From Gemmatimonadales bacterium (GTDB taxonomy: Bacteria > Gemmatimonadota > Gemmatimonadetes > Gemmatimonadales > GWC2-71-9), in NCBI GenBank assembly GCA_025937755.1, contig JAICQR010000008.1, positions 1 through 38,895 on the forward strand: DNA of 38,895 bases, in the 5' to 3' direction. Positions 1 through 38,895 of the stretch are shown here, in pieces; position 1 is the first letter of the stretch; each line of letters opens with the position of its first letter. The notes beneath the pieces are model-generated. The model worked only from the letters and a program-made list of their open reading frames with translations, was not told the DNA's origin and did not search any database. Both the position numbers and the translations under genes were made by a program.

Positions 1-2
1 CG

Positions 3-413
3 GAGATCGACTTCGGCCGGATGCCCGATGGGGTCCCGCCCATCGTGACCTATGCCGCCAAGTGGGAGCCGGACCTTCCCGAGTACGCCGGCACCGAGCC
101 GGTGTGCCCGGCGCAGGTGTCGGCCGATCTCGCGCGGCGTATCGCGAAGGTCGCGCGCCACGCCTGGCTCAGCCTCGCGCGGGCCGAAGGCTACGGCCGG
201 GTGGACCTGCGGGTGGACGAGTCGGGACAGCCGTGGGTGATCGAGGTGAATCCCTGCCCCGACCTCTCCCGCGACGCGGGCCTGGCCCGCATGGCGCGGG
301 CGCACGGCTGGGACTACGAGGTGCTGGTGGAGCGGATCGTGGCGGAAGCGCTGGGCCGGTCGAACGCGACCGCCGCCGCGAGCGCGCTCACCGCGAGGAC
401 TGTAGCCGCGTGA
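3..413 (+). CDS. ATP-grasp / D-alanine-D-alanine ligase-like protein, C-terminal part (5' truncated by window edge)
   Basis: Frame open from the window edge; translation has ATP-grasp C-terminal signature GRVDLRVDESGQPWVIEVNPCPDLSRDAGLARMARAHGWDYEVLVERI. Confidence 0.8.
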   Translation, partial: EIDFGRMPDGVPPIVTYAAKWEPDLPEYAGTEPVCPAQVSADLARRIAKVARHAWLSLARAEGYGRVDLRVDESGQPWVIEVNPCPDLSRDAGLARMARAHGWDYEVLVERIVAEALGRSNATAAASALTARTVAA

Positions 414-943
414 TCGCGGCACCCGGCGCCACTTCGCGACTGCAGGCAGCAACGCTGCGACCGGCGCGCGCCGAGGATCGCGCCGCCATCGAAGCCATCA
501 CCCGGGACGCCGGCGTCTTCCACGACGACGAGGTGCCCGTGGCCCTGGAAGTGTTTGACGCGGCGGTCGGGGGCGACCCCAGCTACGTCGCGGTGGTGGC
601 CGAGCGCGGGGGACGCGCCGCCGGCTGGGTGTGCTGGGGCGCGACCCCATGCACCCGAGGGACGTACGACATGTACTGGTTGGCGGTGGACCCGGTGCAG
701 CACGGCGCCGGCATCGGCAGCCAGCTCGTGACGGAGATGGAGCGGCGCTTGAACGGGGTTGGCCGGCTGATCGTCGTGGAGACGGCGGGCCGCCCCGACT
801 ACGCGCCCACTCGCGCGTTCTACGAGGCCAGGGGCTACGCGCGGTCCGCCACGATTCCCGACTTCTATGCCCCGGGCGACGACCTCGTGGTCTACGTCAA
901 GAGCCTCGTGCGAAGTGCCGACTCACTAGAGGAGGACGGGTAG
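410..943 (+). CDS. GNAT family N-acetyltransferase
   Basis: GTG start overlapping upstream TGA (GTGA); LAVDPVQHGAGIGSQLVTEME and ARAFYEARGY-like GNAT motifs. Confidence 0.8.
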   Translation: MIAAPGATSRLQAATLRPARAEDRAAIEAITRDAGVFHDDEVPVALEVFDAAVGGDPSYVAVVAERGGRAAGWVCWGATPCTRGTYDMYWLAVDPVQHGAGIGSQLVTEMERRLNGVGRLIVVETAGRPDYAPTRAFYEARGYARSATIPDFYAPGDDLVVYVKSLVRSADSLEEDG

Positions 944-947
944 CTTC

Positions 948-2186
948 ATGGAGACCTGGCAGGAAGTGCTCAGGAAGAACTCGATACGCTCGCTCGACCA
1001 GCTGGCCGAGCGGTTCGGCGCGGAGAATTTCCCCGAGCTGGACCGCCTGCGGCTGGCGGCCGAGAACTTCGAGTTCCGGATCTCGCCGGCGATGGCGGAG
1101 CTGATCCAGTCGCCCAACGATCCGATCTGGCGCCAGTACGTCCCCTCGGTCGAGGAACTCGACGTCGTCGACGGTGTCGTGGACTCGCTCAATGAGGACG
1201 CCGACAGCCCGGTGCCCAACATCACCCACCGCTACCCCGACCGGGCACTCTTTCTCGTGTCGCCGGTCTGCGCCACGTACTGCCGGTTCTGCACCCGGCG
1301 GCGCAAGGTGGGCGACCCCGAGAAGATCCCCATGTCGCAGTTCGAGAGCGCGTTCCAGTATCTCGAGGAGCACACCGAGATCCGGGACGTGATCATGAGC
1401 GGCGGCGATCCGCTGCTGCTCAACGACCGGCGGCTGGAGGCGATCCTCACCCGGCTGCGCGCCATCCCGCATCTCGAGATCATCCGGATCGGGAGCAGGG
1501 TGCCGTGTCACCTGCCCGAGCGGATCACGCCGGAACTGTGCGAGATGCTGCACAAGTTCCACCCGCTCTGGATCAACACCCACTTCAACCATCCCGACGA
1601 GCTCACGCCCGCCGCGATCAAGGGGCTGGGCATGCTGGCCGACGCGGGCATCCCGCTCGGTTGCCAGACGGTGCTGCTCAAGGGCGTCAATGACGACCCG
1701 GGCGTGATGAAGGCGCTGATGCAGAAGCTGCTCGTGGCACGGGTCCGGCCGTACTACATCTACATGGCCGACCAGGTCGCCGGCGCCGAACACTTCCGCA
1801 CCAGTGTCCAGACCGGTATCCGGGTCATGGAGGCGCTGCGCGGCTGGACCAGTGGCCTGGCCAACCCGCACTTCGTCATCGACGCCCCCGGTGGCGGCGG
1901 CAAGATCCCGCTGCTCCCCGAGTACGTCCTGAGCATGACCGACGAAGAAGTGGTGGTGCGCAACTTCCGGGGCGACCAGTTCGTCTACAAGCAGCCCCAG
2001 GAAGAAGAGCTGGCGGGCGCGGGCAAGGGAGAGCCGGAATACCTGTTCCAGCCGCGAGCCAAGAAGCCGCGCAAGCGGACGGCGAAGGCGGTCAAGGGTC
2101 CGGCGGTGAAACCCGCCACCGCGACTTCGGCCGAGAAGGAAACGGCGGCCAAGGCAGGAAGAAAGTCAGCGAGGAAGACCGCGTAG
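948..2186 (+). CDS. kamA: KamA family radical SAM protein (lysine 2,3-aminomutase-like) with Lys/Ala-rich C-terminal tail
   Basis: CATYCRFCTRRRKVG (CxxxCxxC radical SAM cluster), MSGGDPLLL, GCQTVLLKGVNDD, PGGGGKIPLLPEY. Confidence 0.9.
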   Translation: METWQEVLRKNSIRSLDQLAERFGAENFPELDRLRLAAENFEFRISPAMAELIQSPNDPIWRQYVPSVEELDVVDGVVDSLNEDADSPVPNITHRYPDRALFLVSPVCATYCRFCTRRRKVGDPEKIPMSQFESAFQYLEEHTEIRDVIMSGGDPLLLNDRRLEAILTRLRAIPHLEIIRIGSRVPCHLPERITPELCEMLHKFHPLWINTHFNHPDELTPAAIKGLGMLADAGIPLGCQTVLLKGVNDDPGVMKALMQKLLVARVRPYYIYMADQVAGAEHFRTSVQTGIRVMEALRGWTSGLANPHFVIDAPGGGGKIPLLPEYVLSMTDEEVVVRNFRGDQFVYKQPQEEELAGAGKGEPEYLFQPRAKKPRKRTAKAVKGPAVKPATATSAEKETAAKAGRKSARKTA

Positions 2187-2188
2187 CG

Positions 2189-3748
2189 CTACTGCACGGT
2201 CCAGTCCGGCAGCGTGGCCAGCCAGGCATAGGGATTGATGGTCACGTTGTCGAGCCGCCGGGAAATGGCAGATCGTGCCACCGGGTTGTAGAGGAAGATC
2301 GCGGGCGCGTCCTGGTTCAGCAGGGACAGCGCCCGCCGGTACAGCGGTCCCGCCACGCTGGTGTCGCTGGTGGCCGCCGCGCGGGCCAGGAGTGAATCAA
2401 AGGCCGGCAGCGACCAGCGCCCGTAGTTGACCTCATCCCACCCCGACGTGCCCCACTGCTCTTCCAATCCCCGCAAGGTCGGCTCGTCGAGATACGCGCC
2501 GATGTAGCTGTCGAACCGTCCCGCGGCCAGCCGCTCCTGGAACACCGGAAAGTCCACCCGCGTGACGGTCACTTCAGCGCCAGCGCGCCGCCACATCTCC
2601 TGCATCGCCTGCGCGATCTGCACCCGCGACGGGCTGGTGCCCGGCACCAGGATGTCGAACTTCACATCATGGCCTCGAAGCATCCCCGTCGCGGCAGCTG
2701 TGTCGAGCTCGATCTGCTCGACACCAGCCGACCCGATCCACGACATCGCCGAGATCGGTCCGGCCGGCACCTTCACACCGGTCCCGAACGCGTTGGTCGC
2801 CACCGCCTGCCGGTCGATCGCCATGGCCAGTGCGCGCCGCACCTCGCGCGAGCCCAGCGTCGGGGTGGGCCGGCCGCGGTCGTCGGCCACCTTGAAGGCC
2901 AGGAATCCGTACACCACCGACCCATGCTGGTCCAGCCGGAATGTGGAATCGTCGGCGACGCGGTCCGCGTCCTGGCTCGACACCAATGTTTCCATCAGGT
3001 CGGCTTCGTGCGAAAGCAGCAGGTTGAGCGCGGCACCCGGGTCGCCGGTGAATCGCACTACCACCCGTTCGAGTCCGGCTCGCCGCTCAGCCGGGCGCAT
3101 CGTGTCCGCCCGCAACTCCAGCGACTCGCCGTGGCGCCAAGCCGCCACCCGATACGGTCCGCTGCCCACCAGGTGCGACAGCGCCGTGTCGGACATCAGC
3201 GCCTCGGGTTCCATCGACTCCCACACATGGAGCGGAAGAATCCGCACATGCTGGGTGGCGTCGTACAGCTGCTCCGGCTGGCGGCGGGTAAAGGTGAGCT
3301 TGACGGTCGCCGAGTCCTCGGCGTGTGCGGCGATGCGGCCGGCCACATGGTCGCGGGCCAGCGCGTCGATCACCGAATCGGCGTAGAGCTGGAACGAGAA
3401 GACCACGTCCGCCGCGGTGACCGGCGCGCCATCGTGCCAGCGGGCGTCGGGCCGAAGGTGGAACCGCCACGACAGCGAGTCGATTCGCTCCCAATGGTCG
3501 GCCAGCGCCGGCCGGTACGCCGACGAGTCGATCGACGCGCCACTGGGTGCCAGCGTGGCGAGACGTTCATAGACCAGGTCGGCCAGGTCACGCGAGCCAC
3601 CATCATAAATCAGCGGCGGAACCAGCGACGACGGCTCGGCCACCGACGCGATGACGACCGTGCCCGCCGGGCCGCGGCGAGTCCCTTCGTCAGCGCAGCC
3701 GGTGACCGACACCGCGAGCGCCAGCGCAAACATCCGGTGATGCCGCAT
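2189..3748 (-). CDS. ABC transporter substrate-binding lipoprotein, family 5 (oligopeptide/nickel-type)
   Basis: Lipobox LAVSVTGC at N-terminus; DARWHDGAPVTAADVVFSFQ and FLAFKV..REVRRALAMAIDRQ motifs typical of SBP_bac_5. Confidence 0.85.
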   Translation of the reverse strand: MRHHRMFALALAVSVTGCADEGTRRGPAGTVVIASVAEPSSLVPPLIYDGGSRDLADLVYERLATLAPSGASIDSSAYRPALADHWERIDSLSWRFHLRPDARWHDGAPVTAADVVFSFQLYADSVIDALARDHVAGRIAAHAEDSATVKLTFTRRQPEQLYDATQHVRILPLHVWESMEPEALMSDTALSHLVGSGPYRVAAWRHGESLELRADTMRPAERRAGLERVVVRFTGDPGAALNLLLSHEADLMETLVSSQDADRVADDSTFRLDQHGSVVYGFLAFKVADDRGRPTPTLGSREVRRALAMAIDRQAVATNAFGTGVKVPAGPISAMSWIGSAGVEQIELDTAAATGMLRGHDVKFDILVPGTSPSRVQIAQAMQEMWRRAGAEVTVTRVDFPVFQERLAAGRFDSYIGAYLDEPTLRGLEEQWGTSGWDEVNYGRWSLPAFDSLLARAAATSDTSVAGPLYRRALSLLNQDAPAIFLYNPVARSAISRRLDNVTINPYAWLATLPDWTVQ

Positions 3749-3749
3749 G

Positions 3750-5315
3750 TCAGGCCGCTTCCTTGAGAACCTGCGCCGACGCGCCCAGCAGCGCCTCGAA
3801 CACGTCGGGCCGCCACCAGTGCCGGGTTTCCTGCATCCGCATGATCGCCTCGTCGTGGGACATCGCCTTGCGGTAGCTGCGGGTGGTGGTGAGCGCGTCA
3901 TATACGTCCACCGCGCAGATGATCTGGGCGCCGAGGGGGATCTCCTCGCCCACCAGCCGGTCGGGATAGCCGGTGCCGTCGTACTTCTCGTGATGCCACC
4001 GGATGATCGGCTTGATATCCCAGGGGAACTCTACCGTCGCCAGCAGCTCCACACCCCAGGCGGGATGCTGCTGCACGATGGCAAACTCCTCGTCGGTCAG
4101 CCGGCCCGGCTTGTTCAGGATCTCGTGCGGCACCTTCACCTTGCCCAGGTCGTGAAGATAGGCGCCCAGCCGCAGCGCGGTGAGCTGTTCCTCGTCCAGG
4201 CCCAGCAGCCGGCCCACGGCTTCGCCCAGCGTCGCCACCCGTTCGCAGTGACCGTGGGTATAGCTGTCGGCCGATTCGATCGACTGGCCCCACTCGCGCA
4301 CCACCCGGAGATAGGTGGACTCGAGCCGGGCCCGCTTGCCATCGACATCCACCAGGTCCTTGCGCGCATCCAGCCGGCCGAACAGCCGGTGGGAAGCATG
4401 GAGCAGCGTCAGCGCTTCCTGGTTGCGCCCGCTCTGCTGGTAGAGCAGCGCCAGCTCGCGCGATGCCTCCGCCTCGCTCAGCACCGAGCCGGTGGCCACC
4501 GCCAGCTCGATCGCCGAGCGCAGCCGCGACTCGGCCAGCTGCGGCCGGCCGGTTTCGCGGTACACCCGGCCAATCATCTGATACGTGTCGGCCTTGTCGA
4601 GCCGGGAGTCGAGCTGGTTGAAGACCACGAGCGCGGCTTCGGCGCTGGCGAGCGCCTGGTCGGTACGGTGCTGGGCCAGCATCACCTCGGCCCGGTTGAG
4701 CAGTACCAGTCCCTTGAGGTGGGCCATGCCGGCGCGCTCGGCGATGGCCAGGCTTTCCTCGTAGCAGCGCTCCGCCTCGGACCAGCGGCGCAGGTCGGCG
4801 TTGACCATACCCTGGTTGTGGAGCGCCAGCGCCAGTCCCTGTTCCTCGCCCACCGAAGCGAGCGCAGAGTGGGCCCGCTCGTAGTGGGCCAGGGCCGACT
4901 GGAGGTCCCCGCGAATGTTGGCGAGGATGCCGAGGTTCTGTTCCACCCGGCCGCGCAGGACCGGATCGTCGCCACCCAGCTCGATGGCGCGCCGGTAGCG
5001 CTGTTGGGCCGATTCGATCTCGCCGGTCTCGAAGTCGAAGCCGGCGAGCGCGTTCAATGCCCGCGCGGCGCGGAGTGTGTCGCCGATCTCGACCGCGACA
5101 CCGAGGGCGCGCTGTACCAGGGCCTGGGCCCGGTGCTGATCGCCCTGATGATGGTGTACCACGGCCAGCCGCCGAAGCGCATCCGACAGCACGTCATGCT
5201 GTCGGCGCGATTCGGCGGCCTCGATGGCTGAGTTGAAGCACGCGATGGCCTGGACCGGCGCACCCGCGCGTTCGTGCTGCTCGCCTTCCGCCAGCAGGGT
5301 CAGAGCGGAAGGCAT
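3750..5315 (-). CDS. TPR-repeat protein with C-terminal HD-GYP domain (probable c-di-GMP phosphodiesterase)
   Basis: Multiple TPR-like helices; HDLGK, HHEKYDGTGYP, DVYDALTTTRSYRKA HD-GYP signatures. Confidence 0.9.
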   Translation of the reverse strand: MPSALTLLAEGEQHERAGAPVQAIACFNSAIEAAESRRQHDVLSDALRRLAVVHHHQGDQHRAQALVQRALGVAVEIGDTLRAARALNALAGFDFETGEIESAQQRYRRAIELGGDDPVLRGRVEQNLGILANIRGDLQSALAHYERAHSALASVGEEQGLALALHNQGMVNADLRRWSEAERCYEESLAIAERAGMAHLKGLVLLNRAEVMLAQHRTDQALASAEAALVVFNQLDSRLDKADTYQMIGRVYRETGRPQLAESRLRSAIELAVATGSVLSEAEASRELALLYQQSGRNQEALTLLHASHRLFGRLDARKDLVDVDGKRARLESTYLRVVREWGQSIESADSYTHGHCERVATLGEAVGRLLGLDEEQLTALRLGAYLHDLGKVKVPHEILNKPGRLTDEEFAIVQQHPAWGVELLATVEFPWDIKPIIRWHHEKYDGTGYPDRLVGEEIPLGAQIICAVDVYDALTTTRSYRKAMSHDEAIMRMQETRHWWRPDVFEALLGASAQVLKEAA

Positions 5316-5322
5316 CGGAAGG

Positions 5323-5919
5323 CTACCACGCCACCGCGTAGCGGGAGAAGTGATCCACCGGCGCCGTCACCGTCTGCCGGCGATTCGTATCCCGGGACTT
5401 GAGCAGCTCGAGAATCGAAAGTCCCTCGTCGGTGTAGACGATCTGCTTCGGCGCCACCAGCTCGACGCAGTTGGAGTAGCTCATCGTCAGTGCAGCGGAT
5501 TTCTCGAACCTCAGCCCTTCCGGCTGGAACCGTACCGAGTTGGTGCGGCCCGGCATCTGCTCAGCAGTAATTGTGACGGGCCGCTGCAGCGCCCCGCGAG
5601 GTATGACCAGCGTGTGACTGCCCACCACAATGGTGCCACCGGCGCGGCCGATCTCCGTCGAGGTGATTGCATACGGCTGCGAGGAGCAGGTGAGCAGCTG
5701 CACTACGCCGTCCACCAAGCCGATGACCGGATCGGTCACCGGCGCCAGCGGCTCCAGCAGCGGATCGGTGATCGGCGCGAGCGGCTGCAGCAGTCCACCG
5801 AGCAGCGGATCGGGCGCTTCGCTGGTCGACGGACCCACCGGCGACTCACCACAGGCCGACACCAGCATCAGCGCGACGGCGAACGTCAACGTCCGAAGGA
5901 ACCGAAGATGCTTCGACAT
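5323..5919 (-). CDS. lipoprotein with ZU5-like domain
   Basis: Lipobox LMLVSAC; GGTIVVGSHTLVIPRGAL resembles ZU5 start; internal Leu/Pro repeat PLLGGLLQPLAPITDPLLEPLAPVTDPVIG. Confidence 0.7.
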   Translation of the reverse strand: MSKHLRFLRTLTFAVALMLVSACGESPVGPSTSEAPDPLLGGLLQPLAPITDPLLEPLAPVTDPVIGLVDGVVQLLTCSSQPYAITSTEIGRAGGTIVVGSHTLVIPRGALQRPVTITAEQMPGRTNSVRFQPEGLRFEKSAALTMSYSNCVELVAPKQIVYTDEGLSILELLKSRDTNRRQTVTAPVDHFSRYAVAW

Positions 5920-6143
5920 ACTCTCCACGCTTTCGTAAGGTGTTGGCCGAGCGTCGTTACCGCAGTCCGAACCGGGGCTCGACTGCCGGGCGCATCGGCG
6001 CGCCGGGACGCAGGACGACTTCGGCACCCAGAAGAGCAATGGCCATGCCCAAGCGTGACCAATTGTCCAGATGTTCAACATCAGGACGTTGACTGATTAT
6101 GTAAAACCTTACGTGGGGCTAAAATAGAGCTGAGCGTGCAGAA

Positions 6144-6160
6144 AAATGCATGTCGCATTT
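6144..6160 (-). terminator. possible weak intrinsic terminator for the DUF2784 gene
   Basis: On minus strand AAATGC-gacat-GCATTT followed by TT; 6-bp stem plus T5 about 50 bp past the stop at 6211. Confidence 0.35.
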
Positions 6161-6210
6161 AGTGACAGGTGCAATCGGGTCGGGGTGCGGATGTGGGCGC
6201 TGGCACCGCA

Positions 6211-6606
6211 TCAGGTGCTGCCGCGGCCCCGCGGCGTTCGGCGCCAGACCTGCCAGTAGATGAGCAGGTTCACCAGGATGACGCCGGCTCCCAGCACCAG
6301 CTGCGTCGTCCGGGTGAGCGCGCTGGGGTAAAGCAGCGGCAGGATGTAGTGTTCCACGAACCCACCCTCGTACCCGCCCAGCCCGCCCTCCTGGCGGAGC
6401 CATTTCTCCAGCGGCGTGAGCGGGCAGATCCACCCGGCAAACTCGATCAGCGCTCCCCACACCGCCGCCGGCAGGTGCAGCCACATCACCCAGCGCCAGC
6501 GCAGCACCAGCAGGCCGCCCAGCACCACGAAGAGCACAAACCCCAGGTGCAGAACGACGACGGCGTCCGCGAGGACGCCGTAGAAGCCGGACGGAAGCAG
6601 CAACAT
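6211..6606 (-). CDS. DUF2784 family membrane protein
   Basis: LADAVVVLHLGFVLFVVLGGLL, GWICPLTPLEKWLRQ, EHYILPLLYP; ATGA overlap with upstream EF-G-like gene. Confidence 0.8.
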   Translation of the reverse strand: MLLLPSGFYGVLADAVVVLHLGFVLFVVLGGLLVLRWRWVMWLHLPAAVWGALIEFAGWICPLTPLEKWLRQEGGLGGYEGGFVEHYILPLLYPSALTRTTQLVLGAGVILVNLLIYWQVWRRTPRGRGST

Positions 6607-8666
6607 CAGGCGGACACCGCCATTTCCTTCTCGTTCTCCTCCGCCACCTTCGCCGCCACTTCGGGAGGCGCTTCGGCATAGAGATGGAACTTGTGCCGGT
6701 AGGTGCCCCGCCCATGCGTCAGTGAATGCAGCGTGGTCGAATACCGGTACAGCTCGGCCTCGGGAACGATCGCCTTCACCCGGGTGAGCCGCCCGTCCTG
6801 TTCGGTGCCGAGAATCTGGCCCCGCCGAGCGCTCAGGTCTCCCATCACGTCGCCCAGGACATCGTCCGGCGTCCACACCGTGACTTCCGCCAGCGGCTCG
6901 AGCAGCACCGGCCGGCACTGGGGCGCGACGTTCCGGAACGCCATGATGCCGGCCATCTTGAACGACATCTCGTTCGAGTCTACGTCGTGATAGGATCCGT
7001 CGTAGCACTCGCACGAGAAGTCCACCATGGGATAGCCGGCCACCACCCCCCGCTTGGCGGACTCCTGTACCCCGCGATCGACCGCCGGGATGTACTTGTT
7101 GGGAATCACCCCGCCCACGATCCGGTCGACGAATTCGTAGCCCGCACCACGGGGACGAGGCGCCAGCCGGATCCAGCAGTCGCCATACTGCCCCCGGCCG
7201 CCGCTCTGCTTCTTGTGCTTGCCCTGCCCCTCGGCCTTGCCACGGATGGTCTCGCGGTAGGCGATGTGGGGTCGGACCAGCTCCGCGTGGACCCCGAACT
7301 TCCGCGCCAGCCGGCCCAGGATGGTCTCGAAGTGCCGCTCGCCCATGCCGTGAATGAGGGTCTGGCCCAGCTCCGAGCTGTACTCGAAGTGAAAAGTCGG
7401 GTCCTCTTCGTGCAGCTTGTGCAGCGCGGCGGCCAGCTTGTCTTCCTCGCCCCGCGCCTTCACCACCACCGCCGAGCTCGCCACCGCATCGGGAAATGGC
7501 GTGGGCGGAAGCCGCACAGGGTGGTCGCGCCGGCAGAAGGTGTCGTTGGTATGGGTGTCGCGCAGCTTGGCCACGGTCCCGATGTCGCCGGCGTTGAGGC
7601 GATCCACTTCCACCCGGTCGCGGCCCTGTTGCACCGACAGGTGGTTGAGCTTCTCGACCGTCTCGTGCTCGGCGTTCCACACTTCGTCGCCGTTGCGGAT
7701 GCTGCCTGCGTACAGTCGGAACAGCGTTACATCACCCACGTGGGGTTCACTGACGGTCTTGAAGACGTGGCCCAGGAGGGGAGGACGGTCAGCGCCATCC
7801 AGACCTGGCACCGCGCTCTCGAGCGGCGGCGGAAACAGCTCGACCATCTCGGTCAGGAGTGTGCGGGTGCCGTATGTGAGGTCACCACTGCCGCAGAAGA
7901 GCGGCACCACGTCGCCTGCCTGCATCGCGCGCTTCATCACCGCGACGATTTCTTCCCGCGGGATAGGATCGCCCGAGAGGTAGCGCTCGATCAGCGCATC
8001 ATCGGTCGCGGCCACCGCTTCGGTGAGCTGGTCGGTGTACTGCCTGAACCGCTCCTCCAGCTCCGGCGGCACGTCTTCTTCGTCATACTCGCCCGCCTTG
8101 GTGCCCTTCCTGAAGTTGTGGTACTTGCCGGTGAAGAGATTGACGATGCCGTGAAAGTCGTGGCCGTCGCCCACCGGGATCTCCACTGGCACCACCTTGG
8201 GCGAGAGGTGGTCCCGAACGTCGGCAAACACGCTTTCGAAATCGGCGTGCTCCTTGTCCATGCCGGACACGAAGATGATCCGCGGCAGGTGCAGCCGATC
8301 GCAGACTTCCCACACTTTCTCGGTGCCGACCTCGACCCCGGCCGCGCCGGACAGCACCACCACTGCGGCATCGGCCGCATACAACCCGCCTACAGCTTCC
8401 CCGAAGTAATCGAGGTACCCGGGGGTGTCGATCATGTTGATCTTGGTGTCCATCCACTCGGCGTAGGCCAGGCCGAGGCCGATGGAGTGCTGGCGTTCGA
8501 TCTCGTCGGGGGATGTATCGGTGAGGGTGGTGCCGTCCTTGATCGACCCATGGCGCCGGCTGGAGCCGGACACGAAGGCCAGTGCGTCCACCAGGGACGT
8601 CTTTCCGCTCGCTCCGTGGCCCACGAAGGCCACGTTGCGAATCGCATCCGATCCATAGACCTGCAC
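6606..8666 (-). CDS. elongation factor G-like translational GTPase (EF-G2 type)
   Basis: GHGASGKTSL P-loop, DTPGYLDY, SGGRGQYGDCWIRLAP, EPLAEVTVWTPDDVLGDVMGDLSARRGQILG; GTG start preceded by GGAGGTGA. Confidence 0.9.
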   Translation of the reverse strand: MQVYGSDAIRNVAFVGHGASGKTSLVDALAFVSGSSRRHGSIKDGTTLTDTSPDEIERQHSIGLGLAYAEWMDTKINMIDTPGYLDYFGEAVGGLYAADAAVVVLSGAAGVEVGTEKVWEVCDRLHLPRIIFVSGMDKEHADFESVFADVRDHLSPKVVPVEIPVGDGHDFHGIVNLFTGKYHNFRKGTKAGEYDEEDVPPELEERFRQYTDQLTEAVAATDDALIERYLSGDPIPREEIVAVMKRAMQAGDVVPLFCGSGDLTYGTRTLLTEMVELFPPPLESAVPGLDGADRPPLLGHVFKTVSEPHVGDVTLFRLYAGSIRNGDEVWNAEHETVEKLNHLSVQQGRDRVEVDRLNAGDIGTVAKLRDTHTNDTFCRRDHPVRLPPTPFPDAVASSAVVVKARGEEDKLAAALHKLHEEDPTFHFEYSSELGQTLIHGMGERHFETILGRLARKFGVHAELVRPHIAYRETIRGKAEGQGKHKKQSGGRGQYGDCWIRLAPRPRGAGYEFVDRIVGGVIPNKYIPAVDRGVQESAKRGVVAGYPMVDFSCECYDGSYHDVDSNEMSFKMAGIMAFRNVAPQCRPVLLEPLAEVTVWTPDDVLGDVMGDLSARRGQILGTEQDGRLTRVKAIVPEAELYRYSTTLHSLTHGRGTYRHKFHLYAEAPPEVAAKVAEENEKEMAVSA

Positions 8667-8728
8667 GGCCGTCACCTCCAGCGTCGGGTGTATCTGAACC
8701 TGAAGCCGGATGGCGGGTCTGTCAAACG

Positions 8729-8768
8729 AAGGCGGTAAGGCGGTAAGGCGGTAAGGCGGTACGGCGGT
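8729..8768 (+). repeat. octamer array, 5 x AAGGCGGT (last ACGGCGGT)
   Basis: Direct reading of tandem octamers. Confidence 0.95.
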
Positions 8769-8874
8769 GCCTCGGGCCGCGAGAGCCGATGTCTCCTGGA
8801 GGCGGCGTGCGGGCAAGCGGAGCGCAGACCCGCCGAGCCGCCGGAAGGAGACTCGGCGGGAGCGGCCGCAAGGC
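8769..8874. repeat. long imperfect palindrome / multi-stem hairpin element
   Basis: Nested complementary blocks GCC/GGC, GGCCGC/GCGGCC, GCCGA/TCGGC, GTCTCCT/AGGAGAC, GGCGGC/GCCGCC, GCGGG/CCCGC in colinear order (about 32 bp of pairing). Confidence 0.85.
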
Positions 8875-8901
8875 GGTAGGGCGGTAGGGCGGTAAGGCGG
8901 T
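8870..8901 (+). repeat. octamer array, 4 x A(A/G)GGCGGT
   Basis: Direct reading; same octamer as 8729-8768. Confidence 0.95.
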
Positions 8902-8905
8902 AACG

Positions 8906-10792
8906 CTATCGGTAGCCCGCCGCCTGCAGCTGAAACAGATCCGCATACAACCCGCCGCGGGCCACCAGCTCCTCATGCGTCCCGTCTTCGATCAGTTCGC
9001 CGGCGCGAAGCACCAGGATCCGGTCGGCCATGCGCACCGTGCTGAACCGGTGCGAGATCAGCAGCGCCATCTTTCCTTTCGTCAGTTCCGAGAACCTGAG
9101 AAACACCTCATACTCGGCGCGGGCGTCGAGCGCCGCGGTCGGCTCGTCCAGCACCAGCAGCTGGGCTTCTCTCAAGTACGCCCGCGCCAGCGCCACTTTC
9201 TGCCACTCGCCGCCCGAGAGATCGGCGCCGCCTTCGAAGCGCCGGCCCAGCATCCGCTCGTACCCGCCCACCCGCTCCGCCACCGAATCCGCCAGGCTCT
9301 GCTCCGCGGCCTCCTCGATCGCCGCCTGGTCTTCGGCCTGCTCGATGTCTCCCACCGCGATGTTCTCGCGCAGCAGGAAGTCGTAGCGCACGAAGTCCTG
9401 GAAGATCACGCCCGCGTTGGCGCGCAGGCTTTCGATGTCGTACTCGCGCAGGTCCGCGCCGTCGAGCAGGATCCTTCCTTCGGTCGGGTCATAGAGCCGC
9501 ACCAGCAGCTTGGCCAGCGTGGTCTTGCCGGCGCCGTTCTCCCCCACCAGCGCCAGCCGCTCACCGGGACGCAGCGTGAATGAGAGGTCCTTCACCGCCC
9601 ACCGCTCGGAGTTCTGGTACTTGAAGCCCACCTTCTCGAACACGAAGCCCTGGCGAATGGGCTGCGGCACCGGCAAGGGATTGGCCGGCGGCTGCATCCG
9701 CGGCTGCAGCTCGAAAAAGCCGAAGAGATCGTCGAGATAGAGGCTCTGCTCGTAGACCTGCGCCAGCGACATCAGTACCTGCTGCAGCAGGTCGCGCCCC
9801 TGCCGGAAGCTTGCCGCGAGGAAGGTCAGGGTACCGATGGTGATCACCCCCGCGGGCGACTCCCAGCGGATCACCGCGAGATAGATGATCCAGGCGTACG
9901 CCGCGTAATAGCCCAGCGTCCCGATTGAGTTGAGCGCCACCGACACCACGCCGCGCCGCACCGACAGCTTGCGATTGGCTTCGTAGAACTCCCACGACAG
10001 CCGGTCGTAGCGCCCGACGATGAAGTCGGACAGCCCGAACAGTTTTAGCTCCTTGGCCGAGATGTCGCTCGCGCCGATGTAGCGGAGGTAGTCGAGCTGG
10101 CGCCGCTCGGGCGTCCACGAGAAGAGCAGCGAGTAGCCCAGCGAGGCGAAATGGGTTTCGCCCAGGAAGGACGGCAGCACCGCCACCGCCAGCAGCACCA
10201 GCAGCCAGGGCACGTACACCGCGACCGCCACCGTGATGGTGATCAGGGTGATCATGCTCTGCAGCGTGGAGAGCAGCAACGAGAACAGGCTCAGCCGGCC
10301 GATGGTCTGCCGGCGGGCGCGTTCGAGGCGGTCGTACACCTCGGAGTTCTCCAGCTGCTCCAGGTCCAGGGCCGCGGCGTGGCGCATCAGCCGGACGCTG
10401 GTGTCGTTGGCAAACCGGTCGCCCAGCAGGCTCTCGAGCAGGCCGCCGGCCCGGCTCAGCACCGTACCGACCAGTGCGATTCCCAGCTCGGTGCCTAGCA
10501 GGATCGCGAGTCGGCGCCAGTCGGGGTCTCCCGCCGACTCCGCCACTGATGCCACGACTTCATCGATGATCAGCTTGCCGATCCAGAGCAGTCCCAGCGG
10601 AACCAGCGCGCCCAGGATCCGGACCAGGATGACGCCCACGGCGTAGCGAGGCTGGGTCCGCCAGACCAGCCCAAGCAGCCGGGGCAGGTGCCGCATGGCC
10701 CGGAAGCGCTCACCCCAGGTCTTGGGGCGATCTTCCTCCCGGAAGGGGCGCCGTCCCCGACCCCCTCCCGGCATCCCGCCGGGTGCGGTCAC
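8906..10792 (-). CDS. ABC transporter, fused permease and ATP-binding protein
   Basis: GENGAGKTTLAKLL Walker A, LSGGEWQKVALARAYL signature, LLVLDEPTAALD Walker B, N-terminal TM region. Confidence 0.9.
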   Translation of the reverse strand: MTAPGGMPGGGRGRRPFREEDRPKTWGERFRAMRHLPRLLGLVWRTQPRYAVGVILVRILGALVPLGLLWIGKLIIDEVVASVAESAGDPDWRRLAILLGTELGIALVGTVLSRAGGLLESLLGDRFANDTSVRLMRHAAALDLEQLENSEVYDRLERARRQTIGRLSLFSLLLSTLQSMITLITITVAVAVYVPWLLVLLAVAVLPSFLGETHFASLGYSLLFSWTPERRQLDYLRYIGASDISAKELKLFGLSDFIVGRYDRLSWEFYEANRKLSVRRGVVSVALNSIGTLGYYAAYAWIIYLAVIRWESPAGVITIGTLTFLAASFRQGRDLLQQVLMSLAQVYEQSLYLDDLFGFFELQPRMQPPANPLPVPQPIRQGFVFEKVGFKYQNSERWAVKDLSFTLRPGERLALVGENGAGKTTLAKLLVRLYDPTEGRILLDGADLREYDIESLRANAGVIFQDFVRYDFLLRENIAVGDIEQAEDQAAIEEAAEQSLADSVAERVGGYERMLGRRFEGGADLSGGEWQKVALARAYLREAQLLVLDEPTAALDARAEYEVFLRFSELTKGKMALLISHRFSTVRMADRILVLRAGELIEDGTHEELVARGGLYADLFQLQAAGYR

Positions 10793-10873
10793 GTCTTCTG
10801 ACCTCGGCTCAACACCGGGCCGAGCTCAGGCGTATGATTGGATTGGCTCGGTATTCCTTCAACGCTGGTTCGC

Positions 10874-12028
10874 ATGTCGCAATTCTCCATTCGCCCTGCA
10901 CGATACCCTGCTCCGGTCCTCGGCGCGCTCCTGCTAATCTCCGCTTGTGGCGCAGACCCGGCCCCTGCCGCCGGCCGGCGAGGTCCGGCTGACTCGGTTG
11001 CGATCCCTGTCGAATATGCCGTTGCCCGTCTGGACACCGCAGGCCGCTCAGTCAGCGCGACCGGCACGGTCGAGCCGCTCCGGTCGGTCGCCATCAACAG
11101 CCAGCTGTCCGGCTCGGTGCTGGCGGTCAACGTGGAAGAGGGCGACCGGGTGCGAGTCGGGACCGTGCTGGCCCGGATCGACGTTCGCGAACTCGCGGCC
11201 CAGCTCGCCAGTGCCCAGGCGTCGCTCGAAGTTGCCCGCCGCACGGCGGAGCGTTCGAAGCAGATGCGGGACCAGGAGATCATCACCGTGGTCGAGTTCG
11301 AGCGCGATGAGGCGGCCCACATTGCCGCCCGTGCGGTGCATGACCAGCTCCAGACCCGGGTGGCGCAGGCCACCGCCCGCTCGCCCATCACCGGTACCGT
11401 GCTGGAACGAAGGGTGGACCAGGGCGACATCGTCGCCAACCAGACCCGCATGTTCACCATCGGCGACATTTCGCAGCTGGTGGTGCGGGTTCCGATTTCA
11501 GAACTCGACGTCACCGCGCTGGGCGAGAACGACGCCGTCAATGTGCGGCTCGATGCCCTGCCCGGCCGAACCATCACCGGACGGGTGCGCCGGATCTTCC
11601 CAGCCGCCGACAGTACCACGCGACTGGTTCCAGTGGAGATCGCACTCACCGGCGCCGAGGCGCGCGAGGTGCGGCCGGGATTTCTGGCACGGGTCGAGCT
11701 TCGGCTCCAGCCCAGGTACGGCGTGCTGGTGGTGCCGGCGACCGCACTGCTGGAACAGTCGGGCGGCACCGCGGTATTCACCGTGGAGAACGGCCGGGCA
11801 GTGCGCCGTTCGGTACGGCGGGGTGAATTCTATGGTGACCGGGTCGAAGTGCTCTCGGGCCTTGCCGCGGGTGACACGGTGGTCACGACCGGTGCGGCCA
11901 CGCTGCGCGATGGCGCGGCACTGCGCTTCGTGAGCGCGCCCGAGCTGGCGACGCCCGATGCACCCCGCCCGCAGCCGGTGCGTCGCGACACCGTAGCTGC
12001 AGAAGTGCCGCAGGGGAATCGTCCATGA
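10874..12028 (+). CDS. RND efflux periplasmic adaptor subunit (lipoprotein)
   Basis: Lipobox LLLISAC; SATGTVEPLRSVAINSQLSGSVLAVNVEEGDRV, ITGTVLERRVDQGDIV. Confidence 0.9.
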   Translation: MSQFSIRPARYPAPVLGALLLISACGADPAPAAGRRGPADSVAIPVEYAVARLDTAGRSVSATGTVEPLRSVAINSQLSGSVLAVNVEEGDRVRVGTVLARIDVRELAAQLASAQASLEVARRTAERSKQMRDQEIITVVEFERDEAAHIAARAVHDQLQTRVAQATARSPITGTVLERRVDQGDIVANQTRMFTIGDISQLVVRVPISELDVTALGENDAVNVRLDALPGRTITGRVRRIFPAADSTTRLVPVEIALTGAEAREVRPGFLARVELRLQPRYGVLVVPATALLEQSGGTAVFTVENGRAVRRSVRRGEFYGDRVEVLSGLAAGDTVVTTGAATLRDGAALRFVSAPELATPDAPRPQPVRRDTVAAEVPQGNRP

Positions 12029-15000
12029 GCACCCCAACCCCGCATCAGCGCCGGGCGTGGATGCCAAGCTGGGCCATCACGCGTCCGATCGGCACCGTCG
12101 TTCTCACGTCTGTCATCGTGGTACTGGGCCTGGTCTTCCTCGGAAGGCTGCCGCTGGACCTGTTGCCCAAGATCGTCTATCCCCAGGTCCGGGTCGGGGT
12201 GAACAACCCCGGAGTCGAGCCGGGGGTGATGGAAGAAACCGTGGCCAAGCCGCTCGAAGCAGCGCTTGCCACCACCGAGAACCTGGTGCGGATCGAGACC
12301 GAGGTGCAGGAAGGACGGGTGGGCGTCAACCTCCACTTTCAGTACGGCACCAACATCGACTTCGCGCTGCAGGATGCCTCCACCAATCTCGATCGCGCCC
12401 GATCCCAGCTGCCGGAAGAGGCCGATCCTCCCACGATTCGGAAATCGGATCCCTCGCAGATCCCGGTGTACGAGGTCGCCTTCTCCTCACCCACGCGCGA
12501 CCTGGTCTCGCTGCGCACCTGGGTCGAGGATCGGCTGCGTCCTCAGTTGCTGACCGTGCCGGGGGTGGCGTCGGTGGACATCTCCGGCGGACTGGTGCGC
12601 GAGATTGGTGTGATCCTGGACCAGGAACGCTTGCAGGCCTACGGCATCTCGGTGTCGCAGATCATCGGTGCGCTGCGGGCCCAGAACCAGGACGTTGCCG
12701 CTGGACGAGTGGGGTCGCTGGAGCGCGAGCTGGTGGGCAAGACTGCGGGCAAGTTCCGCAGCGTGGAAGACATCCGCGCGGTGCTGCTCGATGTGGGGGG
12801 CGGGCGGCGGATACCCCTCTCCGATATCGCGATCATCGAGGACTCGCACCAGGAGCAGCGGCTCTGGGCCCGGCTCAACGGGGTTCCCGCCATCAAGGTC
12901 TCGCTCCGGAAGCAGCCCGACGCCAACACCGTGGGCGTGGCCGACGATGTGGATGAAAAGCTTCAGGTCCTGGCCGATAATCGGTTTGTCCCGGGCGACA
13001 TCGAATACCGGGTGATCCAGAACCAGGCCAGCTTCATCCGTAACTCGGTCAACTCGGTGCGCGATGCCGCGCTGTTCGGGGCCATCCTCGCGATGATCGT
13101 GGTGCTGGTGTTCCTGCAGTCGCTGCGCAAGACACTGATCATCGGCTTGGCCATCCCGCTGGCAGTGCTCGCCACCTTCGTGCTGATGGGACTGGGCAAG
13201 CTGACCCTCAACATCATGTCGCTCGGGGGTCTGGCGCTGGGCGTCGGCATGCTGGTCGACAACTCCATCGTGATGCTGGAGAATATCTTCCGGAAGCGCG
13301 ACGAGGGCATCGAAGACCCGGAAGAAGCGGCACATGCAGGCGCCGGTGAAGTAGCATCGGCAGTAGTAGCATCTACAACTACTAATCTCGCAGCTGTAGT
13401 TCCTTTCCTTCTGATCAGCGGATTGGCGGCGCTGATCTTCAAGGAACTGATCCTCACCATCTCGTTCGCGATCTTCGCCTCGCTCGCCGTTGCGCTGACG
13501 CTGGTGCCAATGCTCTCGGCCCAGCTGGCCAAGGTCCGGTTCACCAGCAAGCTCAGCGAGACGAGGCCGGCCCGCGCCTTCGACCACGGCATGGACCGCG
13601 CCCGCCAGTTCTATCGCCAGATGGCCCGAAGCAGCCTGACCCACCGCTGGATTGTGCTGGGCGGTGCGGTCGCGGCGTTCGCGCTGGCGTTGCTGGCCAC
13701 CCGCAACCTCGGCAGCGAGTTCCTGCCCCAGGTGGACGACGGTGGCGTGGGCGCGTACATCAGGCTGCCGGCCGGCAGCACGCCGCAGCAGACCAACGCC
13801 GTGTCGCTGGAACTCGAGCGGATCGTGGGTGAGATGCCGCACGTGGAGAATCTCTTCACCACCGCCGGCGGATTTCTCTTCGGCGGCTCCACGGCGGACC
13901 GGTCGGGCCGGGGCTCGATGGATATCCGGCTGGTGCCTGCTTCGGATCGCGACATGTCGGCCGACGAATGGGTGCGCCAGTTCCAGGCAAGAGTCGATGA
14001 GCGCGGGTTCCCGGGAGCCCAGGTCTTCGTACGGCCGCCCCGGATCCGCGGCCTTCGCACCTCGATCTCCGGTTCCGACGTGGCGATCGACGTTCAGGGT
14101 GACGAATTGCCCCAGCTCGAGGCCATCGGCGAGACCGTGCTGGCTCGGCTCAAGGGCATTCCCGGATTGGAAAACCTCGAGCCCTCCACCGAGGAGGCGA
14201 GTCCCCAACTCTCCATTCGACTCGACCGCGAGCGGGCCGGCTATCTGGGGTTGAGCGTTGCGGAGGTAGGCCAGACCATCCGCACCGCGCTCGACGGCAC
14301 CATCGCTACGCGGTATGCCGAAGGGAATCGCGAGTATGACGTGCGGGTGCGGCTGCCGAGGGAACGGTTCCAGACTCCGGACGAGTTGCGCAACGTCGCT
14401 CTCTTTCCGGGGACCAGCACCCGCGATCCGGTCTACCTGCGCGACGTGGCCAATGTAGTGACTGCGCTGGGCCCGGGGGAGATCAGGCGGGAGAACCAGA
14501 ACCGGATCCTGCGGCTGAGCGGTGATGTGATTACCGAAGTGGCCTCGGTAGGAGAGGTCAACGACTCGGTGCGGGCCCGGCTGGCCGGCCTCGAGATGCC
14601 GGATGGTTACAGCATCGTACTGGGTGGCGAAGAGGAAGCCATTCAGGAGAACAACCGCCAGCTGACGATCGTCACCCTGCTGGCGGTGTTCCTGGTGTTC
14701 GTGGTGCTGGCGCTGCAGTACGAGAGCGTGCTCAACCCGCTGGTCATCCTGCTGGCGATTCCGTTCTCGCTGGTAGGTGTGGGGGTGGCGCTGTGGATTA
14801 CCAGTACGCCGCTGTCGGCGCCGGTGCTGCTGGGGGTGATCCTGCTGGCGGGCATCGTGGTGAACAACGCGATCCTGCTGATTGAATACGTGGAGGAGTA
14901 CCGGCGAGAGCACGGAATGGCGATGGAGGACGCGGTGATCGACGCGGGTGCGGTGCGGCTCCGGCCTATCCTGATGACCACGCTCACGACGACGCTGGGC

Positions 15001-15243
15001 ATGCTGCCGCTGGCGCTGGGCCTGGGTGAGGGGTCGGAACTGATGCAGCCGCTGGCCATCACGGTGATCGGCGGGCTCCTGGTCTCGATGCTGCTGACGC
15101 TGTTCGTGGTGCCGAGCGCGTATGTGACGGTACAGCGGGCGGGGGCCAAACTGCGCACCTGGTTGGTCGGAGAGAGAAGTACCGGCGACGGGGCGGTCAG
15201 GGCGGTCGCGCCGGTGCCATACCAGGGCGCGAAGGGGCAATAG
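12025..15243 (+). CDS. RND efflux transporter permease (AcrB/HAE1-type)
   Basis: ITRPIGTVVLTSVIVVLG, GLALGVGMLVDNSIVMLENI, RLRPILMTTLTTTLGMLPLALG; ATGA-type overlap with adaptor gene. Confidence 0.93.
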   Translation: MSTPTPHQRRAWMPSWAITRPIGTVVLTSVIVVLGLVFLGRLPLDLLPKIVYPQVRVGVNNPGVEPGVMEETVAKPLEAALATTENLVRIETEVQEGRVGVNLHFQYGTNIDFALQDASTNLDRARSQLPEEADPPTIRKSDPSQIPVYEVAFSSPTRDLVSLRTWVEDRLRPQLLTVPGVASVDISGGLVREIGVILDQERLQAYGISVSQIIGALRAQNQDVAAGRVGSLERELVGKTAGKFRSVEDIRAVLLDVGGGRRIPLSDIAIIEDSHQEQRLWARLNGVPAIKVSLRKQPDANTVGVADDVDEKLQVLADNRFVPGDIEYRVIQNQASFIRNSVNSVRDAALFGAILAMIVVLVFLQSLRKTLIIGLAIPLAVLATFVLMGLGKLTLNIMSLGGLALGVGMLVDNSIVMLENIFRKRDEGIEDPEEAAHAGAGEVASAVVASTTTNLAAVVPFLLISGLAALIFKELILTISFAIFASLAVALTLVPMLSAQLAKVRFTSKLSETRPARAFDHGMDRARQFYRQMARSSLTHRWIVLGGAVAAFALALLATRNLGSEFLPQVDDGGVGAYIRLPAGSTPQQTNAVSLELERIVGEMPHVENLFTTAGGFLFGGSTADRSGRGSMDIRLVPASDRDMSADEWVRQFQARVDERGFPGAQVFVRPPRIRGLRTSISGSDVAIDVQGDELPQLEAIGETVLARLKGIPGLENLEPSTEEASPQLSIRLDRERAGYLGLSVAEVGQTIRTALDGTIATRYAEGNREYDVRVRLPRERFQTPDELRNVALFPGTSTRDPVYLRDVANVVTALGPGEIRRENQNRILRLSGDVITEVASVGEVNDSVRARLAGLEMPDGYSIVLGGEEEAIQENNRQLTIVTLLAVFLVFVVLALQYESVLNPLVILLAIPFSLVGVGVALWITSTPLSAPVLLGVILLAGIVVNNAILLIEYVEEYRREHGMAMEDAVIDAGAVRLRPILMTTLTTTLGMLPLALGLGEGSELMQPLAITVIGGLLVSMLLTLFVVPSAYVTVQRAGAKLRTWLVGERSTGDGAVRAVAPVPYQGAKGQ

Positions 15244-15282
15244 GCGGTCGGGGCTTTATGTTCACGCCGCTCACCCCGCCCA

Positions 15283-15320
15283 CGGCTGAAGCCGCGGCTC
15301 GGCTCTGCCGCTGAAGCGGC
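15283..15320. repeat. twin REP-like hairpins CGGCTGAAGCCG and GCCGCTGAAGCGGC
   Basis: Two GA-centred perfect inverted repeats 14 bp apart, between two convergent genes; may act as terminator. Confidence 0.7.
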
Positions 15321-15369
15321 TTCTGCCTGGCGTTCCTCGGTCCATCGTCCTATCCGCCTGTCACGCCTC

Positions 15370-15900
15370 TCACTCCAGCGCAAGCCTCGCCTCCGCCAGC
15401 GCTGCATCGTAGCGCGCTTCCAGAGCGGGGTCGGTGCTGCGGAAGCCATTGATGACACTTTCGGTCCAGTCCAGGTATTGCCGGCGGCGTTCCAGGCTCC
15501 ACGACTCCGGCGGGTGGTGGGCGACCTAGCGGATGTTGCTGATCTTGTCGCCCAGCTTGACCAGCCGAGCGGCGCGGGAGAGGGTCGGCGCATGCGCGAC
15601 CTGGAGTTCCTTCCGGACCTTCTTGGGGAGCGACTTGTCGTCGGTGACCTCCAGCACGACATCCCGCACTTCAGGCCCGAACAGCTCGGCGAGCTCGTCG
15701 GCCGTAGTATTGGTGTCTTCGATGGTGTCGTGCAGGATGGCAGCAAGCAAGGCGGTACGGTCGGTGACGCCGTTTCGGGCGAGTATGGTGGCGACTTCAA
15801 TGACGTGGTTGATGTAGGGGGTCTCGGCCGGATCCTTCCGGCGCTGGGTGCTGTGGCGTTGGGCGGCGAAGTCGAGGGCGGAGAGGAGTTCGTTCAACAT
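15370..15900 (-). pseudogene. HD domain protein (RelA/SpoT N-terminal-like hydrolase) interrupted by in-frame TAG at 15526-15528
   Basis: [40 protein letters not shown]...[16 protein letters not shown]...DKISNIR*VAHHPPESWSLERRRQYLDWTESVINGFRSTDPALEARYDAALAEARLALE*; same frame continues after the amber codon. Confidence 0.75.
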
Positions 15901-16412
15901 GGCCTTCCTATGTATCCGTGCCGGTCGAGCTGGTCGTCCCAGAGCCAGGACGGCAGGTCGCGACCGTAACGGAGGCAAATGATGGTGAGGGCGTCGTTCC
16001 TGGCGTAGATGCCAGCGTCGCCGTCGGGGTCGAGGTGCGACGTTAGTACACTGCGTACGAATCGAGGCTCTTCGCAGAACGCATCAAGCTCCGAGAGGAA
16101 GAAGCACACCCAGTTCCTCTGTAGCTGCTGGAGCTCAGTCCGTCCCGATACTTGCAAGTCGGTGTAAGCGGGATAGCCGCGCGCTGCGAAGGCTTCGATG
16201 ATCTTGTTGATGAGTAGGCGCACCGACCGGATTCTGACCCTGTCGGACAGGGCCAGTTGCCGGCCCAGCCTGGTGCTGGTGCGGAGCATCCGTTCGGCCC
16301 GCCGCCATGCGTTCTGGCAGCGGGTGACCATCTCGGTAGCCAGCCAACCCATGCCGTCGTCCACGAGGAGGTCAAAGTGGGAGGCCAGGGCGGTCGCTTC
16401 GAGTGGGGGCAT
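15894..16412 (-). CDS. hypothetical protein, 172 aa, family not recognised
   Basis: ORF with stop overlapping the start of the downstream HD gene (ATGTTGA). Confidence 0.55.
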
Positions 16413-16483
16413 GCCAGTAAAGTGGTGAGAGGGTGTGACAGTGGGGGGAACGGGTGGTGGCGGTTGGAGTGATCGTGACGACG

Positions 16484-17398
16484 CTAGGCCGCCATGAACC
16501 GACTAAAACGCTCTGCCAGATAGTCCCGGTTTGGCTTCAGCTCTGGCCGCCGCGGGACCTGGATGATGCCGCCCTCCATTTCCTGCAACCCGAACCGGAG
16601 CATCGGTCCGTCATGCTCCGCAAGCACGTCCGGCCTCACGTGGATCAGATAGTCGGGATCCACGCCGATGATGCCGATGTCATATGCGCCATGATGTATC
16701 CGGCATAGAGCGAGCCCATTTGGCACCTCGGGAAGGCTGCGCTCGTCCCGGTCAGGCAGGATGTGGGCGGCATCTAGAAGGGGCGTGTGCTTGAGGCGGC
16801 ACATGGCGCACTGGCGATAATACGCCCGAAGCACCGCATAGCGAAAGCGACCTTGGTGGAGGCGGCGTTTGACTGCCCGCGTGGCATATGCCTTAAGGCC
16901 GATGTTAGCAAGCGGCTCCTCTTCGGCGGCATGGACGATATCCGAGCCGATCGCGTCGGCCATAAGCTCGACCGCGAGGTCATCAGGCCGGTCTGCCACG
17001 ATGTAACAGGGAAAAACCGGGAAGTAGACCGTGGGCTGGACAGCAATCAGGTACAGTAGCGGGCGTCTGAGTTGCATCGCCCGTCGGAGGGCAACGTTAT
17101 CTCGGTGTGAAGGATCGATCCCTTGGTATCGATAAACGAGGCGCTCCCGGTCTGGATGGGCATGGTCGTCATATGGGCTGTCGAATGAGCTATGAATCGT
17201 CAGCGCCGCGCCGAAGTCACGGAGCACCGCGGGGCGAAAGATTCCCCGCTGCTGGCTCCAAACTGGGATGCGTTTGCCGTTGAGACTCAATCCTGAGTTA
17301 AGCTGGGCAGCCGTGACGTGTCCCCCGCCGGCATCAGCCAAGCGGTGAATATGATCGAACAGCGCGAGGCGAACCTCGTAGTCGAAATCGAGTGGCAT
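16484..17398 (-). CDS. HNH endonuclease (COG3440-like predicted restriction endonuclease)
   Basis: RYAVLRAYYRQCAMCRLKHTPLLDAAHILPDRDERSLPEVPNGLALCRIHHGAYD: HNH with CxxC; C-terminus GPMLRFGLQEMEGG. Confidence 0.8.
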   Translation of the reverse strand: MPLDFDYEVRLALFDHIHRLADAGGGHVTAAQLNSGLSLNGKRIPVWSQQRGIFRPAVLRDFGAALTIHSSFDSPYDDHAHPDRERLVYRYQGIDPSHRDNVALRRAMQLRRPLLYLIAVQPTVYFPVFPCYIVADRPDDLAVELMADAIGSDIVHAAEEEPLANIGLKAYATRAVKRRLHQGRFRYAVLRAYYRQCAMCRLKHTPLLDAAHILPDRDERSLPEVPNGLALCRIHHGAYDIGIIGVDPDYLIHVRPDVLAEHDGPMLRFGLQEMEGGIIQVPRRPELKPNRDYLAERFSRFMAA

Positions 17399-17485
17399 CT
17401 GGCTAGGTTGCATCCTGCAATCACCTCGGCCGGAGCGCAAGCTCCCACGCCATTAAGCTGCCGCCATCGATTGCGATCGCCCCCC

Positions 17486-17491
17486 TACATT
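17486..17491 (+). promoter_or_regulatory. candidate -10 box TACATT for leaderless transcript
   Basis: TACATT-6nt-ATG; same CCCCCCTACATTCCC context before the gene at 17848. Confidence 0.4.
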
Positions 17492-17497
17492 CCCCCA

Positions 17498-17707
17498 ATG
17501 CCTCCCCTCCTTGCCATCTCCCGCTGCGTCTGCCAGGCCCGCGAGTTTGCCGAACTCCTGCCCCTCGCCCGCGAGAACGGCTGGGACCTCGCTGCGCTGA
17601 TGGCCGAAACCGGCTGCGGCGCCCAGTGCGGCCTCTGCCGGCCCTACCTCCGCCGCATGCTGGACACCGGAGAGACGGTGTTCCACGAAATCCTCACCGA
17701 ACCCTAG
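17498..17707 (+). CDS. small [2Fe-2S]-binding protein, bacterioferritin-associated-ferredoxin-like
   Basis: 69 aa; ISRCVCQ...ETGCGAQCGLCRPYL cysteine pattern. Confidence 0.65.
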   Translation: MPPLLAISRCVCQAREFAELLPLARENGWDLAALMAETGCGAQCGLCRPYLRRMLDTGETVFHEILTEP

Positions 17708-17734
17708 GTCGCCCCGACCGCCCTGACCGCCTTG

Positions 17735-17820
17735 ACCGCCCGTTGAACCTCCGTCGCCCGGGCATCCCTCGGACGCGACCGCCCGCTGAACCGCCGTCGC
17801 CCGGGCATCCCTCGGACGCG
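17735..17820. repeat. 43-bp tandem duplication (2 copies, 2 mismatches) plus partial third
   Basis: ACCGCCCG(T/C)TGAACC(T/G)CCGTCGCCCGGGCATCCCTCGGACGCG at 17735-17777 and 17778-17820. Confidence 0.95.
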
Positions 17821-17835
17821 ACCGCCCGGCCCCCC

Positions 17836-17841
17836 TACATT
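17836..17841 (+). promoter_or_regulatory. candidate -10 box TACATT for leaderless transcript
   Basis: TACATT-6nt-ATG upstream of histidine kinase. Confidence 0.4.
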
Positions 17842-17847
17842 CCCTCC

Positions 17848-19413
17848 ATGCCTGCCAATTGGGTCCGCCGGCTCTATACCACCCGGCCGCTTGCCGCCAG
17901 CACCGTCGTGGTCTGGCTCGCCGCGCTCTGGGCCATGTACGCCGGCCGTCGGGAACTCTCCCTGCTCCTCGCCGCGGCCGCGCTGGGCATCACGGTCCTC
18001 GCCCTCCGCCGGGGCCGGCACCTGGCCCAGCGCCAGCAGGAGAGGCTGCGCGCGTCGCTGGCCACCGCCGACAGCCGGAATCGCGAACTCGACCGGTTGC
18101 GCCACCTGGCGCAGCAACTCCTCTCCGGCAGCAGTCTCGCCGCTCTGCAGCACGAAGTGGCCGTCGCTACCGCCGACCTGCTCCAGGCCGAGAGCGGCGG
18201 GGTCAGCATCGTGGTGGAGGAGGGGCGCTTCCTCCGGGTGGTGGCGGCCACTGGCGCGCTGGATCAGACCCGCGGCATGCTTTTGCCGGTGGAGCAATCG
18301 CTGCTGGGCTGGGTGGTACTCCACGGCGAGCCGCTGCTGGTGGGCGACGTCGACGCCGACTCACGCTCCTACAAGGAAGCGACCCTTCCGGTCCGGCTCC
18401 GGACCGCGGCAGTGGCACCACTCCGGGCTTCTGGTGTCGTGGTCGGTACGGTTGCCGCCTACAACCGGCGCGACGGCCAGGCCTTCACCCCCCACGATCT
18501 GCAGATGCTCCAGGCCCTGGGCGACATGGTGGTGATGGCACTCGACCGCGCGGCCGGCCTCGAGGCCAGCCGCCAGAATGAGGCGGCACTCGCGCTCAAG
18601 AACCGCGAACTGGTGCGCGCCACCCAGCTCAAGAGTGAGTTCCTCGCCAACACCAGCCACGAGCTGCGCACCCCGCTCAATTCCATCATCGGCTTCAGCG
18701 ATCTCCTCCTCACCCACCAGACCGGGACGCTGAACGAGATCCAGCGGGACTTCGTGGAATCGGTGCTCCGCAACGGCCGCCACCTGCTGGGCCTGATCAA
18801 CTCGGTCCTCGACCTCGCCAAGATCGAAGCCGGACGCATGACGCTGCTGCTGGGGGAAACCGACATTCGCGAGGCCGTGGTCGGCGCGGTGCTCGACACC
18901 GCCAGCCTCCGCTCGGCCAAGCACCAGGAGTGCAAGGTCGATATCGAGCCCGAGGCCGACCTGCGGATTACCGCCGACGGCGTGCGGGTCCGGCAGATCC
19001 TCTTCAACCTCCTCTCGAACGCCTCCAAGTTCACGCCCGAGAACGGCGCCATCTCAGTCCACGCGGTGTCTACCCGGGCCCCTTTCCCCCTGCCGTCGGA
19101 GCGCGCCGGCGACGAGCAGCGCTTCGTGTCGCGCGACGCGATCTGGGTTTCGGTGGTGGACACCGGCATCGGCATCCGGCCGGAAGACCACGAGCGGCTG
19201 TTCCAGGAGTTCAGCCAGGTGGACAGCGCCCTCAACCGCCAGCAGCAGGGCACCGGACTCGGCCTCGCGCTCTGCAAGAGCTTCGTTGAACTCCATGGCG
19301 GCACCATCGGGGTCGACTCCATCCCCGGCCGCGGCTCAAGCTTCTGGTTCCTGCTGCCGGTGTCGGGCCCCATTCGCCGCACGGGCCCGGCGTCGCTATC
19401 ATCAGTCCCATGA
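17848..19413 (+). CDS. GAF-domain sensor histidine kinase with N-terminal membrane segments
   Basis: KSEFLANTSHELRTPLNSIIGFSDLL H-box, ILFNLLSNASKFTPENG N-box, DTGIGIRPEDHERLFQEFSQVD, GTGLGLALCKSFVELHGG. Confidence 0.93.
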   Translation: MPANWVRRLYTTRPLAASTVVVWLAALWAMYAGRRELSLLLAAAALGITVLALRRGRHLAQRQQERLRASLATADSRNRELDRLRHLAQQLLSGSSLAALQHEVAVATADLLQAESGGVSIVVEEGRFLRVVAATGALDQTRGMLLPVEQSLLGWVVLHGEPLLVGDVDADSRSYKEATLPVRLRTAAVAPLRASGVVVGTVAAYNRRDGQAFTPHDLQMLQALGDMVVMALDRAAGLEASRQNEAALALKNRELVRATQLKSEFLANTSHELRTPLNSIIGFSDLLLTHQTGTLNEIQRDFVESVLRNGRHLLGLINSVLDLAKIEAGRMTLLLGETDIREAVVGAVLDTASLRSAKHQECKVDIEPEADLRITADGVRVRQILFNLLSNASKFTPENGAISVHAVSTRAPFPLPSERAGDEQRFVSRDAIWVSVVDTGIGIRPEDHERLFQEFSQVDSALNRQQQGTGLGLALCKSFVELHGGTIGVDSIPGRGSSFWFLLPVSGPIRRTGPASLSSVP

Positions 19414-19757
19414 TCCGGGCCTGGTCCTCCCGCCTCGGCGCCCTTGCGCTTGCCATGCTGCTCCTTGGTGGGGGCAGCGGTCTGCCGGTGCTCGATGCGC
19501 TGCTGCACCACTGGCGCATTGGCAACACCGGCGCCCAGGTCCAGTTGCTCGATCCCGATGGCAGTGCCACCCACGCCGAGCGCTGCACCCTCGGCACCGC
19601 GCTGCCGGCGCTGGCCGTGGCCACCGGCACTTCGGAGTTGGCCGTCGGCATGTACCTGCCGGAGAACCGCCCCACCGCGCGGCCCGCCGACCGTCTCGTT
19701 CCCCATTTCCATCCCGGCAACGCTCGCCCTCGGGCGCCGCCAGTCACTCCCGTCTGA
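19410..19757 (+). CDS. small secreted/membrane-anchored hypothetical protein (115 aa)
   Basis: N-terminal hydrophobic segment; HH and HAERC motifs; upstream of TonB receptor; TATCAT box 7 nt before ATG. Confidence 0.55.
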   Translation: MIRAWSSRLGALALAMLLLGGGSGLPVLDALLHHWRIGNTGAQVQLLDPDGSATHAERCTLGTALPALAVATGTSELAVGMYLPENRPTARPADRLVPHFHPGNARPRAPPVTPV

Positions 19758-19781
19758 CCTGGTCGATTCCGAACCATTGAT

Positions 19782-19809
19782 GATGTGACCTCCCCAGGGG
19801 AGGTGCATC
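19782..19809. promoter_or_regulatory. dyad GATG-tg-ACCTCCCC-A-GGGGAGGT-g-CATC upstream of TonB receptor
   Basis: 8-bp perfect arms around a single central A, extended by GATG/CATC. Confidence 0.5.
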
Positions 19810-19837
19810 GGCCAAACCCGACGTGGAGCTCCATTCA

Positions 19838-22042
19838 ATGCTGAACATGATGATTGCGCTGGCCCTTGTGGCAGCGCCCATTCCTGCAGCCACACCAGTC
19901 GCCGCCATTACCGGCGTCGTCACCGACACGGCCGGCTCGCCTCTCGGCGACGTCCGGGTCACCATCGTTGAAGCCAATCGTTCGACCCGGACCGACGCCC
20001 AGGGCCGGTTCTCGTTCGTACAGCTGGCCCGCGGCACCTACGGGATTTCATTCGCACGCATCGGTTACGCCCCGCAAGTCCTGCGGGTCCAACTGGGTGA
20101 GGCCGACATGGAGCTCCAGGTCACGATGGTCGCAACGCTGATCGAGCTGCCGCCGATCCAGGTCACCTCATCGCCACTTGCCAGCAGCCTGCTGGACGCA
20201 CCTCAACCCACATCGGTCGTCTCGGCCCAGGATCTCTCGTCGGTCGGCGCGCCCTCGCTGGGCGAGACCGTCAACGTGCTGCCGGGTGTGCGGAACTACA
20301 GCACCGGCGTCGGCATCGGAAAGCCGGTGATTCGCGGGCTCAGCTCCAATCGGGTGCTGGTGCTGGCTGATGGGCAGCGGCTGGAAAGCCAGCAGTGGGG
20401 CGACGAACACGGCCCCAACGTCGAGACCGCCGATGCGGCCCGGATCGAGGTCATTCGCGGGCCCGCCAGCGTGCTGTACGGCTCGGACGCCCTGGGAGGT
20501 GTGATCAACGTGATCGACCGTGACCTGCCCGATGCCATCGGCATCGCACCCTTCGTTCGCGGCCGGGTACACACCGCGTATCACTCCGGCTCCCGCATGC
20601 CTGAGGGTACCGTCGCGCTCGAGGGCGCCAGCGGCGGGGTGGGCTTTCGCGGCTCGGCAACCGGGCGGAAAAGTGGTGATCTCAGGACTCCTGACGGTGC
20701 CCTCGGCAACAGCGCCGCCGAAACGCTGGGCGGCGATGCTTCGTTCGGGCTGCGTGGTCCGTGGGGCGCGGCCCACCTCAACTATGCCCATCGCGCCGAG
20801 CGGCTCGAGATCCACGAGGATCCCGCTGAAGATCCGGGTGCCACACCCTATCAGCGGGTGGGCGACGACCGCATTCATTTCGAATTGAGCCTGCCCACCG
20901 GCGCATCGCACCTCGACATCGACGGCGGATACCAGCGCAATCATCGACGCGAATTCGAATCGGAAACCGACAGCGAGTTCGCCCTGGGACTCACCGCGGA
21001 AACCTGGACCACCGACCTGCGGCTGCACCACACCGCCATCGGCCCCATCGAAGGCATACTCGGCGTGAGCGGCGAGCGCTCAGCGTTGGCTATTGGCGGA
21101 GAGGAAGTTCTGGTGCCGGCGCATCGCACCAGCAGCGCCGGGTTCTACGCCTCGGAGCAGGCGTCGTTCGGGCGCTTCGATCTGTCAGCCGGAGCACGGT
21201 TCGACCTGCGCCGGCTCGATGTGGACCAGAACGCCGATCTGGGAGTCACCGACCAGGTCCGCAACTACGACGCGGTCAGTGGCAGTTTCGGGGTGCTCTA
21301 TCACACGTCATCGTCCACCGCCATCGTCCTGAACATTGGACGTGGATTTCGCGCGCCATCGGCATACGAACTCTTCGCCAACGGGGTGCACGAGGGAACC
21401 GTGCGCTTCGAGCGGGGCGACCCGACGCTCGACACAGAGACCTCGCTCAACACCGATCTCGCGTTCCGGGTGCAGTCCAGTCATGTGCGGGCTGAAATCG
21501 GCGGCTTCGTCAACCTGGTGGACAATTTCATCCATCCTGACCCGTCAGGGTTCACCGATCCGGAGTCGGGATTCGCCATCTACGACTTCCGTCAGGCCGA
21601 CGCCCGCCTGCTGGGACTCGAAGCAGTAGCGGAGTATCACCCCATCGCTCTGCTCCACCTTCGCGCGACGGCCGACTGGGTCCGGGGAGAGAATCGGGAG
21701 CTGCACCAGCCGTTGCCATTCGTGCCGCCGCTCAGGGTGACGTACGGTGCCGGCATCGAGTCGGACCAGCTGGGCCCATTGCTGAGTCCCCATCTGTCGG
21801 TACAGGGCGAGAGCAACGCCCGGCAGGACCGGCTCGATCCCGACGACGTTGCACCCGCGGGATACACGCTGGCCCATCTTGGCGCGGGCTTCAATGTCCC
21901 GGCTGGCGCCCAGCTGATTTCGGTGGATGTGCAGGTGCGCAACATGTTCAACAGCAGATACGCGAGCTTCCTCAGCCGCTACAAGGCGTATGCGCTGGAT
22001 GGCGGGCGGAACATCATCCTGCGGGTGGGCACCGCGTTCTGA
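19838..22042 (+). CDS. TonB-dependent receptor with N-terminal carboxypeptidase-regulatory-like domain
   Basis: GVVTDTAGSPLGDVRVTIVEANRSTRTDAQGRFSF; LPGVRNYSTGVGIGKPVIRGLSSNRVLVLADGQR plug; C-terminal beta-strand NIILRVGTAF. Confidence 0.9.
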   Translation: MLNMMIALALVAAPIPAATPVAAITGVVTDTAGSPLGDVRVTIVEANRSTRTDAQGRFSFVQLARGTYGISFARIGYAPQVLRVQLGEADMELQVTMVATLIELPPIQVTSSPLASSLLDAPQPTSVVSAQDLSSVGAPSLGETVNVLPGVRNYSTGVGIGKPVIRGLSSNRVLVLADGQRLESQQWGDEHGPNVETADAARIEVIRGPASVLYGSDALGGVINVIDRDLPDAIGIAPFVRGRVHTAYHSGSRMPEGTVALEGASGGVGFRGSATGRKSGDLRTPDGALGNSAAETLGGDASFGLRGPWGAAHLNYAHRAERLEIHEDPAEDPGATPYQRVGDDRIHFELSLPTGASHLDIDGGYQRNHRREFESETDSEFALGLTAETWTTDLRLHHTAIGPIEGILGVSGERSALAIGGEEVLVPAHRTSSAGFYASEQASFGRFDLSAGARFDLRRLDVDQNADLGVTDQVRNYDAVSGSFGVLYHTSSSTAIVLNIGRGFRAPSAYELFANGVHEGTVRFERGDPTLDTETSLNTDLAFRVQSSHVRAEIGGFVNLVDNFIHPDPSGFTDPESGFAIYDFRQADARLLGLEAVAEYHPIALLHLRATADWVRGENRELHQPLPFVPPLRVTYGAGIESDQLGPLLSPHLSVQGESNARQDRLDPDDVAPAGYTLAHLGAGFNVPAGAQLISVDVQVRNMFNSRYASFLSRYKAYALDGGRNIILRVGTAF

Positions 22043-22054
22043 CGAGGGACTGAC

Positions 22055-22549
22055 TTACTGGATCGGCAGTGTGGTTGGCTCGGTATAGCTGTGCGGCCGG
22101 CGCTTGATGTAGAGGCGATACGGGCCCGCGTCATAATGGCCGGCCGACTTGTGCCACAGTCCGATCCAGGTCTCCACCTGCTGGCCGGGCGCCACCCAGT
22201 AGATCGAGCCGTCGAAACCATCGAACGGAGTGTACACGACCCGTTCGGGCAGGGGAGCTCCTGCCGCATCGCCGGTGAGGCGCAGCTCGTAGCTGGCGTC
22301 GGTGATGGCGGCATGCGCCACGAGGCCGGCGTTCTGCAATGAGACATTCAGGATGAAGCCGCCCTTGCCGACCGTCACCACCGTATCGCCGAATCCTGCA
22401 GCGGGCGTTGCCATGGCGCGTATGTCCCCGATGCGGGCGATCATTGCGAAGGTGGTCTCGGACGGATCCGGGTTCGGCCGTGGAGCCGTTGTCGGCAGGT
22501 CTCCACAGCCCCCCAGGGACAGCACCAGCAGCGCGGCAAGCGAACGCAT
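22055..22549 (-). CDS. lipoprotein of unknown function
   Basis: Lipobox LLVLSLGGC; C-terminal GPYRLYIKRRP resembles next ORF. Confidence 0.65.
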   Translation of the reverse strand: MRSLAALLVLSLGGCGDLPTTAPRPNPDPSETTFAMIARIGDIRAMATPAAGFGDTVVTVGKGGFILNVSLQNAGLVAHAAITDASYELRLTGDAAGAPLPERVVYTPFDGFDGSIYWVAPGQQVETWIGLWHKSAGHYDAGPYRLYIKRRPHSYTEPTTLPIQ

Positions 22550-22559
22550 GATCTCTTCG

Positions 22560-23069
22560 TCAGTTCGGGTTGCCGCCACCGCCGCCGTCATCCGGTAGCG
22601 ACCTGCGGATGATCAGGAAGTAAGGTCCAAACTCGGTATGCAGTTCCGAGTTGTGGTAGAGGCTGAAGTAGGCAGTGACTTCGCCTCCTTCCTCGAGGCC
22701 CGAGATCGTTCCAGTGAAGGCACCGGTCCGCTCGAATTCGATAGGATCGGCAAATCCACCACCCGCATTGTTGGACGCCAGCCGCACTTCGAAGTCCGCA
22801 GCGGTTACTGCCGTCTCACGCGTTCCGCCCGGCCGGAAGAAGGTCACGGTGAACGGAATGATTCCGGTGGACGCCGCTGCCACCGTGCCGCCGAACCCGC
22901 CTGCCGTTTGGGTAGCGGCGTAATCGACGCCGTCGATCTCGACCACCATCGAACCGATATTGGGCTCGGCATCGCCCGGATCTTCGCTGGTGGCACAGCC
23001 CGGCAGCCCCGCCAGGGCGATCGCCGCAATGGCGGTCCACACGCTCCCACGCTTCGCATCCAGTCGCAT
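22560..23069 (-). CDS. lipoprotein of unknown function, probable paralogue of 22055-22549
   Basis: Lipobox IALAGLPGC; C-terminal FGPYFLIIRRS; similar length and layout. Confidence 0.65.
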   Translation of the reverse strand: MRLDAKRGSVWTAIAAIALAGLPGCATSEDPGDAEPNIGSMVVEIDGVDYAATQTAGGFGGTVAAASTGIIPFTVTFFRPGGTRETAVTAADFEVRLASNNAGGGFADPIEFERTGAFTGTISGLEEGGEVTAYFSLYHNSELHTEFGPYFLIIRRSLPDDGGGGGNPN

Positions 23070-23094
23070 CGATGACTCCCGAGTGAATGACAGG

Positions 23095-23108
23095 CGCCCG
23101 ATCGGGCG
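23095..23108. promoter_or_regulatory. 14-bp perfect palindrome CGCCCGATCGGGCG
   Basis: Directly read; 26 bp upstream of lipoprotein start at 23069. Confidence 0.45.
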
Positions 23109-23178
23109 TTCTGAGACAAATCTACTTCGTGATTCTCCAAGTGGGGACGCCTGAGGGAGTCGGCCGTGCACCGGGACG

Positions 23179-24705
23179 TCAGGGCTGCCGGGGGGAGCGC
23201 TTCCAGCCGGGCATCGGTGGCGTAATGGCAACCCGGCGAAGGAGTTCCAGATGGGGGGCAAGGGCATCGGCCAGCTGGCGAGCCACGTCCTCGTCGGATC
23301 CGCCGAACATGCCCTCGCCGGATGTAGTGAAAATGAGCGCTCCCGAGAGCCTGCCTTGGACGCGCAGGGGTACGATGAGCCTGGTGCGGCCCCGTGCGTC
23401 TTCCAGCGCGCTGCGGCGTTCGCCCCGGAGCACCTGCCCCAGGGCGTCGTCGCCCAGAGCCTGTTGCGGCAGGTCGGGCAGCGGCCGGCGCTCGCCCGGA
23501 TGGAACAGCGCCACCCGGAGTTCATCGCCCAGCTTGAGGGCAATGGACATCTCCTCGAAGCCGAGCATCCCGGCGGCTTCCGACTGCACCCGAAGTGTCG
23601 CGTCTGCCGGGTCCTTCGCGGACGCCAGCGCTTCCACGATCCGCGCCAGCCGCGACGTGGTGGTGCGCTGACTCGCCACGTGACTGCGGAGCACTTGCAG
23701 GTGTCCCGCGAGCAGGTAGGAGTCGAGCCGGGCGGCCACCGCGCCCCGCATCGAGCGCAGCAGTTTCGCGTCCTCCTCGTCGTACTGCCGGTCATGGCTG
23801 CTGCCCAGCATCAGCAGGCCGACGGTTCTGTTCGCCACGGTGAGCCGCACCCCGACGACGGACCGCATCGCCGGGGCACCCGAGACCGGCGGAAACGCGA
23901 CCGGCTCGCCTGGCAGCCCGTGGAGCACAAACGAATCTGCCGAACCCAGCAGCCCGGCCAAGTCGACCTGGCCCCGATGCACCACGAGGTCGGGATCACC
24001 CCAGAGCGAGCCTCCCCCATGCAAGCCGATCCGGTACCACTGATCCAGCGTGGTGCCCGGAACCATGAGCTCGGCGCGGTCGTGAGGCAGCAACGGCTGG
24101 AACGAGGTGCTGAGCCGTTCGCGCAATTCGATTGGGCTTCCGGCTTCCACCGCTGCCGAGTTGACGGCGCCCATCAGGTCGAGCAAGTCACGGTCGGAGC
24201 GCGGCGCCGGTGCGTCCCCCTCGCGCCACCGGCGGGCAAGCCGCGCCAGCGAAGGTGCGAGCGCGTCCGCTGCCAGCTGTGCGGCGGCGCGCTCGCGCGG
24301 GCCATGAAGCGCATCGCCCAGCGCCGCGAAGAGCAACAGCCCCACATCCACTCCGCTCACCGAAGCGACCACCGCCGTGGTGGAGTGGTAGCCCGCGTTG
24401 CGAACGATTTCCTCGAGCAGGCCCAATTGATGCAGACTGATGGCCGGCGGCTCCGGCACGTTGAGGTGATCTGCCGCTAGTTCCTCGGGGCCCAGCAGCA
24501 CCGAGCCGCCTGACACGGGGTAGAGCCAGAAGCCCAGGAGGTCGTGGGGAATCTCGGGGGCGAGCGTGGCTGAAATGGCCTGATGCCAGGTGCTTCGGGT
24601 GACCGGATCAGCCGGATCCTCATCCGCCGGCAGCAACGGCACCAGCGGCCCCTCGCCCAGGGACGGGAGGTGGTCGGGACGCTCTTCCGGAGGGATCGTT
24701 GCCAT
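23179..24705 (-). CDS. GAF domain-containing protein without recognisable output domain
   Basis: VSGAPAMRSVVGVRLTVANRTVGLLMLGSSHDRQYDEEDAKLLRSM and RLIVPLRVQGRLSGALIF...FGGSDEDVARQLADALAPHLE GAF-like segments. Confidence 0.75.
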   Translation of the reverse strand: MATIPPEERPDHLPSLGEGPLVPLLPADEDPADPVTRSTWHQAISATLAPEIPHDLLGFWLYPVSGGSVLLGPEELAADHLNVPEPPAISLHQLGLLEEIVRNAGYHSTTAVVASVSGVDVGLLLFAALGDALHGPRERAAAQLAADALAPSLARLARRWREGDAPAPRSDRDLLDLMGAVNSAAVEAGSPIELRERLSTSFQPLLPHDRAELMVPGTTLDQWYRIGLHGGGSLWGDPDLVVHRGQVDLAGLLGSADSFVLHGLPGEPVAFPPVSGAPAMRSVVGVRLTVANRTVGLLMLGSSHDRQYDEEDAKLLRSMRGAVAARLDSYLLAGHLQVLRSHVASQRTTTSRLARIVEALASAKDPADATLRVQSEAAGMLGFEEMSIALKLGDELRVALFHPGERRPLPDLPQQALGDDALGQVLRGERRSALEDARGRTRLIVPLRVQGRLSGALIFTTSGEGMFGGSDEDVARQLADALAPHLELLRRVAITPPMPGWKRSPRQP

Positions 24706-24924
24706 GGGGGTGTTACAACGTGCACGGAGCGTGCCCCGCGCCAAGGCTCGACGTAGCCAGCTAACATGTTATGTGGGAATCACTTGGAAAAACGCGGATA
24801 GGCCACCAGATTGCGCCGTAGTGGCACTCCGCAAGTCGGCTGGGCGAGATGTCGCGAAGCGACACGTGGCGAGCAGCGGCTCTCAGCCGCGCGTCGGCCG
24901 CGCGGAACATTCCCCCGCTTGCCA

Positions 24925-24937
24925 CGTTTATTAAACG
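24925..24937. promoter_or_regulatory. 13-bp dyad CGTTTA-T-TAAACG upstream of L,D-transpeptidase
   Basis: Directly read AT-rich operator-like dyad in GC-rich context. Confidence 0.4.
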
Positions 24938-24972
24938 GTATTTGAGTTTGCTTCGGACAGACGGGAGGAGTT

Positions 24973-25659
24973 GTGCCAATGGTATCAGCAGCTGTACGAA
25001 CAGTGGGAATGTTGTCGTTCTTGCTGGTGGCGGGCGTCCGAAATCCCAGTGCCGCCACCGTTCCAAATCTGAGCAATACACCGGTCGCCACTATTTCGGC
25101 GATCACCAGCGATCTGGCTCCGCTCGAGGCGGCGACTGCCGCCGCCGGGCTGGACAGCGATGTATTGCACGAGGCATTGAGTGCCCGGGAAGCGGCCGTG
25201 CGGTCGGGAGAGTCGACCAGCACCCTGCTCACCGTCATCGATTACGGTCTGCCGTCGCGCGAGCGGCGGCTGTGGGTCATCGACCTCGCCACCGACTCGG
25301 TGCTGGCGCATGAACTGGTGGCCCACGGCAAGAACAGCGGCGGCGACATCGCCACCAGCTTTTCCAACCGGCGCGGCAGCAACCAGTCGAGCCTCGGCAC
25401 GTTCGTCACCGGCGACACCTATCATGGCAAGCACGGGCTGTCACTCCGGCTCCACGGACTGGACGCCGGCGTCAACGATGCGGCCTTCGACCGTGCCATC
25501 GTGATCCACGGCGCCGCCTATGTGCGGGAGAGCATCGTGCCGCAGCTGGGACGACTGGGTCGCAGCCAGGGCTGCCCCGCCCTCGCCGAGGACGTGGCGC
25601 CAAGAATCATTGAGATGATCAAGGGCGGAACGGTGGTGTATGCTGCTGGAAGGAAGTGA
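24973..25659 (+). CDS. murein L,D-transpeptidase catalytic domain family protein (YkuD-like)
   Basis: GGAGGAG RBS before GTG; RLWVIDLATDSVLAHELVAHGKNSGG, IVIHGAAYV, GRSQGCPAL catalytic-type motif. Confidence 0.85.
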   Translation: MPMVSAAVRTVGMLSFLLVAGVRNPSAATVPNLSNTPVATISAITSDLAPLEAATAAAGLDSDVLHEALSAREAAVRSGESTSTLLTVIDYGLPSRERRLWVIDLATDSVLAHELVAHGKNSGGDIATSFSNRRGSNQSSLGTFVTGDTYHGKHGLSLRLHGLDAGVNDAAFDRAIVIHGAAYVRESIVPQLGRLGRSQGCPALAEDVAPRIIEMIKGGTVVYAAGRK

Positions 25660-25694
25660 GAAGAGAGACTTCTGACTTCTCACTTCTCACTTCC
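25652..25694. terminator. inverted repeat GGAAGTGAGAAG / CTTCTCACTTCC at convergent gene ends
   Basis: 12/12 complementary arms, left arm overlaps stop codon of the L,D-transpeptidase gene. Confidence 0.5.
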
Positions 25695-25737
25695 CACTTC
25701 CCACTTCCCACTTCCCACTCCCCACTCCCCACTCACC
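25668..25737 (-). repeat. heptamer array, 10 units (ACTTCCC family; GGGAAGT on minus strand)
   Basis: ACTTCTG, ACTTCTC x2, ACTTCCC x4, ACTCCCC x2, ACTCACC, uninterrupted. Confidence 0.97.
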
Positions 25738-27238
25738 CTACCCGTGCCATGTCCTGTCGCACGGTTCTCATTGCCAGCCCCACGATGATCCCGCCCAGCA
25801 CACCAGCCGCTGGCAGAATGAGAATTGCGCGGTCGATGCCGAAACTGTCCGACAGAGCCCCGACCAGCGGGAGTGCCACCGCGTCGCCCACCAGATGGAT
25901 GAATAGCAGGTAGGTGCCGGCCACCGTGGCGCCGATGCGGGCCGGCACCACGTCGAAGATCGCCGCAGCAATCGGTCCGTTGTAGAACGTCAGGAAGAAC
26001 ACCGCAGCCGCAAAGACCGGCTTGAACATGCTGGCATCGCGCAGCGTGAGCAGCCAGAAGGCCAGCACGCCGCCGACCGTCATGCCCAGGGCGATGGCGA
26101 TGATGCGTCCCGCCTCGGTGCGGGCGCGCAATCCGTCTGCCAGGAACCCTCCCGCCAGCGTTCCCAGCGCTCCGAACACCAGCAGCCGCCAGCCCAACAG
26201 GTCCGACGCGTCGGCGGGCGAGATCCCCAGCTCCCGGGACACGAAGGTCGGCGCCCATGCGACCAGCCCGTTCATACCGAACGAGATCAGTGCACCGCCC
26301 ACAAAGATGTACACCAGCGTGGGCGTACGGAGCACTCGGCGCGCTGCACCGAGCATCTCCTCGAATGCCGGCGTCATATCTCCGCCAAAAGGCGTCTCGT
26401 CGATCTGCTTGGCGCGAATCTGCCGCACCCACTGCAGGATATTGATGGCGAGCCCCATGAGGGCCACGATCGAAAACGCCGCGACGTCGATGCGGCTGTC
26501 GGCACCAAACTGGAAGTCGAGCACCGCGGCAAGCACCCCGCCCAGCACCAGCCCCGCAACCGTGGGAAAGAACTGCCGCAGCAGTGACAGGCCCTGGTCC
26601 CGCATCCTGCTGAGGTTCGGGCGCACCGCCACCGGAGCCAGAATCCGGGTCGGATCCTTGAGCCGGGCAGCGAGCAGAGCGCACACAAACCCCGGTGCAC
26701 CCACCACCATGAATGCGACCCGCCAGCCGTAGGCGTCGCCCAGGACGCCGCCCAGCCAGATGCCGAGCCCGCCGCCCACCACCAGCCCGGCGGAGAGAAT
26801 GCCCATGGCCACCGCCCGGCCCCGCTTGACGAAGTAGTCCGCCACCAGCGACGCCGCCGCCGCGCCGAATGCTGCTTCTCCGATACCCACCGCGGCCCGG
26901 CAGATGAACAGCTGGGCATAATTCTCCACCAGGCCACTGAGCATGGTAAAGAGGCTCCACAGTGCTACGCCGAACGCGATCACCGCCCGGCGGGAGCGCA
27001 GATCGCTCATCACGCCGAACGGCAGCGCAGCCACCGAGAAGACCAGCACGTAGGCCGAGCCCAGCCAGCCGAGCTGGGTGTCACTCAGCGCGAGGTCGGC
27101 CTTGATCGGCTCGAACAGCGCGAAGATGACGTTGCGGTCGAGGTAGTTGAGGAGATTGATGACCGTGAGCAGGCCCAGCGCGTACCAGGCGTACGCGCGG
27201 GAGGGTCGCTCAACCGGTGGAACGGCCGTGGCGGGCAA
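25733..27238 (-). CDS. MFS transporter (spinster-like)
   Basis: YALGLLTVINLLNYLDRNVIFALFEPIKADLALSDTQLGWLGSAYVLVFSVAALPFGVMSDLRSRR; TTG start. Confidence 0.88.
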   Translation of the reverse strand: MPATAVPPVERPSRAYAWYALGLLTVINLLNYLDRNVIFALFEPIKADLALSDTQLGWLGSAYVLVFSVAALPFGVMSDLRSRRAVIAFGVALWSLFTMLSGLVENYAQLFICRAAVGIGEAAFGAAAASLVADYFVKRGRAVAMGILSAGLVVGGGLGIWLGGVLGDAYGWRVAFMVVGAPGFVCALLAARLKDPTRILAPVAVRPNLSRMRDQGLSLLRQFFPTVAGLVLGGVLAAVLDFQFGADSRIDVAAFSIVALMGLAINILQWVRQIRAKQIDETPFGGDMTPAFEEMLGAARRVLRTPTLVYIFVGGALISFGMNGLVAWAPTFVSRELGISPADASDLLGWRLLVFGALGTLAGGFLADGLRARTEAGRIIAIALGMTVGGVLAFWLLTLRDASMFKPVFAAAVFFLTFYNGPIAAAIFDVVPARIGATVAGTYLLFIHLVGDAVALPLVGALSDSFGIDRAILILPAAGVLGGIIVGLAMRTVRQDMARVG

Positions 27239-27244
27239 TTGGCG

Positions 27245-28075
27245 TCAGAGGTCCATCGCGCTGCGGGGAAGATCCGTCGCGCGCCGCAGGGGATTGCCGG
27301 GATCTTCATCGGCCGGACGGTCCTCACGCGCGCGCATGATGATCGCTACCGCTTCCTTCGGCTCATCGGTGACCTTGAACAGCAGCATGTCGGGCTCGCT
27401 GATCTTTCCTTCCTTCAGCACCCGCTGCTCCAGCCAGTCCACCAACCCCTGCCAGTACTCCTTGCCGAACAGGATCACCGGGAAGTGCTTGATCTTGCCT
27501 GTCTGGATCAGGGTCAGCGCCTCGGTCAACTCGTCGAGAGTGCCGAAGCCGCCCGGGAACACCACAAACGCGGTCGAGTACTTCACGAACATCATCTTGC
27601 GGACGAAGAAGAACCGGAAGTTGATGCTGCGTCGCACGTACGCGTTGGTGCCCTGCTCAAACGGGAGTTCAATGTTGCAGCCGATTGAGAGCCCTCCGCC
27701 CTCGACGGCACCGCGATTGGCCGCTTCCATGATCCCGGGCCCACCGCCGGTGATGATGGGGATGTCCTCGAGCGCCAGCAGCCGGGCCGTTTCCACTGCC
27801 GCCTGATACTGGGGATCGGTAGGCGGGGTCCGCGCCGAGCCAAAGATCGAAACGCCGTCGATGACGTCGCCCAGCGCGTCGAACCCCTCGACGAACTCAC
27901 CCATGATGCGGAAGACCCGCCACGGGTCGGTCTTGAGCAGCGCGTCGGGCCGGTACTTGGGCTGCGGTCCCTCGAGCAGGATCTCGTCCTCGGTGGGACG
28001 GGCGGCTTCCTTCGCACTGCGCGGCGGCTCGCCGGTCGCGCGATAGGGACGTTCGGGATCTTTGGGATCAGCCAC
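27245..28075 (-). CDS. TIGR00730-type Rossmann-fold protein (LOG family)
   Basis: SIFGSARTPP, ITGGGPGIMEAANRGA, FVVFPGGFGTLDELTEALTLIQTGK. Confidence 0.9.
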   Translation of the reverse strand: MADPKDPERPYRATGEPPRSAKEAARPTEDEILLEGPQPKYRPDALLKTDPWRVFRIMGEFVEGFDALGDVIDGVSIFGSARTPPTDPQYQAAVETARLLALEDIPIITGGGPGIMEAANRGAVEGGGLSIGCNIELPFEQGTNAYVRRSINFRFFFVRKMMFVKYSTAFVVFPGGFGTLDELTEALTLIQTGKIKHFPVILFGKEYWQGLVDWLEQRVLKEGKISEPDMLLFKVTDEPKEAVAIIMRAREDRPADEDPGNPLRRATDLPRSAMDL

Positions 28076-29213
28076 GGGCAAGAAGGGGGATGAGGGCCCG
28101 ATGGTCGTCGGGCACATTGTAGAACCAGGGCGACACCCGCACATGGCCGGGGCGCGCGTCAGCAATGAAGCCGGCATCCGCCAGCCGGGACACATCTGCC
28201 TTGGGATCGGCACTGGGCAGCATCACGATGCCGGACCGTTCCGCCGGGGTCGGCGCCACTTTGGGCGTGATGCCGGCGCCACGTGCGGTCTCCAGCAGGT
28301 CTTCCACCAGGCCGCTGGTGATCCGACGGGCTTCGGCGGGTCCCAGTTCTTCCAGCGCCTCGAGTCCGCCGAGCTGGGCATAGACCGACGCAACCGCCGG
28401 CGTACCCAGCTCGAACCGGCGAGCATCGTCGTGCGGAACAAAATGATGAGTGTCGAAGTTGAACTGGTCCCGGTGAGCAAACCACCCCGTCGCCTGGGGA
28501 AAGAGATCCGGCGTGAGATGCGGTGCCGCGTAGAGGAAGGCGATTCCGCTGCCACCCATCAGCCACTTGAGGCCGCCGGCGCAGTAGAAGTCCGCCTCCA
28601 TCGCAGTGACGTCAACCGGCAGCTGCCCCGCTCCCTGATAGCCATCGATGAGGCAAAGCGCGCCCCGCCGGTGCGCCAGCCGCGCAATGGCGGCGGCGTC
28701 CTGGATGGCGCCGGTGGCAAAGAAGACGTGACTGGTGGCCACCAGCGCGGTGCGAGCGTCGATCGCGGCCTCGAATGCCTCCAGCGGCACTCGCACGCCA
28801 TCGGGACTCTTGAGCACCACCACCTCGACGGCCCTCGGCGCCTTGACCATCCATTGATAGGCGATGGTGGGGAAATCGAGCTCGGTCACCACCACCCGGT
28901 TCCGCCTGCTGTAGTCGAGCGACTCGGCCACGCTGGTGAGCGCCGACGAGATGTGGGCGTGCAGCGCCACGGCGCCCGGTGCGGCACCGATCAGGCGGCC
29001 ATAGCGGGCGCGGAGGTCGGCCAGCGCCGCCCACCAGATCTCGTACCACGCGGACGCACCCATCGCCTGCCACAGGTCGAGGTACTCGTCCACCCGGGCA
29101 CGAGCGCGCACGCTCAGCGCGCCCAGCGAGCAGCTGTTGAGGTAGATGGCGCGATCGAAGATGGGGTACCGGTCCCGGAACACCCCGGCAGCGGCAGGTG
29201 CGGTAACAGCCAT
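28068..29213 (-). CDS. class-V aminotransferase-fold PLP-dependent enzyme (kynureninase/cysteine desulfurase-like)
   Basis: AIYLNSCSLGALS, ATSHVFFATGAIQD, LIDGYQGAGQLPVDV, DFYCAGGLKWLMGGSG (PLP Lys). Confidence 0.82.
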   Translation of the reverse strand: MAVTAPAAAGVFRDRYPIFDRAIYLNSCSLGALSVRARARVDEYLDLWQAMGASAWYEIWWAALADLRARYGRLIGAAPGAVALHAHISSALTSVAESLDYSRRNRVVVTELDFPTIAYQWMVKAPRAVEVVVLKSPDGVRVPLEAFEAAIDARTALVATSHVFFATGAIQDAAAIARLAHRRGALCLIDGYQGAGQLPVDVTAMEADFYCAGGLKWLMGGSGIAFLYAAPHLTPDLFPQATGWFAHRDQFNFDTHHFVPHDDARRFELGTPAVASVYAQLGGLEALEELGPAEARRITSGLVEDLLETARGAGITPKVAPTPAERSGIVMLPSADPKADVSRLADAGFIADARPGHVRVSPWFYNVPDDHRALIPLLARG

Positions 29214-29219
29214 GGCGGC

Positions 29220-29225
29220 AATATA
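29220..29225 (-). promoter_or_regulatory. candidate -10 box TATATT, 6 nt before ATG
   Basis: Minus strand TATATT-GCCGCC-ATG. Confidence 0.45.
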
Positions 29226-29261
29226 CGGGACTCGGGGCGGGTGCGTGGTTAGCTTGAAAGT

Positions 29262-29338
29262 GGGAAGTGGGAAGTGGGCAGTGGGAAGTGGGAAGTGGGA
29301 AGTGGGAAGTGGGAAGTGGGAAGTGGGCAGTGGGAAGT
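29262..29338 (+). repeat. heptamer array, 11 units of GGGAAGT (units 3 and 10 GGGCAGT)
   Basis: Directly read, uninterrupted. Confidence 0.98.
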
Positions 29339-29364
29339 GGAAGGATGAACGGAGCAACAGCTGA

Positions 29365-29649
29365 ATGACCGATCCCCAATGGCGTACCTACCCCGGCTCG
29401 TGGAGCAAGCTGTCACTGCGGCTGTTTCTGCGCGGGCTGGGTGAGCCCCGGATGGCAGTTGACCTCATCACCGCCGCGTGGGCCTTCCGTCGGCGGGACT
29501 GGTGGAAGCAGGCGCCCTTCCTGCCGCTGCCTGATCAGCCCTATCTCCGATGGCGGATGTACACCGCTTATGGAGATGAAGGAGCCGTGCCACCGGTGGA
29601 GGACGTAATCCGCTTCGCACGCTGGCGGAGGGAGCTGCTGCGGTCATGA
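29365..29649 (+). CDS. small hypothetical protein (94 aa)
   Basis: ORF overlapping start of NDH-2 gene; Trp/Arg-rich. Confidence 0.6.
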   Translation: MTDPQWRTYPGSWSKLSLRLFLRGLGEPRMAVDLITAAWAFRRRDWWKQAPFLPLPDQPYLRWRMYTAYGDEGAVPPVEDVIRFARWRRELLRS

Positions 29650-30962
29650 TGCGTGTGGTGATTCTTGGTGGCGGGTTCGCCGGACTCCACACCGCCAAGG
29701 GACTGAAGGATGCGCCGGTGCACGTCACCATCGTGGACCGAGAGAACCACCATCTGTTCCAGCCGATGCTTTACCAGGTGGCAACGGCCGCCCTGAGCCC
29801 CGGCGACATCGCCTCTCCCATCCGGTCCATCCTCCGCAAGCACAAGAATACCGAGGTGCTCCTGGGCGAGGCGTCGCGAGTGGACATAGACTCCCGGACC
29901 GTCCATCTCGAGGATGGTCGTAGTATCGGCTACGACTATCTCATCGTCGGCACGGGTGCTCGGCACTCCTACTTCGGCCACGACGATTGGGCGGATGATG
30001 CACCCGGCCTGAAAAGCATCGCGGACGCAGTGCTGATCCGCGAGCGGATGCTGCTGGCGTTCGAGCTGGCCGAACAGGCGGCCACGCCGGCGGCTCGGCG
30101 GGCACTGCTCAACTTCGTGGTGGTCGGTGCCGGACCGACCGGCGTCGAAGTGGCGGGCGCCCTCGCCGAGATCAAGGAGTACACCCTCCGGCGTGACTTC
30201 CGGAACATCAACCCGCGCGAGGCCCGGGTAATCCTGCTCGAGGCAGGGCCGAAGGTGCTTTCTACTTATCCTGCCGAATTGTCGGAAAAGGCCCGCCAGA
30301 ATCTGCAGCGGCTGGGTGTGGATGTGCGGACTGACACGATGGTGACGGATATCAACCGCGACGGTGTCACTGCCGGCGGTGAGTTCATCGCCTCCCGCAC
30401 CATGATCTGGGCTGCCGGCAACATCGCCAGCCCGCTGCTCAAGTCGCTCGGCGTGCCGCTCGACCGGCAGGGGAGGGCCATAGTCGAGCCCGACTGCTCC
30501 ATTCCCGGCCACCGCGAAGTGCTGGTGCTGGGTGATGCCGCCAACTACCCGCACCAGGGCGAGAAGCCCCTCCCCGGGGTCTGTCCGGTGGCGATCCAGA
30601 TGGGCCAGTACGCTGCCCGGGTCATCCGGAGCGAGACCCTGCGCCACAAGCTCACCGCCGACCGTCCCCAGTTCCATTACCGCGACAAGGGCCAGCTGGC
30701 GGTGATCGGACGGGGGCGGGCGGTGGCGGACATCGGCAAGGCCCATTTTTCCGGCTTCATTGCCTGGCTGCTATGGATCTTCGTTCACATTTTCTTCCTT
30801 ATCGGGTTCCGGAACCGCGTCATCGTGCTGATGGAATGGGCCTTCTCCTATTGGACCTACGGACGCGGCGCCCGGCTGATTGCCAACGCCTCACTTGAAG
30901 ACGGCGCACGCGGCGCCGATATCGCCTCGGCCAGTGACCGGCGAAGGGCCACGGTCGCATGA
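29646..30962 (+). CDS. NAD(P)/FAD-dependent oxidoreductase, type II NADH dehydrogenase-like
   Basis: RVVILGGGFAGLHTAKGL, DYLIVGTGARHSYFGHDDW, VVVGAGPTGVEVAGAL, VLVLGDAANYPH. Confidence 0.9.
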   Translation: MMRVVILGGGFAGLHTAKGLKDAPVHVTIVDRENHHLFQPMLYQVATAALSPGDIASPIRSILRKHKNTEVLLGEASRVDIDSRTVHLEDGRSIGYDYLIVGTGARHSYFGHDDWADDAPGLKSIADAVLIRERMLLAFELAEQAATPAARRALLNFVVVGAGPTGVEVAGALAEIKEYTLRRDFRNINPREARVILLEAGPKVLSTYPAELSEKARQNLQRLGVDVRTDTMVTDINRDGVTAGGEFIASRTMIWAAGNIASPLLKSLGVPLDRQGRAIVEPDCSIPGHREVLVLGDAANYPHQGEKPLPGVCPVAIQMGQYAARVIRSETLRHKLTADRPQFHYRDKGQLAVIGRGRAVADIGKAHFSGFIAWLLWIFVHIFFLIGFRNRVIVLMEWAFSYWTYGRGARLIANASLEDGARGADIASASDRRRATVA

Positions 30963-31912
30963 GCGTCGGGTCGGAGGACGTGAAGCGCTGGGCTGCCGAG
31001 CTGGAATTTCTCGCGTGCGGCGTCACCGACCTCGCGCCCAACGCGTATGCCGCCGAACTCGATGCCTGGCTGGCCGCGGGTCGCGGGGGCACCATGCGCT
31101 ACATCAATCGACAGGCGAAGAAGCGGAAGGACCCGAAGCTGGCCGATGGCGAGGCCAGGAGCGTCATCGTTCTGCTGGAGAACTACTACCGTCACGATCC
31201 GGCGGGCGACGAAGCGCCGGCCAAGGTGGCGCGTTACGCGCGGGGCAGGGACTACCACGCCACCATGCTCACTCGGGTCGAGCAGCTCGCAGCGCGTCTC
31301 CGCCAACAGGGCGCGGCGCACACACGGTGTTACGTGGACACCGGTCCGGTGGCCGAGCGCGAGCTGGCCCGCCGCTCGGGGCTGGGTTGGATCGGCAAGA
31401 ACGCCATGCTGCTGCGGCCAGGCGTTGGCTCCTGGTTTTTCATCGGCGAGATCTTCACCGACCTGCCGCTCGCGCCTGACGCACCAATGGACACCGACCA
31501 CTGCGGCAGCTGCACCCGCTGCCTCGATGCCTGCCCCACCGATGCGTTCGTCGAGCCGAGGGTGCTGGACGCGACCCGCTGCATCTCGTATCTCACCATC
31601 GAGCAGCGTGGCCCCATTCCCGACGAACTGGCGCAGAAGATGGAAGGCAGGGTGTTCGGCTGCGACATCTGCAATGACGTCTGCCCCTGGAATCGGCGCT
31701 TCGCCACCGACACCAGTGTCGCGGGCTACCAGCCGCAGCAGCTGCTCAGTGATGCGCAGCCGAATCGGTTCGAACAGATGACCGAGGCGGAGTTCGATGC
31801 CGAGTTCGGCTCCACTCCCCTCAGCCGGCCCGGCCTGGCCGGCATGCAGCGCAATTTCGCGGCGGCGTTCGCGGCCACCGTTCCCTCTACTCGAGTCACG
31901 CCCAATGTCTGA
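30959..31912 (+). CDS. queG: epoxyqueuosine reductase
   Basis: SGLGWIGKNAMLL, DHCGSCTRCLDACPTDAF, GCDICNDVCPWNRRF. Confidence 0.92.
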   Translation: MSVGSEDVKRWAAELEFLACGVTDLAPNAYAAELDAWLAAGRGGTMRYINRQAKKRKDPKLADGEARSVIVLLENYYRHDPAGDEAPAKVARYARGRDYHATMLTRVEQLAARLRQQGAAHTRCYVDTGPVAERELARRSGLGWIGKNAMLLRPGVGSWFFIGEIFTDLPLAPDAPMDTDHCGSCTRCLDACPTDAFVEPRVLDATRCISYLTIEQRGPIPDELAQKMEGRVFGCDICNDVCPWNRRFATDTSVAGYQPQQLLSDAQPNRFEQMTEAEFDAEFGSTPLSRPGLAGMQRNFAAAFAATVPSTRVTPNV

Positions 31913-32321
31913 CGCATTCCATTTCGCCTTCTTCGTGAGCGACCTCGACGCCACCCGTCGCTTTTATGGAGAGGTGCTGGGCTGTACTGAGGGCCGAAGC
32001 ACAGCGACCTGGGTGGATTTCGACTTTTTCGGCAACCAGATCTCCTGCCACAACTCCGGCAAGCCGGCCCCCACCGACTGGACCGGCAAGGTGGATGGCA
32101 TCGCCGTGCCAATGCCCCACTTCGGCGCGGTGCTGCCATGGGTGCGGTTCGAGCAGCTGGCCGAGCGGATCCGGACCGCCGGTATCGAATTCATCATCGA
32201 GCCCACTACCCGCTACGTGGGGCAGCCGGGAGAACAGGCAACCATGTTCCTCCTGGACCCCAGCGGCAACGCACTCGAGTTCAAGAGTTTCCGCCATCCG
32301 GAGCACGTCTTCACCGCATGA
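31905..32321 (+). CDS. VOC family (glyoxalase/bleomycin-resistance fold) protein
   Basis: HFAFFVSDLDATRRFYGEVLGC...FLLDPSGNALEFKSF. Confidence 0.85.
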   Translation: MSDAFHFAFFVSDLDATRRFYGEVLGCTEGRSTATWVDFDFFGNQISCHNSGKPAPTDWTGKVDGIAVPMPHFGAVLPWVRFEQLAERIRTAGIEFIIEPTTRYVGQPGEQATMFLLDPSGNALEFKSFRHPEHVFTA

Positions 32322-33481
32322 TCCGCGCGTCGGTCGTGATCATCGGGGGCGGCGTCATCGGGGCCAGCATCGCGTGGCACCTGGCGCAGCTGGGCTGGAA
32401 AGACATTCTGATCCTCGACCAGGGAGAGCGTCCGGGGGAGGGAAGCACCGGGCGGGCAACCGGCGGATTCCGGGCATCGTACGGCAGCGCCATCAATGTT
32501 CGGCTTTCACTGCTGGCGCGGGAGAGGCTTCGCCGCTTTGCCGAAGACACGGGCGGGACATGCGGGTTCCAGCCGGTGGGCTACCTCTGGCTCGCGGCCA
32601 ATTCCGCCGAACGGGATGAATTGCGTGCTGGTCTCGAGCTCCAGCACCGTGAGGGACTGGGCGAGTCGTGTGAGGTTACTGCCGACCAGTGCCGAGCCCT
32701 GGTCCCCGCGCTCGCCGCTGAACGCCTGGTGGGTGGGGTCTGGTCCCCCACCGACGGCTACATCCGGCCGATGGGCATTCTCGCTGGGTATCTCTCTGCC
32801 GCAACACGAGAAGGAGTCGAGGTGCGGTGGCGCACTCGAGTTGAAGGCCTTGAGCGCGACAGCGCCGGCCGTATTGCCGCTGTGCACACCAATACGGGGC
32901 CCATCAGCGCAGATCACGTGGTCAACGCGGCCGGCGCCTGGGCCGGCCAGGTCGCGGCGACGGCCGGACTGGACGTACCAGTGACTCCGCTCCGGCGACA
33001 GATCGTCCCTACCGCGCCTACCTCGGCACTACCGCCGGGCACTCCCATGACACTCTTCGCGGGAGACGGCTTTCACTTCCGGGTCCGCGACGACCACGTG
33101 CTGCTGGCCTGGCCCACGCCGGGTGCGGCGGACGACCCCTGGAGTGTGACGGTGGAGCCGGGCTGGGTCGAACAAGTCACGGCGATGGCGCACCAGCGGG
33201 TGCCCGCGTTGCGTGCCGTGCCGGTGCGGGGCGACGCCGCGTGGGGCGGGCTCTATGAGGTCTCGCCCGACAAGCACGCGGTGCTCGGTGTCCATCCCGA
33301 TTGCGAGAATTTCTTTCTCGCCAATGGCTCGTCCGGCCATGGCGTGATGCACTCCCCGGCGTTGGGCGCATTGCTGGCCGAGATCATGACCCATGGTGAG
33401 GCGCGCTCGCTCGATGCGTCGCCCCTCCGGCCCTCGCGCTTTGCCGAGAACGACCTGATCCCCGGATCGGCACTGCTGTGA
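32318..33481 (+). CDS. FAD-dependent oxidoreductase (DAO/sarcosine oxidase-like)
   Basis: SVVIIGGGVIGASIAWHLAQLGWKDILILDQGERPGEGSTGRATGGFRASYG; ATGA overlap with VOC gene. Confidence 0.88.
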   Translation: MIRASVVIIGGGVIGASIAWHLAQLGWKDILILDQGERPGEGSTGRATGGFRASYGSAINVRLSLLARERLRRFAEDTGGTCGFQPVGYLWLAANSAERDELRAGLELQHREGLGESCEVTADQCRALVPALAAERLVGGVWSPTDGYIRPMGILAGYLSAATREGVEVRWRTRVEGLERDSAGRIAAVHTNTGPISADHVVNAAGAWAGQVAATAGLDVPVTPLRRQIVPTAPTSALPPGTPMTLFAGDGFHFRVRDDHVLLAWPTPGAADDPWSVTVEPGWVEQVTAMAHQRVPALRAVPVRGDAAWGGLYEVSPDKHAVLGVHPDCENFFLANGSSGHGVMHSPALGALLAEIMTHGEARSLDASPLRPSRFAENDLIPGSALL

Positions 33482-34077
33482 GTGACTTCCTCGCCCTGGG
33501 TGACAGCTACACCATCGGCGAAGGAGTGACCCGGGACGAATCGTGGCCACTGGTGCTGAGCAGTCTCCTCGCGACTCGCACCTCGCGACTCGGGACTACA
33601 GAGATCATCGCGACCACCGGCTGGACCACCGACGAACTCATGGCTGCCATCGAGGCAGAGCAGCCGTCCGGGCCCTTTGAACTGGTGACGCTGCTCATCG
33701 GCGTCAACGACCAGTACCGCGGCCGTACGCCTTCCGAGTATCGAACCGGGCTGGTTCCGTTGCTGGAACGCGCCGTCGTGCTGGCGGGGGACGACGCCGG
33801 TCATGTGCTGGCGATCTCGATTCCCGACTGGGGTCTGACACCCTTCGCCGAGGGGCGCGACCGCGCCGCCATCGCACGCGAGATTCAGGAGTTCAACGCC
33901 GTGGCGGCCGAAGCAGCAGCGCGGGCCGGGTGCCGTTGGGCCGATATTCGGGCGGCACAGGACGCCGATCGTGGCACTCTCCTGGTGGCCGACGCACTCC
34001 ATCCCTCGGCCAGGGCATACGAGGCATGGGCCAGTGCACTACTTCCATTCGCGCGCGCGGCACTGGGGCGGGCGTGA
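33478..34077 (+). CDS. SGNH/GDSL hydrolase
   Basis: FLALGDSYTIGEGV (GDS block I), LLIGVNDQYRG, ADALHPSARAYEAWA (DxxH). Confidence 0.9.
   Translation: MSDFLALGDSYTIGEGVTRDESWPLVLSSLLATRTSRLGTTEIIATTGWTTDELMAAIEAEQPSGPFELVTLLIGVNDQYRGRTPSEYRTGLVPLLERAVVLAGDDAGHVLAISIPDWGLTPFAEGRDRAAIAREIQEFNAVAAEAAARAGCRWADIRAAQDADRGTLLVADALHPSARAYEAWASALLPFARAALGRA
33570..33597. repeat. heptamer-like array CGCGACT CGCACCT CGCGACT CGGGACT inside SGNH hydrolase CDS
   Basis: Four consecutive 7-mers; 11-bp exact direct repeat CTCGCGACTCG at 33568 and 33582. Confidence 0.75.
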
Positions 34078-34107
34078 CATCTTCCGACTTTCGAGAGTGA
34101 GTTCCGC

Positions 34108-34887
34108 ATGTCATTCGGGCTGGACCAGACCAAACTGACGTATGGTGGGTATCTCCGGGTGGACGACCTGCTCAAGCTGCAGCAGCTCCGATCCAGTCCG
34201 CCCCGTCATGACGAGATGCTGTTCATCGTCATCCACCAGGTCTACGAGCTCTGGTTCCGCCAGATCCTGCACGAGCTGGAGGGAATCATTCGGCGGCTGG
34301 ATGAGGAGGACGTGCTGGGCGGCACTCGGCTGCTGGGTCGGGTGCACGAGATCCAGAAGGTCCTGATTGCCCAGCTGTCCGTGCTCGAGACCATGACGCC
34401 GATGGAGTTTCTCTCCTTCCGCGATCATCTGATGCCTGCCAGCGGGTTCCAGTCGGCCCAGTTCCGCGAAATGGAGTTTCTGGTCGGGATCAAGGAGCCA
34501 CGGATGGTGGAGTACCACGCGTCCGACGCCGGCGCGAAGGCCCGGCTGGAAGCCCGGCTGGCCGGGCGCACCCTGCGCGACGCGGTGGACGACCTGCTCC
34601 GCCGCCGAGGCTACGCGCTCGACGCTGCGTCGGTGGCTCGGCTTTACCGCGCGCCGGAGGGGCACGTGGAGCTGTTCCTCCTCGCAGAGGCGCTCATCGA
34701 GTTTGACGAACTGCTCACCGTCTGGCGCTTCCGGCATGTGCAGATGGTCGAGCGGGTCATCGGTGGCAAGCCGGGAACCGGCGGGAGCAGCGGTGCCAGC
34801 TACCTGCGGACCACCCTCGACAAGCGCATCTTTGCGGAGTTATGGGACGCTCGCAGCCAGCTGGAGATCGCGCACGATGCCGAGTGA
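34108..34887 (+). CDS. kynA: tryptophan 2,3-dioxygenase
   Basis: LTYGGYLRVDDLLKLQQ, HDEMLFIVIHQVYELWFRQILHEL, FREMEFLVG, FRHVQMVERVIGGKPGTGGSSGASYLRTTL. Confidence 0.95.
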   Translation: MSFGLDQTKLTYGGYLRVDDLLKLQQLRSSPPRHDEMLFIVIHQVYELWFRQILHELEGIIRRLDEEDVLGGTRLLGRVHEIQKVLIAQLSVLETMTPMEFLSFRDHLMPASGFQSAQFREMEFLVGIKEPRMVEYHASDAGAKARLEARLAGRTLRDAVDDLLRRRGYALDAASVARLYRAPEGHVELFLLAEALIEFDELLTVWRFRHVQMVERVIGGKPGTGGSSGASYLRTTLDKRIFAELWDARSQLEIAHDAE

Positions 34888-35404
34888 TCCGCGATTTCCG
34901 ATCGGACCATGGCACTGGCCCGATGAAGTGCCGGCGGCCGAGAGGCCTCGGCTGATCCAGGAGATCGCTGACACGCCATCACGGATGCGCGCTGCGGTCG
35001 ATGGCCTCGACGATGCGCAGCTCGACACCCGCTATCGCGATGGCGGATGGACGGTGCGGCAGGTGGTGCACCACCTGGCCGACAGCCATGTGAACAGCTA
35101 CACCCGGTTCCGGCTGGCGCTCACCGAAAGCGTGCCGACCATCCGCGCCTACCGGGAAGAACGCTGGGCCGAGCTCGCTGATGCCCGGACGCTGCCGCCC
35201 GGCGTTTCGCTGGCGCTGCTGGACGCGCTGCATGAGCGATGGGTGGTGCTGCTTTCGAGCATGACCGACGCCGACTTCGCCCGGAACCTGGTGCATCCGG
35301 ATCACGGCGTGATTCCGCTGGACAAGATGCTGGCGATGTACGCCTGGCACGGCACGCACCATGTGGCGCACGTAACTACCCTTCGCAGCCAACGCGGCTG
35401 GTGA
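34877..35404 (+). CDS. DinB/YfiT-type putative metal-dependent hydrolase or thiol transferase
   Basis: DGGWTVRQVVHHLADSHVNSYTRFRLALTE...LAMYAWHGTHHVAHVTTLR. Confidence 0.87.
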   Translation: MPSDPRFPIGPWHWPDEVPAAERPRLIQEIADTPSRMRAAVDGLDDAQLDTRYRDGGWTVRQVVHHLADSHVNSYTRFRLALTESVPTIRAYREERWAELADARTLPPGVSLALLDALHERWVVLLSSMTDADFARNLVHPDHGVIPLDKMLAMYAWHGTHHVAHVTTLRSQRGW

Positions 35405-35406
35405 AT

Positions 35407-35916
35407 ATGGACGGCTCCTCGGTGGACCTGATTCATGGCAACTGGGACGTCATCGGCCGGTTGCTCGCGGCGATGGTGGCCGGCTTCGTGCTCGGCGTCA
35501 ATCGCGACCTTCGGGGCAAGGCCGCCGGTGTACGCACCCACGGACTGGTGGCGATCGGCGCGAGCCTGGTGACGATCATCAGCATGGAAGTGGCGTCGGT
35601 CGGGACCTACGACCCCAACGCCATTGCCCGTGTGGTCCAGGGCATCATCACCGGTATCGGCTTCATTGGTGGCGGCGTCATCCTCAAGCTCCCCGAGCAT
35701 CGCACGGTGCAGGGACTCACCACCGCCGCCTCGGTCTGGATCGCGGCGTGCCTCGGCATCTCCTTCGGCGCCGGCATGTGGCGCACGGCGGTGTTCGGCC
35801 TGGTGCTCACCATGCTGGCACTGCTCACTGGTGGGGCCATTGAGCTGATCGCCACCCGGATCTTCAAGAATCGGGACCCGGACGGCCACGCGAGCGGACA
35901 CCAGAGCGGTCACTGA
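35407..35916 (+). CDS. MgtC/SapB family membrane protein
   Basis: GFVLGVNRDLRGKAAGVRTHGLVAIGASL, GIGFIGGGVILK, VQGLTTAASVWIAACLGI. Confidence 0.92.
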   Translation: MDGSSVDLIHGNWDVIGRLLAAMVAGFVLGVNRDLRGKAAGVRTHGLVAIGASLVTIISMEVASVGTYDPNAIARVVQGIITGIGFIGGGVILKLPEHRTVQGLTTAASVWIAACLGISFGAGMWRTAVFGLVLTMLALLTGGAIELIATRIFKNRDPDGHASGHQSGH

Positions 35917-35919
35917 TCA

Positions 35920-36480
35920 ATGCACCCGGAGCTGCTGACTCCGCGACTCCGGTTGCGGCCCTTTATCATGGACGATGCCGCGGACCTGGCCCGAATCGCC
36001 AATGACCGCGACATCGCCGCCAATACGCTGACCATTCCCTATCCCTATCATGAATCGGCAGGGCGGGAGTGGATCGCGACCCACGCCGATGGCGTCGAAC
36101 GTCATTCACCCGTGGTCTATGCCGTCGCTCGCCGCACCGACGGCGCATTGATCGGCGCGACGGGGCTGGCGCTGGTGCCGGAACATCGTCGAGCCGAGCT
36201 GGGCTACTGGATTGCGCGCGCGGCGTGGGGCCAGGGCTTCGCCACCGAGGCCTCGGCGGCGCTGCTCGAGTACGGCTTCGAGCGGCTGGGGCTGGAGCGG
36301 ATCCACGCCGCCCATTTTCCCCGCAATCCTGCATCGGGCCGGGTACTGCAGAAGCTGGGCATGCGCCATGAGGGTACCCTGCGGTCGCACCTCGTCAAAT
36401 GGGATGTCCCTGAAGACCTGGCTGTCTACGGCATCCTGCGCGAGGAGTTCACGCCCTGGCGGGCGAGGAGTGAAGGATGA
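35920..36480 (+). CDS. GNAT family N-acetyltransferase (RimJ/RimL-like)
   Basis: LLTPRLRLRPF, ELGYWIARAAWGQGFATEASAALLEYGFERLGLERIHA. Confidence 0.9.
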   Translation: MHPELLTPRLRLRPFIMDDAADLARIANDRDIAANTLTIPYPYHESAGREWIATHADGVERHSPVVYAVARRTDGALIGATGLALVPEHRRAELGYWIARAAWGQGFATEASAALLEYGFERLGLERIHAAHFPRNPASGRVLQKLGMRHEGTLRSHLVKWDVPEDLAVYGILREEFTPWRARSEG

Positions 36481-37007
36481 CTGACGGCAACGACGAACTT
36501 CCGGTCCGGCGCGGCCCGCCGGTCGAGGTGCGCGACAAGCGGCTGGAAGAGCTGCGCAAGATGGCCTGGGTGCTGGACAGTCAGTTCCGCATTCCGGGCA
36601 CCAACTTCCGGTTCGGAGTGGATGCACTCGTCGGGCTGGTGCCGGGCCTGGGCGATTTCGCCGGCGCTACGGCGTCGCTGTTTTTCATGTTTCAGGCTGC
36701 ACGCCTGGGTGCGTCGAAGACGATCCTGACCCGGATGGCCACCAACGTCGCCATCGAGACGCTGGTCGGTGCCGTACCGGGCCTGGGCGACATCTTCGAC
36801 GCCACCTTCAAGGCCAACAAGCGCAACTACAAGCTGATCGAACGCATGGTCATAGAGCCGGACACGACCCATGTGGCCAGCCGGAAATTCGTGACCGGCA
36901 TGATGCTGGCCATCGGCGCCGTAGTCCTGCTGATCGGCATCCTCGCGGTGGTGCTGGGGATTCTCCTGTTCCAGGCGCTGGCCGGCGGTCGCGGGCCGCT
37001 CGGCTGA
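36477..37007 (+). CDS. DUF4112 domain-containing protein
   Basis: DSQFRIPGTNFRFGVDALVGLVPGLGDFAGATASL...GAVPGLGDIFDATFKANKRN. Confidence 0.88.
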   Translation: MTDGNDELPVRRGPPVEVRDKRLEELRKMAWVLDSQFRIPGTNFRFGVDALVGLVPGLGDFAGATASLFFMFQAARLGASKTILTRMATNVAIETLVGAVPGLGDIFDATFKANKRNYKLIERMVIEPDTTHVASRKFVTGMMLAIGAVVLLIGILAVVLGILLFQALAGGRGPLG

Positions 37008-37016
37008 GGGGTAAGT

Positions 37017-37037
37017 GGGAAGTGGGAAGTGGGAAGT
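37017..37037 (+). repeat. heptamer array, 3 units GGGAAGT plus flanking degenerate units
   Basis: Begins about 10 bp after the DUF4112 stop codon. Confidence 0.95.
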
Positions 37038-37109
37038 GGGGGCCGCCGAGCCGCCGGGCGATGGTGTTAGATTACAGGGACGCATACAGGTCCCTTTCAG
37101 CGAGTTGCC

Positions 37110-37371
37110 GGTGAGTTCGTACAAGGTCGAACAGCAGCGGGTGCGCTACCGCGATCGTGATTTTCACTTCGTTTCGTATGAAGGCCACCCCGCCAACGAG
37201 CGCAAGGGCGAATCGGCCGAGCCGCCGATGTGGTATCTCATGGGTCCCGGCAAGCGTTGGCCCGCTGTGCCGCATGTCGTGGGGCAGCCCGCCGAGGAGC
37301 TCGAAGTCGCGCTGGTAGGCTGGATCAAGGAGCAGGGACTGGGACGCGCGGTGGTGACTCGGAGGCCGTAG
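37110..37371 (+). CDS. small hypothetical protein; start uncertain
   Basis: Likely GTG start (VSSYKVEQQRVRYRDRDFHFVSYEG...); upstream part of the ORF is heptamer repeat translation. Confidence 0.5.
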
Positions 37372-37372
37372 C

Positions 37373-37750
37373 GTGGACCAGGCCGTCCCGACGCTCCACA
37401 GCATCGCGGTGTTTTCGCTCGACATCGCCCGGGCCGTCAATTTCTACCGCGACATCCTCCGGTTGCCGCTCATCCGGCAGGGCTCCTTCGGTGCCGAGTT
37501 CCTGGAGGAGCGACCCCATCTGAGTGTCCATCCCGCAGTACATCCCGATGCGAAGAAGCTGGTGGGCCGCGATACCGGGCTCACTTTTTACGTGCCCGGC
37601 CTGGTCCACTTCTGCGGCGAGCTGCACGAGAAGGGCGTCCGGTTCATCACCGAGCCCACCAGGCAGTCGTGGGGGGTCATGGCGATGATCACCGACCCTG
37701 ACGGCAATGTCATGGCGCTCTGGGACGACAAGGTTCCCGAAGAAGAGTGA
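37373..37750 (+). CDS. VOC family protein
   Basis: SIAVFSLDIARAVNFYRDILRLPLIRQG...MAMITDPDGNVMALWDD. Confidence 0.88.
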   Translation: MDQAVPTLHSIAVFSLDIARAVNFYRDILRLPLIRQGSFGAEFLEERPHLSVHPAVHPDAKKLVGRDTGLTFYVPGLVHFCGELHEKGVRFITEPTRQSWGVMAMITDPDGNVMALWDDKVPEEE

Positions 37751-38805
37751 GCCATTCCGGTTCGTTCGCGAGCGACAATACCGCCGGCGCCCACCCGGAC
37801 GTGCTGGCCGCGATGGCGCGGGTCAACACCGGACACGCACCCGCCTACGGCTACGACGAGCACACCGAGCGCACCCGCCTGCTGCTGCGGCGCGCCCTGG
37901 GTGAATCGGCGCAGCCGTTCTTCGTCTTCGGCGGCACCGGCGCCAACGTCACCGCACTCGATGCCGTGCTGCTTCCGCAGGACTGCATCATCACCGCAGC
38001 CACAGCGCACATCCAGGTGGATGAGTGCGGCGCACCCGAGCGGCACATCGGATGCAAGCTCTTGCCGGTCGAAACCCCCGATGGCAAGCTGACCCCGGCG
38101 CTGGTCGGACCCCACATCAAGGGCGTCGGCTTCGAGCACCATGCACAGCCGCGGGTAATCTCGATCTCCCAGAGCACCGAGTACGGTACCGTCTACACGC
38201 CCGAGGAGGTCGAGGCGTTGAGCGAGTTCGCCCACAGCAGGCGATTGCTGCTGCATGTGGACGGCGCCCGGATCGCCAATGCCGCTGCCTCGCTGAACGT
38301 GCCGCTCAAGGCCATCACCAGTGATGCAGGCATCGATCTCCTGTCGCTTGGCATCACCAAGAATGGCGCGGTAGGTGCGGAGGCGGTGGTCTTCTTCCGG
38401 GAAGAACCGGCCAAGCGGTTCAAGTACGTGCGGAAGCAGGGCATGCAACTCCCCTCCAAGATGCGGTTCGTGGCGGCCCAGTTCGAGGCGCTGTTCACCG
38501 ACGATCTCTGGCGCCGCAATGCCGCCCACGCCAACGCCATGGCCCGGCGGCTGGCCGAAGGCGTTCGGGGTGCTCCGGGAGTCACCATCACCCAGCAGGT
38601 CGAAGCCAATGCCGTCTTCGCGACGCTGCCGAAGAACCGGATCGCTCCGCTGCAGGAGAAGTTCTTCTTCTATGTGTGGGATGAGGCGACCAGCGAAGTG
38701 CGGTGGATGACGAGCTGGGATACGAGCCCCGAGGAAGTCGATGCTTTTGTCGCTGAAGTGGGAAGTGGGAAGTGGGGGGGGGGGGGGGGGGGGGGGGGGA
38801 ATTAA
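37747..38805 (+). CDS. low-specificity L-threonine aldolase / beta-eliminating lyase family; C-terminus runs into heptamer repeat and poly-G
   Basis: SDNTAGAHPDVLAAM, LLHVDGARIANAAASL, DLLSLGITKNGAVGAEAVVFF. Confidence 0.85.
   Translation: MSHSGSFASDNTAGAHPDVLAAMARVNTGHAPAYGYDEHTERTRLLLRRALGESAQPFFVFGGTGANVTALDAVLLPQDCIITAATAHIQVDECGAPERHIGCKLLPVETPDGKLTPALVGPHIKGVGFEHHAQPRVISISQSTEYGTVYTPEEVEALSEFAHSRRLLLHVDGARIANAAASLNVPLKAITSDAGIDLLSLGITKNGAVGAEAVVFFREEPAKRFKYVRKQGMQLPSKMRFVAAQFEALFTDDLWRRNAAHANAMARRLAEGVRGAPGVTITQQVEANAVFATLPKNRIAPLQEKFFFYVWDEATSEVRWMTSWDTSPEEVDAFVAEVGSGKWGGGGGGGGN
38760..38773 (+). repeat. heptamer array, 2 units GGGAAGT, running into poly-G
   Basis: Directly read. Confidence 0.9.
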
Positions 38806-38895
38806 CGGCGGAAGGATAACAAAGAGACGGGTCAAAAAAACAAAAAACCACAGAAAACAAGAGAGGGCGCAGGAGGAGAGACCCCAAAAAGAACA
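38774..38895. other. 26-G homopolymer followed by compositionally alien A-rich tail; probable sequencing/assembly artefact
   Basis: Uninterrupted G run 38774-38799, then tail with poly-A tracts unlike the rest of the window. Confidence 0.75.

Follow-up and report, generated by a model that had tools for sequence, protein, structure and literature searches.

Introduction

REPINs are doublets of REP sequences that form hairpins (Bertels and Rainey 2011, PMC3116915). In the REP of E. coli, a mismatch in the stem is required for the activity of TnpAREP (PMC8266576). Direct repeats of short units have also been described between bacterial genes, such as the intergenic heptamer TAACTGA in Beggiatoaceae (PMC4679880). 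Here, we describe a locus of a Gemmatimonadales bacterium at which an imperfect hairpin, at about 8775-8868 of a 38,895-nt stretch of DNA (the whole stretch analysed, referred to below as the window), lies between two octamer arrays that run in the same direction.

The hairpin belongs to a repeat that resembles REPINs (PMC3116915) in having two inverted conserved ends, a less conserved spacer and a long hairpin with compensatory changes, and in being extragenic, dispersed, non-autonomous and lineage-specific. It differs from REPINs in having no GTAG or other tag at its foot, longer arms, two tandem-G.A motifs, a fixed polarity with respect to the octamer arrays and no RAYT seen beside a copy in the 80% complete assembly; there are about 16 copies as opposed to the hundreds of REPINs, a low copy number for REPs. 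With REP/TnpAREP (PMC8266576) and the subterminal hairpins of IS200-IS605, the repeat shares an imperfect, strand-specific hairpin whose stem contains conserved mismatches or an extrahelical base. However, REPs are 20-50 nt long with a GTAG guide, whereas the repeat described here is 67-130 nt long and no guide was found. The attC sites of integrons (PMC2727003) are comparable in length, in the folded single strand with its central unpaired spacer and extrahelical base, and in the variable terminal structure, but the present repeat is without R boxes, is not in cassettes and does not lie beside intI. The octamer arrays, for their part, are similar to the Beggiatoaceae heptamers and the cyanobacterial STRR as short intergenic tandem units whose forward units carry stop codons in three frames (TAA or TAG in each frame of the octamer). 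They differ in the 8-nt unit, in that oppositely oriented pairs always face inward, and in their association with a hairpin repeat.

The hairpin is, in our view, most probably a REPIN/MITE-type miniature mobile element, and not an RNA gene in its own right. To the more specific reading, in which a REPIN-like, non-autonomous mobile repeat restricted to this lineage moves as a folded single strand, we give a probability of roughly one half.

Results

A metagenome-assembled genome (MAG) of 226 contigs contains the window as its contig C118; this MAG is 80% complete, and its contigs often break at octamer arrays. No 16S rRNA was found in it, and a search with the ABC protein gave distant relatives only. 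The locus contains the following features:

8729-8768, plus strand: left octamer array of five units, AAGGCGGT four times and then ACGGCGGT, pointing toward the hairpin
8777-8865, plus strand (the strand with the G.A loops): repeat unit of subfamily A, covariance-model match of 78 bits
8777-8806, plus strand: conserved left arm, from alignment A1
8781-8782, plus strand: left GA of the outer tandem G.A motif, partner of 8860-8861
8790, plus strand: T that is extrahelical in subfamily A and has an A as its partner in subfamily B
8798-8800, plus strand: left side of the inner GNA/GNA internal loop, 16 of 16 copies
8807-8836, plus strand: variable apical hairpin, differing in length and sequence among copies
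8837-8865, plus strand: conserved right arm, pairing with the left arm according to the alignment and the pair counts
8843-8845, plus strand: right side of the inner GNA/GNA internal loop, 16 of 16 copies
8860-8861, plus strand: right GA of the outer tandem G.A motif, from the alignment
8870-8901, plus strand: right octamer array of four units, AAGGCGGT AGGGCGGT AGGGCGGT AAGGCGGT, in the same direction as the left array

An earlier note on this DNA had described two octamer arrays, of five and four units, bracketing a long imperfect palindrome, and both are found where it placed them. Exact AAGGCGGT occurs nine times in the window against 1.1 expected, and the right array ends 4 nt from the stop codon (8906-8908) of the ABC gene, which is on the minus strand. 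Short tandem arrays of a second type, composed of the heptamers ACTTCCC/ACTTCTC and AAGTGGG, are present at 25668-25733, 29258-29340 and 37013-37040 of the window. Near the contig end, a run of 26 G at 38774-38799 could be a sequencing artefact.

Folding of the locus is better than that of dinucleotide shuffles on both strands, with z values of -3.3 (plus) and -5.2 (minus) for 8761-8872, and of -4.0 (plus) and -5.8 (minus) for 8725-8874. The earlier note had read six helices here. Five of them (GGCCGC/GCGGCC, GCCGA/TCGGC, GTCTCCT/AGGAGAC, GGCGGC/GCCGCC and GCGGG/CCCGC) are present in the minimum free energy structure, along with the symmetric GGA/GGA internal loop that it had pointed out, one bulged T in the GCCGA/TCGGC helix and an additional apical helix of 3 bp. 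The outermost GCC/GGC helix, on the other hand, falls outside the repeat, since it is built from the AAGGC of the array and is seen in the minus-strand fold only.

Comparison of the 173-nt stretch with the whole MAG gave strong matches elsewhere that carry the same two arms. Pattern and covariance-model searches together identified at least 16 full copies of 67-130 nt in the MAG; two further copies are truncated where a contig ends, at C120:4-23 and from C94:8482 onward. The copies fall into subfamily A, with arms GCGAGCGCCGATGTCTCCTGGAGGCGGCGT ... GCCGAGCCGCCGGAAGGAGACTCGGCGCGAGC, and subfamily B, with arms GCGAGCCCCGCTGCCTCCCGCAGGCGGCGTGG ... GGCCTCAGGCGCCGGAGGGAGGCAGCGGGGCGAGC. The core of the window copy and a copy at an unrelated place on contig C107 share 97.7% identity over 86 nt. 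In alignment A1 of the copies, 95.3% of the pair cells are paired, and 7 of 23 pairs are altered on both sides (22 cells), as compared to 0-3 pairs in slid controls; these represent few independent events of covariation, because the copies are paralogues of one genome and the changes are mostly those of subfamily A against subfamily B. The inner internal loop is GNA/GNA in every one of the 16 copies. The outer loop is a tandem GA/GA in 12 copies and the Watson-Crick combination GA/TC or TC/GA in the other four. In subfamily B a single T pairs with A, and in subfamily A this T is extrahelical. The apical part varies freely in both length and sequence. All 16 copies fold better than their shuffles. 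The earlier note had expected a spurious element to be without other copies, to lack covariation in orthologues and to fold no better than shuffled sequence. Other copies are present in the MAG, double changes at seven pairs are found among the copies of this one genome and the folding excess holds throughout. Its proposal of a REP-like unit is supported in the sense of a dispersed hairpin repeat.

The copies are located at unrelated extragenic sites, usually right after a stop codon and mostly within about 60 nt of one, next to ordinary and unrelated genes that include queA/tgt, HSP20, TerC, prfC, maf, Nudix and VIT. One copy is upstream of a gene, beside a divergent gene of the ArsR type (L130). 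Another, on contig C197, takes up codons 464-506 of 526 in the 3' end of an ada-alkA ORF, and the reading frame continues through it; this looks like an insertion. With gene calls from a simple codon-usage scorer, the GA strand is about equally often in sense (roughly three to four copies) and in antisense (four copies) with respect to co-directional genes. The flanks of different copies have nothing in common except octamers and a single 41-nt match between two copies. No consistent target-site duplication was found at the feet of the copies, the longest common words being the GCGAG ends of the element itself. A palindrome, ACGGCCAACGGGGGTGCTGCC ... GGCAGCACCCCCGTTGGCCGT, is located about 27 nt before two of the copies (L053 near 1450 on the reverse strand, and the start of L003).

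The left flank can be read in 17 copies, and 10 of these have an array directly at the 5' foot of the GA strand. Arrays on the right side are seen in two copies, that of the window and one whose left flank is cut by a contig end, and seven copies have no array at all. The arrays that adjoin copies are all in the same direction (12/12), reading ARGGCGGT along the GA strand, which would occur by chance with a probability of about 0.0005 (two-sided, with the arrays taken as independent). Of 60-nt stretches drawn at random from the window, 1.4% reached a two-unit score of 12. The arrays at the 5' foot with their fixed polarity agree with the suggestion of the earlier note that a structured element was inserted at an octamer array. 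Array ends as a general feature of the element, as the same note had offered, are not borne out: two-sided direct arrays exist in the window copy only. We also considered a general rule by which an array points to a hairpin and rejected it, as away from the repeat the downstream sequence folds no better than the upstream sequence (n=46, p=0.86).

Several further observations were made on the octamer arrays. Arrays of opposite orientation that are less than 300 nt apart face inward (ARGGCGGT ... ACCGCCYT) in 15 of 15 pairs, with none facing outward; eight pairs are in the genome of the window (among them L018:2819-2953, L019, L020, L028, L029, L038 and L042) and seven in its relatives (L215, L223, L224, L226, L234, L239 and L241). 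A third hairpin family, AGAACGGGGATCC ... GGATCCCCGTTTC, is located between inward-facing arrays at L018:2875-2929 and L029:990-1044, and in the relative's locus L224, near 1000-1050, the hairpin GTCATTGCGAGGGAGTGAAGCCACTTCGTGGCTTCGCAATGACT is likewise bracketed by inward-facing arrays. The arrays often start -2 to +6 nt from the upstream stop codon (e.g. L019:1015, L021:962 and L033:993).

Among the genomes searched, the hairpin repeat was found in this one only. Covariance-model searches, to which stricter filters were applied, covered 102 other family members, with 41 genera in all, as well as about 50 additional genomes of the order, and gave no match. The exact core has only chance matches in coding sequence in 150 relatives, a search of genome contigs other than those of the window's own genome with the gapped pattern found nothing, and distant blastn against plasmid and phage records gave no match. 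The octamer arrays are distributed far more widely, in 22 of 121 genomes and 16 of 61 genera, and in the relatives they bracket unrelated sequence. The arrays are older and wider than the hairpin repeat.

The MAG contains IS200-like Y1 transposase genes, one intact and single-copy and one truncated, and neither lies beside a copy of the repeat in this 80% complete assembly. At the same completeness, no transposase adjoins any of the copies, and pattern matches of the left arm revealed no autonomous partner. A single-copy IS200-like transposase gene is at L088:1441-1866, with a perfect palindrome of 30 nt, GAGCGCCCCACACTATAGTGTGGGGCGCTC, after it at about 1895-1925. An integron integrase, IntI, is encoded at L246:9796-10824; the next ORF (to 11392) is bounded by the inverted heptamers ATTAGGT/ACCTAAT and is perhaps an in-line cassette.

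Discussion

The structural features of the repeat could also be accounted for by a functional hairpin at the 3' end of genes or in intergenic RNA, acting as a terminator, an mRNA stabiliser or a regulatory RNA and having spread through its usefulness to the host. The proximity of most copies to a stop codon, the very stable folding and the compensatory changes are in line with such a role, and GA motifs would be stable in RNA. However, sense and antisense copies are about equal in number, and this lack of a gene-orientation bias is evidence against a cis-regulatory RNA. There is no T-run after either foot of the copies and no intrinsic terminator in the region of the window, and the search of Rfam 15 gave no match at the gathering score, with chance matches below threshold only. 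The copy beside the ArsR-type gene, the copy inside an ORF and the absence of the repeat from all other genera searched also speak against it. We regard an RNA function as rather unlikely, and the structured ncRNA that the earlier note had put forward as one option is not upheld. A MITE of the conventional type, a reduced relic of an insertion sequence with inverted ends and a DDE transposase, would have short, dispersed, extragenic copies with inverted arms of about 30 nt, as observed here. On the other hand, the lack of a consistent target-site duplication is unfavourable to this origin, and no full-length element with these ends was recovered by left-arm pattern matches in the 80% complete MAG. 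The variable interior and the conserved G.A mismatches within the arms are also unlike simple terminal inverted repeats, and this origin is unlikely in our judgement.

The architecture of attC sites (PMC2727003) is matched in length, spacer, extrahelical T and variable tip, and the genome has a true IntI (TIGR02249, 424.5 bits, cut-off 265) that could act on a folded single strand. Nevertheless, no RYYYAAC/GTTRRRY pair of R boxes is found in the element loci, the feet included, there is no repeat copy on the examined part of the intI contig, and the copies are single dispersed sites between ordinary genes rather than cassette arrays. An attC identity is rejected on the missing R boxes, and an attC-like site recombined by IntI is highly improbable. 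The array and the hairpin could instead be one mobile unit, with the array lost from the array-free copies, as might be suggested by the array at the left foot of 10 of 17 copies and the single polarity of all adjoining arrays. Since hairpin-free arrays are present in the window's genome and in 15 other genera, and since close subfamily A copies differ in the presence of an array, oriented insertion beside existing arrays is likelier, and we regard such a joint unit as very unlikely.

For the REPIN-like mobile repeat moved as a folded single strand, the following mechanism is proposed. The strand carrying the GA motifs would fold into the hairpin and move as a single strand, and a single-strand transposase of the HUH/Y1 type, as in IS200/IS605 and RAYT, would act in trans and recognise the mismatches. 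While the dispersal and the structure of the repeat are shown by the results above, we infer this route and this enzyme type from the kept mismatches and bulge, the lack of a target duplication and, as precedents, E. coli REP and REPINs. For a single-strand mechanism, the missing target duplication is neutral. The repeat may then insert with a fixed orientation beside AAGGCGGT arrays, which would serve as harmless intergenic landing sites, and any effects on neighbouring genes would be secondary. GTAG is present at the hairpin foot in only 1 of 16 copies on either strand, which is about the chance level, and other tags (CGTC, GGAG) reach two copies at most; as the GTAG tag is absent, the repeat is not assigned to the REPs or REPINs themselves. 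A more far-reaching proposal, which we put forward as a doubtful one, is that the repeat represents a novel class of mobile single-strand hairpins, recognised via paired tandem-G.A motifs with no GTAG guide, and targeted with polarity to octamer arrays as safe landing sites throughout the family. If true, there would be a hairpin mobile repeat beyond the GTAG/RAYT systems, whose target rule is insertion at octamer arrays in a set orientation. It would also join two kinds of bacterial intergenic repeats that are usually studied apart, the short tandem arrays and the palindromic elements.
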